DNA from: Streptomyces durocortorensis
GTDB lineage: Bacteria; Actinomycetota; Actinomycetes; Streptomycetales; Streptomycetaceae
Assembly (NCBI RefSeq): GCF_031760065.1
Contig: NZ_CP134500.1
Span: 1,736,001-1,800,000 of the forward strand
Reading direction: 5' to 3'
Length of the DNA stretch: 64,000 nt
The notes below the pieces were generated by a model. It was not told the origin of the DNA, made no database searches, and saw nothing but the letters and a program-made list of their open reading frames with translations. Below, piece after piece: positions 1-64,000 of the stretch (position 1 is its first letter; each line of letters begins with the position of its first letter). A program made the translations under genes and the position numbers.

Positions 1-2803
1 GGACGGCCTCGGCCTCGTCGAAGCGGTCGAGTTCGGCGAGGGCCCCGGCGTACCGGGCTCGCAACACGGCCACCTGGGCGTGGGCGCCGAGCGCCCGTGC
101 GTAGTCGATCGCGGCCAGATAGTCGGCGGCGGCCTCGGCGAACCGGCCCTTGCGCTCGTTCGCCTCCCCCCGGGAGGACAGCGATTCGGCCGCACCCCAG
201 TCGTCGCCGAGCCGGACGAAGATCTCCAGGCTCTCGTCGGCGTCGGCCAGCGCCTCGCCCGCCCAGTCGGGGCGGTTGGCCAGTACCTTGGCGCGGATGT
301 CCAGCGCGGCGCCCAGCTCCCATTCGTAGGCGAACTCACGGGAGGACCGGACCGTCTCGTCCATCACCTCCCGCATCTCGTCGGCCTCGCCGGTGAGCAG
401 GACCGCGAACATCCAGAGCGAACCGGGTGTACGGCAGGCCTGGGGCTGCCCGGCCCGGTAGGTGCGGGCGATGATCCGCATCCGCTCCTGGCCCTGCGGG
501 GTGAGCCACTCGTCCATCGCGCGGTCCATGCTGACCATCCGGATCAGCCCCGCCCCGCGCCGCGCCTCCTCGACCTGCTCCGGTTCCCAGGGCGGCGGCC
601 GGTCGGTGGTCCGCTCCAGCAGGGAGGGGGCCCGGACGCCGGGCGGGGCGAACGGGTCAGGGCCGAGAGCGGTCACCGCCCCGGACCACTGGCGGGCGTC
701 GGCGTTCAGTTCGTGCATCAGCCAGTACCAGGCCATCGAGAGGACGATGCAGAGTCCTTCCTCCTCCTCGCGGGCCGCGACCGCGTGCCGGAGGGCGGTG
801 CGCAGGTTCTCGTACTCGCGACGGAAGAGCCCGGTGGCCTCCCGCTGGCCGGTGCCGCGCAGCTTCGGCCCGGTGGTGCGGGCGAACTCCCGGTAGTGGA
901 CCAGGTGGCGCCGCTCGACGGCGTCCCGCTCGCCCGCCTCCGCCAGCCGCTCGGCGGCGTACTCCCCGACGGTCTCCAGCAGCCGGTAGCGCATCTCCGC
1001 GTCATCGCCGGGCGCGGCGACGACGAGGGACTTGTCGACCAGGGAGCCGAGCAGGGCGGCGACGTCGAGGAGGCCGACGGCGACACCGTCGTCCGGGGCG
1101 GGCAGGGAGCAGACCTCCTCGGCGGCGGCGAGCGAGCAGCCGCCCGCGAAGACGGCGAGGCGGCGCAGGACGGCCCGTTCGGCCCCGTCCAGCAGCTCCC
1201 AGGACCAGTCGACGACCGCGCGCAGGGTCTGCTGGCGGGGCAGCACGGTCCGGCTGCCGTTGGTGAGGAGGCGGAAGCGGTCGTCCAGCCGGTCGGCGAT
1301 CTGGCGCGGGGTAAGCATCCGCAGGCGGGCCGCGGCCAGTTCGATGGCGAGCGGCAGCCCGTCGAGCCGACGGCAGATCTCGGCGCAGGCGGCCGCGGTC
1401 GCCTCGTCCGCGTCGGTACGGAAGCCGGGGCGGGCGGCGGCCCCGCGCTCGGCGAGCAGCCGCAGCGCCATCGGGCCGGGCAGCGGTTCGACGGGACGGA
1501 CGGACTCACCCGGTACGCCGAGGGGTTCGCGGCTGGTCGCGAGGACGGTGAGCCGGGGGCAGTGGGCCAGCAGATGGTCGGCGAGGGCGGCCGCCGCGCC
1601 GATGACGTGCTCACAGTTGTCCAGGAGCAGCAGCATCCGGCGCGGGGCGCAGTGTTCGGTGAGGCGTACGAGGGGGTCGTCGCCGGTGCGGTCGACGGCG
1701 CGCAGCTCCCCGGCCCCGGCCCCGCGCAGCACGGTCTCGCGGGCCCCGAGCGCGCCGAGTACGGCCTCGGGCACGGCGTCCGGATCGTCTACGGGGGCCA
1801 GCTCCGCGAGCCAGACACCGTCGGGCCAGGCCTCGGCGGCCGCCTCCGCGGTCTCCTGGGACAGCCGGGTCTTGCCCGCGCCGCCGGGGCCGAGGAGGGT
1901 GACGAGCCGGGTGCGGGTGAGGTCCTCGCGGAGGGCGGCGATGTCGGGGTCGCGTCCGACGAAGCTGGTGAGCCGGGCGCGGAGGTTCCCGTGCGGGGGC
2001 GACGGGCTTTCCGGGGCGGGCCGTTGCCGGGCCGCGGGCGTCCCCTCGGAGGCCGACGCGGGCTCCGGGGCGGGTGCGGCCGGTTCCTGGTGGAGGAGTT
2101 CTCCGTACAGGCCGCGCAGTTCGGGCCCGGGGTCGGTGCCCAGGCGCTCGGCGATCGCGGTGCGCACCTCGTCGTACGCCGCCAGCGCCTCGGCCGTGCG
2201 TCCGGCGTCCCGCAGGGCCCTGATGCGCAGTGCCTGGAGCGGTTCGTCGAGCGGGTGGGAGGCGCAGAGCGCGGTCAGCTCCCACAGGGCCTCGTCCGCC
2301 CGCCCGAGCACGCGCAGCGCCTCCAGCCGGGCCCGACGGGCGCCGAGCCTGCGGGACTCCAGGCGGGAGGCGGGCGCCGTACGGTCGGGCAGGTCGGCGA
2401 GCGGGGGCCCGGCCCAGAGCGCGAGGGCCTCGTCGAGGACGGTGACGGCCCTGACCGTGTCGCCCTGCTCCAGCGCCCGGCTCCCCTCCCCCGCCAGCCG
2501 CTCGAAACGGTGCAGGTCCACGGCGTCCGGCTCGGCGGCGAGCCGGTATCCGCTCTCCACCGACTCGACGGCGCTCCGGCCGAGCACCCGCCTGAGCCGC
2601 CCGACCAGGGCCTGGAGGGCGCCGGTCGCATCGGCGGGCGGGTCGCCGTCCCACACCTCGTCGACGAGGACCCCGGCGGGCACGGTACGCCCGGGGCGCA
2701 GCGCGAGGACGGTCAGCAGCGCGCGCAGCCGCGCCCCGCCGAGGGCGACGGCCGTACCGTCGTCGCGGAGTGCCCGGGTGGTGCCGAGGATGCAGTAGCG
2801 CAC
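1..2803 (-). CDS. AfsR/SARP-type regulator with NB-ARC ATPase and TPRs (3' part cut off)
   Basis: Large transcriptional regulator that starts at a GTG (2803) and is still open at the left edge, so more than 930 residues are visible. The N-terminus (VRYCILGTTRALRDDG) opens a winged-helix DNA-binding domain followed by a bacterial transcriptional activation domain, roughly residues 1-250. An NB-ARC/STAND ATPase follows: Walker A GPGGAGKT near residue 305, Walker B LLLLDNCEHV near 390, and GLPLAIELAAARL near 485. The C-terminal part (KGRFAEAAADYLAAIDYARA and similar) reads as TPR-like helices. The order is that of AfsR-family regulators of secondary metabolism. There is no clear ribosome-binding site; GACAAT lies six bases before the GTG and could be the -10 of a leaderless transcript. 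The target is unknown, because no biosynthetic cluster adjoins it here. The domain call is firm; a specific name is not justified. Confidence 0.9.
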   Translation of the reverse strand, partial: MRYCILGTTRALRDDGTAVALGGARLRALLTVLALRPGRTVPAGVLVDEVWDGDPPADATGALQALVGRLRRVLGRSAVESVESGYRLAAEPDAVDLHRFERLAGEGSRALEQGDTVRAVTVLDEALALWAGPPLADLPDRTAPASRLESRRLGARRARLEALRVLGRADEALWELTALCASHPLDEPLQALRIRALRDAGRTAEALAAYDEVRTAIAERLGTDPGPELRGLYGELLHQEPAAPAPEPASASEGTPAARQRPAPESPSPPHGNLRARLTSFVGRDPDIAALREDLTRTRLVTLLGPGGAGKTRLSQETAEAAAEAWPDGVWLAELAPVDDPDAVPEAVLGALGARETVLRGAGAGELRAVDRTGDDPLVRLTEHCAPRRMLLLLDNCEHVIGAAAALADHLLAHCPRLTVLATSREPLGVPGESVRPVEPLPGPMALRLLAERGAAARPGFRTDADEATAAACAEICRRLDGLPLAIELAAARLRMLTPRQIADRLDDRFRLLTNGSRTVLPRQQTLRAVVDWSWELLDGAERAVLRRLAVFAGGCSLAAAEEVCSLPAPDDGVAVGLLDVAALLGSLVDKSLVVAAPGDDAEMRYRLLETVGEYAAERLAEAGERDAVERRHLVHYREFARTTGPKLRGTGQREATGLFRREYENLRTALRHAVAAREEEEGLCIVLSMAWYWLMHELNADARQWSGAVTALGPDPFAPPGVRAPSLLERTTDRPPPWEPEQVEEARRGAGLIRMVSMDRAMDEWLTPQGQERMRIIARTYRAGQPQACRTPGSLWMFAVLLTGEADEMREVMDETVRSSREFAYEWELGAALDIRAKVLANRPDWAGEALADADESLEIFVRLGDDWGAAESLSSRGEANERKGRFAEAAADYLAAIDYARALGAHAQVAVLRARYAGALAELDRFDEAEAV

Positions 2804-2955
2804 GGGCCCATTGTCCGTGACCAACCGGGTCACGGCGTCGACAGGGTGGAACTCCGGCACCGGTCCCCGACGTTCCCGCCCTGTCGGCCACTGCCGTGAC
2901 CGCCGTCGCCGCCCAGCCCCAGCCCTCCAGTCCCCCGCTCCAGGAGTGTGTGCCG

Positions 2956-3762
2956 ATGACCACCGCAGCCACCCGTGGCGACCGGAGGATCAGCCCGGTC
3001 TTCCTCGGCATCGCCGCCGTCACCGCCGTCGCGGGCTGGGCGGTGTGGACGGGTTTCGCGGACGCCACGGGCTTCGCGGTCTTCCTGTTCGTCACCGGAG
3101 CCTGGATCGTCTCGCTCTGTCTGCACGAGTACGCGCACGCCCGCACCGCGCTGCACAGCGGGGATCTCTCGGTCGGGTCGAAGGGCTATCTGACGCTCAA
3201 CCCGCTCACGTACACGCACGCGCTGCTCAGCATCGTGCTGCCCGTCCTCTTCGTGATCATGGGCGGGATCGGGCTGCCGGGCGGCGCGGTCTACATCGAG
3301 CGGGCCCGCATCCGCGGCCGGTGGAGACACAGCCTGATCTCGGCGGCGGGCCCGCTGACGAACGTGGCGTTCGCGATCGTGTGCACCGCCCCGTTCTGGC
3401 TGGACGCGCTCGACGGGGTGCCGCTCGCCTTCCAGTACGCGCTGGCGTTCCTGGCCATGCTCCAGGTGACGGCGGCGATCCTGAATTTCCTGCCGATCCC
3501 GGGGCTGGACGGCTACGGGGTGATCGAGCCCTGGCTCTCGTACCGGATCCGCCGCCAGGTGGAGCCGATCGCGCCGTTCGGGCTGATCGCGGTGTTCGCC
3601 GTCCTGTGGATTCCCGGCGTGAACATCGCGTTCTTCGACGGGATCGACGCGCTGCTGCGGGCCCTGGGGGTCGACGAGGTCCAGCGCTATTGCGGCCTGG
3701 ACACCTATCGCTTCTGGAAGGCGTTCTTCGACGAGCAGGACCCGGCCTGCGCGGTGGGGTGA
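2956..3762 (+). CDS. M50/site-2 protease family membrane metalloprotease
   Basis: Polytopic membrane protein of 268 residues with the two site-2 protease signatures: HEYAH in an early membrane segment (zinc ligands and catalytic Glu) and NFLPIPGLDG in a later one (third zinc ligand, Asp). Hydrophobic segments begin at VFLGIAAVTAVAGWAVW and recur through the chain. Such enzymes cut transmembrane substrates, often anti-sigma factors, but no anti-sigma or sigma gene adjoins it here. I chose the ATG at 2956 because AGGAG lies about ten bases upstream; a GTG at 2896 would add 20 polar residues. The gene is divergent from the AfsR-like regulator, with a 150-bp gap. The terminal DTYRFWKAFFDEQDPAC tail is cytosolic-looking and unexplained. 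Confidence 0.88.
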   Translation: MTTAATRGDRRISPVFLGIAAVTAVAGWAVWTGFADATGFAVFLFVTGAWIVSLCLHEYAHARTALHSGDLSVGSKGYLTLNPLTYTHALLSIVLPVLFVIMGGIGLPGGAVYIERARIRGRWRHSLISAAGPLTNVAFAIVCTAPFWLDALDGVPLAFQYALAFLAMLQVTAAILNFLPIPGLDGYGVIEPWLSYRIRRQVEPIAPFGLIAVFAVLWIPGVNIAFFDGIDALLRALGVDEVQRYCGLDTYRFWKAFFDEQDPACAVG

Positions 3763-3766
3763 CGGG

Positions 3767-3949
3767 TCAGCGAGCGGCTTCGGAAGCGGTCATACGGTGC
3801 TTGCGCACGTAGAACCAGACCATGTTCGACGACAGCCCCGCGATCAGCACCCAGATGATCCCGAGCAGGCTGCCCTGGACGAAGGAGATCACGGCCGCCG
3901 CGACGGCGAGGACGCAGACGGCGAGGGCGAGGAGAGCGAGGCGGGGCAT
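3767..3949 (-). CDS. small two-helix membrane protein, unknown function
   Basis: Protein of 60 residues with two predicted membrane helices (LALLALAVCVLAVAAAVISF and GIIWVLIAGLSSNMVWFYV) and a basic tail (RKHRM). AGGAG sits eight bases before the ATG, which supports real translation. It converges on the site-2 protease gene with only four bases between stop codons. I do not recognise a family. A small membrane protein next to a membrane protease could be a partner or substrate, but that is inference from position only. Confidence 0.65.
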   Translation of the reverse strand: MPRLALLALAVCVLAVAAAVISFVQGSLLGIIWVLIAGLSSNMVWFYVRKHRMTASEAAR

Positions 3950-4055
3950 GGGGGCGGCTCCTGTCGGGAACGGTCACGGTCCCGTCCAGTGTCCCCCATG
4001 CCCCGTTGTGCCCCGCCTGGGGCCCGGACCTCCGGGTGCCGGGGCGTGGGTGACG

Positions 4056-4766
4056 TCAGACGTCGGTGGTGCGGAGCCCGGCGTGCGCCTTGTAGCGGCG
4101 GTTGACCGAGATCAGGTTGGCCACCAGTGACTCGACCTGGTGGGCGTTGCGCAGCCGGCCCGCGAAGATGCCGCGCATCCCGGGGATGCGGCCCGCCAGC
4201 GCCTGCACGATGTCCGTGTCGGCGCGCACCTCGCCCAGGACCAGCACGTCGGTGTCGATCTCCTCGATGGACTCGTCCTGGAGCAGCACCGCGGAGAGGT
4301 GGTGGAAGGCTGCGGTGACCCGGGAGTCCGGCAGCAGGGCGGCGGCCTGCTCGGCGGCGCTGCCCTCCTCCGGCTTGAGGGCGTAGGCGCCCTTCTTGTC
4401 GAAGCCGAGGGGGTTGACGCAGTCGATCACGAGCTTGCCCGCGAGCTCCCCGCGCAGGGACTCCAGCGTCTTGGCGTGACCGTCCCACGGCACCGCGACG
4501 ATCACGATGTCGCTGCGCCGGGCGCACTCCGCGTTGTCCGCGCCCTCGACGCCGAAGCCCAGCTCGGCCGCCGCCTGTTCGGCCCGCGCCGCGTCCCGGG
4601 AGCCGAGGGTGACCCGCTGTCCGGCGCGGGCGAGCCGGTAGGCGAGACCGCGCCCCTGCGGGCCGGTCCCGCCGAGCACGCCGACGCTCAGGCCGGAGAC
4701 GTCGGGAAGGTCCCAGGGGTCCTTGACGGGGGGCTTGGGCGCGCTGCCGCTGTCCTGTGTAGTCAT
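4056..4766 (-). CDS. npdG: F420-dependent NADP oxidoreductase (NADPH:F420 reductase)
   Basis: Protein of 236 residues with an N-terminal Rossmann fold (VGVLGGTGPQGRGLAYRLA, about residues 28-46) and the family's SDIVIVAVPW and AFHHLSAVLL segments. The enzyme transfers hydride between NADPH and coenzyme F420, supplying reduced F420 to actinomycete reductases, including antibiotic tailoring enzymes. Length and motif order match Fno/NpdG. The ATG at 4766 is the first good start, and the protein begins with the usual short polar stretch (MTTQDSGSAPKPP). The gene is divergent from the next plus-strand gene. No other F420 gene is adjacent. Confidence 0.9.
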   Translation of the reverse strand: MTTQDSGSAPKPPVKDPWDLPDVSGLSVGVLGGTGPQGRGLAYRLARAGQRVTLGSRDAARAEQAAAELGFGVEGADNAECARRSDIVIVAVPWDGHAKTLESLRGELAGKLVIDCVNPLGFDKKGAYALKPEEGSAAEQAAALLPDSRVTAAFHHLSAVLLQDESIEEIDTDVLVLGEVRADTDIVQALAGRIPGMRGIFAGRLRNAHQVESLVANLISVNRRYKAHAGLRTTDV

Positions 4767-4906
4767 GGGGCCGACCCTACTGCCAGGTAGCGGCCGTGCG
4801 GCCGCCCCCCGGGCAGGCGGTCCCGCTCAGCACCCGGTCCCCCGTTCGGGTGAGGGGCAGGGCGACGGGCCCGGCCGGGGCTGGGCGCGGGGCAGGATGC
4901 CGGGCC

Positions 4907-5509
4907 ATGGATGCCGTACGTGTCGCCCTGCTCCGTGACGTACTGGCCGGGACCGGGTGGCCGGACTCCGCCCGCCGGTTCGCGCTGGCCCTGCGCGCGT
5001 CCGTCCTCCCGCAGGGCGGCGGGCTGCTGCTGGTGGGGACGGAGCGGTACGAGCCGTGGCATCTGGCGGCCCATCTGACCGACGAGTCCGCGTGGTCGGG
5101 GCTGCCGGAGCTGGTGCCCACGCTCGTACGGCACCGGGTGGCGCCCGGTGATCCGGCGCATCTGGCCGTGGGCCTCGGCCGGATCGAGGCGGCGGGCCGG
5201 CGCGAGACGCTGGTGCTGGTCGCGCCGGAGCGGCCGGAGAGCGGGCTGCTGGAGCGGGTGCACGACGCGCGGCGGGCCGGGGCGCGGGTGCTCACCCTGG
5301 ACGGCGGCGATCCGGAGGTCGGCTCCCTGGCGCACGAGTCGCTGGCGGTCGGCGGGACCGACGATGTGGACCTGGACCTCGTGCAGCACCTGGTCAGCGC
5401 GGCCGCCGGGGAGAACGGGGCGCCTCCGGCGCGCGGCCGCCGCACCTTCCGGGACCGGCTCGCCCGGCTCGCCGACCAGCTGACCCAGCCGCCGCCCGCC
5501 GGCTGGTAG
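4907..5509 (+). CDS. conserved actinobacterial protein of unknown function
   Basis: Protein of 200 residues starting MDAVRVALLRDVLAG. It has alternating helix/strand character (LLLVGTERYEPWHLAAHL, TLVLVAPERPESGLLERVHD, ARVLTLDGGDPEVGSL), which suggests an alpha/beta fold, perhaps like the sugar-isomerase (SIS) type, but I see no catalytic motif. An ORF extends upstream to 4796; the ATG at 4907 is preferred because the extra residues are Arg/Gly/Pro-rich and unlike a coding start. Only a weak AGGA precedes it. A soluble cytoplasmic protein is most likely. No function is proposed. Confidence 0.7.
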   Translation: MDAVRVALLRDVLAGTGWPDSARRFALALRASVLPQGGGLLLVGTERYEPWHLAAHLTDESAWSGLPELVPTLVRHRVAPGDPAHLAVGLGRIEAAGRRETLVLVAPERPESGLLERVHDARRAGARVLTLDGGDPEVGSLAHESLAVGGTDDVDLDLVQHLVSAAAGENGAPPARGRRTFRDRLARLADQLTQPPPAGW

Positions 5510-5590
5510 CGCGCGCCGCGGCTACCCGGAGATTCGGGGCCGCTCGGGCCGCCCGCCCCGGAGGTTCAGGCCACCCCGGACCGGCCACCG

Positions 5591-5625
5591 GATTCGGGGT
5601 ACCCCGGACCGCTCACCCCGAAATC
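5591..5625. promoter_or_regulatory. nested inverted repeats upstream of MFS gene
   Basis: The 157-bp gap before the MFS gene contains CGGGGTACCCCG, a perfect 12-bp palindrome at 5595-5606. A longer imperfect arm pair surrounds it (GATTCGGGGT at 5591-5600 with ACCCCGAAATC ending at 5625, one base bulged). It could be an operator for the exporter or a transcript hairpin. No regulator gene adjoins. Confidence 0.35.
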
Positions 5626-5666
5626 CGGTTGCTCCGGGCACCCAGCAGTACCGAACATGGCCCCTC

Positions 5667-6989
5667 GTGACCTCAGCACCGCCTTCCCCCTCCTCCCCGG
5701 ACTCCCCCTCCTCGCCGCCGTCGGCGCGGCTCCGCGCGCTGCTGCCGGACCTCTCGCCGTGGCGGTCCTCGGCGGACTTCCGGCTGCTGTGGGTCCAGGG
5801 GCTGATCACGTACTTCGGCAGCTTCATGGCGCTGATCGCGCTGCCGCTCCAGATCAAGGACCTCACCGGCTCGCCGCTCGCGGTCGGGGCGATGGGCGCG
5901 GTGGAGCTGGTGCCGCTGGTGGTCTTCGGGCTGTACGGCGGGGCGCTCGCGGACTCGGTGGACCGGCGCCGGGTGATCCTGCTGACCGAGGCCGGGCTCG
6001 GTGTGCTCGCGGCGGTCCTGCTGGTGAACGCCCTGCTGCCGGAGCCGTTGCTGTGGCCGCTTTACGTGGTGGCGGGCGGGGTGTCGGCGCTGGCCGGGCT
6101 CCAGCGGCCCGCGCTGGACTCGCTGATGGCCCGGATCGTGCCGCACGCCCAGCAGACGGCGGCGGCCGCGCTGAACTCGCTGCGCTGGCAGATCGGGGCG
6201 ATCGCGGGCCCGGCGCTGGCCGGTCTGGTGGTGGCGTACGCCGGTCACGGCACGGCGTACGCGGTGACGGTGGGCACGTTCGCCGTCTCCGTCGTGCTCT
6301 GTCTGCGCCTGGCCCCGGCGCCGCCCGCCGGGGACGCGGCGAAGCCGTCGCTGCGCGGGATCGTGGAGGGGGCGCGGTATGCCTGGAGCCGGCCGGTGCT
6401 GCTGGGGACGTACGCGATCGACCTGGCGGCGATGTTCTTCGCCTTCCCGAACACGATCTTCCCGTTCCTGGCGGACGAGCTGGACGCCGAGTGGTCGCTG
6501 GGCCTGATGTACGCGGCGGGCTCGGTCGGCTCGCTGGCGCTGGGGCTCACCAGCGGCTGGACGTCCCGGGTGCGCAGGCACGGGCTGTTCGTGGTGTTCG
6601 GGGCGACGGCGTGGGGGCTGGCGATCGCCGCGGCGGGCTGGTTCTCCAGCGTGTGGGTGGTGCTGCTGTGCCTCGCCGTCGCGGGGGCGGGCGACATGCT
6701 GAGCGGGCTGGGGCGCGCGACGATCTGGAACCAGACCATCCCGGAGGAGCTGCGGGGCCGACTCGCGGGCATCGAGGTGCTCTCGTACAGCATCGGCCCG
6801 CAACTGGGGCAGGTGCGGGCCGGGGCGATGGCGGGCTGGACCGGGACCCGGTCGGCGATCTGGACGGGCGGGGTGGCATGTGTGGCGTCGGTGGCGCTGC
6901 TGACCGCCGCGCTGCCGAAGCTGGTGCGGTACGACTCGGAGACGGACGAGGACGCGGTACGGAGGCGGGAGGCCCGGGTGGAGGGGTGA
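5667..6989 (+). CDS. MFS exporter, EntS-like
   Basis: Membrane transporter of 440 residues, about 12 helices. The MFS loop after helix 2 is visible as GGALADSVDRRRVILLTEAG. The N-terminal segment FRLLWVQGLITYFGSFMALI and the overall spacing resemble the EntS/MFS_3 group, which exports siderophores and drugs. The first 35 residues are Ser/Pro-rich and probably cytosolic. The start is a GTG at 5667 without a good Shine-Dalgarno. Substrate unknown; the siderophore idea rests on family resemblance only, since no siderophore synthesis gene lies nearby. Confidence 0.85.
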   Translation: MTSAPPSPSSPDSPSSPPSARLRALLPDLSPWRSSADFRLLWVQGLITYFGSFMALIALPLQIKDLTGSPLAVGAMGAVELVPLVVFGLYGGALADSVDRRRVILLTEAGLGVLAAVLLVNALLPEPLLWPLYVVAGGVSALAGLQRPALDSLMARIVPHAQQTAAAALNSLRWQIGAIAGPALAGLVVAYAGHGTAYAVTVGTFAVSVVLCLRLAPAPPAGDAAKPSLRGIVEGARYAWSRPVLLGTYAIDLAAMFFAFPNTIFPFLADELDAEWSLGLMYAAGSVGSLALGLTSGWTSRVRRHGLFVVFGATAWGLAIAAAGWFSSVWVVLLCLAVAGAGDMLSGLGRATIWNQTIPEELRGRLAGIEVLSYSIGPQLGQVRAGAMAGWTGTRSAIWTGGVACVASVALLTAALPKLVRYDSETDEDAVRRREARVEG

Positions 6990-7017
6990 TCCGGGGCTCC
7001 GCTCCGTACCCCGCTCC

Positions 7018-7275
7018 TCAGTCGCCGGACGTGCTGGGGTTCTCGCCGGACGGGCTTGATGTGCCCTTGTCCTCGTCGTGCCACTTCGGGTCCGTCTCCC
7101 ACTGGAGGTTCCGTTCGCGCGCCGTGTCCATCGCGTGCTGGGCCGCCTCGCGGGAGGTGTAGGGGCCGAACCGGTTCAGCGCCGGGCACTCCGGGCCTTC
7201 CTCGACCTTCTTGTGCTGGAGGCAGTAGTACCACTCGCCCGGTTTGCCGACCGTGCGCTTCTTGAACAGGGCCAT
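7018..7275 (-). CDS. small conserved Streptomyces protein, SPOR-like core
   Basis: Protein of 85 residues beginning [20 protein letters not shown] and ending in a Ser/Gly-rich acidic tail. The middle ([19 protein letters not shown]) resembles the strand-helix pattern of small SPOR-type modules. AAAGGAG lies six bases before the ATG, so translation is well supported. It faces map across a short divergent region. Function unknown. Confidence 0.75.
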
Positions 7276-7333
7276 CGACGGCTCCTTTCCTTATCGCCAT
7301 GGTGCCCCGGAGCCGCTGGTTAGACTCGCTGGC

Positions 7334-8191
7334 ATGTCTGGCCAGTCGCTTCTCGTACCAGGGGAGATCACTCCCGTCCGTTCCGTACCCGGAAACATCC
7401 GGCGCCCCGAGTACGTGGGGAAGCCGGCCCCGACGCCGTACACCGGCCCGGAGATCCAGGACGCCGATACCGTGGAGCGGATGCGCATCGCGGGCCGTAT
7501 CGCCGCGCAGGCCATGGAGGAGGCCGCCAAGCACATCGCCCCGGGCGTCACCACGGACGAGCTCGACCGGGTCGCGCACGAGTTCATGATCGATCATGGC
7601 GCGTACCCCTCGACGCTCGGCTACCGGGGCTTCCCGAAGTCGCTGTGCAGCTCCCTCAACGAGGTCATCTGCCACGGCATCCCCGACTCCACCGTGCTGC
7701 GCGACGGGGACATCGTGAACCTGGACGTCACCGCGTACATCAACGGGGTGCACGGCGACAACAACGCCACCTACCTCTGCGGCGAGGTCGACGAGGAGTC
7801 CCGGCTGCTCGTCGAGCGCACCCGGGAGTCGCTGAACCGGGCCATCAAGGCGGTCAGGCCGGGACGGCAGATCAACGTCATCGGCCGGGTCATCGAGTCG
7901 TACGCGAAGCGGTTCGGGTACGGAGTGGTGCGCGACTTCACCGGGCACGGGATCAACTCCTCGTTCCACTCCGGTCTGATCATCCCGCACTACGACAGCC
8001 CGCACGCGACCACGGTGATGCAGCCCGGGATGACGTTCACCATCGAGCCGATGCTGACGCTGGGCACCCACGAGTACGACATGTGGGAGGACGGCTGGAC
8101 CGTGGTGACGAAGGACCGGAAGCGGACGGCCCAGTTCGAACACACGCTGGTCGTCACGGAGACCGGGGCGGAGATCCTCACCCTCCCTTAA
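7334..8191 (+). CDS. map: methionine aminopeptidase, type I
   Basis: Protein of 285 residues that removes the initiator Met from nascent proteins. The five metal ligands can be seen in order: Asp in [20 protein letters not shown] (two), His in [14 protein letters not shown], Glu in TFTIEPML and Glu in QFEHTLVV. The N-terminal extension before the pita-bread fold ([20 protein letters not shown]) is typical of one of the actinobacterial paralogues. The start is the ATG at 7334; TAGACT at 7321-7326 ends seven bases upstream, so the mRNA is probably leaderless. The upstream in-frame extension to 7244 overlaps the divergent gene and is not credible. Confidence 0.95.
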
Positions 8192-8267
8192 TCACCCAAA
8201 AAACCCTTAAGCACCCATTTCCAGCCTTCGGGGCGTAGTTTTTTACCGACAAGCAGTCGGGAACCAG

Positions 8268-8296
8268 TTGACTTAGGTAAACCTAAGTAGGAGGAT
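8268..8296 (+). promoter_or_regulatory. iron box and promoter of heme oxygenase
   Basis: An 18-bp palindrome ACTTAGGT-AA-ACCTAAGT occupies 8271-8288, with perfect 8-bp arms. It matches the DmdR/IdeR/DtxR iron-box type (TTAGGTTAGGCTAACCTAA). It overlaps a possible -35 (TTGACT, 8268-8273) and its spacer; GAGGAT at 8291-8296 is a possible -10 at 17 bp. Fe(II)-DmdR bound here would block the promoter, so the heme oxygenase should be made under iron limitation. Confidence 0.8.
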
Positions 8297-8398
8297 CGGG
8301 CGTACCGGCGCGCACCGCCGCACCGTCGCGGCGGTCGCCTGCCGACATTTCCGTCTCTTTCTGGACTTCCCGTCCCCCTCGGTCCCCGGAGGCCCGCC

Positions 8399-9064
8399 TT
8401 GGACGCAACCGCCACCGTCACTCCCTTCTCGACGCTCATCCGCACCGCGTCGCACGAACAGCACACCGAGGCCGAGACCTCGACGTTCATGGGTGACCTG
8501 CTGGGCGGGCGGCTGGGAGTGGACGCGTACACGCGCTACACCGAGCAGCTGTGGTTCGTGTACCAGGCGCTTGAGGAGGGCGCGGAGGCCCTGCGCGACG
8601 ACCCGGTCGCGGGCCCGTTCATACAGCCCGAGCTGATGCGCTCCACCGAGCTGGAACGCGACCTCGCGCACCTGCGCGGGGAGAACTGGCGCGAGGACCT
8701 GGAGGCGCTGCCCGCCACCGCCGCGTACGCCGCCCGGGTCGCCGAGTGCGCACGCACCTGGCCCGCCGGATACATCGCCCACCACTACACCCGCTACCTC
8801 GGCGACCTCTCGGGCGGTCAGATCATCCGCGACAAGGCGGAGAAGACCTGGGGCTTCGAGCGCAAGGGCGACGGCGTGCGCTTCTACGTCTTCGAGCAGA
8901 TCACCAACCCGGCCGCCTTCAAGCGGGGTTACCGCGAACTGCTTGACGCGGTGAACGCGGACGACCTGGAGAAGCAGCGCATCATCGAGGAGTGCAAGCG
9001 GGCCTTCGCGCTGAACACCGCGGTCTTCCGCGAGCTGGGCGAGGTCTTCCCGCGCAGCGCGTGA
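8399..9064 (+). CDS. heme oxygenase, HmuO family
   Basis: Protein of 221 residues that opens the heme ring to biliverdin, CO and free iron. Family features visible are the N-terminal LIRTASHEQHTEAE, holding the proximal heme-ligand His (residue 19 or 22), and YLGDLSGGQ on the distal helix. It is soluble, with no signal peptide. The start is a TTG at 8399 preceded by CGGAGG. The iron box 110 bases upstream and the hmuTUV/HtaA genes downstream place it at the end of a heme-iron acquisition route. A strong hairpin terminator follows. Confidence 0.93.
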   Translation: MDATATVTPFSTLIRTASHEQHTEAETSTFMGDLLGGRLGVDAYTRYTEQLWFVYQALEEGAEALRDDPVAGPFIQPELMRSTELERDLAHLRGENWREDLEALPATAAYAARVAECARTWPAGYIAHHYTRYLGDLSGGQIIRDKAEKTWGFERKGDGVRFYVFEQITNPAAFKRGYRELLDAVNADDLEKQRIIEECKRAFALNTAVFRELGEVFPRSA

Positions 9065-9124
9065 ATTTCCCGTGAGGGAGCGGCACTTGAGCATCGGCGC
9101 GTAAATCCGCACAGCGTGAACGTA

Positions 9125-9153
9125 CGGCTCCACCGGAGGTTCCGGTGGAGCCG
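9125..9153 (+). terminator. strong hairpin after heme oxygenase
   Basis: Perfect 12-bp stem, CGGCTCCACCGG (9125-9136) and CCGGTGGAGCCG (9142-9153), with a five-base AGGTT loop. It lies 61 bases after the heme oxygenase stop. There is no U-run directly after it, which is normal for Streptomyces terminators. Confidence 0.8.
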
Positions 9154-9228
9154 CCCTCCATTCCCCTTTTCCCCATTTCCCCTTTTTTCGCCGTACGAAA
9201 AGGGCAATTCGGTGCTGCCGCCAGAGGT

Positions 9229-9257
9229 TTGACGCCCCATCGACCTGCGGGTAGATT
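9229..9257 (+). promoter_or_regulatory. consensus-like promoter of secreted protease-like gene
   Basis: TTGACG (9229-9234), a 17-bp spacer and TAGATT (9252-9257) make an unusually good housekeeping-sigma promoter. Transcription from about 9264 would leave a leader of about 200 nt before the GTG at 9464. That leader (within the 310-bp gap 9154-9463) contains no convincing ORF, and I see no riboswitch class I know. Confidence 0.65.
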
Positions 9258-9463
9258 CCGATGCCGTCTTCACTTCACTTTCACATGACATCCGGGCGGG
9301 GGGCCTTCTAATGCGTGGGTGCCATGCCTGAAAGGGGTATTCCGCCGCCGGGTCATGTCCAGCGCGGGCAACACCACCACCCGGGCCCGAGTGCTCCTTT
9401 CGGGCTTCCGGGCTTCCGGGGTGTTTCCCGTACCGACTACACCTACCGACAGGAAATGCCACC

Positions 9464-11662
9464 GTGTCACACCTCCGCCCCCGTGCGGCTGTGACGAGCG
9501 GCCTGCTGGCAGCGGCTCTCGTCTCCGGTACCCTCCTCGCCCCCGCGGCCCATGCCATCGTGGGAACCCCGTCCGCGAACAACGCGTACGCGTTCACCGC
9601 CCGTCTGGACATAGGCGACGGCAAGCGCGCGTGCTCCGGCACGCTGGTCGACCGCGACTGGGTCCTGACGGCGGCCAGTTGCTTCGTGGACAACCCGGCC
9701 GGGGCCCTCCAGCTCCCGCCGGGCGCGCCGAAGGACGCCACCACCGCCGTCATCGGCCGCACCGACAGCACCACCACCGCGGGCCAGGTCCGCACGGTCG
9801 TCGAGCTCGTGCCCCGCGCCGACCGGGATCTGGTGCTGGCCCGGCTGGCCAAGCCGGTCACCACCATCGCCCCGGCGCCCCTCGCCGCGACGCCGCCCGC
9901 CCCGGGCGAGACCCTCACCGGGACCGGCTTCGGCCGGACTGCGGACGAGTGGGCCCCGGTGAAGATGCACCAGGGCCGCTTCTCCGTCGACCAGGCCGAC
10001 GCGACCACCGTGAACATCACCGGCCTGGACGGCGCCGCCGTGTGCGCCGGTGACACCGGTGGCCCGATGCTGCGCGAGCAGGGCGGGAACGTCGAGCTCG
10101 TCGCCGTCAACAGCCGCTCCTGGCAGGGCGGTTGCTTCGGCACGACGGAGGAGGAGACCCGTACCGGCGCGGTGGAGAGCCGGGTCGACGACCTGCACGC
10201 GTGGGTCACCGAGACCGTGACGGCCGCCCCGTTCGTCGACTTCAACGGGGACGGCCACCGCGACGTGGCCGTCGCCGACCCGAAGGCCGCGGTGGCCGGC
10301 GCGGCCGGTGCCGGACTGGTCCGCGTGGTGTACGGCAACGGCGCGGGCGTCGGCGAGCTGGTCCAGGGCAGTCCCGGTGTCAACGGTGGACCCGAGGCGG
10401 GCGACGGTTTCGGTACCGCGCTGGCCACGGTGGACTACAACGCCGACGGCTACACCGATCTGGTGGTCGGCGTGCCCAACGAGGACATCGGCAAGGTCGC
10501 CGACGCCGGGGCGGTGCAGATCGTCTACGGTTCGCCCGCGGGGCTCGGCAAGGGCCGAGGCGGGACCTGGTTCGAGCAGGGCAGGGGAGCCGGAGCGCTC
10601 CTCGGCTCGGCCTCCGAGGCCAAGGACCACATGGGCTTCTCCGTCGCCGCCGGGAAGACCGCGGCCGGTGATCCGTACATCCTGATCGGCGTGCCCGGTG
10701 AGGACCTGGGCTCCGTCGCCGACGCGGGCAACGCGATCTACCTGCGGGGCGACACGAACGTCGCCATCAACCAGAACACCGCATCCGTCCCGGGGGGCGC
10801 GGAGAAGGGCGACCAGTTCGGCTACTCCGTGGCGGGTTCACCGAACCATCTGGCGATCGGCATCCCCAACGAGGCCATCGGCACCATCGCGAAGACCGGC
10901 GCCATCCAGATCCTGAAGCACGACCTCAACGCCAACAAGATCCCCACCCCGGTCAAGGCGCTCCACCAGGACACCGAGGGCATCAGCGGCGTGAACGAGG
11001 CGAACGACCTGTTCGGCAAGGCCCTGTCGATGACCTCGCACCGGCCGGAAGGGGCCGCCACCGACAGCGACTCGATCCTCGCCGTCGGCTCCCCGGGCGA
11101 GGGCCTCAAGGTCTCGGACGTGAACAAGACGAACGCGGGCCGGGTCGTCGTCCTGCGCATCACGGCGGGCGGCACGGTCAGCGAGCTCCAGGACATCCAC
11201 CAGGAGAAGGCCGACGTCACCGGGGCCGCCGAGGCGGGCGACCGGTTCGGCGAGCGGGTCGCCGCCGTCAACACCCGTCCCAGGAACGTCGGTACGACCG
11301 CGACGATGCTGCTGGCCGTCGGCATCCCGGGCGAGAACGAGGGCGCGGTCGTGGACTCCGGCGCCATCCAGAAGTTCTCGCTGCTCGGCGCCCCCGGCGC
11401 CGCGGACCGCTGGATCTCCCCGGGCGGCGCGCCCGGTCTGCCGGGCGCCCCCGGCACCAAGCAGTACGTCGGCAGCAGCATCACGGCCACCCCGACGCAC
11501 CTGTACATCGGTATGCCCGACGGTCCGGGCGCCCGTGGCGCCGCGCATCTGATGCCGTGGTCCAACGTCACCGGCGGCCCGGTCCAGCCCGTGACCAGCT
11601 ACGAGCCGGGCAAGGGCGGCCTCCCGGCCGTCGGCGAGGCGTTCGGCAGCGCGATCCAGTAG
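9464..11662 (+). CDS. secreted trypsin-fold protein with FG-GAP repeats, catalytic residues altered
   Basis: Exported protein of 732 residues. The signal peptide ends AHA-IVGT near residue 31, so the mature N-terminus is IVG, as in active trypsins. Residues 32-240 are a chymotrypsin fold, but two catalytic positions differ: the usual TAAHC reads LTAASC (Ser72 for His), and GDSGGP reads GDTGGP (Thr198 for Ser). Asp122 (DRDLVLARL) is kept. About residues 250-730 hold FG-GAP/beta-propeller blades with Ca-binding-like FNGDGHRDVAV and YNADGYTDLVVG and repeated GD.FG motifs. Starts at GTG 9464 after ACAGGAAA. It probably acts as a secreted binding protein rather than a protease. The location next to heme-uptake genes is suggestive but not proof of a shared role. 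Confidence 0.85.
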   Translation: MSHLRPRAAVTSGLLAAALVSGTLLAPAAHAIVGTPSANNAYAFTARLDIGDGKRACSGTLVDRDWVLTAASCFVDNPAGALQLPPGAPKDATTAVIGRTDSTTTAGQVRTVVELVPRADRDLVLARLAKPVTTIAPAPLAATPPAPGETLTGTGFGRTADEWAPVKMHQGRFSVDQADATTVNITGLDGAAVCAGDTGGPMLREQGGNVELVAVNSRSWQGGCFGTTEEETRTGAVESRVDDLHAWVTETVTAAPFVDFNGDGHRDVAVADPKAAVAGAAGAGLVRVVYGNGAGVGELVQGSPGVNGGPEAGDGFGTALATVDYNADGYTDLVVGVPNEDIGKVADAGAVQIVYGSPAGLGKGRGGTWFEQGRGAGALLGSASEAKDHMGFSVAAGKTAAGDPYILIGVPGEDLGSVADAGNAIYLRGDTNVAINQNTASVPGGAEKGDQFGYSVAGSPNHLAIGIPNEAIGTIAKTGAIQILKHDLNANKIPTPVKALHQDTEGISGVNEANDLFGKALSMTSHRPEGAATDSDSILAVGSPGEGLKVSDVNKTNAGRVVVLRITAGGTVSELQDIHQEKADVTGAAEAGDRFGERVAAVNTRPRNVGTTATMLLAVGIPGENEGAVVDSGAIQKFSLLGAPGAADRWISPGGAPGLPGAPGTKQYVGSSITATPTHLYIGMPDGPGARGAAHLMPWSNVTGGPVQPVTSYEPGKGGLPAVGEAFGSAIQ

Positions 11663-11702
11663 GCGGTCACCGACCGAAGCCGGAACAACGGCCGTCCGGG
11701 GT

Positions 11703-12374
11703 TCAGCCCCGGGCGGCCATCAGGACGCGGCCCCCGACCTCCACCGTGCCGTCCGGCGCGGGAGCGGTGAGGATCTGGGAGCCGCGTCCCTGTCTGATGT
11801 TCAGGGCCCGGCCGAGGTGCGCGCTCAGCAGCATGGCCGCCGCCCCGGTCGCCTCGTCCTCGACGATGCCCTCGCCGCGCCGGGGAAAGGCCCGCGCACG
11901 CACCCGTCCGGCCGCCTCGTCCTCCCAGGCCCACGCGTAGAGCCAGCCCTCGCCGGGCGGCGGCCCGGGCAGCGCCTCCACCTCCTCCGCCGTCGCGTAC
12001 TGCTGGAGCGTGCGCGGCGGGGCCCACTCGGGGCGGGCGGTGATCCAGGTGAACTCCCCGTCCTGGCGTGCGAACACGTCCCCGACGTCCAGCTCCAGGA
12101 TCTCCAGGTCCAGCAGCCACGCGGTGCCGACCAGCGGGTGCCCGGCGAACGGCAGCCGCAGCCCCGGCGTGTGGATGTCCACCCGTCCGCGCTCCGGGTC
12201 GTCGACGAACACGGTCTCGCTGAAGCCGAGTTGCCGGGCGAGCCGCTGCCGGGAGGGCTCGTCGGGGTGGCTGCTTCCGTCGCGTACGACCCCGAGAGCA
12301 TTGCCGTGGCGTCCGTCGGGCCCGCAGAACACCCGCAGGACGTCGATGCCCGGGGGTACGTCGTAGTCGTTCAC
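11703..12374 (-). CDS. PhzF-family isomerase-like protein
   Basis: Protein of 223 residues (227 if the TTG at 12386 is used) of the PhzF/diaminopimelate-epimerase-like fold. Visible are GNALGVV near the N-terminus, ETVFVDDPERGRVDIHTP, the LPFAGHPLVGTAWLL core and GIVEDEATGAAAMLLS in the second half. PhzF itself isomerises a phenazine precursor; most chromosomal relatives have no known substrate. The second domain is shorter than in full-length members (about 280 residues). It converges on the FG-GAP protein gene. A second PhzF paralogue lies at 30352. Confidence 0.82.
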   Translation of the reverse strand: MNDYDVPPGIDVLRVFCGPDGRHGNALGVVRDGSSHPDEPSRQRLARQLGFSETVFVDDPERGRVDIHTPGLRLPFAGHPLVGTAWLLDLEILELDVGDVFARQDGEFTWITARPEWAPPRTLQQYATAEEVEALPGPPPGEGWLYAWAWEDEAAGRVRARAFPRRGEGIVEDEATGAAAMLLSAHLGRALNIRQGRGSQILTAPAPDGTVEVGGRVLMAARG

Positions 12375-12504
12375 GGGGGCATTCAAGCACTGCCGGACGG
12401 CGGTACGGGAACCGAGCGGGTACGGCCGCAGGGCCGCGCCGGGAGCACTGCTGCTGCCGGTACGGCCCTGCGGGTCGTTCAGTGGTGCGGGTGGTGCCGG
12501 TCGG

Positions 12505-14079
12505 TCAGGCGGTGGCGTTACGGCGACGGCGCGCCGCGATCACGACACCGGCACCGGCCGCCACGACGATGCCCGAGGCGGCGATCAGGGCGCCGGCCGG
12601 GACGTCGGAGCCGGTGGAGGCCAGCGCGCCGGAGCCGCCGACCGAACCGCCGGTGGTGGAGCCGCCGACCGTGCCGCCGGTGGTGGTTGAACCGCCCGTG
12701 GAGCCCGTGGAGCCCGAGCCGCCGGTCGAACCGCCCGGAAGCCGCGCGTCCTCGTCGAGGGAGACCGCGACGTTCAGGGCGTCGAGCTCGTCGCCCTTCT
12801 TGTACATGCCCTCGAACGCCTGGGAACCGGCCTCGGTGAGGGTCGCCGGGATGTCCTTGAGGTTCACGATGCCGTCCTTGGCGGCGAGCGCGCCCGCGGG
12901 CACCTTCAGGTCCGCGAGAGCCAGGCCGGTGCGCTCGGCGACCTTGCCGGTGCCGCGGTCCTTGGCGGAGACGTCGGCGAGGAGCTTGCCGGAGGCGCCC
13001 TCGATGTCGACCTTCAGGTTGCTGAGGGAGAGGTCGAGGACGTACTCGCCGTTCGTCTCGTGGCCCAGGAAGCGCACCTTGCCCTTGAACGCCGCGTTGA
13101 GCGTGTTCTTGTCGGCGTCGAGGTGGCCGGTGGCCTTGCTGAAGCGGTAGCCGTCGGTGGCGGTGGCGGCGCCGCCGCTCGTCTCGACCTTGCCGTGCGC
13201 GATCGGGCCGACGACGTACGAGCGGAAGGACGCCTTGACGCCCCAGTCCAGGGTGCCGTCGACGACCGGGCCGCTGGTGGGCTCGGCCGTCTCGGAGCCG
13301 GACGGGGTGGGGTTGGTGCTCGGCTGACCCGTCGGCTGGCCGGTCGGCTGACCCGTCGGCTCGCCCGTGGGCTGCTCGGTCGGCTTGCCCGTCGGCTGCT
13401 CGGTCGGCTTGCCGGTGGGCTGCTCGGTCGGGGTCGTGGCGAGGGGCTTGACCGTCAGGGTGGCCGGGTCGATCGGCTCACCCTCCTCGTAGGGCGGGCC
13501 GAAGACCGCCGCGCCCTCCTTGGTGAAGGTGACGGGGATACTCGCGAACTTCATGCCGTCCACGCCGTTCGAGGCCTCGACGTCGGTGAGGTCGAGATCG
13601 GCCATCGCCAGATCGTCGGTGACGACGGCGTCCTTGCCCGGGGACTTGGTGGTCACGTCGACGGTGATCCGGCCGCTCTTGCCGACCGTGAGGACCTTGA
13701 CGTCGGACAGCTTGATGTCCAGGGCGCCGCCGTGCGCCTCGTAGTGGACGCTGCCCTTGAAGGAGGACGTCACGGCGTGGGTGCCGAGCGCGTACTCGCC
13801 CTTGTCCAGGGGGAACTTGTACGAGCCGTCCTCGTTCCGCGTGGCTCCGTCGGCCAGCGTGGCGGTGCCGCCGAACCGGTCGATCATGGCGCGGAAGGAC
13901 TCCTTGAGACCCCAGTCGAAGGTGCCCGACTCCAGCTGGTAGATCACCGAAGGGGCGGCGGCGGCCGCCTTCGGGGAGGGGCCGTCGGCCGCGATGGCCG
14001 GGAGGGCGAAGGTCGCGCCCAGCGCGGCCGCCGTGGCGACGGCTGCGGCGAGGGCTGTCGGGCGGCGAGTTGCTGCCAT
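12505..14079 (-). CDS. HtaA-domain heme-binding surface protein with LAXTG sortase motif
   Basis: Protein of 524 residues: signal peptide, HtaA domain 1 (from GTFDWGLKESFRAMI), a Pro/Thr/Gln/Gly repeat linker, HtaA domain 2 (from GTLDWGVKASFRSYVVG), a Gly/Ser/Thr-rich spacer, then LASTG (residues 486-490), a hydrophobic helix and RRRR. HtaA domains bind heme at the surface of corynebacteria and pass it to HmuT. LAXTG is the class E sortase signal used by Streptomyces, so the protein is probably linked to peptidoglycan. The ATG at 14079 has AGGAGA upstream. It lies 85 bp downstream of the second HtaA gene, so the two are probably co-transcribed from the iron-boxed promoter. The heme ligand Tyr/His positions cannot be fixed by eye. 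Confidence 0.9.
   Translation of the reverse strand: MAATRRPTALAAAVATAAALGATFALPAIAADGPSPKAAAAAPSVIYQLESGTFDWGLKESFRAMIDRFGGTATLADGATRNEDGSYKFPLDKGEYALGTHAVTSSFKGSVHYEAHGGALDIKLSDVKVLTVGKSGRITVDVTTKSPGKDAVVTDDLAMADLDLTDVEASNGVDGMKFASIPVTFTKEGAAVFGPPYEEGEPIDPATLTVKPLATTPTEQPTGKPTEQPTGKPTEQPTGEPTGQPTGQPTGQPSTNPTPSGSETAEPTSGPVVDGTLDWGVKASFRSYVVGPIAHGKVETSGGAATATDGYRFSKATGHLDADKNTLNAAFKGKVRFLGHETNGEYVLDLSLSNLKVDIEGASGKLLADVSAKDRGTGKVAERTGLALADLKVPAGALAAKDGIVNLKDIPATLTEAGSQAFEGMYKKGDELDALNVAVSLDEDARLPGGSTGGSGSTGSTGGSTTTGGTVGGSTTGGSVGGSGALASTGSDVPAGALIAASGIVVAAGAGVVIAARRRRNATA
13319..13435 (-). repeat. in-frame Pro/Thr/Gln/Gly repeat array
   Basis: Inside the LAXTG HtaA gene, tandem 12-bp and 24-bp units encode PTEQPTGK (three times) and TGQP (several times). 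The linker separates the two HtaA domains and would be extended. Such arrays change copy number easily by slippage, so length variation between strains is expected. Confidence 0.85.
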
Positions 14080-14164
14080 GTCGGTGGGTCTCCTATGAGG
14101 ACAGGGGCGGAAGAGAAGCGGGAGGGGCGGCGCGATGATCCATAAAGCGCGCCTGGGGGGGAGG

Positions 14165-15619
14165 TCAGGAAGTCCGGGAGGAGTCAGGGGACTCGGGGGC
14201 CGCCTGCGCGGTGCGGCGACGCAGGACGAAGAACGCCGCTCCGGCCGCGACGAGCAGCAGCACACCGCCGCCGATCGCGGCGTACGTGCCGGTGCCGGTG
14301 CCCGAGTCCGAGACGGCCGCCGCCGGTTGGGTGGAGGGCTCGGCCGAGGGCTTCTTCGTGGGCTCGGCGGCCGCCGTCGGCTCGCTGCCGAGGTCGGGCA
14401 GCGCGGGCAGCTGGGCCTTCTCATCGACGGCCACGGCGAGCGAGACCGGGTCCATCGCGGTGCCCGCCTTGTACATGGAGCCGAACGCCTCGGCGCCGTC
14501 GGCGGTGAGGGTCGCCGGGACCTCGGTGAGGACGGCCAGGCCCTCCTTCGGCGCGAAGTCCTCGGCGGCGAAGGTGATGAGCGGCACGTTCCTGGTGGTC
14601 TTGCCCTCGCTGGTGACGTCCGCCGACAGGGTCCCCTCGCCCTGGGCGACGCTGACGGTGACGGCGGCGAACTTCAGGTCGAGCTCGTGGGCGCCGGTGA
14701 AGCGGATGCTGCCGCTGAAGTCCGCGTCCAGGGTCTGCCTCTTCGCGTCGTACGTGCCCTTGCCCTGCGGGAAGCGGAACAGGGCCCCGCCGTCCTGGGC
14801 ACCGTCGGCGAGTGTCCACTTGCCCTGGCCGATGGAGCCGGTGACGTACTCGCGGAAGGTGCGGCGCACGCCCCAGTCGACGGCGGCGTCCTCGAAGCGG
14901 CCCGCCTTCTCCTTGTCCGCCTTGTCCTTCTTCTCGTCCTTCTCGGCGTCCGCGTCGTCCTTCTTCTCCGAGGGGGACGGCTTCGGTTCGGCCGCGCCCT
15001 TGGTGTCGACGGAGAGGCTGATCGGGTCGAGCGGGGTGCCCGCGGTGTAGTAGCCCGCGAAGGCGGAGGCGCCCTGGGCGGTCAGCGTCGCCGGGATGTT
15101 GTTGAGGGCGATGGGGGTGGAACCGCCCTTCATGCTGATCCCGGACAGGTTGAGCGCGGCGAGCGGGACCTGCGAGCGGTTGGAGACCTTGCCGGTCCCC
15201 CGCTCCTTGCTGACCATGTCCGCGTAGAGCGTGCCGCTGCCGCCGTTGATCCGGACCGTGGGACGGCTGATCCTGAGGTCGAGCTCGTTGCCGCCGTCGG
15301 CCTTCCGGTGACCGGTGAAGTGCACCCCGCCCAAGAAGCCGGAGCTGAACGCCCCGGTGTCCGGGTCGTAGGAGCCGGCCGCGGAGTGGAAGCGGAACTG
15401 GCTGCCGCCGACCGTCGCGGCACCGCCGGTCAGGTTCCAGCTGCCGTTCGCGATGGGCCCGGTGACGTAGCTCTGGAAGGAGGACTTGATGCCCCAGTCC
15501 AGCCGGCCGCCCTGCACCGTACGGCTTGCCGCTTGCGCGGTGGCGGCGGGGAGCAGGGCCGCCGACAGCACCGCGAGGAGCGCGACGGCGAGCGCGCGGG
15601 CGGATCTGGACGACAGCAT
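14165..15619 (-). CDS. HtaA-domain heme-binding membrane-anchored protein
   Basis: Protein of 484 residues: signal peptide ending near TAQAA (about residue 31), HtaA domain 1 from GRLDWGIKSSFQSYVTGPI (about 39), a highly charged Lys/Asp/Glu linker (about 205-245), HtaA domain 2 from AAVDWGVRRTFREYVTGSI, a Thr/Pro/Ala linker, one C-terminal membrane helix and an RRR tail. No LAXTG motif is present, so it should stay in the membrane rather than be wall-linked. The ATG at 15619 follows GGAGGG and is preferred over an in-frame ATG 27 bases earlier. It is transcribed away from hmuT, with the iron box 26 bp before its start. Confidence 0.9.
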   Translation of the reverse strand: MLSSRSARALAVALLAVLSAALLPAATAQAASRTVQGGRLDWGIKSSFQSYVTGPIANGSWNLTGGAATVGGSQFRFHSAAGSYDPDTGAFSSGFLGGVHFTGHRKADGGNELDLRISRPTVRINGGSGTLYADMVSKERGTGKVSNRSQVPLAALNLSGISMKGGSTPIALNNIPATLTAQGASAFAGYYTAGTPLDPISLSVDTKGAAEPKPSPSEKKDDADAEKDEKKDKADKEKAGRFEDAAVDWGVRRTFREYVTGSIGQGKWTLADGAQDGGALFRFPQGKGTYDAKRQTLDADFSGSIRFTGAHELDLKFAAVTVSVAQGEGTLSADVTSEGKTTRNVPLITFAAEDFAPKEGLAVLTEVPATLTADGAEAFGSMYKAGTAMDPVSLAVAVDEKAQLPALPDLGSEPTAAAEPTKKPSAEPSTQPAAAVSDSGTGTGTYAAIGGGVLLLVAAGAAFFVLRRRTAQAAPESPDSSRTS

Positions 15620-15644
15620 GAGGGACCCTCCAGGGACTGGATAC

Positions 15645-15663
15645 ATAGGTAAGGCTAACCTAA
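15645..15663. promoter_or_regulatory. iron box between htaA-type gene and hmuTUV
   Basis: ATAGGTAAGGCTAACCTAA matches the 19-bp iron-box consensus TTAGGTTAGGCTAACCTAA at 17 positions. It lies 26 bp upstream of the HtaA gene (minus) and 99 bp upstream of hmuT (plus). One DmdR/IdeR-type site could therefore control both divergent transcripts by iron. Confidence 0.85.
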
Positions 15664-15761
15664 GGTATTCCCAGTCGGTGCCGGAACCCCGTCGGCACCT
15701 CCGCACTCCCGCCACATCCCAACCACCCACCGCGGACCGCAGAACGACAGGACGGTGCCCC

Positions 15762-16853
15762 GTGCGCATCTCGCAGGACTTCGCCCCGAGAGGCCCTGAG
15801 ACCGAGGGCCCTGACGCCGGGCGTACGGCGCTCCGCCGCCCGGCCCGGGGCAGGGCTGCCGCCGCCCTCACCGCCGCGGTGGCCTTCGCCCTGGTCCTGA
15901 CCGGCTGCGGCGGAGGGGACGAGCCCGCGCCCGGGTCCGCCAGGGGCGCCGCCGCCCCGGACCGGGTGGAGCCGCTGGCCGCCGCGCCCGCCCCGAAGCT
16001 GCCGGTGACGGTGGATTCGGCGGACGGCGAGAAGGTCACGGTCGACTCCACCGACCGGATCGTGCCGCTGACCGGATCGCTGAGCGAGATCGTCTTCACC
16101 CTCGGCTTCGGCAAGCAGGTCGTGGCCCGCGACATCACCGCCACCTTCGAACAGGCCGAGAAGCTCCCGGTGGTGACCCGCGCTCACGACGTCTCGGCGG
16201 AGAGTGTGCTCTCGCTGAAGCCGACCGTCGTCCTCGCGGACACCACCACCGGCCCGAGCGAGGCGATCGGCCAGATCCGCGACGCGGGCATCCCGCTGGT
16301 CGTCGTCGAGCCCGCCAAGGGACTCGGCGACGTCGGCCGCCGCATCGACACGGTCGCCGAGACGCTCGGCGTACCGTCCGCCGGGACCGAACTGAAGAAG
16401 CGCACCGAGGACCGGATCGCCGCCGTCCAGAAGTCCGTCCCGGACCCCGCCGACGGCGAGAAGCCCCGGGTGGCCTTCCTCTATCTGCGCGGTTCGGCCT
16501 CCGTCTATCTGCTGGGCGGCGCGGAGTCGGGGGCGAGTTCGCTGCTGGAGGCGGCGGGCGCGGTCGACGCCGGGAAGGAGTCCGGCCTGAGCAAGGACTT
16601 CACCGCCATCACCAGCGAGGCTCTCGCCAAGGCCGCACCGGACGCGATCCTCCTGATGACCAAGGGGTTCGAGTCGGTCGGCGGCATGGACGGCCTGGTG
16701 AAGATCCCCGGCATCGCGGAGACCCCGGCCGGAATGGACCGCCGGGTCGTCACGGTCGACGACGGCGTGCTGCTGAACTACGGCCCGCGCACCGACCAGG
16801 TGCTCACGGACATCGTCGAGCAGCTGTACGCGAAGGGCGGCACGGACAAGTGA
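15762..16853 (+). CDS. hmuT: heme ABC transporter substrate-binding lipoprotein
   Basis: Protein of 363 residues with a lipobox (VLTGC, Cys49) after a long basic N-region. The fold is a class III binding protein (TSLSE-like LTGSLSEIVFTLGFGKQVV, LSLKPTVVLADTT, GIPLVVVEPAKG). It receives heme from the HtaA proteins and delivers it to HmuUV. The GTG at 15762 is chosen; the ORF upstream to 15486 overlaps the divergent HtaA gene and its promoter. The stop overlaps the hmuU GTG by four bases, so the two are translationally coupled. Confidence 0.92.
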   Translation: MRISQDFAPRGPETEGPDAGRTALRRPARGRAAAALTAAVAFALVLTGCGGGDEPAPGSARGAAAPDRVEPLAAAPAPKLPVTVDSADGEKVTVDSTDRIVPLTGSLSEIVFTLGFGKQVVARDITATFEQAEKLPVVTRAHDVSAESVLSLKPTVVLADTTTGPSEAIGQIRDAGIPLVVVEPAKGLGDVGRRIDTVAETLGVPSAGTELKKRTEDRIAAVQKSVPDPADGEKPRVAFLYLRGSASVYLLGGAESGASSLLEAAGAVDAGKESGLSKDFTAITSEALAKAAPDAILLMTKGFESVGGMDGLVKIPGIAETPAGMDRRVVTVDDGVLLNYGPRTDQVLTDIVEQLYAKGGTDK

Positions 16854-17977
16854 CGACCTCGTACGAGGAACGTACGGGCGAGGGTGAGTCGGTCTCCGAG
16901 GAGGCACCCGCACCCGCCACCGAGGCTGCGGCCACCGCCCCCAAGTCCCCCCGGAGCAAGACGTTCGTGCTCACCCTGGGGCTCTCCGTCGCCCTGCTCG
17001 CCGGTGCGCTGCTGTCCGCCGCGATCGGCGCGTACTCCATCCCGCTCGGGGACGTCCTGTCCTCCGTGCAGCATCGGATGGGGCTCGGCGGCCATGAGCT
17101 GGACCGGGTCGGCGAGAGCGTCCTGTGGAACGTGCGGTTCCCCCGGGTCGCCCTGGCGCTGCTCGTCGGCGCGTCCCTCGGCTGTGCGGGCGCCCTGATG
17201 CAGGGCGTGTTCGGCAACCCGCTCGCCGAGCCCGGCGTCATCGGGATCTCGGCGGGTGCGGCGGTCGGCGCGGTCGCCTCGATCGCGCTCGGGCTGAGCT
17301 TCCTCGGCAACTGGACCATCACCGTTTTCGCGTTCATCGCCGGGCTGGGAACCGTCCTGCTCGTCTACGCGCTCTCGCGGTCCGGCGGCCGCACCGAAGT
17401 GGTGACGCTGATCCTCACCGGCATCGCCGTCAACGCCTTCGCGGGCGCGCTGATCGGTCTGTTCATCTTCTTCGCGGACAACGCGCAGATCACCCAGATC
17501 ACCTTCTGGCAGCTCGGCTCGCTCTCCCAGGCCACCTGGCCCAAGGTGCTCGCCGTCCTGCCGTGCGCGCTGGCCGGGCTCATCGTCGCCCCCTTCTACT
17601 CCCGCAAGCTGGACCTGCTGGCCCTGGGCGAGCGGCCCGCCCGCCACCTGGGCGTGGACGTGGAGCGGCTGCGGATCATCCTGGTCCTGGTCGTGGCGCT
17701 GCTGACGGCCGCCGCGGTCGCCGTCGCCGGGATCATCTCCTTCGTCGGTCTGCTCGTCCCGCATCTGCTGCGGATGGCGAACGGCCCCGGTCACCGCTTC
17801 CTCGTCCCGGGCAGCGCGCTCGGCGGCGCGCTGGTCCTGGTGGCGGGCGACCTCGCGGCCCGGACCGTGGCCGCCCCCGCCGAACTGCCGCTCGGGGTGC
17901 TGACCGCGCTCTTCGGCAGCCCGTTCTTCTTCTGGCTGCTGCGCAGGACCCGTCGTAGGCAAGGTGGTTGGGCATGA
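16850..17977 (+). CDS. hmuU: heme ABC transporter permease, FecCD family
   Basis: Protein of 375 residues with about ten membrane helices and a polar N-terminal stretch of 35 residues. The FecCD signature is clear: VRFPRVALALLVGASLGCAGALMQG is split across helix 2, followed by NPLAEPGVIGISAGAA, and FVGLLVPHLLRM forms the coupling helix contacted by the ATPase. It forms the membrane channel of the hmuTUV heme importer. GTGA overlap with hmuT, ATGA overlap with hmuV. Confidence 0.94.
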   Translation: MTTSYEERTGEGESVSEEAPAPATEAAATAPKSPRSKTFVLTLGLSVALLAGALLSAAIGAYSIPLGDVLSSVQHRMGLGGHELDRVGESVLWNVRFPRVALALLVGASLGCAGALMQGVFGNPLAEPGVIGISAGAAVGAVASIALGLSFLGNWTITVFAFIAGLGTVLLVYALSRSGGRTEVVTLILTGIAVNAFAGALIGLFIFFADNAQITQITFWQLGSLSQATWPKVLAVLPCALAGLIVAPFYSRKLDLLALGERPARHLGVDVERLRIILVLVVALLTAAAVAVAGIISFVGLLVPHLLRMANGPGHRFLVPGSALGGALVLVAGDLAARTVAAPAELPLGVLTALFGSPFFFWLLRRTRRRQGGWA

Positions 17978-18816
17978 GGACGCTGAGAGACCTGTTCGCG
18001 GTGCGCACCCGGGAGCTGCCCACTCCTCTCTCCCCCGGCTCCCCCGCCGTCGAGGCCGCCGCTCTGTCGGTCCGGCTGGGGCAGCGTCAGGTGCTGGACT
18101 CCGTCGACCTGACCGCCCACGCGGGCGAGGTGGTCGCCCTGGTGGGGCCGAACGGCGCGGGCAAGTCGACCCTGCTGGCGGCGCTGGCCGCCGATCTGCC
18201 CGCCGGGAGCGGTGAGGTGAGGATCGGCGGGCGCCCGGCCGCCGAGTGGTCCGCGCCCGATCTGGCCCTGCGCCGCTCGGTGCTGCCGCAGTCCGCCGCG
18301 CTGTCCTTCCCGTTCCCGGTGGAGGACGTCGTACGGATGGGACGGGCGCCCTGGTCCGGTACGGAGCGGGAGGACGAGGACGACGCGGCGGTGGCGGCGG
18401 CGATGGCGGCCACCGAGGTGACCCGGTTCGCCGCCCGCCCCTTCGAAGCGCTGTCGGGCGGTGAGAAGGCCCGGGTGGCACTCGCCCGGGTGCTGGCGCA
18501 GCGGGCCCCGCTGGTGCTGCTCGACGAGCCGACCGCCGCCCTGGACCTGCGCCACCAGGAGCTGGTGCTGCGGATCTGCCGGGAGCGGGCCGCCGCCGGG
18601 GACGCCGTGGTGGTCGTACTGCACGACCTGGGGCTCGCCGCCGCGTACGCGGACCGGGCCGCCGTGCTGCACGCCGGGCGGATCGCGGAACTGGGCCCGC
18701 CGGAGCAGGTCTTCAGCGGCGGACTCCTCGGCAAGGTGTACCGGCAGCCGGTGGAGGTCTTCCCGCATCCGCGCACGGGCACACCGCTGGTCGTGCCGGT
18801 GCGCGACAGCCCTTAG
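17974..18816 (+). CDS. hmuV: heme ABC transporter ATPase
   Basis: Protein of 280 residues. Walker A GPNGAGKST (about residues 58-66), signature ALSGGEKARVALARVL, Walker B LVLLDEPTAALDL and H-loop VVLHDLGLA are all present, so it should be active. The Q-loop region reads VLPQSAALSFPF, as in HmuV/BtuD relatives. The ATG at 17974 overlaps the hmuU stop, with AAGGTGG before it. It powers heme import together with HmuT and HmuU. Confidence 0.94.
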   Translation: MRTLRDLFAVRTRELPTPLSPGSPAVEAAALSVRLGQRQVLDSVDLTAHAGEVVALVGPNGAGKSTLLAALAADLPAGSGEVRIGGRPAAEWSAPDLALRRSVLPQSAALSFPFPVEDVVRMGRAPWSGTEREDEDDAAVAAAMAATEVTRFAARPFEALSGGEKARVALARVLAQRAPLVLLDEPTAALDLRHQELVLRICRERAAAGDAVVVVLHDLGLAAAYADRAAVLHAGRIAELGPPEQVFSGGLLGKVYRQPVEVFPHPRTGTPLVVPVRDSP

Positions 18817-18947
18817 GGGCGGGCGGACCCGGTCCGTCAGGTCACGGTGTGGACGCTGTACCAGGTCCCGGCCCGCACGCCGTTCGCCGCCCGGTAGGGT
18901 TTCGACGGTCAGTGCGGGCGACGGATCAGAAGGCGCAGAAGCAACGG

Positions 18948-19937
18948 ATGACAAGGCTGGGTCGACTGACGGCGGGGCTCACCACGGCGACGGTGCTGTG
19001 CATGACGGCGAGCGGCTGCATGACGGTGCACGGGGAGCTGGCGGTGCTGCCCGGAGCGACGGAGTCCGAGGCCGCGCAGGCCCTGACGGACTTCCTCACC
19101 GCCTACAACGCGGCGGACAAGGCGTTCGATCCGGCGCTGGACGCGGACCGGGTGACGGGTTCGCTCGGCGCGATCAACCAGGCCGGGCTGAAGGCGCGGC
19201 AGACGTACAACCCCGACGGCAACAAGGCGCACAAGCCGCTGGTCCTCGACGACGCGACGTACGTCATACCGAAGAAGGCGGGCTGGCCGCGCTGGTTCCT
19301 CGCGGACACCGACTCCAACCGGGACCAGGACGGCGGGAAGCTGGACACCCGCTGGCTGGTGGTGTTCGTACGGACGGCCCCCGACGCGGTGTGGAAGGCG
19401 GCCTATCTCGGGGTCGTCCCGGTATCCCAGGTGCCGGAGTTCGCTCTGGACGGGGACGGGCTGGCCACGCCGGTCGAGCCGCGCGACGGTGGACTGGCCG
19501 TCCCCCCGGCCGACTTGAGCAGCACCTACACCACGTATCTCAAGGACGGCGCACCGGACGTGTTCGCACCCGGCGCATCGACCTCGGGCTGGCGCGAGAC
19601 GCGCCGCACCACGCGGCGGGCGGGGTTCTCGTATCAGTACATCGACCAGCCGATGACGGCGACGACGTTCGCGCCGCTCGGGCTGCGCACCGAGGACGGC
19701 GGGGCGCTGGTCTTCTTCAGCAGCAAGCACTTCGAGCGGCAGACCGCGGCGAAGGGGCTCAAGCCGGAGGTCAACGCGGATGTGGAGGCGCTGCTCACCG
19801 GCGAGGTGAACAGCAGCCTCACCAAGGAGCGGGTCTCCAGCCAGCTGGCGCACGTGCCCGCGCGCGGCGCCGACGGCGGCGGCAAGGTGCGGATACTGAA
19901 CCGGCTGCCGGGCCTGGTCGCGGCGAAGGGCGAGTAG
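18948..19937 (+). CDS. putative lipoprotein of unknown function
   Basis: Protein of 329 residues. The N-terminus MTRLGRLTAGLTTATVLCM ends at TASGC (Cys24), a fair lipobox, so it is probably an exported lipoprotein. The body has a folded, mixed alpha/beta look (ALTDFLTAYNAADKAF, WLVVFVRTAPDAVWKAAYLG) and no motif I know. The ATG at 18948 is used because the signal peptide starts there; the ORF reaches back to 18849. It follows hmuV after 131 bp and may be separate from that operon. Confidence 0.75.
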   Translation: MTRLGRLTAGLTTATVLCMTASGCMTVHGELAVLPGATESEAAQALTDFLTAYNAADKAFDPALDADRVTGSLGAINQAGLKARQTYNPDGNKAHKPLVLDDATYVIPKKAGWPRWFLADTDSNRDQDGGKLDTRWLVVFVRTAPDAVWKAAYLGVVPVSQVPEFALDGDGLATPVEPRDGGLAVPPADLSSTYTTYLKDGAPDVFAPGASTSGWRETRRTTRRAGFSYQYIDQPMTATTFAPLGLRTEDGGALVFFSSKHFERQTAAKGLKPEVNADVEALLTGEVNSSLTKERVSSQLAHVPARGADGGGKVRILNRLPGLVAAKGE

Positions 19938-20000
19938 CGACGGGTCGCCGTGCTCCCCGGGCCACCGGGCACCTCCCCCGGGCCCCACCGGCTCAGCGTC

Positions 20001-20747
20001 TCATCGGCTCATCGGCCAGGCGATCGAGTCGTGGTCCAGCTCGCTCTGCTCGGCACTGCCCGCATACCGTGCGCAGGCGTCGGTGAGCGTCTCCAGCAGC
20101 GTCAGCGGGTCGGGCAGCTCGTGCTCGGGGCCGCGCACCCAGTGGACATCGACCTCACCGGGGAGCCGGGCGGGCGGCAGGAGGACGTAGCTCCCCCGGC
20201 AGTGCCAGCGCAGGCCCGGATGGGCGTCCATGGTCTCGGGGTGGCAGTCCAGCTCGCAGGGCCACCACTCGTCCTCGTCCTCGGGGGTACCGCGGGTGGC
20301 GGTGAAGAAGAGCATCCGGTCGTCGCCGGACTGGGCGACCGGGCCGACGTCGATGCCCGCGGCGAGAAGGCGCTCCAGGGCGCTGCGGCCGGCGGTGAGC
20401 GGGACGTCCAGCACATCGTGGATCATGCCGGTCGCGGTGATGAAGTTGGCCAGGGGCTGGCCGCCGGCCCAGCGCTCGATCTGGGCACGGTCGGTGGTCG
20501 ACTGCGTCTGCCAGGCGAAGGAGATGGGGTGCCGGGCGGGGGTGGGGCATCCGATGCGTTCGCAGGAACATCGGTAGCCCTGGGGATGGGCGGCGGGGGC
20601 GATGGGCATGCCCGCGTCGGCGACGGCCAGGAGCAGCTGCACTCTGGCCGTGTCGGCGGCCTCGGCTCCCTGTGGTTTGGAGCGTCGCCGCAACCACTGG
20701 GAGATCCTGCTCTCTGTGCCGCGATAGCGGCCGGAATCGGCGCCCAT
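20001..20747 (-). CDS. bifunctional primase/polymerase (Prim-Pol)-domain protein
   Basis: Protein of 248 residues. The conserved features of the Prim-Pol N-terminal domain are seen: HPQGYRCSCERIGCPTPARHPI with a Cys-rich loop, then WAGGQPLANFITATG. Chromosomal Streptomyces copies stand alone without a helicase, and their role is not established. AGGGG precedes the ATG. It is flanked by the lipoprotein gene and the tetR gene, and no phage genes are near. Confidence 0.75.
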   Translation of the reverse strand: MGADSGRYRGTESRISQWLRRRSKPQGAEAADTARVQLLLAVADAGMPIAPAAHPQGYRCSCERIGCPTPARHPISFAWQTQSTTDRAQIERWAGGQPLANFITATGMIHDVLDVPLTAGRSALERLLAAGIDVGPVAQSGDDRMLFFTATRGTPEDEDEWWPCELDCHPETMDAHPGLRWHCRGSYVLLPPARLPGEVDVHWVRGPEHELPDPLTLLETLTDACARYAGSAEQSELDHDSIAWPMSR

Positions 20748-20900
20748 CTATCCCCTCACCTCAGCGTTGCCCCTCCATGGTCGCACCATCCTGCGCTTCG
20801 GGTGGCCAGAGTTCACCTACGGGGCCCCGTACCACTGCGCCGAGTGAGCACCATCACGCCCGATGTCACCACATAGCGGATATGGCTCACGGGCACCGGG

Positions 20901-21530
20901 TCAGCGGGACACCCCCAGCCCGCCCAGGGCGTAGTCGACGACCTCGTCGGCGTAGGCGTGGGTGAGCGGCAGGGTCCTGAGCAGCCAGCGGTGGAAGAGC
21001 GGGCCGATGAGCAGCTCCAGGGCGATCCGCGGATCGGCGTCGGCACGGAGCTGGCCGGCCTCCTGGGCGGCCCGGAGCCGTGTGACGTACAGCGCGAGCT
21101 GCGGGTCGAGCAGCTTCCCGATGAATTCGGCGCCCAGCTTCGCGTCCACGATGCCTTCGGCGGTCAGCGCGCGGGTGGGGCCGTCCAGCACCGGGTCGTT
21201 CAGCTCGTCGACAGTGGCCCGCAGGACCAGCTTGAGGTCTGCGGCCAGGTCGCCGGTGTCGGGAAGGCCCCGCGCGACGCCGCCGGGCTGGGCAGCGGCC
21301 TCCTCGGCGGCCCGGTCGGCCAGGTCCAGGAAGGCTTCCATCAGGACGGCCGCCTTGGAGGGCCACCAGCGGTAGATGGTCTGCTTCCCGACCCCGGCGC
21401 GGGCGGCGATACCCTCGACCGTCGTACGGGGATACCCCACCTCGCCGACGAGGGCGAGGGCGGCGTCGTAGATCGCCCGGCGGGAGCGGTCGCTGCGGCG
21501 GCTGGAGTCGGGGGACTTGGTGGGTGCCAT
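20901..21530 (-). CDS. TetR-family transcriptional regulator
   Basis: Protein of 209 residues. The helix-turn-helix lies at about residues 35-60 (TVEGIAARAGVGKQTIYRWW), the canonical TetR DNA-binding segment. The all-helical C-terminal ligand domain is variable (LVLRATVDELNDPVLDG onwards) and resembles the TetR_C_11-like group. It is divergent from ddaH, with a perfect palindrome 25 bp upstream of its own start. It is therefore probably an autorepressor that may also control ddaH. Confidence 0.9.
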   Translation of the reverse strand: MAPTKSPDSSRRSDRSRRAIYDAALALVGEVGYPRTTVEGIAARAGVGKQTIYRWWPSKAAVLMEAFLDLADRAAEEAAAQPGGVARGLPDTGDLAADLKLVLRATVDELNDPVLDGPTRALTAEGIVDAKLGAEFIGKLLDPQLALYVTRLRAAQEAGQLRADADPRIALELLIGPLFHRWLLRTLPLTHAYADEVVDYALGGLGVSR

Positions 21531-21554
21531 ACGGCCAATTTACCGCCGACGAGC

Positions 21555-21566
21555 CGATACGTATCG
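21555..21566. promoter_or_regulatory. candidate TetR operator
   Basis: CGATACGTATCG is a perfect 12-bp palindrome in the 214-bp gap between tetR and ddaH, 25 bp from the tetR start. Size and position suit TetR autoregulation. It is 179 bp from the ddaH start, so control of ddaH is less certain. Confidence 0.55.
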
Positions 21567-21744
21567 TCTTGTTGCGTTCACGATCCCGCTGGATGGCCGG
21601 AAGGCGGCCGCGGCCGGGCGGTCCGGTGAACCACCCGATCGGTTCACTGCGGATCGGGCGCGCACGGCGCACCATGGGCTCACGCGCGGACCGCGCGCAT
21701 CCCACCGTTCCGCGGCCCCGGCCGCCGTTCGCGAGGAGCCCCAG

Positions 21745-22560
21745 TTGAACCGTGACGCCACCCCTCGTCGCTACCTGATGTGCGCGCCCACGCACTTCCG
21801 GGTCACCTACTCCATCAACCCGTGGATGGACCCGTCGAAACCCGTCGACCTGCCGCTGGCCCAGACCCAGTGGGAGGACCTGCGCGACCGCTACCGCGGT
21901 CTCGGCCACACCGTCGAGCTGCTCACACCCCGCCCCGACCTGCCGGACATGGTCTTCGCCGCCAACGGCGCCACGGTGATCGGCGGGCGGGTGCTCGGCG
22001 CCCTGTTCGCCTACCGGGAGCGGTTCGAGGAGGCCGGGGCCCACCGGGACTGGTTCCGGGCGCACGGCTTCACCGACGTCCATGAGCCGGAACACGTCAA
22101 CGAGGGCGAGGGCGACTTCGCCGTCACGGACTCGTACCTGCTGGCCGGGCGCGGCTTCCGCGCCAGCCCGCTCTCGCACGCCGAGGCGCAGGAGTTCTTC
22201 GGACTGCCGGTGATCGGGCTGGATCTGGTGGACCCGCGCTACTACCACCTGGACACCGCACTGTGCGTCCTGGACGCGGCGGCCGACGAGATCATGTACT
22301 ACCCGGACGCGTTCTCCCCCGGCAGCCGGGCCGTGCTGCGCCGGCTCTTCCCGGACGCGCTGCTCGCCAGGGAGGCGGACGCGGCCGCCTTTGGCCTCAA
22401 CGCGGTCAGCGACGGGCGTCACGTGCTGCTGCCGCAGGGTGCGACGGGCCTGCTCGACCCGCTGCGGGAGAGGGGCTTCGAGCCGATTCCGATGGACCTG
22501 GGCGAGCTGCTGAAGGGCGGCGGCAGCGTGAAGTGCTGCACGCAGGAGCTGCGGGGCTAG
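21745..22560 (+). CDS. ddaH: dimethylargininase (DDAH)-type amidinohydrolase
   Basis: Protein of 271 residues of the pentein superfamily. Visible are MCAPTHFRVTYSINPWM at the start, DMVFAANGATVIGG, EGEGDFAV, the catalytic His in YYHLDTALCVL and the catalytic Cys in GGSVKCCTQELR near the C-terminus. The enzyme hydrolyses methylated arginine to citrulline and methylamine, or acts on arginine-like compounds. The start is a TTG at 21745 with GAGGAG eight bases upstream. Substrate preference cannot be read from the sequence. Confidence 0.88.
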   Translation: MNRDATPRRYLMCAPTHFRVTYSINPWMDPSKPVDLPLAQTQWEDLRDRYRGLGHTVELLTPRPDLPDMVFAANGATVIGGRVLGALFAYRERFEEAGAHRDWFRAHGFTDVHEPEHVNEGEGDFAVTDSYLLAGRGFRASPLSHAEAQEFFGLPVIGLDLVDPRYYHLDTALCVLDAAADEIMYYPDAFSPGSRAVLRRLFPDALLAREADAAAFGLNAVSDGRHVLLPQGATGLLDPLRERGFEPIPMDLGELLKGGGSVKCCTQELRG

Positions 22561-22566
22561 GGAGGG

Positions 22567-23562
22567 CTAGGGAGTGTCCGGCGACGGCCAGGCGTCGCCC
22601 CAGGCGACGTCCCTGGCCGCCCGGTACAGCTCGCCGTGGCGCTTGGTGACCGTGGAGCGGGCCAGGCCCTCGTCCCGGGTGCACAGCTCCAGCAGGACCT
22701 GGCCCTTACGGATCTGCGGCTTGCGGGTGACCCGGGCGGGGGCCGGGTCGGCGGGGAAGCGGGTGGCGACGACGTAGCTGAACTTCTCGTCCTCGTGGCT
22801 CAGGGAGCCGCCCTTGACCTGCCGGTGCAGCGAGGAGCGGCTGACCCGGGCCGAGAAGTGGCACCAGTCGGTGCCGGGTGCGATCGGGCAGGCGTCGCTG
22901 TGCGGGCAGGGGGCCGCGATGCGCAGCCCGGCGGCGATCAGCCGGTCGCGGGCCTCGATGATCCGGGCGTAACCGTCGGGGGTGCCCGGCTCCACGATGA
23001 CGACGGCCTGGCCGGCCGCGGCGGCCGCGTCGACCAGCTCGGTCCTGGCCTGGACGGTCAGCTCCTTGAGTACGTAGCTGACGGTGACCAGGTCCGCGGG
23101 CGCCAGCTCCAGCGCCGCACCGATCCTGGCCCGCTCCCACCGGGCCGCCCGCAGCCCAGGCACCCCGGACGCCTCGGCCAGTTCGCGGCCGAGCGCGAGG
23201 GCGGGCTCAGCCCAGTCAAGGACGGTGGTGGCCGGGCCGTCCCAGGCCCCGGCCACCGCCCAGCTCGCCGCGCCCGTGCCGCCGCCGACATCGGTGTGGG
23301 TGGCGGGCGCCCAGTCGGGCGCGGCCTCGACGAGGGCGTCGAGGGCGGAGCGTACGGCTTCGAAGGTGGCGGGCATCCGGTACGCGGCGTACGCGAGGAC
23401 GTCGGAACGGTCCCGCAGGATCGGCGCGCTGGTCGGGGTCTCCCCGCGGTAGCTGGCGATCAGCCGGTCGACGGCCTGCGCGGCCTGCTTGGGTGGCAGC
23501 CCGTCGAGCAGTCCGGACAGCGCCGCCCGCAGGGACTGAGCGGTGGGGAGGGTGACGTTCAC
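22567..23562 (-). CDS. Rsm22-family ribosomal small-subunit methyltransferase-like protein
   Basis: Protein of 331 residues. The SAM-binding motif reads THTDVGGGTGAASWAVAG, followed by TVLDWAEPALALGRELA. The Rsm22 Cys cluster CPHSDACPIAPGTDWC is intact and would bind an iron-sulfur cluster or zinc. Relatives act in assembly of the small ribosomal subunit. Starts at GTG 23562; an ORF reaching 23763 lacks homologous sequence at its front. It ends six bases from the ddaH stop (convergent). Confidence 0.88.
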   Translation of the reverse strand: MNVTLPTAQSLRAALSGLLDGLPPKQAAQAVDRLIASYRGETPTSAPILRDRSDVLAYAAYRMPATFEAVRSALDALVEAAPDWAPATHTDVGGGTGAASWAVAGAWDGPATTVLDWAEPALALGRELAEASGVPGLRAARWERARIGAALELAPADLVTVSYVLKELTVQARTELVDAAAAAGQAVVIVEPGTPDGYARIIEARDRLIAAGLRIAAPCPHSDACPIAPGTDWCHFSARVSRSSLHRQVKGGSLSHEDEKFSYVVATRFPADPAPARVTRKPQIRKGQVLLELCTRDEGLARSTVTKRHGELYRAARDVAWGDAWPSPDTP

Positions 23563-23815
23563 CGCCGAATTGTAGGCGCGGGGAGAGCGCCGGGCGTATT
23601 CGGGCCCGGCGGCTCCGCAACAGCCGCGGCACAGCCCTGGAACAGCCGCAGAACAGGGCGGGAAGTGAACTCCTCTTCGCGTTGGGCCTGTTGCTACGCT
23701 GACCGGCGCGAGATCGGCCTGGCCCCAGCGGCCATATCGAGGCGGCCATGGGCATGCGGCCATGGCCGGAGGACCTTGTCCAAGCGGCCTTGTTCAGCGG
23801 GGGAGCCGGGAAGCC

Positions 23816-25141
23816 ATGAGACGGAAGATCGTACGGCTGGCCCTGGTCGGCGGGGTGGTCTTCCTCGCCCTGCTCCTGCTGCTCGCGACCTGCGGCGGGA
23901 GCCCCGGCGACGGGAAGGGCAAGGCGGGCGACGCGGCCACCGGCACGGCCAGGCCCGCGGCGGCGAGTGCCGGTCCGGTGACCCGGCTCACCGTTCCGCC
24001 GCAGTACACGACGGACCGGGGCTGGGAGATCATCGGCTCCTCCCCCGAGATCGCGGTCTCCCACGCGACGGGCCTGGTGGCCTATCTGGAGCGGTCCGCG
24101 GGGAACCGCTACCGGCTGCGCACGGTCGACACGGCGACCGGCAGGCCGGGCTGGCGCGGTCAGCCCTGGCGGCAGCCGGACCCGCTGCACTACCCGAGGA
24201 TCGCCACCGTCACCCGGGGCGACCGGCAGTTCTTCGTGACCTGGTCGTACGGGAAGGTCGGCGACGGGATGTCACCGTCGAGCACCTTCCTCTCGCTCGA
24301 TCTGTACGACGTCACGAACGGGTCCTGGCAGCGCGTGGAGGTGCCGTGGCAGGGCGCCCCGGACGTCAGCGCGAGCGGGCCCGACATCGTGATCAGCGAC
24401 GGGAAGGCCAACAGTGTGCTGGTCGACCCGGTGACCGGCACGGTGTCGGAGCTGAGCGCGGACGAACTGAAGTACCCGAAGGGCTGCCCGGCCTGCAAGC
24501 AGCTGACCGAGGTGCACGGGCAGACCATCGGGGGGCTGCTGGTCGGCGGGGCCCGGGAGTTCTGGGTGCACGGCGGCTGGTTCAGCCGGAACGTGGCGCC
24601 CAAGGGCACCGACCGGACCAGCGGCGTCCCGACCTCGGTGACCTCGGACCTGGTGCTGGCGAAGTGGGCCCTGGCGAGGAAGGCGAAGCGGGCGGCGACC
24701 CACGAGCTGTGGGCGGTGCACGACGCGGTGACCGGCGAGGCGGTGGCCTCGGTGGAGTGCCACCGGCCCGCCATAAAACCGGGGCGCTATCCGCAGGCGG
24801 TGCTCTCCCCCTCGGGCGACTATCTGATCGCCGGGAACCTGGCCTTCGACCTGGCGGCGCAGCGGGGCCGCTGTTTCGAGGACGAGGGCGGCGTCGGCCA
24901 TCTGACGCTGGCCACGGTGACGGACGACGGCATCGCCTACGGGGCCGAGAACGCGCGCGACGCGTCGGAGGCGCTGGCGGGCGGCGGGCTCCCGGTGTCG
25001 ATGGACTTCGCGACCTGGACGACGGACCGGCTGGCCCGCAACGCGCGGCTGCCGGGCATCGAGACGACCGGGGTCGGGGTGTTCCGCTGGACGGACCGGC
25101 AGGAGCGCACGCACCTGATCGGCTACCCGCGCACCGACTGA
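23816..25141 (+). CDS. exported beta-propeller-like protein, unknown function
   Basis: Protein of 441 residues with an N-terminal membrane/signal helix (IVRLALVGGVVFLALLLLL) ending LATC (Cys26). That is a weak lipobox because Thr at -1 is unusual, so either a lipoprotein or a single-pass anchor. The rest has repeating strand pairs such as VAYLERSAGNRYRLRTVD, FLSLDLYDVTNGSWQRVEV and ANSVLVDPVTGTVSEL, which suggest a propeller. A CPAC pair (near residue 222) may be redox or metal active. GGGGAG precedes the ATG. No pathway can be assigned. Confidence 0.75.
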   Translation: MRRKIVRLALVGGVVFLALLLLLATCGGSPGDGKGKAGDAATGTARPAAASAGPVTRLTVPPQYTTDRGWEIIGSSPEIAVSHATGLVAYLERSAGNRYRLRTVDTATGRPGWRGQPWRQPDPLHYPRIATVTRGDRQFFVTWSYGKVGDGMSPSSTFLSLDLYDVTNGSWQRVEVPWQGAPDVSASGPDIVISDGKANSVLVDPVTGTVSELSADELKYPKGCPACKQLTEVHGQTIGGLLVGGAREFWVHGGWFSRNVAPKGTDRTSGVPTSVTSDLVLAKWALARKAKRAATHELWAVHDAVTGEAVASVECHRPAIKPGRYPQAVLSPSGDYLIAGNLAFDLAAQRGRCFEDEGGVGHLTLATVTDDGIAYGAENARDASEALAGGGLPVSMDFATWTTDRLARNARLPGIETTGVGVFRWTDRQERTHLIGYPRTD

Positions 25142-25166
25142 TCCCCCGCAGTCCCCCGGTGATCCC

Positions 25167-26504
25167 CTACAGTCCCCCGGCCTCGCGGTCCGTGCGCTGC
25201 CACGGGCGGCACAGCCCCAGGAAGCAGCCGACCGCGGCGAGGGCGCAGACCACCTGCACGAGGGCCATCGGGACGGCCGTGTCCTCCCCCGCGATGCCCA
25301 CCAGCGGGGAGGCGATCGCGCCGATCAGGAACGAGGACGTGCCGAGCAGCGCGGAGGCGGAGCCCGCCGCGTGCTTGGTCCGCATCAGGGCCTGGGCGTT
25401 GGTGTTCGGCATCGCGAGGCCCATCGCCGACATCAGCACGAACAGCCCGGCCGCGACCGGTGCGAGCCCCACCTCGCCGAAGACGCCGGTCGTCATGAGC
25501 AGCAGCGCGACGGCGGCCAGCACGATGACCGCGAGACCGAGCCCGAGGACCTTGTCCAGGCGGAACCGGCCCACCAGCAGCTTGCCGTTGATCTGCCCGA
25601 CGGCGATGAGCCCGATCGAGTTGAGCCCGAACAGCAGGCTGAAGGTCTGCGGGGACGCCCCGTAGATCTCCTGCACGACGAACGGGGAGGCGGAGATGTA
25701 GGCGAACAGGACGGCGAAGGCGAGTCCGCCCGCGATCATGTAGCCGGTGAAGACCCGGTCCGCGAGCAGCCCGCGCATGGTGCGCAGGGCCTCGCCGACC
25801 CCGCCGGTGTGGCGGCTGCCGGGCGGCAGCGTCTCGTGGAGCCATTTCCAGACGACGAGGGTGAGCACGATGCCGACGCCGGTGAGCACGACGAAGATGC
25901 CGCGCCAGTCGGTGACCCGCAGGACCTGCCCGCCGATCAGCGGGGCGATGATCGGGGCGGCGCCGGAGATCAGCATCAGGGTGGAGAAGAACCGGGCCAT
26001 CTCCACGCCCTCGTAGAGGTCGCGCACCACCGCCCGGGCGATCACGATCCCGGCGGCGCCCGCGAGGCCCTGGAGCAGCCGGAAGCCGACGAGGAGCCCG
26101 GCGGTGGGCGCCAGCGCGCAGATCGCGGTGGCGATGACGTAGACGACCATGCCGAGGAGCAGCGGCCTGCGGCGGCCCCACCGGTCGCTCATCGGGCCGA
26201 CGACGAGCTGCCCGAGCGCCATGCCCGCCAGGCACGCGGTCAGTGTGAGCTGGATGGTGGCGGCGGGGGCGTTCAGCGAGTCGGTGACGGCGGGGAGCGC
26301 CGGGAGGTACATGTCCATGGAGAGCGGCGGCAGCGCCGTGAGCCCTCCGAGGACCAGGGTGACCAGGAGCCCGGTGCGCCGGGCGGCCTTCGTCCGCTTC
26401 GGAGAGACGGGCGGAGCGCCTGCGCCGGGCTGTTCGCTCCGGGGGGTGGGTATGTGTTCTCGCTGGGACCGGCTGCCGCCGCTGTCCGGCATTCTCGTCT
26501 CCAC
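25167..26504 (-). CDS. Bcr/CflA-family drug resistance MFS transporter
   Basis: Protein of 445 residues with 12 predicted helices. The start of the core, LPPLSMDMYLPALP, is the Bcr/CflA hallmark in helix 1, and VGPMSDRWGRRRPLL is the MFS loop. These proton antiporters expel bicyclomycin, chloramphenicol or similar compounds. The GTG at 26504 is used; the ATG four codons later (26492) is also possible. The N-terminal 40 residues are polar. It is divergent from the Gfo/Idh gene. Confidence 0.9.
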   Translation of the reverse strand: METRMPDSGGSRSQREHIPTPRSEQPGAGAPPVSPKRTKAARRTGLLVTLVLGGLTALPPLSMDMYLPALPAVTDSLNAPAATIQLTLTACLAGMALGQLVVGPMSDRWGRRRPLLLGMVVYVIATAICALAPTAGLLVGFRLLQGLAGAAGIVIARAVVRDLYEGVEMARFFSTLMLISGAAPIIAPLIGGQVLRVTDWRGIFVVLTGVGIVLTLVVWKWLHETLPPGSRHTGGVGEALRTMRGLLADRVFTGYMIAGGLAFAVLFAYISASPFVVQEIYGASPQTFSLLFGLNSIGLIAVGQINGKLLVGRFRLDKVLGLGLAVIVLAAVALLLMTTGVFGEVGLAPVAAGLFVLMSAMGLAMPNTNAQALMRTKHAAGSASALLGTSSFLIGAIASPLVGIAGEDTAVPMALVQVVCALAAVGCFLGLCRPWQRTDREAGGL

Positions 26505-26580
26505 ATCGTTGAATCCGCATCTATGCTCTCAGCTCGGCCGGAGTGGTCGATACCTTTTCGTCGCGGCGGTGGGGACGGGC

Positions 26581-27600
26581 ATGAGCGCGGACATGAACGT
26601 GGACATGAGCGGGACGGTGCGCTGGGGCGTGCTGGCGACAGGCGGCATAGCGGGGACGTTCACGGCGGACGTGCAGGGGCTGCCGGGCGCCGAGGTGGTG
26701 GCGGTCGCCTCGCGTACGGAGGCCTCGGCGCGGGCGTTCGCCGAGCGCCACGGGATCGGGCGGGCCTACGGAAGCTGGGCGGAGCTGGTCGCCGACGACA
26801 CGGTGGACGTGGTGTACGTGGCCACCCCGCACTCGGCGCACCACGCGGCGGCCTCGCTCGCGCTGAGGGCGGGAAAGCACGTGCTGTGCGAGAAGGCGTT
26901 CACGCTCAACAGCCGGGAGGCGAAGGAGCTGGTCGCGCTCGCCCGGGAGCGCGGTCTCTTCCTGATGGAGGCCATGTGGACCTACCTCAACCCGGTGGTC
27001 CGCCGGCTGACCGAACTGGTCCGGGACGGGGCGATCGGCGAGATCCGCACCGTACAGGCGGACTTCGGCTTCGCGGGCGGCTTCGCCCCGGGCCACCGGC
27101 TGCGCGACCCGGACCTCGGCGGCGGGGCGCTGCTGGACCTCGGGGTCTACCCGGTGTCCTTCGCGCACCTGTTGCTGGGCGAGCCGGACCGGGTGCGGGC
27201 CGACGCGCTGCTCTCGCCCGAGGGCGTCGACCTGAACACGGGGATGCTGCTGGGCTGGGAGTCGGGCGCGACCGCGCTGCTCTCCTGCTCGATCGTCGGC
27301 CACCACCCGACGGCGGCCACCGTCATCGGCACGGCCGGCCGGATCGACGTTCCGCGCGACTTCTTCCACCCTGACCACTTCGTGCTGCACCGGCCGGGCC
27401 GGGAGCCGGAGACGGTCACCTCGGGGCCGGGCCCGCAGGGTCTGTCCGGCATGCAGTACGAGGCGGCCGAGGTGATGCGCGCGGTGCGGGCGGGCGAGAG
27501 CGAGTCCCCGCTCGTACCGCTGGAGGGTTCGCTCGCGGTGATGCGGACGCTCGACGCGGTACGGGACCGCATCGGCGTCCGCTACCCGGCGGACCGCTGA
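26581..27600 (+). CDS. Gfo/Idh/MocA-family oxidoreductase
   Basis: Protein of 339 residues. The Rossmann start is WGVLATGGIAGTFTADV (about residues 15-31). The catalytic Lys lies in HVLCEKAFTLN (EKA where most have EKP), and GGGALLDLGVYPVSFAHLLLG is the family's C-terminal signature, closest to dihydrodiol dehydrogenase and glucose-fructose oxidoreductase types. It would oxidise a sugar or diol with NAD(P). Several Met codons cluster at the start; 26581 is the first plausible one. Confidence 0.88.
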   Translation: MSADMNVDMSGTVRWGVLATGGIAGTFTADVQGLPGAEVVAVASRTEASARAFAERHGIGRAYGSWAELVADDTVDVVYVATPHSAHHAAASLALRAGKHVLCEKAFTLNSREAKELVALARERGLFLMEAMWTYLNPVVRRLTELVRDGAIGEIRTVQADFGFAGGFAPGHRLRDPDLGGGALLDLGVYPVSFAHLLLGEPDRVRADALLSPEGVDLNTGMLLGWESGATALLSCSIVGHHPTAATVIGTAGRIDVPRDFFHPDHFVLHRPGREPETVTSGPGPQGLSGMQYEAAEVMRAVRAGESESPLVPLEGSLAVMRTLDAVRDRIGVRYPADR

Positions 27601-27613
27601 CGCCTGCGCCGCG

Positions 27614-29305
27614 CTACACGGGCGTGAGCCCCGGGTTCCCCGCCTCGGTGACGAAGGAGGCCGCCGTGGCGAGCGGCGCTCCGGGGGTGGTGACGGCCGC
27701 CACCGTACGGAAGTCGGCGCGCGCCTCCTGCTCCGTGAGCGTGACCAGCGCGTAGCCGCGCCGCCCGTTGTAGTGCTTCATGTGCGGGTTGGCACGGGTC
27801 TGGTTGTCCCAGTTGGCGGGCCGGTCCGTACCGTCCTTGCCGCTGGAGATCGAGGTCGTGACGATCTCCGTGCCGACGGTGCGCGACGCGGGGTCCTCGA
27901 AGTCCTTCTTCAGGTCGAAGGCGTAGGAGACGTGGACGTCCCCGGTGAGGACCATGAGATTGTCGACCCCGGCGGCCTCGGCGCCGGCCAGCACCCGCTG
28001 CCGGGAGGCCGGGTAGCCGTCCCAGGAGTCCATCGAGAGCTTGTAGACGTCGGTGGGAACGTTGCGCCGCCGGGCGAAGGTGACCTGCTGCGGGACGACG
28101 TTCCAGGTGGCGTGCGAGGCGCGCCAGCCGTCGGTCAGCCAGCGTTCCTGGGCGGCCCCGGTCATCGTGCGCGCGGGGTCCTCGGACTCGGGGCCCGGGG
28201 TGCGCCACCCGTCGCCGTACGCCTGGTCGTCGCGGTACTGGCGGGTGTCGAGGATGTCGAACTGGGCGAGCCGTCCGAAGCGGAGGCGGCGGTAGAGCGT
28301 CATGTCGGGGCCGGTGGGGCGCTGCGGCGGGCGCAGCGGCTGGTTCTCCCAGTACGCGCGGTACGCGGCGGCCCGCCGGATCAGGAACTCCTCGGGCGGT
28401 ACGTCGTTCTCGGGGATCTCGCCCGCGTAGTTGTTCTCGGTCTCGTGGTCGTCCCAGGTGACGACGAAGGGGTGGGCGGCGTGGGCGGCGCGCAGGTCCG
28501 GGTCGGACTTGTAGAGGGCGTAGCGCAGCCGGTAGTCCTCCAGTGTGGCCGTCTCGTGGTTGTAGTGGTCGGGGAGGCGGCGGTCGGTGTAGTTGCGGGC
28601 GCCGCCGGTGGCGTCGACGGCGTACTCGTAGAGGTAGTCGCCGAGGTGGAACACCACGTCGACGTCCTCGGCGGCGAGGTGGCGGTGGGCGGTGAAGTAC
28701 CCGTGGTGGTAGGCCTGGCAGGAGACGGCGGCCAGGGTCAGGGAGGTGTTGCGGGCCCCGGTGGCGGGGGCGGTGCGGGTGCGGCCGGTGGGGCTGGTCC
28801 AGCCGCCGACACGGAAGCGGTAGTAGTAGACGCGGCCGGAGGCCAGGCCCCGGACGTCGGCGCGGACGCTGTGGGCGAACTCGGGGTGGGCGGTGAGCGT
28901 TCCGCGCCGCACGATCCGGCGGAAGCGCTCGTCGCGGGCCAGCTCCCAGCGCACCTCGACCCGGCCGCGGGGCAGGCCGCCGCCGGGCTCGTAGGGGCGG
29001 GGAGCCAGCCGGGTCCAGATCAGGACGGACGTGGGGTGCGGATCGCCGGAGGCGACGCCGAGGGTGAACGGGTCCTCGGCGATGCGGCGGGCATCGAGCT
29101 CGGCGGCGCTCGCGGTACCGGCGGCGGGGAGGTTCACCGCGAAGGCGAGCGCGGCGGCGGCTCCGGTGGCGGTGAGGAAGCGCCGACGGCCCAGGCCCGT
29201 GTGGGGTAACGCGGCGGCGGCAGCGCGGAGTTCGGCGGAATGACTGTGGGGGTCGGCGGTCCGGTGGTGACGGTCGGGCGCCATGCTGGTCTGTGCGGTT
29301 GACAT
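27614..29305 (-). CDS. phoD: PhoD-type alkaline phosphatase/phosphodiesterase, Tat-exported
   Basis: Protein of 563 residues. A Tat signal ([19 protein letters not shown], about residues 39-57) precedes an N-terminal PhoD domain and the metallophosphatase core: [36 protein letters not shown]. These residues bind the Fe/Ca centre of PhoD. It releases phosphate from phosphodiesters and teichoic acids outside the cell. AGGAGGGG precedes the ATG. I found no PHO box in the upstream 142 bp, though GGCGCG-ACGA-CGCGCC (29348-29363) is a clear inverted repeat there. Its stop is 13 bp from that of the Gfo/Idh gene. Confidence 0.92.
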
Positions 29306-29447
29306 ATGCCCCTCCTGTGCCCGGATGCTGTCAGCCCATGGCAGCCCGGCGCGACGACGCGCCGTTGTCGCGTGCACAACATCCATATGGCGGGTCGATG
29401 AGCACCACGTGCCCCGTGCACCGACCTCTCCCGTACGCTCCCGGGCC

Positions 29448-30212
29448 ATGAACACTGAGCAGACGGAACAGAGAGTCGCTGTCGTCACGGGTGCGGGTTC
29501 GGGGATCGGCCGGGCCGTCGCACTCGCCCTCGCGGGTGCGGGCTGGTCGCTCGCACTGGCCGGCCGGCGGGCGGAGCCGCTGGCGCAGACGGCGGCCGCG
29601 GCGGGGGCCCCCGAGGCCCTGTGCGTCACCACGGACGTCACCGACGCCGACGAGGTCGGCGCCCTCTTCGCCGCCGTACGGGAACGGTTCGGCCGGCTGG
29701 ACCTGCTGTTCAACAACGCGGGCACCTTCGGTCCCGGCGGCGTCCCGCTGGAGGACCTCGCCGCCGAGGACTGGCGGGCGGTGGTCGACGTGAACCTGAC
29801 GGGCGCGTTCCTGTGCGCACAGGCGGCGTACCGGCTGATGAAGGAGCAGGACCCGCAGGGCGGCCGGATCATCAACAACGGCTCGATCTCCGCGCACGCA
29901 CCGCGCCCGCACTCGATCGCGTACACCGCGACCAAGCACGCGATGACCGGTCTGACGAAGTCGCTGTCGCTGGACGGCCGTCCGTACCGGATCGCCTGCG
30001 GACAGATCGACATCGGCAACGCGGCGACGGAGATGACCGAGCGGATGCAGACCGGCATCCTCCAGGCCAACGGGGAACTGGCGACGGAGCCGGTCATGGC
30101 GGCGGCCGATGTGGCACGGACGGTGCTGCACATGGCGGAACTGCCCCTGGAGGCCAACATCCCGTTCGTGACGGTCATGGCGACGAACATGCCGTACGTC
30201 GGACGGGGCTGA
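29448..30212 (+). CDS. short-chain dehydrogenase/reductase
   Basis: Protein of 254 residues. The NAD(P) motif is [12 protein letters not shown] (about residues 14-25) and NNAG lies in the usual place. The catalytic set reads Ser ([10 protein letters not shown]), Tyr-x-x-x-Lys (AYTATKHAM). Substrate unknown; the ending [18 protein letters not shown] is typical of a large actinobacterial subgroup. TACGCT at 29434-29439 sits eight bases before the ATG, which suggests a leaderless mRNA. It is divergent from phoD. Confidence 0.88.
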
Positions 30213-30351
30213 GCCCGGCCTGAGCCCGAGTTCGAGCCCCACCCTGACAAGCTCCGCACGGGCAAGGGCATCAAGAGCTGCCACTGACCGGCCGTAGCGC
30301 TGGGGCGGCGTACAGGGAATTCCCGGGGCGGCAGCGGAGTTGGGGTGGTGC

Positions 30352-31221
30352 ATGACACGTGATTCCGCCTCTGCCGCCTCCACCCCCGAGATCCTGCGCT
30401 ACACCGCCTTCTCCGCCGACCCGGAGGGCGGAAACCCCGCCGGCGTCGTTCTGGACGCCTCGGGTCTCGACGAGGAGCGGATGCTGGCCGTCGCGGCCGA
30501 ACTGGGCTACAGCGAGTCGGCGTTCCTCACGGAGCGGACCGGCGAAGGCGCTTACACGATCCGCTACTTCAGCCCCAAGGCCGAGGTCCCCTTCTGCGGC
30601 CACGCCACGGTCGCCACCGCCATCGCCCTGGCGGAACGGGACGGTCCGGGCGCGCTGGAGTTCGCCACGGCCGCCGGTACGGTGCCGGTCAGCGTCGTCC
30701 GGGACGGCGGGGAGCTGCGCGCCACCCTGACCAGCGTGGCCCCCCATGTCACGGGGATCGACGCGGCGGACCTGACGGAGGCGCTGGCGGCGCTGGACTG
30801 GGCGGCCGCCGACCTCGACCCGGCCCTGCCACCCCGGATCGCCTACGCGGGGGCCCGGCATCTGGTGCTGGCCGCCGGGACCCGCGAGCGGCTCGCGGAC
30901 CTGGACTACGACTTCGCGCGGCTCGAAGCGCTGATGCACCGGCTGGACCTGACGACCCTGCAACTGGTGTGGCGCGAGGGGCCGGACGTCTTCCACGTCC
31001 GGGACCCGTTCCCGGTGGGCGGGGTGGTGGAGGACCCGGCGACGGGCGCGGCGGCGGCCGCCTTCGGCGCGTACGCCCGCGAGCTGGGTCTCGTACCGGA
31101 GGCGGCCGTACTGGCCCTGCACCAGGGGACTGACATGGGCCGCCCCGGCACCCTCACCGTCGAGCTGCGGACGGGCGACGCCCGCATCCGGGTGAGCGGA
31201 ACGGGCACCCGGATCGGCTGA
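30352..31221 (+). CDS. PhzF-family isomerase
   Basis: Protein of 289 residues, full length for the family. Visible are FSADPEGGNPAGVVL, LGYSESAFLTE (with the catalytic Glu equivalent), RYFSPKAEVPFCGHATVATA, VFHVRDPF and VEDPATGAAAAAFGAY. Unlike the shorter paralogue at 11703, both half-domains are complete. Substrate unknown. GGAG lies about 16 bases before the ATG at 30352. Confidence 0.88.
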   Translation: MTRDSASAASTPEILRYTAFSADPEGGNPAGVVLDASGLDEERMLAVAAELGYSESAFLTERTGEGAYTIRYFSPKAEVPFCGHATVATAIALAERDGPGALEFATAAGTVPVSVVRDGGELRATLTSVAPHVTGIDAADLTEALAALDWAAADLDPALPPRIAYAGARHLVLAAGTRERLADLDYDFARLEALMHRLDLTTLQLVWREGPDVFHVRDPFPVGGVVEDPATGAAAAAFGAYARELGLVPEAAVLALHQGTDMGRPGTLTVELRTGDARIRVSGTGTRIG

Positions 31222-31252
31222 TCCGCGCGACGGGGGGGGCGGGGCCCCGGGT

Positions 31253-32278
31253 TCAGCCGGTGGCGTCCTTGGCCGGGGAGACATGGGCGAACCAGCGCTC
31301 GGTCTCCTCCGGTTCGAGGGCGCGCTCCAGCAGGACGTCTCCGCGCATGCCGGGGAAGAAACGGCCCGCGGGCCACTGCCGCCGGTACGACGGCTTGTCG
31401 AGCACCAGCAGGCGTACGCCGTCGACGACGGGGATGTCCGCCGGGGCGCCCTCGTTCCAGAGCCGGGCGCCGTCCGGCGCGGTCAGGTCGAAGGAGCCCA
31501 CGGTATCCACCTGCCCCGGGGTCTCCCGGCAGACGGCGGCCTCCTGCGACGAGGGCGCGTGGCCCTCCACATGGCCGCCGCCTATGAGCGCGTCGGCGAG
31601 CAGGGTGTGCAGCTGGAAGTTGTCCCCGACGCCGGAGAACCGGAGCAGATAGCCGGTACCGCTCGCCCGGTGGAGGGCCACAAGCGGTTCGTCGTCCAGC
31701 ACCAGGAGCGCGTAGGCGAGGCACTTGAACTCCGCCCCGGAGGCCCGCTCCACCGAGGTGAGCAGCCGCAGCAACTCACCCCGGACACCGGCCGCGTCGA
31801 CCCGCACCACCGGGTGGTTCAGCATCGCGACGGCGGCCGTCTCCCACTGGTGCAGCGTCCACCAGCCGGCAGCCGCGTCCGCGCCCACCCGCTCGACGAT
31901 GTCGTCACCGGGCGCGTCGCCGTCCGCCGCCGGGAACGCCCCGCCCCCGGTCGCCGCCCACGCGTCGGCGAACGCCACGGCCTGCTCCAGCGCCTCCCGC
32001 AGCCCGGCCAGCACCCCCGGCGCGCAGCGCCCGGCATCCGCGCCACGTTCGACGCAGGCCCCGACGAGGACGGCGACGACGGCACGGGGCCCGGGCGGGA
32101 CCTGCTCCAGTACGCCGGCGAGCCGCGGCCCGCCGTCCAGCAGGTCCGCCTCCTTGGCCTGCCCGAAGGTCTCCTGCAACCGGACGAACGCCTTGCCGGA
32201 CCGTTTCGCGTCCTGGGCCACCACGGCGGCCTCGAAGTCCGCGACCGCGCCCCCGAAGCCGGTCTTACCGAATATCAT
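31253..32278 (-). CDS. conserved Streptomyces protein of unknown function
   Basis: Protein of 341 residues starting MIFGKTGFGGAVADFEAAVV. The first third is helical and Ala-rich (QETFGQAKEADLLDGGPRLA). The second half has a strand-rich, acidic look and Trp-containing ends (YRRQWPAGRFFPGMRGDVLL). AAGGA precedes the ATG, so translation is well supported. There is no signal peptide or membrane segment. I do not recognise a catalytic motif. Confidence 0.7.
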   Translation of the reverse strand: MIFGKTGFGGAVADFEAAVVAQDAKRSGKAFVRLQETFGQAKEADLLDGGPRLAGVLEQVPPGPRAVVAVLVGACVERGADAGRCAPGVLAGLREALEQAVAFADAWAATGGGAFPAADGDAPGDDIVERVGADAAAGWWTLHQWETAAVAMLNHPVVRVDAAGVRGELLRLLTSVERASGAEFKCLAYALLVLDDEPLVALHRASGTGYLLRFSGVGDNFQLHTLLADALIGGGHVEGHAPSSQEAAVCRETPGQVDTVGSFDLTAPDGARLWNEGAPADIPVVDGVRLLVLDKPSYRRQWPAGRFFPGMRGDVLLERALEPEETERWFAHVSPAKDATG

Positions 32279-32419
32279 TCCTTCACTTTATCGACGCTGT
32301 GTCGGGCCCCGTGAAGCCGGTCGCGATCCACTGGGCCGGGGGCGGCCCGGGGCTCCCCGTGGGCGGGCCGAGGGGCGGGCCGGGGGGCGGAACCGCGCCG
32401 ATCGCGGGAGGATGCGGGC

Positions 32420-33292
32420 ATGGCTGACCGCAAGCCTGATGTGACGCCCGAGCCCGACGCCGATGTGTCGGGCCCGGGATTCGGTGCAGGGGCCGGCGTG
32501 GGGCCCCGTGCAGGGCCCGGGGCCTATGCGGCGGCCGGGGTGAGACCCAGAGCCGATGCGGCGGCCGGGGTGGGGCCCGGCGCGGGGACCGGGGCTGCGC
32601 CTGGGGACGAAGCGGGGGCCGGCATTGACCCCAGGGCCGCCCCGGCGGCCGACGCCCGCCCCGGGGCCGAAGCAGGGCCCGGCCCTGGCTCGGATGCCGA
32701 CTCCCCGCCCGGTCCTGAGCCGCTGACCGTACCGAGCATGTCCGCGGGCCCCGACTTCGTTCTGCGCCCCTGGGAGATGAGCGACCTCCCTCTGATCCGC
32801 GAGGCCGCGCAGGACCCGTACATCCCGCTCATCACCACCATCCCGTCCCGCTACTCGGTCCAGGCGGCCGAGGCGTTCGTCCGCAGGCAGTGGGAGCGGG
32901 CGGCCACCGGTGCCGGGTACCCGTTCGCCATCGTCCGCTCGCGGGACCGGCGCCCGGTCGGCGCGATCGGGCTCTGGCTGCGGGACCTGCCCGAGGGCCG
33001 CGCCTCGCTCGGCTACTGGCTGACCGCCTCCGCCCGCGGCCAGGGGGTCGCCCGCGCGGCGCTGCGTACGGTGACGGGCTGGGCCCTGCACGATCTCGGC
33101 GTCCCCCGCCTCCAGCTCTTCATCGAACCGTGGAACACCGCCTCCGCCCGGATCGCCGAGGACGTCGGCTTCCGGCGCGAAGGGCTGCTGCACGGCTGGC
33201 AGCAGGTGGGCGACCGGCGCCGCGACATGGCCGTGTACGCGTTGCTGAACACCGACGGGCCCGCAGATGGCCGGGCGGCGACCACGAACTGA
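32420..33292 (+). CDS. GNAT acetyltransferase with long low-complexity N-terminus
   Basis: Protein of 290 residues. Residues 1-105 are Gly/Ala/Pro/Asp-rich and built of degenerate repeats; two stretches sharing GCGGCGGCCGGGGTG lie 39 bp apart. The acetyltransferase domain begins at DFVLRPWEMSDLPLI, with the acetyl-CoA loop ARGQGVARAALRTV and FIEPWNTASARIAEDVGFRREG, as in RimJ/RimL-like GNATs. GGGAGGATG before the ATG at 32420 argues that the low-complexity part is translated. An ATG at 32740 would give a bare GNAT but has no ribosome-binding site. Confidence 0.83.
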   Translation: MADRKPDVTPEPDADVSGPGFGAGAGVGPRAGPGAYAAAGVRPRADAAAGVGPGAGTGAAPGDEAGAGIDPRAAPAADARPGAEAGPGPGSDADSPPGPEPLTVPSMSAGPDFVLRPWEMSDLPLIREAAQDPYIPLITTIPSRYSVQAAEAFVRRQWERAATGAGYPFAIVRSRDRRPVGAIGLWLRDLPEGRASLGYWLTASARGQGVARAALRTVTGWALHDLGVPRLQLFIEPWNTASARIAEDVGFRREGLLHGWQQVGDRRRDMAVYALLNTDGPADGRAATTN

Positions 33293-33370
33293 ACAGCGAG
33301 ACGTTACGATCGCGGGCACCGCTGCCGACCAGCAACCGACGACCGGCAGCCGAGCCCAGGAGTACCGATC

Positions 33371-34273
33371 TTGTCCGCACCACGCATCGGCGTATCCATC
33401 GTGACCATGGGGGACCGCCCGCAGGCGGTCGAGGCGCTGCTCGCGTCGGTCGCGATGCAGGACGTCAGGCCCACCCGGCTCGTGATCATCGGCAACGGTG
33501 CGGCGCTCCCGGACTTCACCGCGTTCCCCGGCCTGGAGAACCTCGACGGCGGGGTGACCACCATCGAGCTGCCCGAGAACCTGGGCTGCCCCGGCGGCCG
33601 GAACGAGGGGCTGCGCAGGCTGGCCGAGATCGGTGACGTGGACGTGGTGATCGAGCTGGACGACGACGGGCTCCTGGTCGACAAGGACGTCTTCCGCCGG
33701 GTCCGGGACCACTTCGCCGCCGACGACCGGCTCGGCATCGTCGGCTTCCGGATCGCCGACGAGCACGGCGAGACCCAGCGCCGGCACGTGCCCCGGCTGC
33801 GGGCGGGCGACCCGATGCGCGGCGGCCCGGTGACGGCCTTCCTCGGCGGCGGCCACGCGTTCTCGATGAAGATGCTGGAACAGACGGGCCTGTGGCCCGC
33901 GGAGTTCTTCTTCACCCACGAGGAGACGGACCTCGCCTGGCGCGCGCTGAACGCCGGCTGGAAGGTGATCTACGAGCCGGAGCTGCTGCTCCAGCACCCG
34001 AAGACCTCCCCGGCCCGGCACGCGGTGTACTACCGGATGACGGCCCGCAACCGCGTCTGGCTGGCCCGCCGCAACCTCCCTCTCCCCCTGGTCCCCGCCT
34101 ACCTCGGCACCTGGACCCTGCTCACCCTGGCCCGCACCCGCGACCCGAAGGGCCTGCGCGCCTGGGCGGGCGGCTTCGCGGAGGGCGTCCGCACGCCGTG
34201 CGGGGAGCGGCGCCCGATGCGCTGGTCGACGGTGTGGCGGATGACACGACTGGGCCGCCCGCCGGTCATCTGA
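33371..34273 (+). CDS. glycosyltransferase family 2
   Basis: Protein of 300 residues with a GT-A fold: IGVSIVTMGDRPQAVEALLA at the front, NLGCPGGRNEGLR, the metal/nucleotide motif VIELDDDGLL and the acceptor-side FFFTHEETDLAWRALNAGW. It resembles rhamnosyl/galactofuranosyl-type transferases acting on cell-wall or lipid acceptors. A hydrophobic patch (PLVPAYLGTWTLLTLA) may sit on the membrane. TTG start with AGGAG about ten bases upstream. Confidence 0.88.
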   Translation: MSAPRIGVSIVTMGDRPQAVEALLASVAMQDVRPTRLVIIGNGAALPDFTAFPGLENLDGGVTTIELPENLGCPGGRNEGLRRLAEIGDVDVVIELDDDGLLVDKDVFRRVRDHFAADDRLGIVGFRIADEHGETQRRHVPRLRAGDPMRGGPVTAFLGGGHAFSMKMLEQTGLWPAEFFFTHEETDLAWRALNAGWKVIYEPELLLQHPKTSPARHAVYYRMTARNRVWLARRNLPLPLVPAYLGTWTLLTLARTRDPKGLRAWAGGFAEGVRTPCGERRPMRWSTVWRMTRLGRPPVI

Positions 34274-34294
34274 CCCGGTCCTCAGGGGCCGGAT

Positions 34295-34798
34295 CTACGG
34301 GGTCCAGCGATACAGCACGTCCGGCTCGCCCTCCTCGTTCCGGCTGCCGTCGTCGAACGCGACGGCGGTGAACCCGTGCCGTTCGTAGAAGGCGCGGGCG
34401 GCGGCGTTGCGCTGGAACACGTACAGACCGAGCGCCCCGTCCACGGCCCCGCGCACCTCGCTCAGCAACCGGCTCCCGATCCCGCGCCGCAGCGCGTCGG
34501 GCCGCAGGTAGAGGTGATCGAGCTCGTCGTCCCCGGCGAGCACGGCGAACCCGAGGACCTCACCGCCCGCCTCGCCCTCCGCCACCCACACCGCGGTACT
34601 GGTGGGCAGGACGACATGGGTGATCCACGCCCGGGTGTCCTCGTCGCTGTGGACCCGGGGCAGATACGGCATGGCGGCGGCCCGGGAGGCGAGGAAGACC
34701 TGGGTGACGGCCTCCGCGTCCCGGGCCGTCGCCCGGCGTATCCGTACCGCGTCCGATGCCGTACGTCCGCCCGCGTACACGTTCTCCGTCACCCGCAT
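34295..34798 (-). CDS. GNAT acetyltransferase
   Basis: Protein of 167 residues. The fold is clear from VRIRRATARDAEAVTQVFLAS, DHLYLRPDALRRGIGSRLLSEV (acetyl-CoA binding) and LYVFQRNAAARAFYERHGF. The substrate is unknown. The ATG at 34798 is chosen with GGGAG just upstream; the longer ORF to 34870 lacks a ribosome-binding site. It converges on the GT2 gene. Confidence 0.87.
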   Translation of the reverse strand: MRVTENVYAGGRTASDAVRIRRATARDAEAVTQVFLASRAAAMPYLPRVHSDEDTRAWITHVVLPTSTAVWVAEGEAGGEVLGFAVLAGDDELDHLYLRPDALRRGIGSRLLSEVRGAVDGALGLYVFQRNAAARAFYERHGFTAVAFDDGSRNEEGEPDVLYRWTP

Positions 34799-34953
34799 CA
34801 CTCCCTGTTCCGGGCCCCTTGAGTCCCCACCCGGACGGTTGGGGAACAATGGCCGCGGACAGCCGACCACACAAAGGGGTCGGCGCGCAGGTGAAATACC
34901 GGTGCGGCGAGAGGGCCGGGGACCACGCCGGGAAGCACAGGGGGGAAATCGCG

Positions 34954-35358
34954 ATGAGCTGGTTCTGGTGGATTCTCATCTTCTTCTGGGTCGGCGGCTT
35001 CGCCTGGACCCAGGACACCGTCCGCAAGGCCCTGCGCAAGCGGCACAAGCGGAAGCTGGCACTGCTGAAGGCGACGACGCAGAGGCAGCTCGCGATCGAG
35101 GCCGCGCACAAGCCTCCGGAGCCGGTGTGCGGCTGCACCCACCACCTCGCCAAGCACGACAAGCGGGGCCGGTGCCACGAGCGGGTCGAGGTGCCGACGG
35201 CCTGGGACGAGAAGAAGAAGCCGCTTCACTACGAGGCCGGGCAGTGCAACTGCCAGCAGTACGTGGGCCCGCAGCCGCTCTCACAGGTGTACGCGGAGGA
35301 ACTGACGGACCGCTGGCCGACCGGGCCGACGACGACGGAAGAGCCTCCGACCAGGTGA
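34954..35358 (+). CDS. small membrane-anchored Cys/His-rich protein
   Basis: Protein of 134 residues. One N-terminal helix (SWFWWILIFFWVGGFAW) is followed by a basic stretch (RKALRKRHKRKLALLK), so the C-terminus is cytoplasmic. The C-terminal part has CGCTHHLAKHDKRGRCHE and, 29 residues on, CNC, a spacing that could bind zinc. GGGGGGAAA precedes the ATG. No family name is known to me. It is the last gene before the left repeat of the rnpB-associated island and so probably marks the original downstream neighbour of rnpB. Confidence 0.72.
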   Translation: MSWFWWILIFFWVGGFAWTQDTVRKALRKRHKRKLALLKATTQRQLAIEAAHKPPEPVCGCTHHLAKHDKRGRCHERVEVPTAWDEKKKPLHYEAGQCNCQQYVGPQPLSQVYAEELTDRWPTGPTTTEEPPTR

Positions 35359-35390
35359 GACACCTTGCCGAAGGCCCTTGTCGGAGGGGC

Positions 35391-35417
35391 GGCAGACGAG
35401 TCGTGCTGTACGCCGGG
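35391..35417. repeat. left copy of 27-bp direct repeat (candidate attL)
   Basis: The 27 bases here are identical to 40887-40913, the 3' end of rnpB read on the plus strand. Core: GGCAGACGAGTCGTGCTGTA. Beyond it two bases differ and CTGTC matches again. The copies are 5,496 bp apart. Only this short segment of rnpB is duplicated, as expected for an attachment site made by integration into an RNA gene's 3' end. Confidence 0.8.
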
Positions 35418-35497
35418 GACTGTCGGCGTAACGCTCCTACCGGCACAAACGTGCAGGGGTGGTGCTTCCGTGGCTACTTTGATGGCTACGCAACAAG

Positions 35498-35532
35498 ATG
35501 TCCCCGCCCGGATCGGCCCGAACGGGGACGTC
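35498..35532 (-). terminator. hairpin terminator at the left end of the island
   Basis: GATGTCCCCG (35498-35507) and CGGGGACGTC (35523-35532) pair at nine of ten positions around a 15-base loop. It lies just after the stop of the leftmost minus-strand island gene and would end its transcript. A second small hairpin (CGCCG/CGGCG, 35411-35428) overlaps the repeat. Confidence 0.6.
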
Positions 35533-35545
35533 GCCGCTCCTGAGA

Positions 35546-35899
35546 TCAGACGGTCCCCTCGATGCGTTCGAAAATGTCCGCGTCCGTCTCCCGCTGCCAG
35601 ACCGGCAGGTCAGACCAGTCGGCAACATATCCGGGCTTCGGGTCTTCGAAGTTCCTGAACATCTGGGCGGTCCAGCAGATCGCGACGAATCGGCCCTTCT
35701 GCTCGCGGGTGAGCCGGGCCGCATGCCCGCCGCTGACCTCGATGAAGTCGCGCACCTGCCCGTACACGGCGGTGGCGGCTTCGCGCTCCCACGCGGGCGT
35801 CTCGTCCCACGGCGTGACGTAGCCAGGCTTGGGCTCGCCGGGATAGTGCTTGTTCACACCGTCGATCCACGCCTCGCGGAAGATCCGGCCGTCATTCAT
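35546..35899 (-). CDS. small protein with duplicated Trp-rich module
   Basis: Protein of 117 residues starting MNDGRIFREAWIDGVNKHYPG. It contains the same motif twice: KPGYVTPWDETPAWERE and KPGYVADWSDLPVWQRE, about 53 residues apart, with LTREQKGRFVAICWTAQM between them. GAGGGA precedes the ATG at 35899. It starts 16 bp after the XRE gene stop, so the two are almost certainly one transcript. Similar short proteins occur beside regulators in actinomycetes, but I cannot assign a function. The longer ORF to 35989 runs back into the XRE gene. Confidence 0.72.
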   Translation of the reverse strand: MNDGRIFREAWIDGVNKHYPGEPKPGYVTPWDETPAWEREAATAVYGQVRDFIEVSGGHAARLTREQKGRFVAICWTAQMFRNFEDPKPGYVADWSDLPVWQRETDADIFERIEGTV

Positions 35900-35915
35900 G
35901 CGCGTGTCCCTCTCA

Positions 35916-37172
35916 TCATGCGGTGCGCGGAAGCGCCGCGATTCGGTGATCAAGAGTCGAGACTCGGTCATCGGACACGAGCGGGGCAAGACGCCCCCGA
36001 AGCCCGTCCAGCTTCTTGCGGATGAATCCCGAATTCGACCGGTCGGCCAATCCGAGTGCTTGCTCCGCGTAGTGCACGACCTGGCCGATGTCCCGCCTGT
36101 GCGCTCCGAGCACGGCGAGGTCGCTCAGAACAGCAGCGCGGCGACGCAGGGACAGAGGCTGGGCAAGGGCTGTGGTGAGCGCTTCCTCGGCGAGATCAGG
36201 GCGGCCCAGTTGGAGGTAGCAGGCCCCTCTCTCCTCCGCCAGGCGGGAGCCGTCGAAGCGGAGCCAGCCGCCGTTGTGGGAATGAGCGCCGTCGAGGGCG
36301 TGGACTTTCTCGGCTTCGTCCAGAGCCCGGTTGCACGCGTCGAGATCGCCCACGGCCGCGTACGCCTGCGCCTGGACGGCCGCGACCCAGTGACGGGTGG
36401 AGAGAGTGCCGTCGCCCCTTCGGGCGATGCGAAAAGCTGCCGCGAGCAGGGGTTGGGCAGCGTGCGCGCGGCGCGCGTACAGCTCGACATACGCGTGGCG
36501 GGTCATGGCACAGGCCCACAGGTCGTGGTCGCCACCGGCGTAGGCCGCGTTGGCGGCCAGTGTGTAGCACTGCGCGGCGTCGGTGTACCGGTTGGCGTCG
36601 AAGAACAGCTCGCCGACGAGCTGGTAGAGGTCGGCCGTCATCCGACACAATCGGGACCGATCCACAGCAGTACGGGTCTCGGTCAGTCCCTTCGCCATCA
36701 CATCGAGCTGTGCGCGCGCCGCAGGGAAGACGACCTGCTTGGCGTCCGATAGCACGTACACCTGCCAGAGGCTGCGGTGCAGGTCGTCCCCTGTCTCCAA
36801 GAGCGTCGAAGCTGCCCGCCCTCGGGCGGCCTCACCGGGATCAGGAAGAGCGACCAGCGCACCCGTAACGGCGAGCAGACCCAGGACTTCGCGGCGCTTC
36901 ATGTCGTCATCATCACCGTGGAGGAGGGGTGGAGCAGCGGCGAGCCCGGCTGTCTCGGCCGACTGTTCGTCGGAGAGAAGGGTTTCCAGCTCGGGGAGGG
37001 TCACTCCCAACAGCCCTGCGATCTTCGGCCGTTGGTGGGGACGCGGGGTGGCACGACCACTTTCCCAACGGACCACGGTGGACGTGGCCACCGAAAGCGC
37101 TTCTGCGAATTCCTCCTGAGAGTAACCCCGGGCCGCGCGCCGTTCCGCAAAGTGCTTCCGTCTCGACGTCAT
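35916..37172 (-). CDS. XRE-family regulator with TPR domain
   Basis: Protein of 418 residues. The helix-turn-helix is at about residues 7-60 (ARGYSQEEFAEALSVATSTVVRWESG). A linker with MKRREVLGLLAVTGALVALP follows, then a long helical TPR region (LVGELFFDANRYTDAAQCYTLAA, YLQLGRPDLAEEALTTALAQ). This architecture is common for Streptomyces regulators beside RiPP cassettes. It is divergent from the graspetide genes across 182 bp and is the obvious candidate to control them. Third-position G/C bias is visibly weaker than in the flanking chromosome. Confidence 0.87.
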   Translation of the reverse strand: MTSRRKHFAERRAARGYSQEEFAEALSVATSTVVRWESGRATPRPHQRPKIAGLLGVTLPELETLLSDEQSAETAGLAAAPPLLHGDDDDMKRREVLGLLAVTGALVALPDPGEAARGRAASTLLETGDDLHRSLWQVYVLSDAKQVVFPAARAQLDVMAKGLTETRTAVDRSRLCRMTADLYQLVGELFFDANRYTDAAQCYTLAANAAYAGGDHDLWACAMTRHAYVELYARRAHAAQPLLAAAFRIARRGDGTLSTRHWVAAVQAQAYAAVGDLDACNRALDEAEKVHALDGAHSHNGGWLRFDGSRLAEERGACYLQLGRPDLAEEALTTALAQPLSLRRRAAVLSDLAVLGAHRRDIGQVVHYAEQALGLADRSNSGFIRKKLDGLRGRLAPLVSDDRVSTLDHRIAALPRTA

Positions 37173-37354
37173 AGGTCTCCCCTCACGAGAACCCTTTCAC
37201 GCACTCATGCCCGCCACGCGCCAACGCCTGGAAAACGCCCGGATATTGCGCGAGGTCCACTCTGGGAGAAGGTAACGGATCGTCGTTCACTGGTCACACG
37301 CCGCTCGGAGGTCGAAGGCCCTCCGGGCGGCTCCCCACGGAGAGGAGCGACCTC

Positions 37355-37522
37355 GTGACAACCTCCGGACTGCCCCGCAGGAACCCTGGCGCCGGTGGCC
37401 GTACGTACACGCTGCCGGAGCCCCGGCCGGGTGCGCCGAGCCGGGCTCTGCGGGAACGGGCGGCCAGCGGTTGGGAGAGGTTCATGCGCCGCGTCGGGGC
37501 CCGGCAGGAGCCGGAGGAGTGA
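37355..37522 (+). CDS. small basic protein upstream of graspetide precursor
   Basis: Protein of 55 residues, starting at GTG 37355 with GAGAGGAG nine bases upstream. Sequence features: RTYTLPEPRPGAPSRALRER then WERFMRRVGARQEPEE. It is strongly basic with an acidic end. It sits between the divergent regulator and the precursor gene, reading with the precursor. It could be an accessory peptide of the cassette, a small regulator, or chance; the ribosome-binding site favours real translation. Confidence 0.55.
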   Translation: MTTSGLPRRNPGAGGRTYTLPEPRPGAPSRALRERAASGWERFMRRVGARQEPEE

Positions 37523-37657
37523 ACCCGGCCGGTTCCGACGGCTACGAGCACCAGAACATCCAGGCTGCTCGCCCCTGAGCCGCTGCCCGCAGGTCGCCGT
37601 CCGCGCCCCCTGGCGCAGACGGATACGCGCACCACACCCTTCACCCCAAGGAGTCTC

Positions 37658-37918
37658 ATGACCACCTCTGTCGCACTCCCCTCCCCAACGCGGCCGTGGG
37701 GTGCGGGCCGACTCGCGCCCTACCCGACGGTCACCCGCCGACCCCACGCAACGGTCGCCATCGACCCCACGACACAACTCGGAGTGTTCCGCGACCGTGC
37801 CGGGCAGGTGGTCGAGATGGGCAAACACGGCACCAGCTCCGGCACCGAGACCTCCACGACGACGAACTCGGACTCCCGGAACGACCAGGGTCACGATCAG
37901 GACAGCAATCAGGACTGA
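37658..37918 (+). CDS. tgmA: graspetide precursor peptide (ATP-grasp-modified RiPP)
   Basis: Precursor of 86 residues. The leader has PWGAGRLAPYP (13-23) and the conserved block DPTTQLGVFRDRAGQVVEMG (36-55), followed by KHGTS. The C-terminal core is rich in hydroxyl donors (TSSGTETSTTTNS, 59-71) followed by Asp acceptors at 72, 76, 80, 82 and 86. This is the layout of graspetides, in which an ATP-grasp ligase joins Thr/Ser hydroxyls to Asp side chains as esters. AAGGAG lies six bases before the ATG. The stop overlaps the tgmB start by one base. Family assignment is confident; ring pattern and bioactivity are not predictable. Confidence 0.93.
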   Translation: MTTSVALPSPTRPWGAGRLAPYPTVTRRPHATVAIDPTTQLGVFRDRAGQVVEMGKHGTSSGTETSTTTNSDSRNDQGHDQDSNQD

Positions 37919-38883
37919 TGACCATGACCGAGGAGAGGCCTGTTCTGGTGGCCACCGAGGCGGACGACATCACCGCCGACATGGTGATCACCGAACTCAA
38001 CCGGCGCGATGTGCCGGTGGTCCGGTTCAACCCCGCCGACATCGGCGAAAACCTCACGGTCTCGGCTCGGCTCGGCACCTGCCCGGCCCCGATGGTCGGG
38101 CAGGTGCGCACCCCGTCGAGAACCGCTGATGTGACCCAGGTCCGGTCGGTGTACTGGCGCCGCCCGGAATGGCCCACGTTTCCCCACCTGTCCGCTGACG
38201 ACTCACGGTTCGCGACGGCGCAGGTCCGCTACGGACTCGGCGGCACCCTCTACGCCTTGGGCGGCCCGCTCTGGGTCAACCACCCCCTGCGCGTTGCCGC
38301 AGCCGACTACAAACCCGCGCAGCTCGTTCTCGCCCAGCAACTCGGCTTCACCATCCCGCCCACCCTTGTCACCAACGACCCGGACGAGGCCCGCGAGTTC
38401 GTCCACTCTCAGGGGCAGGCGATCTTCAAGACGCTGCGATGGACCCCCTACACGCGTGACAGCGTGCCGGTGACGGGATGGGCTGCCCCCGTCGCCCCCG
38501 AGGAGATCGACGACAGCGTTCGGGTGGCGCCCCATCTGTTCCAGGCCCGCGTGGACAAGGTCGCCGACGTTCGCGTACTCCTCGTAGGCCGGCATACGTT
38601 CGCCGTACGCATCGACTCCGACCTCCTCGACTGGCGCAAGGACTACAGCGCCCTGACCTACACCGTGGAGCACCTTCCCGACCGGGTGACCGAGGGACTG
38701 CACGCCTACCTGGGCCGGCTGGATCTGGTCTCGGGAAGCTTCGACCTCGCGGTCGACCGCACCGGGGACTACTGGTGGCTGGAACTGAATCCCAACGGAC
38801 AGTGGGGGTGGCTGGAGGCCGAGACCGGCCTCCCGATGTCCGCTGCCTTCGCCGACCTACTCGCACAGGGAGACCGTCGATGA
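37918..38883 (+). CDS. tgmB: ATP-grasp ribosomal peptide maturase
   Basis: Protein of 321 residues that should activate Asp side chains of the precursor with ATP and form the ester rings. ATP-grasp features: QAIFKTLRW (phosphate-binding Lys), HLFQARVDKVADVRVLLVG (adenine and substrate site) and YWWLELNPNGQWGWLE with the metal-binding Glu/Asn. The start at 37918 (TGATG overlap with the tgmA stop) couples their translation; a second ATG follows two codons later. Length and motifs agree with the SAV_5884-type maturase family. It appears intact. Confidence 0.94.
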   Translation: MTMTEERPVLVATEADDITADMVITELNRRDVPVVRFNPADIGENLTVSARLGTCPAPMVGQVRTPSRTADVTQVRSVYWRRPEWPTFPHLSADDSRFATAQVRYGLGGTLYALGGPLWVNHPLRVAAADYKPAQLVLAQQLGFTIPPTLVTNDPDEAREFVHSQGQAIFKTLRWTPYTRDSVPVTGWAAPVAPEEIDDSVRVAPHLFQARVDKVADVRVLLVGRHTFAVRIDSDLLDWRKDYSALTYTVEHLPDRVTEGLHAYLGRLDLVSGSFDLAVDRTGDYWWLELNPNGQWGWLEAETGLPMSAAFADLLAQGDRR

Positions 38884-39974
38884 CCGACCCTGCATCCGAG
38901 CGACGCCGCATGGCGGCCGTGCTCGTGAACGAAGGCGCCCTGAAGTCCCTCTGGCTGCGTGCGGCCGTCGAGACCGTCTCCCGCGAGCGGTTCCTGCACC
39001 CGGGAGTGTTCCTGGACGAGGGGCGGACCTGGCGGCCCGTCACCGCCGCCGACACGGATCCGGACGACTGGCTGAAGATCGCATACAGCGTCGACACCCT
39101 CACCACCCAGCTCGACGGCCACCTGACCGCCGACCAGGCCGGTGAACCGGTCGTGGGCGTGCCCACGTCCTCCTCGACCGACCCGGTCACCGTCGTCGGC
39201 ATGATCGAGGCCCTGGACCTCATGGTGGGTCACCGTGTCCTGGAGATCGGTACGGGCACCGGCTACTCCACAGCCCTGATGTGCCACTACCTCGGTGAGG
39301 ACAACGTCACCACGGTCGAGGTGGACACGCAGGTGGCCACCCGGGCCGATGTCGCTCTCGAAGCCGCCGGCTTCTCGACGTGGACGGTGACGGGCGACGG
39401 CCTCCTCGGCCACCCGTACCGGGCACCGTACGACCGGGTCATCGCCACCTGCGCAGTCCGCCGCATCCCGTACGCGTGGATCAGGCAGACGAGACCCGGA
39501 GGCGTTGTCCTCGGCACGGTCGGCTCGTGGCCGTGGGGGACCGGCCTCGCGAAACTGGCCGTCGGCGATGACGGCACCGCCGAGGGCTCGATCGTCGGGC
39601 GTTCCTCCTTCATGCAGGCGCGGGCCCAGGCAGTGGCCCCCGTGGCCGGAGATCTCTCCGCCCGGACCGCGTACGCGGACAGTGAGCGGCCCGCTCTGCT
39701 GTCCCCTCTGGTCCTTGAGGAATGGATGCCCGCCTTCCTGGCACAGCTGGCCGCGCCCGGCGCTCAGTTCGTCCGCGCGACGGGCGGTGACGGGTCGCCC
39801 ATGCTGTACCTGTTCGATCCGGAGAAGGAGTCGTTCGCCGAGTTCCTCGCCGACGGCGAGAGCTGGACCGTTCGCCAGGGCGGCCCGGTGGCCCTGTGGG
39901 ACGACGTGGAGCGTTTCTCGTCGTCTGGCAGGACGCCGGGGCGCCGGGGATCGACTCCGTACGGCTCCGTGTGA
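38880..39974 (+). CDS. tgmC: PIMT-type methyltransferase of the graspetide system, frameshifted C-terminus
   Basis: O-methyltransferase of 364 residues as read, related to protein-L-isoaspartate methyltransferase. SAM motif: RVLEIGTGTGYSTALMCHYL. In known graspetide clusters (fuscimiditide type) the partner methylates an Asp that then closes to an aspartimide. ATGA overlap with tgmB. The reading frame breaks near 39915: after DDVERF the frame gives SSSGRTPGRRGST and stops at 39974. The -1 frame continues LVVWQDAGAPGIDSVRLR, then VTP..HRYWID and ends WEHR-IA at 40042, which is the expected family tail. So one base seems lost in CGTTTCTCG, through mutation or sequencing error. The SAM domain is intact. 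Confidence 0.9.
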   Translation: MTDPASERRRMAAVLVNEGALKSLWLRAAVETVSRERFLHPGVFLDEGRTWRPVTAADTDPDDWLKIAYSVDTLTTQLDGHLTADQAGEPVVGVPTSSSTDPVTVVGMIEALDLMVGHRVLEIGTGTGYSTALMCHYLGEDNVTTVEVDTQVATRADVALEAAGFSTWTVTGDGLLGHPYRAPYDRVIATCAVRRIPYAWIRQTRPGGVVLGTVGSWPWGTGLAKLAVGDDGTAEGSIVGRSSFMQARAQAVAPVAGDLSARTAYADSERPALLSPLVLEEWMPAFLAQLAAPGAQFVRATGGDGSPMLYLFDPEKESFAEFLADGESWTVRQGGPVALWDDVERFSSSGRTPGRRGSTPYGSV

Positions 39975-40059
39975 CGCCCGCGTCCCACCGGTACTGGATC
40001 GACCAGGTCCCCTCCCTGCGCTGGGAGCACCGCATCGCCTGACCCACTACGCTCCGGAC

Positions 40060-40356
40060 ATGGACGACGAACCGCTCTCCCAGTGGGCCGAGCGTCGCGA
40101 CGCGAGGATCGGGCAGCTCCGCGCCGTACCCCTCGTGACCGGCGACGGCCCGAGAGCTTCGCATCTGAACCCCGATGCGCCCCGTGCGATCCAGCGGTGG
40201 AACGGCCATCTGTGGGAGGCGCACGGCTTCGCGGCGAACCTCGCGGAAGCACGGCGCATCCTGTTTCCCCACGCCGAGGCTGCCGCCACTCCTGAGGCGT
40301 CACCGAAGCTCGGTCCCGGGACCGGCAAACACCGGAAGCCTCCGACGCCCTCATGA
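40060..40356 (+). CDS. small conserved Streptomyces protein (DUF6087-like)
   Basis: Protein of 98 residues: MDDEPLSQWAERRDARIGQL, then HLNPDAPRAIQRWNGHLWEA and a Pro/Lys-rich tail. From memory it resembles the DUF6087 family, which is common beside regulators and RiPP genes in Streptomyces. Function unknown. TACGCT at 40049-40054 ends six bases before the ATG, which suggests its own leaderless promoter. It starts 17 bp after the restored end of tgmC. Longer upstream extensions in this frame overlap tgmC and are not credible. Confidence 0.65.
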   Translation: MDDEPLSQWAERRDARIGQLRAVPLVTGDGPRASHLNPDAPRAIQRWNGHLWEAHGFAANLAEARRILFPHAEAAATPEASPKLGPGTGKHRKPPTPS

Positions 40357-40841
40357 CTCTGCTGGAGTCCCGGCCCGTGCCATGTATCTGAAACCGGCTC
40401 CCACCCGGTGGACCACCTGCGGCACACTGGCGTCCGTGAGCAACGAGACATCCGATGACCTGTGGCACAGCCGGTGTACTTGACGTGGCTGGCCCGCGAC
40501 ACTCGCTACGCTCTGGCAGCCTTGGACGCCCTGATCGGATGCGCAGACCACTCCGGTCCCGCCAGCCGCCTGGGTCTGCTTCGAGGGCTTCCTTTCCTTC
40601 CTCGGAAAGGTCTCCCGGACTCTGTGGCCCGGGAACCGACGAGGGCCTGGCTTGACGAGCGGAATTCAACCGCCCCCGGGACAGCAACGGGAGATGCCGA
40701 GGCGTAGGCACAGGACGTGGAAGGCCCCTCCGCGGCTCGGTCGACGCTCACGCCAAGCCGGCCAGCGTGGCCACTTTCGTAGCCGTGAGGTCCGGTTCAA
40801 GCCGGTACGGAACGGGGTGAGGCAGCGCCCACGATTCCACG
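40357..40841. other. gene-poor right part of the island
   Basis: 485 bp without a confident gene. A GTG-started frame at 40462-40707 begins plausibly (AQPVYLTWLARDTRYALAAL) but soon loses coding character (LPFLPRKGLPDSVAREPT) and has no ribosome-binding site, so it may be a decayed gene. No integrase, transposase or direct-repeat array is visible. Confidence 0.5.
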
Positions 40842-40882
40842 AAAAAAGGCCCCTGGCCTGCGATATTGCAGGTCAGGGGCCT
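40842..40882 (-). terminator. rho-independent terminator of rnpB
   Basis: On the minus strand a 15-bp stem (40868-40882 with 40847-40861, one A-C mismatch) and a six-base loop are followed by a run of six U. A true U-tract terminator is rare in this genome type and fits a highly expressed RNA. It begins only four bases beyond the rnpB 3' end, on the island side of the right repeat. Confidence 0.9.
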
Positions 40883-40886
40883 GTGG

Positions 40887-40913
40887 GGCAGACGAGTCGT
40901 GCTGTACGCCGGG
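40887..40913. repeat. right copy of 27-bp direct repeat (candidate attR, inside rnpB)
   Basis: Identical to 35391-35417. It comprises the 3' strand of P1 and the adjacent bases of rnpB. Because the rnpB end is intact here, an integration at this site would leave RNase P functional. Confidence 0.8.
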
Positions 40914-41303
40914 TTCTGTCTCCCGGTCGCCTCGCGGCGGCCGGGGAGACGGCCATCCATCTAGGACCGGCATTGCTGCCGGCCTCGTGCGGTCTACCCG
41001 TGAACTCGGGCGAGCAGCCCTCGGGCGTTCACGCAGGGCCGTCCCGTTTCCGGCACGACCCCATCTTGACCTTGCTCCGGGTGGGGTTTACCTAGCCGCC
41101 TGAGTCACCTCAGGCGCTGGTGGTCTCTTACACCACCGTTTCACCCTTACCCGCGACCGAAGTCCCGGGCGGTCTGTTCTCTGTGGCACTGTCCCGCGGG
41201 TCACCCCGGGTGGCCGTTAGCCACCACCCTGCTCTGTGGAGCCCGGACGTTCCTCGGGAGGATCCGGGGATCCCCACGCGGCCGTCCGCACGACTCGTCT
41301 GCC
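40887..41303 (-). ncRNA. rnpB: RNase P RNA, type A
   Basis: Catalytic RNA of RNase P, about 417 nt, which processes tRNA 5' ends. On the minus strand the conserved elements are in order: GAGGAACGTCCGGGCTCC near the 5' end, AGGGTGAAACGGTGG, AGAGACCACC, and ACAGAACCCGGCGTACAG near the 3' end. The P1 helix is visible as an exact 15-bp inverted repeat joining the ends (5' GGCAGACGAGTCGTG at 41303-41289; 3' CACGACTCGTCTGCC at 40901-40887). These ends define the coordinates. The last 27 nt are duplicated at 35391. Confidence 0.97.
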
Positions 41304-41312
41304 GTGAACGCC

Positions 41313-41318
41313 ATCCTA
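41313..41318 (-). promoter_or_regulatory. -10 element of rnpB
   Basis: TAGGAT on the minus strand, nine bases before the P1-defined 5' end of rnpB. I see no convincing -35 hexamer at 16-19 bp. The rest of the 232-bp gap to the MerR gene (41304-41535) has no other feature except the MerR promoter. Confidence 0.6.
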
Positions 41319-41498
41319 CCGGGCCGTACGGGGAGCCCTGCCGACGTCCCTCAGCCGAGGTCTCTCCAGGTCGAGGACGAAAGGCTCGGGGAGCGGGAGG
41401 CTCTGGGAGCGGGATGGGGAGCGGCTGACCGTACGGGATCGTGAGGGCGACGGCTCACCGCGGTTTCCCCTTAGACCGGTTCCGCAGGGACACGATGC

Positions 41499-41529
41499 TT
41501 GACCTTGTCGCAGCGTCAGCGTTTCTACT
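41499..41529 (+). promoter_or_regulatory. MerR-type promoter with 19-bp spacer
   Basis: TTGACC (41499-41504) and TCTACT (41524-41529) are separated by 19 bp, the over-long spacing that MerR proteins correct by twisting DNA. The -10 ends six bases before the ATG, so the transcript is leaderless. This suggests that the regulator activates its own gene and the membrane-protein gene that follows. Confidence 0.7.
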
Positions 41530-41535
41530 GGCCGC

Positions 41536-42282
41536 ATGCGTATCGGAGAGATCGCCGCGCTCGTCGGAGTCACCTCCCGGGCCGTCCGGCACTACCACCA
41601 CATCGGCCTCCTGCCCGAGCCCGCCCGGCAGGCCAACGGCTATCGCGCGTACACCGTCCGTGATGCCGTGCTGCTGGCCAGGATCAGGCGGCTGACGGAG
41701 ATCGGGCTCTCCCTGGACGAGGTGCGGGACGTGCTCGCGGACGACGCGGGGCGGGACCTGGCCGAGGTGCTCGGGGAACTGGACGCCGATCTGGCGCGGC
41801 AGGAGCGGGAGATCCATGAGCGGCGGCAGGTCCTGGCCGCGCTCCTGGAGGCGCCGCTCGCCTCGGACGGGCCGTTCTCCCCCGCCCTCGCCACGCTCTT
41901 GGAGAACGCACCCGCCACCGCGTCCCCGGCCGCCGCGAAGGACCGCGAGCATCTGGCGTTGCTGGACGCGGCGGGCGGTGGGGCCGGGGCCGAGGTGTTC
42001 GCGGCGCTGCGGCCGCTGGCCGAGGACCCGGGCGTACTCGCCCTGTACACGCGGCTCGACGAGCTGGCCGGGGCCGGGGCGGACGATCCGCGTATCGCGC
42101 CCCTGGCGGCCGAGCTGGTCGCGGCCGTGCCGGACGAGGTGCTGGCGGTGATCCCGGACGGGGAGCCCGCGCCGGCCGGGTTCGGGCGGGTGCTGCTCGA
42201 CGACTACCCGCCCGCGCAGCGCGAGGTGGTGCGCCGGGTGATGGTGGCGCTGGCCGAGCGGGTACGGGGGAGGAAGGCGTGA
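41536..42282 (+). CDS. MerR-family transcriptional regulator
   Basis: Protein of 248 residues. The N-terminal winged helix is MRIGEIAALVGVTSRAVRHY, then HIGLLPEPARQANGYRAYT and RRLTEIGLSLDEVRDVL; a coiled coil follows (LGELDADLARQEREIHERRQ). The C-terminal effector domain (about 120-248) is Ala/Leu-rich and lacks Cys pairs, so it is not a metal sensor. The stop overlaps the start of the next gene (GTGA), so the two are coupled. Confidence 0.9.
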   Translation: MRIGEIAALVGVTSRAVRHYHHIGLLPEPARQANGYRAYTVRDAVLLARIRRLTEIGLSLDEVRDVLADDAGRDLAEVLGELDADLARQEREIHERRQVLAALLEAPLASDGPFSPALATLLENAPATASPAAAKDREHLALLDAAGGGAGAEVFAALRPLAEDPGVLALYTRLDELAGAGADDPRIAPLAAELVAAVPDEVLAVIPDGEPAPAGFGRVLLDDYPPAQREVVRRVMVALAERVRGRKA

Positions 42283-43172
42283 GCGCCGAGAGGGCGCCGG
42301 GGCTGCGGGTGGCCAGGGCCGCCGCGTGGTCGGTGCTGCCCGGTGAACTGGTGCTGGTCGTCTGTGCGGTGGCCGGGGTGCGGATACCCGCCCCGGTCCT
42401 GCTGGGGGCCGGGGCCCTGGTGGTGGCCGTGCTCGTCCTGGAGGCCTCGGTGCTGTGGCGGCTGTACGCGGCGTCCCGCCGACGGGACGGCACCGGGCGG
42501 CGGGCGGCCCTGCGGTCGGCGGTGGGCACTCTGGTGCCGGTGGCGTTGCGGCGGCTCGTGACGCACGAGTTCAGGGCCCTGCACAGCCTCGGGCTGTGGG
42601 TCGTACGTCGTCGGCACCGGATTCCGGAGGGAGCACTGCCCGTCCCGTACACCGAGCCGCAGACCGGGGTGATGTACACCTTCGCGTTCGTCTCCGTCCT
42701 GGAGACGGTGGTGCTGGCCCTGGTGATCCCCTGGCCGCTGGTCCACGCGATCCTGCTCGTCGTGGATGTGTACGGCGTCCTCGTGGTCCTCGCGATGCAC
42801 GCGGCGTGCGTGACCCGGCCGCACGTGGTGGAGGCGGACGGGTCGCTGCGGCTGCGCTACGGCGCCCTGTTCGACCTCCGGGTGCCCGCCGCCGTCATCG
42901 CCGCCGCCCGGGTGGAGCGGCGCTTCCCGGGCGGGGGGCTGGTCCGGGTGGACGAGGACGGGACGCTCGATCTGGCGGTGGGGAGCCGGACGACGGTGAC
43001 CGTGGAGCTGACGGAGCCGGTGGAGTTCGTGCGGCCGCTCGGCCGGCGCGGGAGCGCCCGTACGCTCCGATTCAACGCGGACGATCCCCGGGCGGCCGTC
43101 GCGGCTCTCGTGACGCCCTCGCTCACGCCGGAGCGAACAGCACCGACCCCGACCCCGGGCCTGCCTGCGTGA
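42279..43172 (+). CDS. membrane protein coupled to MerR regulator
   Basis: Protein of 297 residues with four predicted helices in two hairpins: VLPGELVLVVCAVAGV and VLLGAGALVVAVLVLEAS, then FAFVSVLETVVLALVIPWPL and ILLVVDVYGVLVVLAMHA. The C-terminal 120 residues are soluble and strand-rich (LRLRYGALFDLRVPAAVI). No family motif known. It is translated with the MerR gene and so may help sense or export the inducer. Its last 50 bases overlap the end of the convergent RNB ribonuclease gene. Confidence 0.72.
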   Translation: MSAERAPGLRVARAAAWSVLPGELVLVVCAVAGVRIPAPVLLGAGALVVAVLVLEASVLWRLYAASRRRDGTGRRAALRSAVGTLVPVALRRLVTHEFRALHSLGLWVVRRRHRIPEGALPVPYTEPQTGVMYTFAFVSVLETVVLALVIPWPLVHAILLVVDVYGVLVVLAMHAACVTRPHVVEADGSLRLRYGALFDLRVPAAVIAAARVERRFPGGGLVRVDEDGTLDLAVGSRTTVTVELTEPVEFVRPLGRRGSARTLRFNADDPRAAVAALVTPSLTPERTAPTPTPGLPA

Positions 43173-44565
43173 GCCGGACCCGCAGCCGTTCCCCCAGCGG
43201 GAGCGGGGCCGTGCCGCCCTCGACCCGGCCGACGACCGCCGGGTCCCGGAGGTGAACGGTGCCGACGGACGGATCGCGGTCCTGGACGTCGACGACGTAC
43301 GCGTCGAAGACCTCGCCCACGTGCCGCTCCAGCAGCGCCGCCTCGACCAGGTCCACGCTGGCGCGCTCCACGGTGTTGGCGCGGCGCGTGCCCTCGGCCA
43401 TCTCCTTCGGGAGGGCGGGGAGCGCCTCCCGTGCCCAGTCCGGGACCTCCTTCCCGGCGGTCGCGGCGAGGCAGAGTTCGGAGGCGTACCGGTCGACCAG
43501 GCGGCGCAGCGGCGCGGTGCAGTGCGTGTAGAGGTCGGCTACGGCGGCGTGCACGGCGGGGTCGGGGAGGTCGTCGTCGTCGAAGGCCGTGTACCCGGCC
43601 CCGCGCAGCAGGGTGGTGCACTCCTGGAGGAACGCCGCGTCGTTGGCCTTGCCCGGGTCGAGGGAGCGGACGACCTCGGCGTACGGGACGTGGTGCGGCC
43701 AGTCGACGCGCAGGGCGCGGGCGGAGCGCCGCAGCCGGGCGACGGCCCCGTCGGGGGCGACCGGGAGGGTGCGCAGGATGCCGGTGCCCGCGTCGGCCAT
43801 CAGCCGGGCGGCGGCCATGCCGGTGAGGAGCGAGATCTGTGCGTTCCAGGCCTCGGCGGGGAGCGTGGCGCGGTAGGCGAGGCCGTAGGAGCCCTCGTGC
43901 TCGACGATCTCCTGTTCGGGGACGTTGAGCGAGATGCCGCCGCGCGCCAGCTCCTGCTCCTCACGCAGCCGGCCGATGTCGCGGAGCAGGGCGAGGGGCT
44001 CCTCGGCGGTGCCCGCGTCGATCTGTCGCTGCACGCCCGCGTAGTCGAGCTTCGCCCGGCTGCGGACCAGGGCCCGGCGTACGTCGGTGGCGACGGCCCG
44101 CCCATCGCTGTCGAGGTCGATCCGCCACAGGGCGGCCGGGCGCACCTCGCCGGGGAGAAGGCTGGCGGCTCCCTCGGAGAGGACGGCGGGATGGAGCGGA
44201 AGCCGGTCGTCGGGAAAGTAGAGCGTGGTGACCCTGCGGTGGGCCTCGGCGTCGAGCGCGCCGCCCGGCCGTACGAAGGCGGCGACGTCCGCGATGGCGT
44301 AGTGCACACGGTAGCCGTCCCGGCGGCGCTCCAGGTGCATCGCCTGGTCGAGGTCCGTGGAGGCGGGCGGGTCGATGGTGAGGAACGGCAGGTCCGTGGC
44401 GTCCTCGCGGGCCCCCCAATCCGGGGCTCTCGCCGCCGCCTCCGCCTCCGCGAGCACCTCGGGCGGGAAGGCGCCGGGCAGACCGGGCTCGGTGCGCAGC
44501 GCCCGCAGGGCGGCCCCGAGCGAGCAGTCGGCTGCGCCGGTCATACGCAGGTGGCGGCGGGGCAT
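43123..44565 (-). CDS. RNB-domain ribonuclease, short form
   Basis: Protein of 480 residues of the RNase II/R superfamily. The catalytic region reads DLPFLTIDPPASTDLDQAMH with the expected Asp residues, followed by YAIADVAAFV, LYFPDDRLPLHP and the C-terminal AVADLYTHCTAPLRRLVDRY. N-terminal cold-shock domains and a typical S1 domain are missing or very short, as in the compact actinobacterial RNB proteins. It should degrade RNA 3' to 5'. The ATG at 44565 is chosen (MPRRHLRMTG); the ATG at 44544 is an alternative. Confidence 0.9.
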   Translation of the reverse strand: MPRRHLRMTGAADCSLGAALRALRTEPGLPGAFPPEVLAEAEAAARAPDWGAREDATDLPFLTIDPPASTDLDQAMHLERRRDGYRVHYAIADVAAFVRPGGALDAEAHRRVTTLYFPDDRLPLHPAVLSEGAASLLPGEVRPAALWRIDLDSDGRAVATDVRRALVRSRAKLDYAGVQRQIDAGTAEEPLALLRDIGRLREEQELARGGISLNVPEQEIVEHEGSYGLAYRATLPAEAWNAQISLLTGMAAARLMADAGTGILRTLPVAPDGAVARLRRSARALRVDWPHHVPYAEVVRSLDPGKANDAAFLQECTTLLRGAGYTAFDDDDLPDPAVHAAVADLYTHCTAPLRRLVDRYASELCLAATAGKEVPDWAREALPALPKEMAEGTRRANTVERASVDLVEAALLERHVGEVFDAYVVDVQDRDPSVGTVHLRDPAVVGRVEGGTAPLPLGERLRVRLTQAGPGSGSVLFAPA

Positions 44566-44787
44566 GGACCGAGCGTAGGCCGGGAGGGGGCGGGCGGCAT
44601 CCGGGCGGTGCGCCGTGGCCCGAGCACGGGGAGCACCGCCGCGAGCCGGACGTGGCGGCCCGGCTGTGCGCCGCCGTCCCGCGCGTACGGGCAGGGCCGG
44701 CCCGTCCCCGTACCCTTGCCGGGGACCCGGAGCGCCCGCACGCGGACCGGGCCCGCGCTTGCGCCGTACGTACGAAGGAGAACCGCC

Positions 44788-45588
44788 GTGCTCGTGCTGT
44801 TGCCGCCCTCCGAAGGAAAGGCCGCCTCGGGGCGGGGGGCGTCCCTGAAGCCGGAGTCGCTGTCGCTTCCGGGGCTCGCCCCGGCCCGGGCGGCGGTGCT
44901 GGACGAGCTGGTCGAGCTGTGCCAGGCGGACGAGGAGAAGGCGCGCGAGGTGCTCGGGCTCAGTGTGGGGCTGCGGGGCGAGGTCGCGAAGAACGCCGAG
45001 TTGCGGACCGCCGGGACCCGTCCTGCCGGGGAGCTGTACACCGGTGTGCTGTACGACGCGCTGGATCTGGCGTCTCTGGACTCGGGCGCCCGGCGGCTCG
45101 CGTCGACGTCGCTGCTGGTCTTCTCCGGGCTGTGGGGCGCGGTCCGGATCGGCGACCGGATTCCGCCGTACCGCTGCTCGGGGGGCGTGAAGCTGCCCGG
45201 CCTCGGAGCGCTCGGCGCGTACTGGCGCACGCCCATGGCAGCCGTCATGCCCGAGGCCGCCGGGGGCGGGCTCGTCCTGGACCTGCGGTCCTCGGCGTAC
45301 GCCTCCGCCTGGAAGCCGAAGGGTGAGGTGGCCGCGCGCACGGCGAGTGTGCGGGTGCTCCAGTCCCAGGTGGTGGACGGCGTCGAGAAGCGGTCCGTGG
45401 TGAGCCACTTCAACAAGGCGACGAAGGGGCGGCTGGTACGGGATCTGCTGCTGGCGGGGGCCCGGCCGAAGGGTCCGGCCCAGCTGGTGGAGGCGTTGCG
45501 GGACCTCGGTTACGTGGTGGAGGCCGAGGAGCCTGCCCGGGCCGGGCGGCCGTGGGCGCTGGATGTGGTGGTGACGGAGATCCGCTGA
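44788..45588 (+). CDS. yaaA: YaaA/DUF328 peroxide-stress protein
   Basis: Protein of 266 residues. The family start VLVLLPPSEGKA is intact, with ELYTGVLYDALDLASL, VFSGLWGAVRIGDRIPPYR and VVSHFNKATKGRLVRDLL further on. In E. coli YaaA limits free iron and DNA damage during peroxide stress; the actinobacterial role is assumed to be similar. GTG start with GAAGGAG. It is divergent from the RNB gene. Confidence 0.92.
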   Translation: MLVLLPPSEGKAASGRGASLKPESLSLPGLAPARAAVLDELVELCQADEEKAREVLGLSVGLRGEVAKNAELRTAGTRPAGELYTGVLYDALDLASLDSGARRLASTSLLVFSGLWGAVRIGDRIPPYRCSGGVKLPGLGALGAYWRTPMAAVMPEAAGGGLVLDLRSSAYASAWKPKGEVAARTASVRVLQSQVVDGVEKRSVVSHFNKATKGRLVRDLLLAGARPKGPAQLVEALRDLGYVVEAEEPARAGRPWALDVVVTEIR

Positions 45589-45675
45589 GGGCTGTTCCGT
45601 CATCCCTGGCGGGCGGTCGGCAGTCTGACGACAGGCCCTGGGGAGGAAAGGAGATCCGCTGGGCCCGGGACAGCC

Positions 45676-45731
45676 GTGCGTTGCAGTGTGCGCAACGTGC
45701 GTTGCAGATACTGACGCCCGCGCGGCACTAT
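45676..45731 (+). promoter_or_regulatory. operator-like repeats and promoter of KDPG aldolase gene
   Basis: GTGCGTTGCAG occurs twice, at 45676-45686 and 45697-45707, exactly 21 bp apart (two helical turns). CGTTGC (45679-45684) and GCAACG (45692-45697) also form an inverted repeat. TTGCAG (45702-45707) and CACTAT (45726-45731) could be the -35 and -10 with an 18-bp spacer, leaving a leaderless start at 45738. An IclR- or GntR-type repressor is a reasonable guess; none is encoded nearby. Confidence 0.55.
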
Positions 45732-45737
45732 GACCCC

Positions 45738-46370
45738 ATGAACTCCTCCGCGCCGCCCTCCGTCCTGGATCTCGCCCCCGTCGTCCCCGTCGTCGTCCTG
45801 CACGACGTGGCCGACGCGGTGCCGCTGGCGCGGGCACTGGTGGCGGGCGGGCTCCCGGCGATCGAGGTGACGCTGCGGACGCCCGCCGCACTGGAGTCCA
45901 TCCGGGCCATGGCCGCCGAGGTGCCGGGCGCGGTGGTCGGTGCGGGCACGGTCATCTCCCCGCAGCACGTGCGCGACACCGTCGGCGCCGGGGCCCGCTT
46001 CCTGGTCAGCCCGGGCTGGACGGACGCGCTGCTCGACGCGATGAAGGCGTCCGGCGTGCCGTTCCTGCCCGGTGTCTCGACGACCTCCGAGGTGGTGGCC
46101 CTGCTGGAGCGCGGGGTGAGCGAGATGAAGTTCTTCCCGGCCGAGGCGGCGGGCGGCACGGCTTACCTCAAGGCCTTGTCCGCGCCGCTCCCCCAGGCCC
46201 GGTTCTGCCCGACCGGCGGCATCTCGCCCGCCTCCGCCCCCGCCTACCTCGCCCTGTCCAACGTGGGTTGCGTGGGCGGCAGTTGGATGGTTCCGGGCGA
46301 CGCGCTGGCGGCGAAGGACTGGGACCGGGTGGCCCGGCTCGCGGCGGAGGCCGCGGCACTCGGGGCCTGA
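45738..46370 (+). CDS. eda: KDPG/KHG aldolase
   Basis: Protein of 210 residues with the class I aldolase barrel: [20 protein letters not shown], the catalytic Glu in [15 protein letters not shown], and the Schiff-base Lys in [12 protein letters not shown], then FCPTGGIS. It splits 2-keto-3-deoxy-6-phosphogluconate into pyruvate and glyceraldehyde-3-phosphate, as in sugar-acid catabolism. No kinase or dehydratase is adjacent, so the pathway genes are elsewhere. The ATG at 45738 is preferred; the earlier frame overlaps yaaA. Confidence 0.92.
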
Positions 46371-46381
46371 CCCGCAGAAGG

Positions 46382-46790
46382 TCAGCGCGGCATCCGGACC
46401 GCGTGGAGCCCGCCGGTGCCCAGCGCAGGCAGCCCCAGCAGGAGCCGCGGCGCCCTCTCCGGCGGACGGGGCCGGAGGCGCGCGCCGAGGCAGCCCCGCA
46501 CAGGCCGCCAGGGGGCGCGATGTCCCCGGTCGTCGTCAGGGAGAGTCGTCGTCAGGGAGAGCAGTGCGTGCGTCCCCCGCCCCCACGACCGAGGGCACGA
46601 AGGTGGCGACGAGCGCGGCCGGGGCGACCTTCGCGACCGGCATCCCGCACCCGAGGAGGATCGGGCCGGTACCGCGAACACCCGGATCACCGCGCCCGAG
46701 ACGCCGACCTTCGCGGCCGTCACGGAGACCAGCGGCCCGGCGGCGCGCCCGAGCAGCTCCGTCGACCAGGTCGGCGTCGGCCCTAGCGCA
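46382..46790 (-). pseudogene. TauE/SafE permease remnant
   Basis: The 412-bp gap between eda and the RNase H gene holds decayed minus-strand coding sequence of a sulfite-exporter (TauE/SafE) permease. Fragments in shifting frames match the C-terminal half: GTGPILLGCGMPVAKVAPAA, LVATFVPSVVGAG, ALLSLTTT, then GCLGARLRPRPPERAPRLLL and ALGTGGLHAV. A 16-bp tandem duplication (46531-46546 and 46547-46561) causes one frameshift: removing one copy restores ALLSLTTTGDIAP. The N-terminal half is gone. Confidence 0.8.
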
Positions 46791-48213
46791 GGTGGGAGGT
46801 GTCGTTGAGCAGCCGTACGGAGGCGTTGCCGTCCCCGTAGTACGCGACCTCGGAGATCGAGGCCGCCGACAGCTCCATCCGGAACAGCGCCTCGGGCGGG
46901 GCCCCCAGCGCGAGGCGGACCAGTGTCTTGATCGGGGTCACATGGGTGACGAGCAGGACCGTGCGGCCCGCGTACCGGGCGACGATCCGGTCCCGCGCGG
47001 CCGCGACCCGGTCGGCGACCTCCGTGAAGCTCTCGCCACCGCCGGTCGGCGCGGTGTCCGGGGAGGCCAGCCACGCGGTGAGGTCGTCGGCGTACCGGTC
47101 CCGTACCTCCCCGAACGTCAGGCCCTCCCACGCGCCGAAGTCCGTCTCGCGCAGGCCCTCGTCGATGCGCACGTCCAGGCCGAGACGGGCGCCGACGGCG
47201 GCCGCGGTCTCGCGGCAGCGGCGCAGCGGCGAGCTGACGATCTCCTGGACCGTGCCCAGGGCGGCGAAGTGCTCGGCCGCGCGCTCGGCCTGGCCGCGGC
47301 CGGTGGCGGAGAGTTCGGGGTCGGTGCCGCCGCTTCCGGAGAACCGCTTCTGGGGCGTGAGCGCGGTCTCGCCGTGCCGGAGCAGAACGAGGGTGGCGGG
47401 CGCGCCCAGGTCGGGGGCCGAACCCCAGCCGACCTGCGGCGATCCGGCGGTCTCGGGCGAGGTCCCGCCCGGAGTCGCGGCGGGCGCGGATGCGGCGGCG
47501 TCCGTCGGCTCCGGGGCCACCGTCCGTGAACCCTCCGAAGTCCCCGGCGCCCCCTCGGCCGCTTCGGCCCCCGGCACCGGGAAAAGCCCGTCCGCCTCCG
47601 GGGCCGCCGAGCCACCACGCGCGGCCGCCAGGGCCGCGCGGGCCTTCGCCGCGCCTGCGGCCGCGTCGCCGGGCGGACCCTGGACGGGCGGAGCCGTACT
47701 CGCGGTGCGGTGGCGCGACGGGGCGTCCAGCTCGGCCGTCGAGGCGGACGCCTCCCACTGCCTGCCGTCGCGGCCCGCGTCCATCGCCTCGTTGGCGAGC
47801 CGGTCGGCGTGCTTGTTCTGCGCGCGCGGGATCCATTCGTACGTCACGGAGGACGGCGGCAGGATCGCGGCGGCGCGGGCCGCCAGCGGCTTCATGTCGG
47901 GGTGCTTGATCTTCCAGCGCCCCGACATCTGCTCGACGACCAGTTTGGAGTCCATCCGGACGTGTACCCGCAGCCCGCCGCCCTCGCTCCCCGCGTCCGG
48001 GAACAGCGCCTTCGCGGCCGTCAGACCGGCGATCAGGCCCCGGTACTCGGCGACGTTGTTGGTCGCGACGCCGATGTACTCGGCGACCTCGGCGAGGGTC
48101 TCACCGGTGGCCGCGTCGATGACGACGGCGCCGTAACCGGCGGGCCCCGGGTTGCCCCGGGAGCCGCCGTCGGCCTCGACCACCAGTCGGCGGACAGCGG
48201 GGGCAGCGCTCAT
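46783..48213 (-). CDS. bifunctional RNase H / acid phosphatase
   Basis: Protein of 476 residues. The N-terminal RNase HI domain (about 8-140) has VVEADGGSRGNPGPAGYG, NNVAEYRGLIAGL, VRMDSKLVVEQ and a late Asp in KHADRLANEAMD. An Ala/Pro-rich linker (about 150-265) leads to a histidine-phosphatase domain: LVLLRHGETALTPQKRFSG and, later, LLVTHVTPIKTL. This fusion is known in mycobacteria and streptomycetes. It removes RNA from hybrids; the phosphatase half has been linked to adenosylcobalamin synthesis in relatives. The start ATG overlaps the stop of the zinc-ribbon gene by one base (TAATG). Confidence 0.93.
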   Translation of the reverse strand: MSAAPAVRRLVVEADGGSRGNPGPAGYGAVVIDAATGETLAEVAEYIGVATNNVAEYRGLIAGLTAAKALFPDAGSEGGGLRVHVRMDSKLVVEQMSGRWKIKHPDMKPLAARAAAILPPSSVTYEWIPRAQNKHADRLANEAMDAGRDGRQWEASASTAELDAPSRHRTASTAPPVQGPPGDAAAGAAKARAALAAARGGSAAPEADGLFPVPGAEAAEGAPGTSEGSRTVAPEPTDAAASAPAATPGGTSPETAGSPQVGWGSAPDLGAPATLVLLRHGETALTPQKRFSGSGGTDPELSATGRGQAERAAEHFAALGTVQEIVSSPLRRCRETAAAVGARLGLDVRIDEGLRETDFGAWEGLTFGEVRDRYADDLTAWLASPDTAPTGGGESFTEVADRVAAARDRIVARYAGRTVLLVTHVTPIKTLVRLALGAPPEALFRMELSAASISEVAYYGDGNASVRLLNDTSHLR

Positions 48214-48956
48214 TACAGGCCCGACTCCGAGGTGCGGACCAGGATGCGGTGGCAGTTCTCGCAGCGCAGGACCGTGTCGGGAGACGCGGCCCTCACCTCG
48301 CCCACCTCGGCCATGTTCAGCTCCAGGCGGCAGCCCTCGCAGCGGCGCTGGTAGAGCCGGGCGGCGCCGACCCCGCCCTGCTGGGCGCGGAGCTTGTCGT
48401 ACAGCTTCATCAGGTCGGCGGGGATGACCTCGGCGACGACCTGGCGGTCCTTGGTCACCGTGGCGGCCTCGGCGTCCAGCTCGGCCGTCGCGGCGTCGCG
48501 GCGGGCGGTGGCGGCGTCGACCTTGGCCTGGACGGCGGAGACCCGCTCGGTCAGTTCGGCGACCCGCTCCTGGGCGGCCTCGCGGCGCTCCATGATCTCC
48601 AGGACGACGTCCTCCAGGTCTCCCTGGCGCTTGGCCAGCGAGGCGATCTCGCGCTGGAGGCTCTCCAGGTCCTTGGGCGAGGAGACCGCGCCGGAGTCCA
48701 GGCGCTGCTGGTCGCGGACGGCGCGCTGGCGCACCTGGTCGACGTCCTGCTCGGCCTTGGTCTGCTCGCGGCTGGTGTCGCTCTCCTCGGTGGTGGAGGC
48801 GACCAGCAGGTCACGCAGCTGGGCGAGGTCGTTGCCGAGCTGCTCGATCTCGGCGTGCTCCGGCAGCGAGGTGCGCTTGTGGGAGAGCTGGGCGAGACGT
48901 ACGTCGAGGGCCTGGACTTCGAGGAGTCGGATCTGGTCGGCGGGCGCGGCGTTCAG
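48213..48956 (-). CDS. coiled-coil zinc-ribbon protein, apparent CTG start
   Basis: Protein of 247 residues: a long coiled coil (about 25-180) followed by a C4 zinc ribbon, CEGC (near 204) and CENC (near 234). It belongs to the C4-type zinc-ribbon (DUF164-like) family, role unknown, perhaps nucleic-acid binding. Relatives begin NAAPADQIRLL, and here the only codon in that position is CTG (48956). The CTG overlaps the stop of the upstream Nif3-like gene as CTGA, with GGAG eight bases before it. There is no ATG, GTG or TTG nearby in frame. Upstream in-frame readings run through the nif3-like gene. Confidence 0.9.
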   Translation of the reverse strand: MNAAPADQIRLLEVQALDVRLAQLSHKRTSLPEHAEIEQLGNDLAQLRDLLVASTTEESDTSREQTKAEQDVDQVRQRAVRDQQRLDSGAVSSPKDLESLQREIASLAKRQGDLEDVVLEIMERREAAQERVAELTERVSAVQAKVDAATARRDAATAELDAEAATVTKDRQVVAEVIPADLMKLYDKLRAQQGGVGAARLYQRRCEGCRLELNMAEVGEVRAASPDTVLRCENCHRILVRTSESGL

Positions 48957-49789
48957 TTGGGGGCTCCAGAGGAATGGTGGGTGGTCCAGGGGTCGGTGAC
49001 CTGCTTCGAGACATGGACCCGCAGGTCCCATCCGTGGCGGTCGGAAAGCGCGTCGAGCTGCGCGGCCGCCTGCTCGCACCAGGGCCACTCGGTGGCCCAG
49101 TGCGCGGCGTCGACCAGGCCGAGCGGCGAGTGCTGCACGGCCTCGGACGCCGGGTGGTGGCGCAGGTCGGCGGTGAGGAAGGCGTCGACGCCCGCGGCGC
49201 GCACGGCGTCGAAGAGGCTGTCGCCGGAGCCGCCGCTGACGGCGACGGTACGCACGAGCGCCTCCGGGTCGCCCGCCAGCCGGATGCCCTGCGCGGTGGC
49301 GGGGAGCCGGGCGGCGGCCCTGGCGGCGAAGGCGGCCAGGGTCTCGGGGTGGTCCAGCTCGCAGATCCGGCCGAGTCCGCGCCGCCCGGCGGGGTCGGTG
49401 GGGTCCGGTACGAGGGGTCCGGTGATCCGCAGGTCCAGGGCGCCGGCGAGGGCGTCGGAGACACCGGGGTCGGCGGAGTCCGCGTTGGTGTGCGCGACGT
49501 GCAGCGCGACGCCGTGCTTGATGAGGGTGTGGACGACCTTGCCCTTGAAGGTGTCGGCGGCGACCGTCGTCGTCCCGCGCAGATAGAGCGGGTGGTGGGT
49601 GACGATCAGCTGGGCGCCGAGCTCCAGGGCCTCGTCGGCGATCTCGTGGACGGGGTCGACGGCGAACAGCACCCGGCCGATCTCCGCGTCCGGGTCGCCG
49701 CAGACCGTACCGACCGCGTCCCATCCCTCGGCCCGCTCGGGGGGCCAGAGGGCGTCGAGGGCGGCGATGACTTCAGACAGACGGGGCAC
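48953..49789 (-). CDS. Nif3-like dinuclear metal centre protein
   Basis: Protein of 278 residues, COG0327 family. Metal-ligand segments: QLIVTHHPLYLRG, LHVAHTNADSADPG and FLTADLRHHPASEAV, with the C-terminal HWATEWPWCEQAA. Related proteins are assigned as GTP cyclohydrolase I type 2 or YqfO/YbgI, but the function is unsettled. GTG start (PRLSEVIAALDALWPPERA follows). First gene of a coupled operon with the zinc-ribbon and RNase H/phosphatase genes. Confidence 0.9.
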   Translation of the reverse strand: MPRLSEVIAALDALWPPERAEGWDAVGTVCGDPDAEIGRVLFAVDPVHEIADEALELGAQLIVTHHPLYLRGTTTVAADTFKGKVVHTLIKHGVALHVAHTNADSADPGVSDALAGALDLRITGPLVPDPTDPAGRRGLGRICELDHPETLAAFAARAAARLPATAQGIRLAGDPEALVRTVAVSGGSGDSLFDAVRAAGVDAFLTADLRHHPASEAVQHSPLGLVDAAHWATEWPWCEQAAAQLDALSDRHGWDLRVHVSKQVTDPWTTHHSSGAPN

Positions 49790-49909
49790 GGGGGAAAGGC
49801 TACCTGTCCGGCGTGGTCCGCCGCCCCTGACCGCCGGACCTGTACGCCGGGACCGGCGGCCGGGCACGAATCGTTACTTCACCAGGTCGGGACCGCGCGG
49901 CCGAAAGGA

Positions 49910-50944
49910 CTACTTCACCAGGTCCGCGCGCAGGTCGTCCAGGACGAGGCCCGCCGAGGTGACGCCGAGGCCCAGGTACCAGGTCTCGTCGGAGACGTCC
50001 TTGGCCCGGCCCTCCTTGACGGCCTTCAGGTTCTTCCACAGCGGGTTGGACCGGGCGGTGTCGCGCTGGGTGGCCTTCGGGTCGCCGTAGACGCCGGTGA
50101 AGATCCAGTCGGCGTCCGCCTCGTCGATCTTCTCCGGGCTGATCTCGGTGGCGAGGTCCTCGATCTGCTGGTTCTTCGGGCGGGGCAGGCCGACGTCTTC
50201 CAGGATGGTCCCGATGAACGAGGCCTTGGCGTACAGCCGGAGGCGGTCGGGCAGGTAGCGGACCATGGAGACGGTCGGCTTGTCGGCGCCGATGTCGTCG
50301 CCGAGCTTCTTCGCCTTCGCCCGGTACGCGGCCAGCGCCGATTCGGCCTGCTCCGTGCGGTCCAGGGCGGCCGCGTTGAGGAGGTAGTTCTCCTTCCAGG
50401 TGAAGCCCGGGCGGATGGAGAACACGGTCGGGGCGATCTTGGACAGCTCGTCGTACTTGTCCGCGGCGCGCAGCTGGCTGCCGAGGATCAGGTCCGGCTG
50501 GAGGCCCGCGATGGCTTCGAGGTTGAGGCTGTTGATCGTGCCGACACTCTTGGGCTCGCCCGCGTCCTTCTCCAGGTACGAGGGGATGGCCGCGTCGCCC
50601 TCGCTGGGCGCGTAGCCGACCGGCTTCAGGCCCAGCGAAACAACGTTGTCGAACTCGCCGACGTCCAGCACCACCACGCGCTTCGGCGCCGCCTTGATCT
50701 CGGTCCTGCCCATGGCGTGGGTGAGGGTACGGGGGAACTCGCCGGCCTCGGCGTCGGTGCCGTACGCCGCCGTCTTCTTCGCCGCGTCCGCGAAGTCCTT
50801 GCCGCCGGTGGCGACAGCGGCCTTCTTGTCGCCGCCCGCGTCGGAGCCGGCCGCGCCGCCGTCGCCGCCCCCGCAGGCCGAGAGGGAGAGGGCGGCGGCA
50901 ACCGCCAGGGCGACTGCGGCGGTACCGCGGGGCCGAAGGGACAT
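49910..50944 (-). CDS. iron-siderophore ABC transporter binding lipoprotein
   Basis: Protein of 344 residues with a lipobox (LSAC, Cys24). The class III binding fold is seen in KRVVVLDVGEFDNVVSLGLK, IAGLQPDLILGSQLRAADK and DWIFTGVYGDPKATQRD. These proteins capture ferric siderophores for FecCD-type importers; no permease or ATPase gene is adjacent, so it must use a partner encoded elsewhere. An iron box lies 46 bp upstream. The phrase for the C-terminal DLVK plus stop is repeated just downstream (49875-49888 and 49911-49924 are identical over 14 bp), a small duplication. Confidence 0.92.
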   Translation of the reverse strand: MSLRPRGTAAVALAVAAALSLSACGGGDGGAAGSDAGGDKKAAVATGGKDFADAAKKTAAYGTDAEAGEFPRTLTHAMGRTEIKAAPKRVVVLDVGEFDNVVSLGLKPVGYAPSEGDAAIPSYLEKDAGEPKSVGTINSLNLEAIAGLQPDLILGSQLRAADKYDELSKIAPTVFSIRPGFTWKENYLLNAAALDRTEQAESALAAYRAKAKKLGDDIGADKPTVSMVRYLPDRLRLYAKASFIGTILEDVGLPRPKNQQIEDLATEISPEKIDEADADWIFTGVYGDPKATQRDTARSNPLWKNLKAVKEGRAKDVSDETWYLGLGVTSAGLVLDDLRADLVK

Positions 50945-50989
50945 CGCTTGCTCCTGCTGATGCGCGTACGTGCCGGGGGCACGCCTGTT

Positions 50990-51009
50990 TGGTTAGGGCT
51001 GCCTAACCA
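50990..51009 (-). promoter_or_regulatory. iron box upstream of siderophore-binding lipoprotein
   Basis: TGGTTAGG-GCTG-CCTAACCA: perfect 8-bp arms, DmdR/IdeR type. It lies 46 bp before the ATG of the minus-strand gene, consistent with iron repression. It is the third such box in the window. Confidence 0.85.
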
Positions 51010-51155
51010 TAGGCGCGGCCGCCTCCGCCAGCACACTCACCCCCTCCACCTCAGGAGAATCCGGGCATCGCCACCCTTATGTGTGAAGTGAGGTGGCTCG
51101 CGTTGTTCGGCTGGAAGTGCGAAAACTAGCTTTCGTAGCCGGAGGTGACGAGTCC

Positions 51156-52487
51156 ATGACTGCCTGTGCCATCGAGGGTGGAACCGCCGGGGCCGCCGCG
51201 ACGGCGGAACCCGGACCGGAAGAGGAACCCGGACCGGAGGAGAAAGGGTCCGCCGCGCCCGAAGCGCCTGCCGGGGCGCACATCCCCGCCCCGCCCGCGT
51301 TCCCCCCGTCCGCGATCCCGGGCCGGGGCGCACCCGGAGGCTCGACCCCACGCACACCCCCCGGTGGCCTCACGCTCACGGCGGACGGGGCGTACGCGGC
51401 ACGGCTCACCGCGGCCCCCGGGGCGCCGGGCGAGCGTGCCTGGTATCCGGAGCGCTGGACCCTGGACGGGCCCGAGCCGTACGCGGTGCCCCTCCCCCTC
51501 GGCCAGCCCGAGGAGCCGGACTCCCAGGTGGTCCCGCTCACCGACGGGCGGGTGCTGATCCAGCGCCGGGTGGCGGACCGGCAGATGTTCTCGCTGCTCT
51601 ACCCGACCGGACCCGGCACCGGCGAACTCCCGCTGGGCGCCGTCGAGTCCCCGGAGACGACCCTGCTGCCGCCGTCGCCGGACGGCCGTAGCGTGTACGC
51701 CCTGGCGGTCGGCGGGCACGCCTCGTATCTGTGGCGGGTGGCGGGCGGCGCCTTCGGTCCCGAACGGATCGCGCAGATCCCCGGGCGCTGCTCGGGCGGG
51801 GTGTGGCTGGACCGGGCGGGCCGGATGCTGGCGCTGGACCGGCAGGTGCCGGGCGGCGGTCCGGTCAAGACGGTCGCCGTCGATCTCGGGCGGCAGGGCG
51901 AGGTGACACCGCTGCTCCAGATCGCACCGGAGAGCAACGACCGGCTGCTGCTCGCCGACGCCGACAGCGGGCTGCTGCTGCTCCGCTCCGACGCCCCGGG
52001 CCACGACCGGCTCGGCTGGGGTGTGGTGGGCAGTTGCCTGCCGGTCAGGTTTCCGGAGTGCCTGCGCCCGGCGGATGCGGCGGTGACGCCGTTCGCGGTG
52101 CAGCCCGGGCAGATGCTGATGCCGGAGAGCTGTGCGGTGGCGCTGCGGATCGACGGCGCGGCGGGCAGCTGGGTGGGGGTCTGGCGTCCGGCGGGGCGCA
52201 GGCTGCACCACTTCGCGGCACCGGAGGGCTGGTCGGCGGGGGCCGGTTACTGGAGCCGGGAGGGGGTGCTGCATCTCCCGTACGCGAACGGCGCGACGCC
52301 CTGCGGTGTGGCGCGGCTGGAGGCCCCGGAGGACACGGAGTCATCCTCCGGCACGGACCGGGCGCAGGGCTCGGGCAGCGGAGCGGAACCGTCCGCCGCC
52401 GTTGCCGCTCCTGCTGTGTGTAAGCCCGTTCCGTTGGGGCAGGCACCTCTGCACCGAGCCGTGCGACCGACCTGTGACAGGTCCTAG
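51156..52487 (+). CDS. uncharacterised propeller-like protein
   Basis: Protein of 443 residues. The first 90 residues are Pro/Ala/Glu-rich and probably disordered. The rest shows repeating strands (VVPLTDGRVLIQRRVADRQM, FSLLYPTGPGTGELPLG, SVYALAVGGHASYLWRV, LLQIAPESNDRLLLAD) that suggest a beta-propeller. There is no signal peptide. GGAGGTGA precedes the ATG at 51156, so that start is firm and the ORF back to 51093 is not used. No function can be given. Confidence 0.75.
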   Translation: MTACAIEGGTAGAAATAEPGPEEEPGPEEKGSAAPEAPAGAHIPAPPAFPPSAIPGRGAPGGSTPRTPPGGLTLTADGAYAARLTAAPGAPGERAWYPERWTLDGPEPYAVPLPLGQPEEPDSQVVPLTDGRVLIQRRVADRQMFSLLYPTGPGTGELPLGAVESPETTLLPPSPDGRSVYALAVGGHASYLWRVAGGAFGPERIAQIPGRCSGGVWLDRAGRMLALDRQVPGGGPVKTVAVDLGRQGEVTPLLQIAPESNDRLLLADADSGLLLLRSDAPGHDRLGWGVVGSCLPVRFPECLRPADAAVTPFAVQPGQMLMPESCAVALRIDGAAGSWVGVWRPAGRRLHHFAAPEGWSAGAGYWSREGVLHLPYANGATPCGVARLEAPEDTESSSGTDRAQGSGSGAEPSAAVAAPAVCKPVPLGQAPLHRAVRPTCDRS

Positions 52488-52556
52488 ACTCGGGCCCCTG
52501 GGCTGACAGCCGCACGTGCGACACAAGCAAGCGATCACAACGGGGTGACTTCCCAC

Positions 52557-52727
52557 ATGTCCGAAGCGCGAACCGACACGACCCAGACGCGCCCGCAGGG
52601 GGCGGACGAGGGAGCAGGAACCGGCGGTTCCGGCAAGCACCGAGGGGGTGCGTCGATGGAGAACACGTCGGTGCAGCCGCACGGGCGCCACCGGCGGCCC
52701 GCCGAGGACGAATCCAGGGCGGCCTGA
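52557..52727 (+). CDS. small polar protein, unknown
   Basis: Protein of 56 residues (SEARTDTTQTRPQGADEG at the front, HGRHRRPAEDESRAA at the end), wholly polar and probably disordered. GGGGTGA lies about nine bases before the ATG, and TAGACT at 52485-52490 could be the -10. A GTG at 52545 is an alternative start. It ends just before a strong terminator. Confidence 0.5.
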   Translation: MSEARTDTTQTRPQGADEGAGTGGSGKHRGGASMENTSVQPHGRHRRPAEDESRAA

Positions 52728-52749
52728 ACCACCGGGCGGATGCACCGCG

Positions 52750-52788
52750 GGAGGGCCCGGACCGGCGAACAGCCGGTCCGGGCCCTCC
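52750..52788. terminator. strong bidirectional hairpin
   Basis: Perfect 17-bp stem: 52750-52766 (begins GGAGGGCCCGG) with 52772-52788, loop GAACA. It separates the small plus-strand ORF from the minus-strand MaoC-ADH-SDR operon and can end both transcripts. Confidence 0.9.
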
Positions 52789-52803
52789 CCCGTTTCCGTT
52801 TCC

Positions 52804-53751
52804 CTACTGCCGCTTCAGCCCCAGCACTTCGGCTGCCGCGAAGGTCTCGTTCGGCGGGCGCTCCGCGTAGTACGGGGTGAGCAGCTCGTCCAGTTCGGCG
52901 AAGGTGAACGCCTCCTTCGCCGCGTCGAACCGGGCGGCCACCCGCGGCCGTTCGACGACGGCGACCATGCCCCCGTGGACGACCAGCAGCTGCCCGTTGA
53001 CCCCGGCCGCCGCAGGTGAGGCGAGGTAGCCGACGAGCGGGGAGACATGCTCGGGAGCCAGCGGGTCCAGGGTCCCGTCGGCCGGTTCCTGGAAGCCCGC
53101 GAACACGTCCTCGGTCATCCGGGTCCGGGCGCGCGGGCAGATGGCGTTGACGGTGACGCCGTACCTGGCGAGAGCCAGTGCGGTGGAGGTGGTGAGACCG
53201 ACGATGCCGCCCTTGGCCGCCGCGTAGTTGGGCTGGCCCGCCGAGCCCGCGAGGAACGCCTCCGACGAGGTGTTGACGATGCGCCCGTAGACCGGGCCGC
53301 CCGCTTCCTTGGACCGGGCGCGCCAGTGGGCGGCGGCGAAGTGCGTGGTGTTGAAGTGGCCCTTGAGGTGGACGCGGACCACCGCGTCCCACTCGTCCTC
53401 GGTCATCGAGAAGATCATCCGGTCGCGCAGGATGCCCGCGTTGTTGACGAGGATGTCGAGCCGGCCGTAGGTGGAGACCGCCGATTCCACGAGCGCCCGG
53501 GCCTGTTCGTGGTCGGAGACGTCGCCGAGGTGGGCGACGGCACGGCCGCCGGCTGCCCGGATCTCGGCGGCGACCTCCTCGGCGGGCGCGGCGGACGCCT
53601 CGCCGGAGCCGTCACGGCCCGGCTGTCCGTAGTCGTTGACGACGACGGCCGCGCCGAGCCGGGCCAGTTCGAGGGCTTCGGCGCGGCCGAGGCCGCGGCC
53701 CGCGCCGGTGACGATCGCGGACAGCCCGTCCAGCGGGAGGGGAAGTGACAT
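52804..53751 (-). CDS. SDR dehydrogenase, 17beta-HSD4/Hsd4A-like
   Basis: Protein of 315 residues. Cofactor motif IVTGAGRGLGRAEALELARL with VVVNDYG, NNAGILRDRMIFSM, catalytic Ser (NTSSEAF) and Tyr-x3-Lys (PNYAAAKGG). The C-terminal extension beyond a normal SDR matches the peroxisomal multifunctional enzyme type and the mycobacterial Rv3502c-like group, which oxidise 3-hydroxyacyl-CoA or 17-hydroxysteroids. AGGAA precedes the ATG. Last gene of the MaoC-ADH-SDR operon. Confidence 0.87.
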   Translation of the reverse strand: MSLPLPLDGLSAIVTGAGRGLGRAEALELARLGAAVVVNDYGQPGRDGSGEASAAPAEEVAAEIRAAGGRAVAHLGDVSDHEQARALVESAVSTYGRLDILVNNAGILRDRMIFSMTEDEWDAVVRVHLKGHFNTTHFAAAHWRARSKEAGGPVYGRIVNTSSEAFLAGSAGQPNYAAAKGGIVGLTTSTALALARYGVTVNAICPRARTRMTEDVFAGFQEPADGTLDPLAPEHVSPLVGYLASPAAAGVNGQLLVVHGGMVAVVERPRVAARFDAAKEAFTFAELDELLTPYYAERPPNETFAAAEVLGLKRQ

Positions 53752-53785
53752 CGGATTCCTCAACGTGGTCGGTCGGGTGCCGGGC

Positions 53786-54862
53786 TCAGAGCTCGATGCA
53801 GGTACGCAACGACTCACCCGTGCGCATCTGGTCCAGGGCGTCGTTGACGCCGTCCAGCCGGACCCGGTGGGTGATCATCGATTCCAGGTCTATCCGGCCC
53901 GCCCGCCAGAGCGCGACGGCCCGTTCGTAGGAGCGCAGGACGTCCCCGCCGCCGTACATGGAGGGCAGGATGCGCTTCTCGTCGAAGAACAGCTCGAACA
54001 TGTTGAGCTGGAAGTTGTCGTCCATGGCCCCGGCCCCGACGACGCACAGGGTGCCGCCACGGCGGGTGTGCTCGTAGGCGGTGCGGGTGGTGGCGGACTT
54101 GCCGACGACCTCGAAGACGTAGTCGAAGCCCTCGCCGCCGGTGATGCGCTGCTTGGCGTCGGCCAGCCCGTCCGGGTCGAGGGCCTCGGTGGCGCCGAAG
54201 CGGAGGGCGGCCTCGCGGCGGGAGGCGACCGGGTCGACGGCGACGATCTGGGCGGCGCCCTGGACCCGGGCGCCCTGGATCGTGGAGATGCCGACCCCGC
54301 CGCAGCCGATGACGGCGACCGATGAACCGGCCTCCACCTTGGCGGTGTTGATGGCCGCTCCGAGGCCGGTGGTGACCCCGCAGCCGATCAGGGCGGCGAT
54401 CTCGAACGGTACGTCGTCGGGGATCGGCACCGCGCAGCCCGCGCCGACGACGACCTCCTCGGTGAAGGTGCCGGTGCCCGCGAAGCCGAAGACATCGCCG
54501 CCGGGGCGCTTGAAGTTCGGGGTGCCCGCGTTCATGAAGCCCGCCAGGCACAGCTGGGTCTGGCCGCGTTTGCAGGACGGGCAGGCGCCGCAGGCGGGCA
54601 GCCAGCAGACGAGGACCCGGTCCCCGGCGCTCAGCCCGGTCACCCCGTCGCCGACGTCGACGACCTCGCCCGCGCCCTCGTGCCCGGGGACGAAGGGGGC
54701 GGGCTGCGGGAGGACGCCGCTCATGGCGGAGACGTCGGAGTGGCAGAGCCCGGTGGCCCGGATGCGGAGCTTGACCTTTCCGGGGCCGAATCCCACCGCC
54801 TCGACGTCGTCGAGGACTTCCAGCTTCTCCTGGCCTGTCTCGTGCAGTACGGCTGCGCGCAT
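53786..54862 (-). CDS. zinc-dependent alcohol dehydrogenase
   Basis: Protein of 358 residues, class III-like MDR. Catalytic zinc: LCHSDVSAMSG and PGHEGAGEV, with Cys in ALIGCGVTTG; structural zinc Cys set CGACPSCKRGQTQLC. NAD motif VIGCGGVGISTIQGARV. It oxidises alcohols, perhaps on a steroid or acyl side chain given its neighbours. GGGGAG before the ATG. It lies 34 bp before the SDR gene, same strand. Confidence 0.92.
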   Translation of the reverse strand: MRAAVLHETGQEKLEVLDDVEAVGFGPGKVKLRIRATGLCHSDVSAMSGVLPQPAPFVPGHEGAGEVVDVGDGVTGLSAGDRVLVCWLPACGACPSCKRGQTQLCLAGFMNAGTPNFKRPGGDVFGFAGTGTFTEEVVVGAGCAVPIPDDVPFEIAALIGCGVTTGLGAAINTAKVEAGSSVAVIGCGGVGISTIQGARVQGAAQIVAVDPVASRREAALRFGATEALDPDGLADAKQRITGGEGFDYVFEVVGKSATTRTAYEHTRRGGTLCVVGAGAMDDNFQLNMFELFFDEKRILPSMYGGGDVLRSYERAVALWRAGRIDLESMITHRVRLDGVNDALDQMRTGESLRTCIEL

Positions 54863-54947
54863 GGGTACGGCTCCCCTCACATCGTGATCTTCGGCAAGGC
54901 TGCTGGCACTGGTTCTGGCGCTGACGCTGGCACTGGCGCCGGTGTGT

Positions 54948-55802
54948 TCAGGAGTGCTCGACGAGCGTGTCGGCGAGGACCGCCGCGTCGTCCCGCTCGA
55001 CGGCGGAGACGGTGACCTGGACGCGGCCCTCGTCGGCCCACATCCGGATGCGGAGGGTCTCGCCGGGGAACACCACGCCGGCGAAGCGGGTGCGGTAGGC
55101 ACAGATGCGGGACACATCGCCGTCCAGCAGGGTGTCGGTGACGGCCTTCAGGGTCATGCCGTAGGTGCACAGCCCGTGCAGGATCGGCCGGTCGAACCCG
55201 GCGAGCTTGGCGAAGGCGGGGTCGGCGTGGAGCGGGTTCCAGTCCCCTGACAGCCGGTAGAGCAGCGCCTGGTCGTCACGGACGGGGCGCTCGACCGTGC
55301 GGTCGGGGGCCCGCTCCGGCGGGGCGAGCCGGTCGGAGGGACCGCGCTCACCGCCGAACCCGCCCTCTCCCCGTACGAAGATCTCGGCGTCGTTCGTCCA
55401 CAGCGCCCCGTCGCTGTCGCTCGCCTCGGTACGCAGCACGATGACGGCGGCCTTGCCCTTGTCGTACACCGCCGCGACCTTCGAGGTCTGTACGGCGCGT
55501 CCGGCGACCGGGAGCGGCCGGTGGACCCGTACGGACTGCCCGCCGTGCAGGACGCGCGCCAGGTCCACGTCGATCCCGGGCGCCCCCATGCCGCCGAACG
55601 CAGCCGTCCCCGCGCCCGCGACGGTGGCGAAGCTCGGCAGTACCTGGAGCCGGGATTCCAGGGTGTAGCGCAGCTCGTCGGGGTCGGTGGCGGGGCTGCC
55701 CGCGCCGAGGCCCAGGTGATAGAGCTGCACGTCCTTGTGGTCCCAGCCGATCTCGGCTCGGCGGGGTTCGGCGGCGATGGCCGCTCGGGCATCAATGGGC
55801 AT
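54948..55802 (-). CDS. MaoC-family enoyl-CoA hydratase
   Basis: Protein of 284 residues with the double hotdog fold of 2-enoyl-CoA hydratase 2. The hydratase motif SGDWNPLHADPAFAKLAGFD (second half) holds the catalytic Asp and His, followed by PILHGLCTYGM. Length equals that of Rv3538-type proteins used in side-chain beta-oxidation. AAGGAG precedes the ATG. First gene of the operon, 98 bp downstream of a KstR-like palindrome. Confidence 0.9.
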   Translation of the reverse strand: MPIDARAAIAAEPRRAEIGWDHKDVQLYHLGLGAGSPATDPDELRYTLESRLQVLPSFATVAGAGTAAFGGMGAPGIDVDLARVLHGGQSVRVHRPLPVAGRAVQTSKVAAVYDKGKAAVIVLRTEASDSDGALWTNDAEIFVRGEGGFGGERGPSDRLAPPERAPDRTVERPVRDDQALLYRLSGDWNPLHADPAFAKLAGFDRPILHGLCTYGMTLKAVTDTLLDGDVSRICAYRTRFAGVVFPGETLRIRMWADEGRVQVTVSAVERDDAAVLADTLVEHS

Positions 55803-55900
55803 GGCGAAGCCGCTCCTTGATGATGGGAAGACCTCGGCGCGACCGTCCGCACCGTCGCCCGCACCGAGGTCGTGCGGTGACCGGCAGGGCGCGCCTCGTG

Positions 55901-55914
55901 TAGAACGCGTTCTA
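55901..55914 (-). promoter_or_regulatory. KstR-like palindrome before MaoC-ADH-SDR operon
   Basis: TAGAACGCGTTCTA is a perfect 14-bp palindrome and fits the published KstR pattern TNNAACNNGTTNNA at every fixed base. It lies 98 bp upstream of the MaoC gene. A near-identical site stands before the acyl-CoA dehydrogenase gene at 61600. Confidence 0.75.
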
Positions 55915-56013
55915 GCCGATGGCCCATGTATAACGCAGCCCCCCGAAGTTGGGAAGACTGCTGACGTCGTGTCAGATCAGGGCGCCCGGCCGACGGCTGC
56001 CTACCCTGGGCGG

Positions 56014-56472
56014 GTGAACGAGATGCCCCGGGAGCACCGGCCCACGAGGTCCGTCCGTGTCCTGCTCGCGGAGGACGGGGCGGCGGCCCGTGGCGCCCTG
56101 GCGATACGGCTCGGCATGGTGCCGGACTTCGCGGTGGCCGCCCGGGCCGGCACCGGGGACGAGGCCGTGGCGGCGGCCCTGACGTCACGCCCCGATGTGG
56201 CTCTGCTGGACTTCGAACTGCCGGACGGGGGAGGCCCGGCGGCCGCCGCCGCGCTGCTGGCGGAGGTGCCGGAGTGCCGGGTGCTGATCCTGGCGACGTT
56301 CGGCGGTCCTGACCGGCTGCGGCAGGCGCTGGCGGCCGGGGCGGTCGGGTTCCTGGTCAAGGACGGCCCGGTGGAGGATCTGGTCCGGGCGATCCGGGCG
56401 GCCCTGACCGGGGAGACGGTGATCGACCCGGCGTTCGCGGGGGCGCCCCCCGAAGCCCCGACGGCCACCTGA
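56014..56472 (+). CDS. receiver-only response regulator, apparently truncated
   Basis: Protein of 152 residues consisting of a REC domain: acidic pair in VLLAEDGAAARGAL, phospho-Asp in VALLDFELPDGG, Thr in LATFGG and Lys in GFLVKDGPVEDLVRAI. These features are of the NarL/FixJ subfamily, but the LuxR-type helix-turn-helix that should follow GETVIDPAFAG is absent; the protein stops after GAPPEAPTAT. No histidine kinase is adjacent. TACCCT (56002-56007) ends six bases before the GTG, so a leaderless mRNA is likely. Confidence 0.85.
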   Translation: MNEMPREHRPTRSVRVLLAEDGAAARGALAIRLGMVPDFAVAARAGTGDEAVAAALTSRPDVALLDFELPDGGGPAAAAALLAEVPECRVLILATFGGPDRLRQALAAGAVGFLVKDGPVEDLVRAIRAALTGETVIDPAFAGAPPEAPTAT

Positions 56473-56482
56473 CCCCTCCCCG

Positions 56483-57943
56483 TCACACCTTGGCCGGGAC
56501 CTCGGCCGGAGGACGCGGGCTGCGGTGGTTCGGCAGCCAGAGCAGCATCACGACCGCCCCGGCTAGCAGCACCCCGCTCGCCGTACGGAAGGCCATGGCG
56601 TACCCGGCGGTGATCTCGGCCGCGTCGCCGGACCCCCCGGTGCGGGCGGCGGCGACGGTCGAGAGCACCGCGAGGCCGAGCGCCCCGCCCATCGTGCGGG
56701 AGGTGTTGATCAGCCCGGAGACGAGTCCGGCGTCCCCGGGGGCCGCGCCGGAGGTGGCGAGGGCGGCGAGCGGGGTGGAGGCGAGGCCCGCCCCGGCCAT
56801 CATCAGGATGCCGGGGAACATGATCGCGGTGAGGTAGGAGCCGTCCACACCCATGGTGGACTGCCAGCCGAATCCCGCGGCGGTGATCAGGACCCCGGCG
56901 ACGGCGAGGCTCTTGGCCCCCGTACGCACCATCAGCCGGGGCCCGATCTTGGCGCCGATGACGACGGCGGCCGAGGTCGGCATCAGGGCGAGCCCGGCCT
57001 GCAACGGCGTGTAGCCCAGGACGTTCTGGGCGTACACGGTCATGAAGTACCACATGGAGAAGGTCGCCGACCCCATGAGCAGCATCGATACGTTGGCCGA
57101 CGACACCGCCCGTACGGAGAACACGCGCAGCGGGATCAGCGGCACCGCCGTCCGCGCCTCGACCGCCACGAACGCGGCGAGCAGCGCCACCCCGGCCAGC
57201 AGCGGTACGAGCGTGGCGGCCGCCCAGCCCTCGGCCTCGGTCTGGACGATCCCGTACGCGACGGCGGCGAGGCCCGCGGTGACGAGGACCGCGCCCAGCA
57301 GGTCGATCCGGCGCCGGTCGCCCGCCCGGCCCTCGGTGATCCGCAGGGCGGCGGCGACCAGGACGAGGGCCCCGATCGGCACGTTGATCAGGAGGACCCA
57401 GCGCCAGGACAGGGCGTCGGTGAGCACCCCGCCGACGAGCCCGCCCGCCGCACCGCCGCCCGCGCCGACCGCCATCCAGGTCCCGATGGCCTTGGTCCGG
57501 GCGGGGCCCTCGGGGACGGCGGCCGTGAGGATGGTGAGCGTGGCCGGGGCGAGCACGGCCGCCCCCAGGCCCTGAACGCCACGCGCGGCGAGGAGCTGCC
57601 AGCCCTCCTGGGCGAGGCCGCCCGCGAGGGAGGCGGCGGTGAAGAGGCCGAGCCCGACGAGGAACATCAGCTTGCGCCCGTAGATGTCGGCGGCCCGCCC
57701 GCCCAGCAGCATGAACCCGGCGAACGCGATCGAGTAGGCGTTGACGACCCACTGGAGCGCGGCGGCGCTCAGCCCCAGGTCGGCCCGCATCGAGGGAAGC
57801 GCCACATTGACGACGGCGACATCGAGGACGACGAGGAACTGGCCGGTGCAGGCGGCGAGGACGACGGCCCAGGTGCTGGGTGGTATTCGCGGGGTGGCCG
57901 ATGGGGCGGAGACGGGCACGGAGACGTCAGGCATGCAGGTCAT
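56483..57943 (-). CDS. DHA2-family MFS drug transporter (14 helices)
   Basis: Protein of 486 residues with about 14 helices. Motif C-like region GGLVGGVLTDALSWRWVLLINVP (split across helices 5-6) and LGGRAADIYGRKLMFL are DHA2 signatures, as in EmrB/QacA exporters. It expels drugs or dyes by proton antiport. Start at ATG 57943 (the ATG at 57934 is equally possible); neither has a good ribosome-binding site. The stop is ten bp from the response regulator stop (convergent). Confidence 0.9.
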   Translation of the reverse strand: MTCMPDVSVPVSAPSATPRIPPSTWAVVLAACTGQFLVVLDVAVVNVALPSMRADLGLSAAALQWVVNAYSIAFAGFMLLGGRAADIYGRKLMFLVGLGLFTAASLAGGLAQEGWQLLAARGVQGLGAAVLAPATLTILTAAVPEGPARTKAIGTWMAVGAGGGAAGGLVGGVLTDALSWRWVLLINVPIGALVLVAAALRITEGRAGDRRRIDLLGAVLVTAGLAAVAYGIVQTEAEGWAAATLVPLLAGVALLAAFVAVEARTAVPLIPLRVFSVRAVSSANVSMLLMGSATFSMWYFMTVYAQNVLGYTPLQAGLALMPTSAAVVIGAKIGPRLMVRTGAKSLAVAGVLITAAGFGWQSTMGVDGSYLTAIMFPGILMMAGAGLASTPLAALATSGAAPGDAGLVSGLINTSRTMGGALGLAVLSTVAAARTGGSGDAAEITAGYAMAFRTASGVLLAGAVVMLLWLPNHRSPRPPAEVPAKV

Positions 57944-58014
57944 GGTCGCAGGCGGCGAGCGGCCCGTACATCGGGCATCGGACGCAGGTCCCGGGTCCCG
58001 GGCCACAGGCGTCG

Positions 58015-58107
58015 CGCGCCCCCGGACCCAGGGGCGGATTCAAGGGGCCGTACGCACCGCACGCGCCCCGGACCCAGGGGCCGATTCGCGGGGCCGAACG
58101 CACCGCA
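58015..58107. repeat. tandem duplication of about 46 bp
   Basis: Copies at 58015-58061 and 58062-58107 share blocks such as GGACCCAGGGGC and ACGCACCGCA, with a few substitutions and one indel. They lie in the gap between the DHA2 transporter start and the thiolase stop. No coding or known regulatory meaning is visible. Confidence 0.75.
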
Positions 58108-58119
58108 CGGCCGCAAGGC

Positions 58120-59325
58120 TCAGGTGCGCCGCAGCAGCGTGACCACCGCCGCGCCGCCCAGTCCGATGTTGTGGGCGAGGGCCGTCCGTGCGCCGGGGAC
58201 CTGGCGGGCTCCGGCCTCGCCGCGCAGGTGCCAGGTCAGCTCGGCGGCCTGGGCGATGCCCGTGGCGCCCAGGGGGTGGCCCTTGGAGATCAGCCCGCCC
58301 GACGGGTTCACCACCCAGCGCCCGCCGTAGGTGGTCGCCCCGGACTCGACGAGCTTGCCGGACTCCCCCTCGCCGCACAGGCCGAGCGCCTCGTAGGTGA
58401 GGAGTTCGTTGACGGAGAAGCAGTCGTGCAGCTCGATGACGTCGAGGTCGTCCGGGCCGAGGCCGGAGGCCGCGTAGACCTGCTGGGCCGCGGCCTTGGA
58501 CATCGGGGCGCCGACCGCGTCGATGCAGCTGCCGGAGGCGAAGGAGGCGTCGGTGTCGGTGGTCATGGCCTGGGCGGCGATCTCCACGGCCCGCTCCCCC
58601 AGTCCGTGCCGCTCGACGAACCGCTCGGAGACGACGACGGCCGCCGCGGCCCCGTCGGAGGTGGGCGAGCACTGGAGCTTGGTGAGGGGGCGGTGGACGG
58701 TACGGGCGGCGAGGATCTCGTCGACCGTGTACGGGTCCTGGAACTGGGCGTACGGGTTGTTCACCGAGTGCCGGTGATTCTTGGCGCCGACCGCCGCGAG
58801 CTGCGCGGGCGTGGTCCCGTACCGCTCCATGTGCTCACGGGCCGCGTTCCCGAAGATCTGCGCGGTGGGCGGGGACGTCTCGAAGCCGTGGGCGGCGGCC
58901 ATGATTCCGTAGTGCCGGGCGACGGGCGAGGTCGCGAAGTCGCCGCCGGAGCCTGATCCACCACCCGATCCGCCGCCCAATGACCCGCGCGCCATCTTCT
59001 CGAAGCCGACCGCGAGCACGCAGTCGCTGCCGCCGCCCGCCACGAACTGCCGGGCGAGCATCAGGGCGGTGGAGCCGGTGGCGCAGTTGTTGTTGACGTT
59101 GTAGACGGGGACTCCGGTCAGCCCCAGCTCGTAGACGGCACGCTGTCCGGCGGTGGAGGCCTGGAAGCAGTAGCCGACGGGAACCTGTTCGACCTGGTCG
59201 TAGCGGACGCCCGCGTCGGCCAGGGCGGCGGTGCCCGCTTCGCGGACCATGTCCCAGTACTGCCAGTCGCGGGTCTCCGGCTTCTCGAACCTCGTCATAC
59301 CGACGCCGACGATGTAGGCCTTCAT
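58120..59325 (-). CDS. lipid-transfer/SCP-x-type thiolase
   Basis: Protein of 401 residues. Thiolase fold of the Ltp/SCP-x branch: [20 protein letters not shown], the nucleophile Cys in [27 protein letters not shown], and [17 protein letters not shown] with the catalytic His. Such enzymes cleave beta-keto or beta-hydroxy acyl-CoA side chains, as Ltp2-4 do in steroid catabolism. A Gly/Ser insertion ([15 protein letters not shown]) near residue 115 is unusual. GAGGAG before the ATG; 25 bp after the acyl-CoA dehydrogenase gene. Confidence 0.92.
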
Positions 59326-59350
59326 CTTCCGACTCCTCTTGTCTTTGCGG

Positions 59351-61558
59351 TCAGTCCCGGGGGAGGCCGAGGATCCGTTCGGCGATGACGTTCAGCTGGA
59401 TCTGGGTCGTGCCGCCCGCGATGGTCAGGCAGCGGGACATCAGGAAGCCGCGGAGGGCCTGCTCCCCCGCTCCCGGCTCGTCCACCGCGCCGTCCGGGCC
59501 GAGGAGTTCGAGGGTGAGTTCGGCGGCCTTCTGCTGGTGGACGGTCTGGAGGAGTTTGCGTACGGAGGCCCCGGCACCCGGTTCGAGGCCGGAGACCTGC
59601 CGGAGTGTGGTGCGCAGCCCGATGCAGGCGAGGGCGTGGGCCTCGGCGGCGAGCGTGCCGATACGTGTCCGGGTCGTGTCGTCGAGTCCGGCGGAGCGGG
59701 CGATCAGCGCTTCGAGGCCGCTGCCGAAGGTCATCCGGTCGGCCATGTGGACGCGTTCGTTGCCCAGGGTGTTGCGGGCGACGCGCCAGCCGCCGCCGAC
59801 CTCGCCGACGACTGCGTCGGCGGGGAGGAGTACGTCGTCGAAGTAGACCTCGTTGAAGAGGGATTCCCCGGTGATCTCCTTCAGCGGGCGGATGTCGATG
59901 CCTCGGGCCTGCTTCATGTCGACCAGGAAGTAGGTGAGGCCCCGGTGCTTGGGCGCGTCCGGGTCGGTGCGGGCCAGCAGGATGCCGTGGTCGGCGGTGC
60001 GGGCGGCGCTCGTCCAGACCTTCTGCCCGGTGATCCGCCAGCCCTCGTCGGTCCGTACGGCGCGGGTGCGCAGGGCGGCGAGGTCGGACCCGGCGTCGGG
60101 CTCGGAGAAGAGCTGGCACCACTGGAGGTCGCCGCGCAGGGTGGCCGGCAGGTAGCGCTCCCGCTGAGCCTCGGTCCCGTACGCGATGAGGGATGGCACG
60201 ACCCAGGTGGCGATGGAGAGGTCGCTGAGGCGGATGCCCTGCTCCCTCGATTCCTGCTGGATCGCCAGCTGTTGTACGGGGCCCGCGTCCAGTCCGTACG
60301 GGGCGGGCAGGTGCGGGGCGGCGTAGCCGGTGGCGGCCAGCGCCCGGCGGGCCTCGCGGGGCGGGAGGCCCTGGGCGGCTGTGAGGTGATGGCGGGCCTC
60401 GGTGCGGTGGCGGGCGGCCTCGGCGGGGAGTTCGAGGGCGAGTTCGCGGCGGGCCCCGGCCTCGGCGAGGCGGGCGGCGCGCAGCCGGTGGACGTCGGCG
60501 GTACCGAGGAGCTGCCGGGCGAGGACGGCTCGGCGCAGGTGGAGGTGGGCATCGTGCTCCCAGGTGAAGCCGATCCCGCCGAGGATCTGGATGGCGTCCT
60601 TGGCGCAGCTGTACGCGGCTTCGGGTGCGGTGGCGGCGGCGAGGGCGGCGGTGAGCGCGCGCACTTCAGGTTCTCCGTCCGCCGCCCGGGCCGCGTCCCA
60701 GGTCAGCGCGCGAGCCTGTTCGAGGCGGACGAGCATGTCGGCGCAGAGGTGTTTGACGCCCTGGAACGCGCCGACGGGCCGCCCGAACTGCTCGCGTACG
60801 GTGGCGTGTTCGACGGCCGTGTCCAGGCTCCGGGCGGCTGTCCCGCAGGCGTCGGCGGCCAGGAGGACGGCGGCCAGTTCGCGGACGAGCGCGGGGCCCG
60901 GGGGCAGGGACCGGTGCGCCGGTACGCGGACGGCGTCGGCGCTCACCTCGGCGGTGGGGCGGGTCGGGTCGACGCTGCGGTGCGGGCGCACGGTGAGCCC
61001 GTCGGCCCCGGCGTCCACGAGGAACCAGCGCTCGCCGTCGGCCGTGGCGGCGGGCAGGAGCAGCAGGTCGGCCGCGGCGGCGGAGAGCACGGGCGGCGCG
61101 GTGCCGTCGAGCCGGTGACCTCCCTCGACGGGGGTGGCGGCGAGGGTGCCGGGGGCGAGGGCGAGCGCGGCGGCGAGGCCCCCGCCCGCCAGGTCGCGGA
61201 GCACCCCGCCCAGCGCGCCGGCCGCCGGACCGGCGGCCCGGTGGAGCACGGCGGAGGTCAGCGTGGTCGCGAGGTACGGGCCCGGCAATGAGGCGTAGGC
61301 GGCCTCCTCCAGGACGACGGCGAGGTCGAGGAGATCCCCGCCGCCACCGCCGTACACCTCGGGCAGATGTATCCCGGCCAGCCCCTGCGCGGCGAGCGCC
61401 TCCCAGTGCGCGGGGCGCGCGCCGGGGGCGGCCAGGCCCTCCGCGTCGAGGAGTTCGCGCACCTCGCCGGGCGGCGCGGCGTGCGCCAGCCATCCGCGTA
61501 CGGAGTGCGACAGCGCGCGGTGTTCTTCGGTGATGCCGATACCCGTGCCGATGCCCAT
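59351..61558 (-). CDS. fused double acyl-CoA dehydrogenase, FadE34-like
   Basis: Protein of 735 residues made of two acyl-CoA dehydrogenase domains in one chain. Domain 1 (about 1-370): [77 protein letters not shown]. Domain 2 (about 385-735): [39 protein letters not shown] and the C-terminal [20 protein letters not shown]. Fused alpha/beta pairs of this size occur in mycobacterial FadE34, which oxidises steroid side chains. Start ATG at 61558; a KstR-like site lies 42 bp upstream. The longer ORF past 61558 covers that site and is rejected. Confidence 0.9.
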
Positions 61559-61599
61559 GCGAGTCCTCGCCGGTCGCAGCCACTGGAACGGCGCAAGAG

Positions 61600-61613
61600 T
61601 AGAACACGTTCCA
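61600..61613 (-). promoter_or_regulatory. KstR-like palindrome before fused acyl-CoA dehydrogenase
   Basis: TAGAACACGTTCCA fits TNNAACNNGTTNNA at every fixed base. It lies 42 bp upstream of the acyl-CoA dehydrogenase ATG. With the site at 55901 it marks two operons of one probable regulon; no kstR gene is in the window. Confidence 0.72.
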
Positions 61614-61809
61614 ATCTGACGGAAGGTCAGGAGGGCGATCGGTCCACGGGGGAACCTCCGGGGCGGCATGCGGAGTACGTAGGCCCGGAGGAAGCGTTTA
61701 GCATGAACGCACCTGAGGGAGCCCGGGTGGAGAACGCTGCCCGGGGGCCCTGCGCGGCGGCCCGTACGGAGATTGCGCAGATACGGACGGAAACCCAGGG
61801 GGACCACCG

Positions 61810-61926
61810 ATGAAGAAGAAGCCGACCATGGCGGCCGTCCGCCGGGAACTGCTGCACATCGCCGTGCTGTCGGTGCCGGTGGGCATCGCGATCCTGCTCG
61901 TCGACCGCTTCCTGGGCGACGGCTAG
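61810..61926 (+). CDS. 38-residue single-helix membrane protein
   Basis: MKKKPTMAAVRRELLH is followed by one hydrophobic helix (IAVLSVPVGIAILLV) and DRFLGDG. AGGGGGA precedes the ATG by about six bases. TAGCAT at 61699-61704 may be its -10. A basic N-terminus and one helix suggest a small membrane peptide of unknown role. Too short for standard gene finding, but the start signals are good. Confidence 0.6.
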   Translation: MKKKPTMAAVRRELLHIAVLSVPVGIAILLVDRFLGDG

Positions 61927-62695
<769 letters not shown>

Positions 62696-62697
<2 letters not shown>

Positions 62698-62777
62698 CAC
62701 CCGGGCCGCCACCCTGGTGGCCGGACACGGCTATCCGACACCCGGGCCGCCGCCCCGGCAGCCGGACACGGGCATCC
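62696..62777. repeat. 41-bp tandem repeat, two copies
   Basis: Copies at 62696-62736 and 62737-62777 (each beginning GACACCCGGGCCGCC) differ at a few positions, and the start of a third follows (CCGGGTCGGCACCCGG). The first copy overlaps the methyltransferase stop codon. The array lies just upstream of the amidase promoter. Confidence 0.8.
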
Positions 62778-62815
62778 GGGTCGGCACCCGGCGGCCGGGT
62801 GGGTAGCATCGCCGC

Positions 62816-63733
62816 GTGCCGTACGACGACAGCCCTCCCCCCACCCGCCGTACCCGGCCCCTGTTCGCGGCCGCCGCGCTCACCGCGCTCTGTCTGACCG
62901 CCGCCGGATGCGGTGGCGGCCCCGGAGCGGACCAGGCCGGTGCGGCCTCGCCCGGGCCGGGCGGGAGCGGAGCCTCCGCGACGGCCGCGACTCCGCCGCC
63001 CGCACCGACCGGGGACCGGCCGGAACCCTCCGCGTCCCTCGCCGAGCCGCTGCCGCGCGGCCCCCTGACCGGCCGGACGGTGGTGATCGACCCGGGCCAC
63101 AACCCGCGTAACCGCGAGCACACCCGGGAGATCAACGCGAAAGTCGACATCGGCACCGGGCGCAAGGAGTGCGATACGACCGGTACAGCCACCAACGACG
63201 GTTACGCGGAGGCCCGGTTCACGCTCGACGTGTCACACCGGCTGCGCGCCCTGCTGGAGGCGCAGGGGGCACGGGTCCGGCTGACGCACGACGACGACCG
63301 GCCGTTCGGGCCGTGCATCGACGAGCGGGCGCGGATCGGCAACGAGGCCAAGGCCGACGCGGTGGTCTCGGTGCACGCCGACGGGTCGGGCGTGGGCAAC
63401 CGGGGCTTCCATGTGATCCTGCCCGCCCGGGTGAAGGGCGGCGGGGCCGACACCACGAAGATCGTGGAGAGTTCGGCCGACCTCGGGGCCAGGATCGCCG
63501 GGCACTTCGTCCGCACGACCGGAAGCGCGCCTTCCAATTACATCGGCGGGAATTCCGGTCTGGACACGCGCAGCGATCTCGGCGGACTGAATCTGTCGAC
63601 TGTGCCCAAAGTGTTCGTCGAATGCGGCAATATGCGTGACCCGAAGGACGCCACCCTGCTTACCAGCGCCAGTTGGCGACAGAAGGCGGCCCAGGGCCTG
63701 GCCGACGGGATTGCGAGCTACCTGGAGGGGTAG
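62816..63733 (+). CDS. lipoprotein N-acetylmuramoyl-L-alanine amidase (Amidase_3)
   Basis: Protein of 305 residues with a lipobox (TAAGC, Cys32) and a disordered Pro/Ala linker to about residue 80. The amidase fold carries the zinc ligands His in VVIDPGHNP, Glu in YAEARFTLDVSHRL and His in VVSVHADGSG, and the catalytic Glu in VFVECGNMRDPKDA. It cleaves the MurNAc-L-Ala bond of peptidoglycan at the outer face of the membrane. TAGCAT (62804-62809) ends six bases before the GTG, so the mRNA is leaderless. Confidence 0.92.
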   Translation: MPYDDSPPPTRRTRPLFAAAALTALCLTAAGCGGGPGADQAGAASPGPGGSGASATAATPPPAPTGDRPEPSASLAEPLPRGPLTGRTVVIDPGHNPRNREHTREINAKVDIGTGRKECDTTGTATNDGYAEARFTLDVSHRLRALLEAQGARVRLTHDDDRPFGPCIDERARIGNEAKADAVVSVHADGSGVGNRGFHVILPARVKGGGADTTKIVESSADLGARIAGHFVRTTGSAPSNYIGGNSGLDTRSDLGGLNLSTVPKVFVECGNMRDPKDATLLTSASWRQKAAQGLADGIASYLEG

Positions 63734-63908
63734 TTCTGCGGTGATATTGGGGGGATACCCGTTCAGAATCCGGGCTGGGACGCAACCCGCCCGAGCAGAC
63801 GATAGATTCATCCGTACGATGGGGAGCCGCTCCCGAGCTTCGTGCCGTACCGCCGCACCGGCGGCAGCGACGACCGCCCCGACGAGACGACCGACTAAGG
63901 ACCTTCAC

Positions 63909-64000
63909 GTGAATATCCGCTCCCTCACTCGAGGCGATGGCGTGGTGATCGGAGCAGCGGTCGTGCTGTTCATCGCCTCTTTCCTCGACTACTCCAGCTA
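63909..64000 (+). CDS. membrane protein, N-terminal fragment (cut by window end)
   Basis: Only 30 residues are inside the window: NIRSLTRGDGVVIGAAVVL then FIASFLDYSS, the start of a membrane helix. AAGGA lies about six bases before the GTG. An in-frame ATG at 63819 would add 30 basic residues but overlaps a likely -10 (TACGAT, 63815-63820). Family unknown to me. Confidence 0.7.
   Translation, partial: MNIRSLTRGDGVVIGAAVVLFIASFLDYSS

Follow-up and report, generated by a model that had tools for sequence, protein, structure and literature searches.

The 3' end of the RNase P RNA gene (rnpB) of Streptomyces durocortorensis raises the question of how a graspetide gene cluster without an integrase of its own came to lie there between two copies of the same sequence, and of whether such a cluster can move. 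Within the 64-kb stretch of DNA analyzed here (the window), an exact 27-nt direct repeat, with copies spaced 5496 nt apart (Table 1) and a longer form of 34 nt at 94% identity, encloses about 5.5 kb. A scan of the 7.3-Mb genome allowing up to three mismatches locates the 27-mer at these two places only and its reversed control nowhere, so that a chance repeat is ruled out. The right-hand copy is the 3' end of an rnpB gene matched by the complete family model; a tRNA or tmRNA target is ruled out, since ARAGORN finds neither in the whole window. These points bear out the preliminary description of the locus as a graspetide island inserted at rnpB. As in a site-specific genomic island, direct repeats bracket the insert and one of them completes the target gene; the integrase that such an island would carry is missing from this one.

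Table 1. Features of the rnpB graspetide island and its borders (window positions)
Feature	Position	Strand	Match or evidence
Left neighbor gene, 134 aa, no family, outside the island	34954..35358	+	homologues in G005, G056
Distal attachment repeat (left copy)	35391..35417	.	exact 27-nt repeat
Left inner arm: degenerate TGACCTGC-type site, then GGCTACTTTGATGGCTAC	35418..35527	.	87% to G224 left arm
117-aa protein, two weakly similar halves	35546..35899	-	no family match
NsdA-family HTH/TPR regulator	35916..37172	-	NF053720, 156.7 bits
55-aa ORF, kept in most other islands	37355..37522	+	no family match
Graspetide precursor, 86 aa	37658..37918	+	TIGR04186, PF14408
ATP-grasp maturase, SAV_5884 family	37918..38883	+	TIGR04187, 424.9 bits
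PIMT-like methyltransferase	38880..39974	+	TIGR04188, 452.5 bits
DUF6087 protein	40060..40356	+	PF19565, 118.7 bits
Right inner arm	40737..40886	.	84% to G224 right arm
Hairpin and U-run, island-supplied, downstream of rnpB, includes GCAGGTCA motif	40847..40882	-	
Proximal attachment repeat (rnpB 3' end)	40887..40913	.	repeat and rnpB model match
rnpB, intact	40889..41297	-	RF00010, 294.7 bits, model 1-367 complete

The regulator, precursor, maturase, methyltransferase and DUF6087 protein are all assigned by family, as had been anticipated; the duplicated modules attributed to the 117-aa protein, on the other hand, are visible only as secondary tblastn matches of about 30%, and family searches with this protein and with the 55-aa ORF gave no match for either. 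The 117-aa protein was also considered as an element-specific recombination factor, a role that was dropped because its matches are widespread (102/392 genomes at E<=1e-12, only 11 of them at >=81% identity) and the repeat is absent from the 19 fetched loci with homologues at 75-80% (L153-L171). No recombinase domain is present in ten window proteins tested, including the seven encoded by the island, in agreement with the earlier statement that no integrase lies inside. The maturase, a matching precursor and a PIMT homologue (TIGR04186/04187/04188) make up the gene set of a group 13 graspetide, a class whose products bear omega-ester cross-links and an aspartimide, and, judged from these genes, the encoded RiPP is an ordinary graspetide of the group-13 type.

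Comparison with other Streptomyces genomes shows a precise insertion that leaves its target intact. In genome G005, the counterpart of window positions 34803-35425 runs directly into that of 40887-41399 across one repeat, so that the homologue of the left neighbor gene abuts a single repeat and rnpB; in G056, a homologue of the same gene lies near a single repeat. Of the near kin, G115, G203 and G056 were compared (rpoB identity 98.3-98.7%) and none has the island, whereas the S. durocortorensis copy is 95.7% identical to that of S. diastatochromogenes (G224), as compared to 92.8% for rpoB. Being more alike than rpoB in this pair and missing from near kin, the island has moved horizontally, and this patchy distribution is that of a genomic island. 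The seven-gene unit also lies between two rnpB repeats in G015, G262, G224 and G375, and between repeats in S. achromogenes, S. termitum, S. roseicoloratus, S. pyxinae and Streptomyces sp. NRRL F-6492, the same seven genes and the same two junctions recurring in species whose flanks differ. The preliminary description had looked for strains in which the left neighbor gene directly follows a single repeat at rnpB and for strains with different cargo between the same repeats, and both were found; neither of the outcomes that it had named as contrary, the same genes in all close relatives or a left repeat independent of any insertion, occurred. Hence, the reading of the locus as an island is supported as a whole.

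The same cannot be said of the suggestion that rnpB is an unusual target. The rnpB end is present in two or more copies in at least 29 of 295 genomes of the genus, and the cargo of the islands fetched from this site includes BREX, restriction, Abi-like or Fic genes. Within an integrase clade (>=77% identity, among the matches listed), the core lies 85-103 bp past the end in 9/9. Among 25 IMG/VR loci, two of them (L199, L202) from one contig, the core is followed by non-rnpB DNA in 22, as attP or attL would show, and an integrase lies within 250 bp in 22. Deposited phages yielded just two weak matches to the core, both in unannotated fecal records, and plasmids nine records, the best with 33 nt at 97% in a 1.05-Mb S. 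globisporus record and the rest shorter or weaker. The gene itself, which would provide attB, was found in 103/103 genomes tested for it. Taken together, these comparisons indicate that rnpB is a recurrent attachment site in Streptomyces, phages included. In G178 and G022, islands lie in tandem at the core.

The inner ends of the island are shared with elements bearing other cargo, namely integrase-less defense islands and one integrase-bearing rnpB prophage. The left arm is common to the graspetide island and the defense islands of G275, G129 and G178, and the right arm to the graspetide island, G275 and the G035 prophage, in each case above 250 random controls taken 600 bp or more away from the cores (110-mers for the left arm, with a maximum of 66.7%; 150-mers for the right, with a maximum of 58.3%). 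The G224 right arm matches the prophage at 74%, against 58.3% at most for random sequence, and G129 matches on the left only, its right arm reaching just 51.9%. In a smaller earlier control of 28 random 150-mers, in which cores were not avoided, one reached 67.4, above the 63.5 of G275. Distal sites were compared after dropping left flanks below 150 bp (32 sites) and, for counts, below 250 bp (29 sites); the integrase-clade ends among them are related, so that the resulting figure of 17/29 is not an independent one. The right-arm pattern occurs once each in 9/392 genomes, corresponding to six graspetide islands at rnpB, the rnpB prophage and two sites elsewhere, and its exact form has 0 matches in viral contigs. 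The G035 prophage is the only integrase-bearing element with this arm; a search of 70 kb did not reveal where it ends on the left. A small gene upstream of its integrase is, by position, a possible excisionase.

We favor the reading, with a probability of about two in three, that the island is an att-flanked passenger element at rnpB that is mobilized in trans. Tyrosine site-specific recombination, presumably also the chemistry behind the S. durocortorensis copy, would act on attP, the rnpB 3' end carried by the element, and on attB in the rnpB gene itself; insertion would restore rnpB intact beside a new terminator-like hairpin and leave the displaced 27-bp copy on the far side. The element would bear the attachment ends of a phage-type family that integrates at rnpB and, having no integrase, would move only with a related integrase acting in trans, supplied for instance by a temperate phage or by an island at rnpB that encodes one. 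The cargo would be a regulated graspetide cassette, whose predicted product is a peptide cross-linked through esters and then probably modified at an Asp by the PIMT-like enzyme. At the cut-offs used, neither of the rnpB integrases tested has a homologue in the S. durocortorensis genome, and in the other graspetide-bearing genomes that were searched the matches listed for the G035 enzyme are all distant ones (most at <=30%, one short match at 36%); hence, no helper is seen at present.

The preliminary description had left open whether the island is mobilized in trans or is a remnant. According to the latter alternative, an rnpB prophage or island lost its integrase and phage genes, and the cargo and att ends stayed behind, immobile and vertically inherited. 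The lack of an integrase fits this account, as does its absence, with the integrase query set used, from 80 named graspetide loci save for one match in Kribbella (L312), and the presence of the right arm in a prophage. So does the decay seen in several copies: G030, G386 and Streptomyces sp. SKN60 show no recognizable left repeat, those of G076 and G102 are deleted remnants, those of G224 and G375 have frameshifted genes and that of G015 has lost its left arm. The left TGACCTGC site of the S. durocortorensis island is itself degenerate. Nonetheless, the same seven genes with the same two junctions are present in species with different flanks, which is not expected from independent decay, and the identity of the island to that of G224 exceeds that of rpoB. 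These shared boundaries favor mobility without an integrase, and the island seems to travel between species in this way; a stranded remnant is an unlikely account, although the S. durocortorensis copy may still be one.

Chromosomal DNA exchange occurs among Streptomyces, and the island might also have spread when conjugative transfer was followed by homologous recombination, with conserved rnpB and the shared arms providing the homology and no site-specific step each time. The 81-97% conservation of rnpB across 39 loci and the shared arms would assist such exchange, and the blastn match between the S. durocortorensis and G224 copies extends 52 nt beyond the left repeat. These 52 nt are host flank, however, being present in the empty site of G005 too, and the left flanks of four genomes align with scattered matches only, so that a double crossover would have to proceed without good homology there. 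The repeat, moreover, spans just 27 nt rather than the entire gene, and the precision of the empty site also makes this route improbable. Finally, the notion of an ancestral cluster beside rnpB, with a left fragment arising by chance or tandem duplication, could draw on the maturase lying within 10 kb on the rnpB 3' side in 11/103 maturase-bearing genomes, including a distant group (47-49%) without a second repeat, but it is contradicted by the empty site of G005, the near kin without the island and the lack of any further copy of the exact 27-mer, and can be practically discarded.

If mobilization in trans is correct, phages and islands of an antibiotic-producing genus would have in the RNase P RNA gene a recurrent docking site alongside tRNA and tmRNA genes, and their integrases an attB gene that is present in all 103 genomes tested. 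The site would also provide a marker for defense and RiPP cargo left out by integrase-based island finders, and a system in which the use of phage integrases in trans by islands that lack their own can be tested. A further question is how cells cope with insertions that recur next to a ribozyme gene they cannot do without, for which the island-borne hairpin (-29.5 kcal/mol, z -6.3) is a candidate explanation. Full cassettes lie away from rnpB in 5/17 cases in named genomes, and the cassette must thus move or persist by other means too. More tentatively, and with less than even odds, the rnpB 3' end might host cargo islands without integrases that form a family by their arms and not by their genes, and that would parasitize the integrases of rnpB phages and swap payloads (restriction, Abi-like, Fic, graspetide). 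In that case the graspetide would serve in conflict, against phages or competitors, and the islands would represent a new, minimal kind of phage-dependent satellite.

In the portions of the literature searched for rnpB or RNase P together with integration, attB/attP or islands, rnpB features in trees, typing, annotation, expression and promoter work and never as an attachment site, and a term search of PMC12884075, PMC8939145 and PMC12424338 finds no mention of it; the 2020 TIGER paper may hold a prior one. Within that literature, the rnpB site and the shared ends, neither of which was found in print, appear to be new. The geometry is that of tRNA and tmRNA 3'-end islands of the Islander/TIGER kind, with a regenerated target end, a displaced far fragment and a precise empty site, but the target here is the RNase P RNA gene and no integrase lies inside. 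The TIGER/Islander resource requires at least one integrase per island and recognizes tRNA/tmRNA, coding and intergenic site classes (PMC12424338). By that design, islands like the present one would fall outside it. CIMEs are ICE-derived cargo flanked by attL and attR without a recombination module and are mobilized by accretion with the autonomous element; the rnpB island resembles them in being att-flanked, in lacking recombination genes and in having ends common with an autonomous element; the autonomous relative found (G035), however, is a prophage and not an ICE with conjugation genes. Phage satellites (PICI, P4-like) carry integrase, packaging or interference genes and are packaged into helper capsids. 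The likeness to them lies in the small size of the island, in its cargo and in an attachment arm of phage type, this last point being limited to one prophage and the right arm, whereas the rnpB island has no integrase and no capsid or packaging genes were found in it; no integrase, packaging or interference family appears among the window proteins tested (five by PHROGs). With the group 13 graspetides or graspimiditides (fuscimiditide, amycolimiditide, albusimiditide, SsfA), as described in PMC10787088 and PMC13001092, the island shares the triad of precursor, ATP-grasp enzyme and PIMT homologue; it differs from them in that its cassette, with a product predicted from the genes alone, sits on a site-specific mobile island.

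The graspetide island at rnpB is a real, precise and horizontally spread insertion without an integrase of its own, and its attachment site is recurrent and, as far as our searches reach, unreported. As the preliminary description had it, the island is bracketed by an exact 27-nt direct repeat (the core), the right copy of which is the 3' end of rnpB. The repeat extends to 34 nt at 94%, with a spacing of 5496, and the whole 7,296,298-base single-contig genome holds just two copies of the 27-mer at up to three mismatches. The rnpB gene is complete (RF00010, 294.7 bits, positions 1-367), and no tRNA or tmRNA was found within the 64-kb window. Family matches also recognised the graspetide cargo as claimed, comprising precursor, maturase, methyltransferase, regulator and DUF6087 protein.

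Features of the graspetide island, its flank and its target gene
Feature	Position	Strand	Description	Family
GNAT-34954 segment	34279-35390		GNAT gene and 34954 gene, from the glycosyltransferase gene to the left repeat	
34954 gene	34954-35358	+	134 aa, left neighbour outside the island	none
Left (distal) repeat	35391-35417		27 nt	
Left arm	35418-35527		inner end at the distal repeat	
Gene 1 (leftmost)			117-aa protein	unknown
Gene 2			NsdA-family HTH/TPR regulator	NF053720
Gene 3			55-aa ORF	
Gene 4			graspetide precursor	TIGR04186
Gene 5			ATP-grasp maturase, SAV_5884 family	TIGR04187
Gene 6			PIMT-like methyltransferase	TIGR04188
Gene 7 (rightmost)			DUF6087 protein	
Right arm	40737-40886		inner end at the proximal repeat	
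Right (proximal) repeat	40887-40913		27 nt, 3' end of rnpB	
rnpB	40889-41297	-	RNase P RNA gene	RF00010

The claimed insertion is borne out by an empty site in G005, a comparison genome in which the left-neighbour region directly joins a single repeat and rnpB with nothing between, the alignment following 34803-35425 at 82% and then 40887-41399 at 91%. In G115, a glycosyltransferase gene ends 75-80 bp before the single rnpB end; in G056, which also has a single rnpB end, a homologue of the 34954 gene lies about 0.55 kb from it, and a different 2.1 kb occupies that position in G203. These empty and variant sites therefore indicate that the insert is precise and that the region immediately to its left is itself variable. 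The GNAT-34954 segment is also missing from G115, and may be an older accessory insertion.

At up to one mismatch, the 27-mer occurs in 173 of 295 genomes of the genus; at least two copies are found anywhere in the genome in 29 of the 295, our own included, and among the matches listed at least 12 genomes have two copies on the same strand and contig, 1.4-97 kb apart. In this genus rnpB is thus a recurrent target and not an unusual one; in the literature searched, of partial coverage, an attachment-site role was found nowhere. Other strains do carry different cargo between rnpB repeats: BrxC, PglZ, BrxD and BrxHI in G007; a type I methyltransferase, HEC-01A and an AbiU/AIPR protein in G275; a type IIG enzyme and a Fic protein in G129; and an Eco57I-type methylase with an AAA ATPase in G178. 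The BREX-type defence set of G007 (L040/L041) lies between repeats 30 kb apart with the core in common, and the motifs TGACCTGC and GGCTAC are absent from its distal inner end. Tandem islands at the rnpB core were observed in G178 (L044, C582) and G022 (L184); the G178 integrase is frameshifted, and so is that of G066.

G015, G262 and G224 have the same seven genes in identical order, flanked by a pair of rnpB repeats at a distance of 5.3-6.0 kb; the unit is likewise flanked by two repeats in G375, with frameshifts in some of its genes in G224 and G375. Without a recognisable left repeat, it sits at rnpB in G030 (where DUF6087 had no match) and G386, and as deleted remnants in G076 and G102. 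An independent graspetide island (66-79%) of reversed direction lies between repeats in G058; of the two related graspetide clusters in that genome (L178, L043), only one is flanked by rnpB repeats. A maturase relative was encoded in 228 named genomes; among the best 80 loci, 13 include rnpB and seven have at least two cores (S. achromogenes, S. termitum, S. roseicoloratus, sp. CC208A, S. pyxinae, sp. NRRL F-6492 and S. diastatochromogenes), and of 17 full cassettes, defined by the 117-aa protein together with an NsdA-type gene, five are away from rnpB and the other 12 at it. In sp. CC208A (L238) the unit is inverted relative to rnpB, with other cargo adjoining, and one core copy adjoins a reversed partial core, as if inverted insertion had proceeded through the near-palindromic GTAC centre. 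In G075 (L175), a cassette away from rnpB retains a right arm together with an rnpB-like end of 32 nt (84%), possibly a secondary attachment site or a rearrangement.

Maturases at E <=1e-70 occur in 103 genomes, and in 11 of them one lies no more than 10 kb from rnpB on its 3' side, against a uniform expectation of about 0.2 for some 140 matches; this distance is measurable on a shared contig, and in fragmented genomes many maturases are on other contigs. Four of the 11 (L122-L125, from G181, G016, G020 and G176) form a distant group (maturase 47-49%), located 2.3-3.4 kb past rnpB in opposite orientation, with no second repeat detectable at these loci.

Precursor-maturase-methyltransferase DNA, with our genome as reference, is 95.7% identical in G224 (2255 nt; rpoB 92.8%), 93.8% in G015 (rpoB 93.6%), 87.6% in G262 (92.2%) and 85.6% in G030 (93.7%). 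The island is absent from the near kin G115, G203 and G056 (rpoB 98.7, 98.7 and 98.3%), and proteins to the right of rnpB share about 41-70% identity in G015, G030, G224 and G375. Judged by sequence identity, the island is clearly above rpoB in the G224 pair only, and the other pairs show patchiness, not recent transfer.

Integrases do adjoin the core elsewhere. In G084, G166 and G178, PF00589 matches next to the distal repeat led to a 420-aa protein (P0001) with nine homologues at 77% identity or more in 295 genomes, all nine with the rnpB core 85-103 bp past the integrase end at 1-3 mismatches to our 27-mer; two of the nine are frameshifted. In the next group of homologues, from 56%, four of 21 fetched loci have a core at up to four mismatches, and another integrase group directly adjoins the rnpB-proximal core in G034 and G291. 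The core pattern is also present at 25 loci on 24 IMG/VR contigs, continuing into non-rnpB DNA in 22 (read as putative attP or attL) and into rnpB in two, the locus end preventing a call in one; an integrase lies within 250 bp of the core in 22 of the 25, and the locus boundary is within 90 bp of it in the remaining three. Maturase relatives (38-75%) are encoded on seven IMG/VR contigs (L314-L320), placing graspetide genes on contigs classed as viral. Two Streptomyces plasmids have weak partial core matches of 22 and 24 nt (NZ_CP007575.1 4731-4752; CP003276.1 40490-40513), which could be attP relics or chance. G035 is a prophage with portal, tape measure, small terminase and tail proteins; roughly 740 bp separate its 414-aa integrase from the rnpB core.

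The ends of the islands are shared across cargo types. TGACCTGC occurs inside the distal core in 17 of 29 ends versus 56 of 2000 random 250-mers; its distance from the core is 30 nt for the integrase-bearing group and 19 nt for a group including G224 and G262. The 110-nt left arm of G224 matches the graspetide islands of our genome (87%), G375 (84%) and G262 (76%) and the defence islands of G275 (82%), G129 (78%) and G178 (80%); 250 random 110-mers gave a median of 48 and a maximum of 66.7. The 150-nt right arm of G224 matches our genome at 84%, G015 at 86.5%, the G035 prophage and G030 at 74%, G022 at 70% and the defence island of G275 at 63.5%, but reaches just 51.9% with that of G129 (250 random 150-mers: median 47, maximum 58.3). 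Hence, G275 combines both ends with defence cargo, and integrase queries found no integrase in its island. The right-arm pattern is present once each in nine of 392 genomes. Seven of these occurrences are at rnpB, six in graspetide islands and one in the G035 prophage; at the other two sites the core is degenerate or not recognisable. The N-terminal domain of tyrosine integrases binds arm sites, and the natural partner of the island may therefore be a G035-type integrase.

Our genome had no integrase of the P0001 or G035 type at the cut-offs used, nor did the other graspetide genomes searched have a close homologue of the G035 integrase. This copy of the island may be stranded. Its left TGACCTGC-type site is degenerate. 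For the movement of the island, a putative integrase acting in trans is the best-supported mechanism, with a probability of about two in three. The right arm also sets a hairpin and U-run immediately past rnpB (-29.5 kcal/mol, z -6.3 in our genome; z -5.0 in G015 and -5.6 in G224), and the one empty site folded, G115, has no such hairpin (z -0.5); insertion probably gives rnpB a new terminator.

The TIGER/Islander resource accepts an island only when it has an integrase (PMC12424338), and rnpB islands may for this reason have gone unlisted so far. The precursor, maturase and methyltransferase triad is of the group 13 graspetide type, with four products characterised (PMC13001092; PMC10787088). 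Among proteins of solved structure, the relatives by sequence comprise MvdD-like and other ATP-grasp ligases (9bou, AMdnB, CdnC) as well as PIMTs. The chemistry of the island thus belongs to a known kind.
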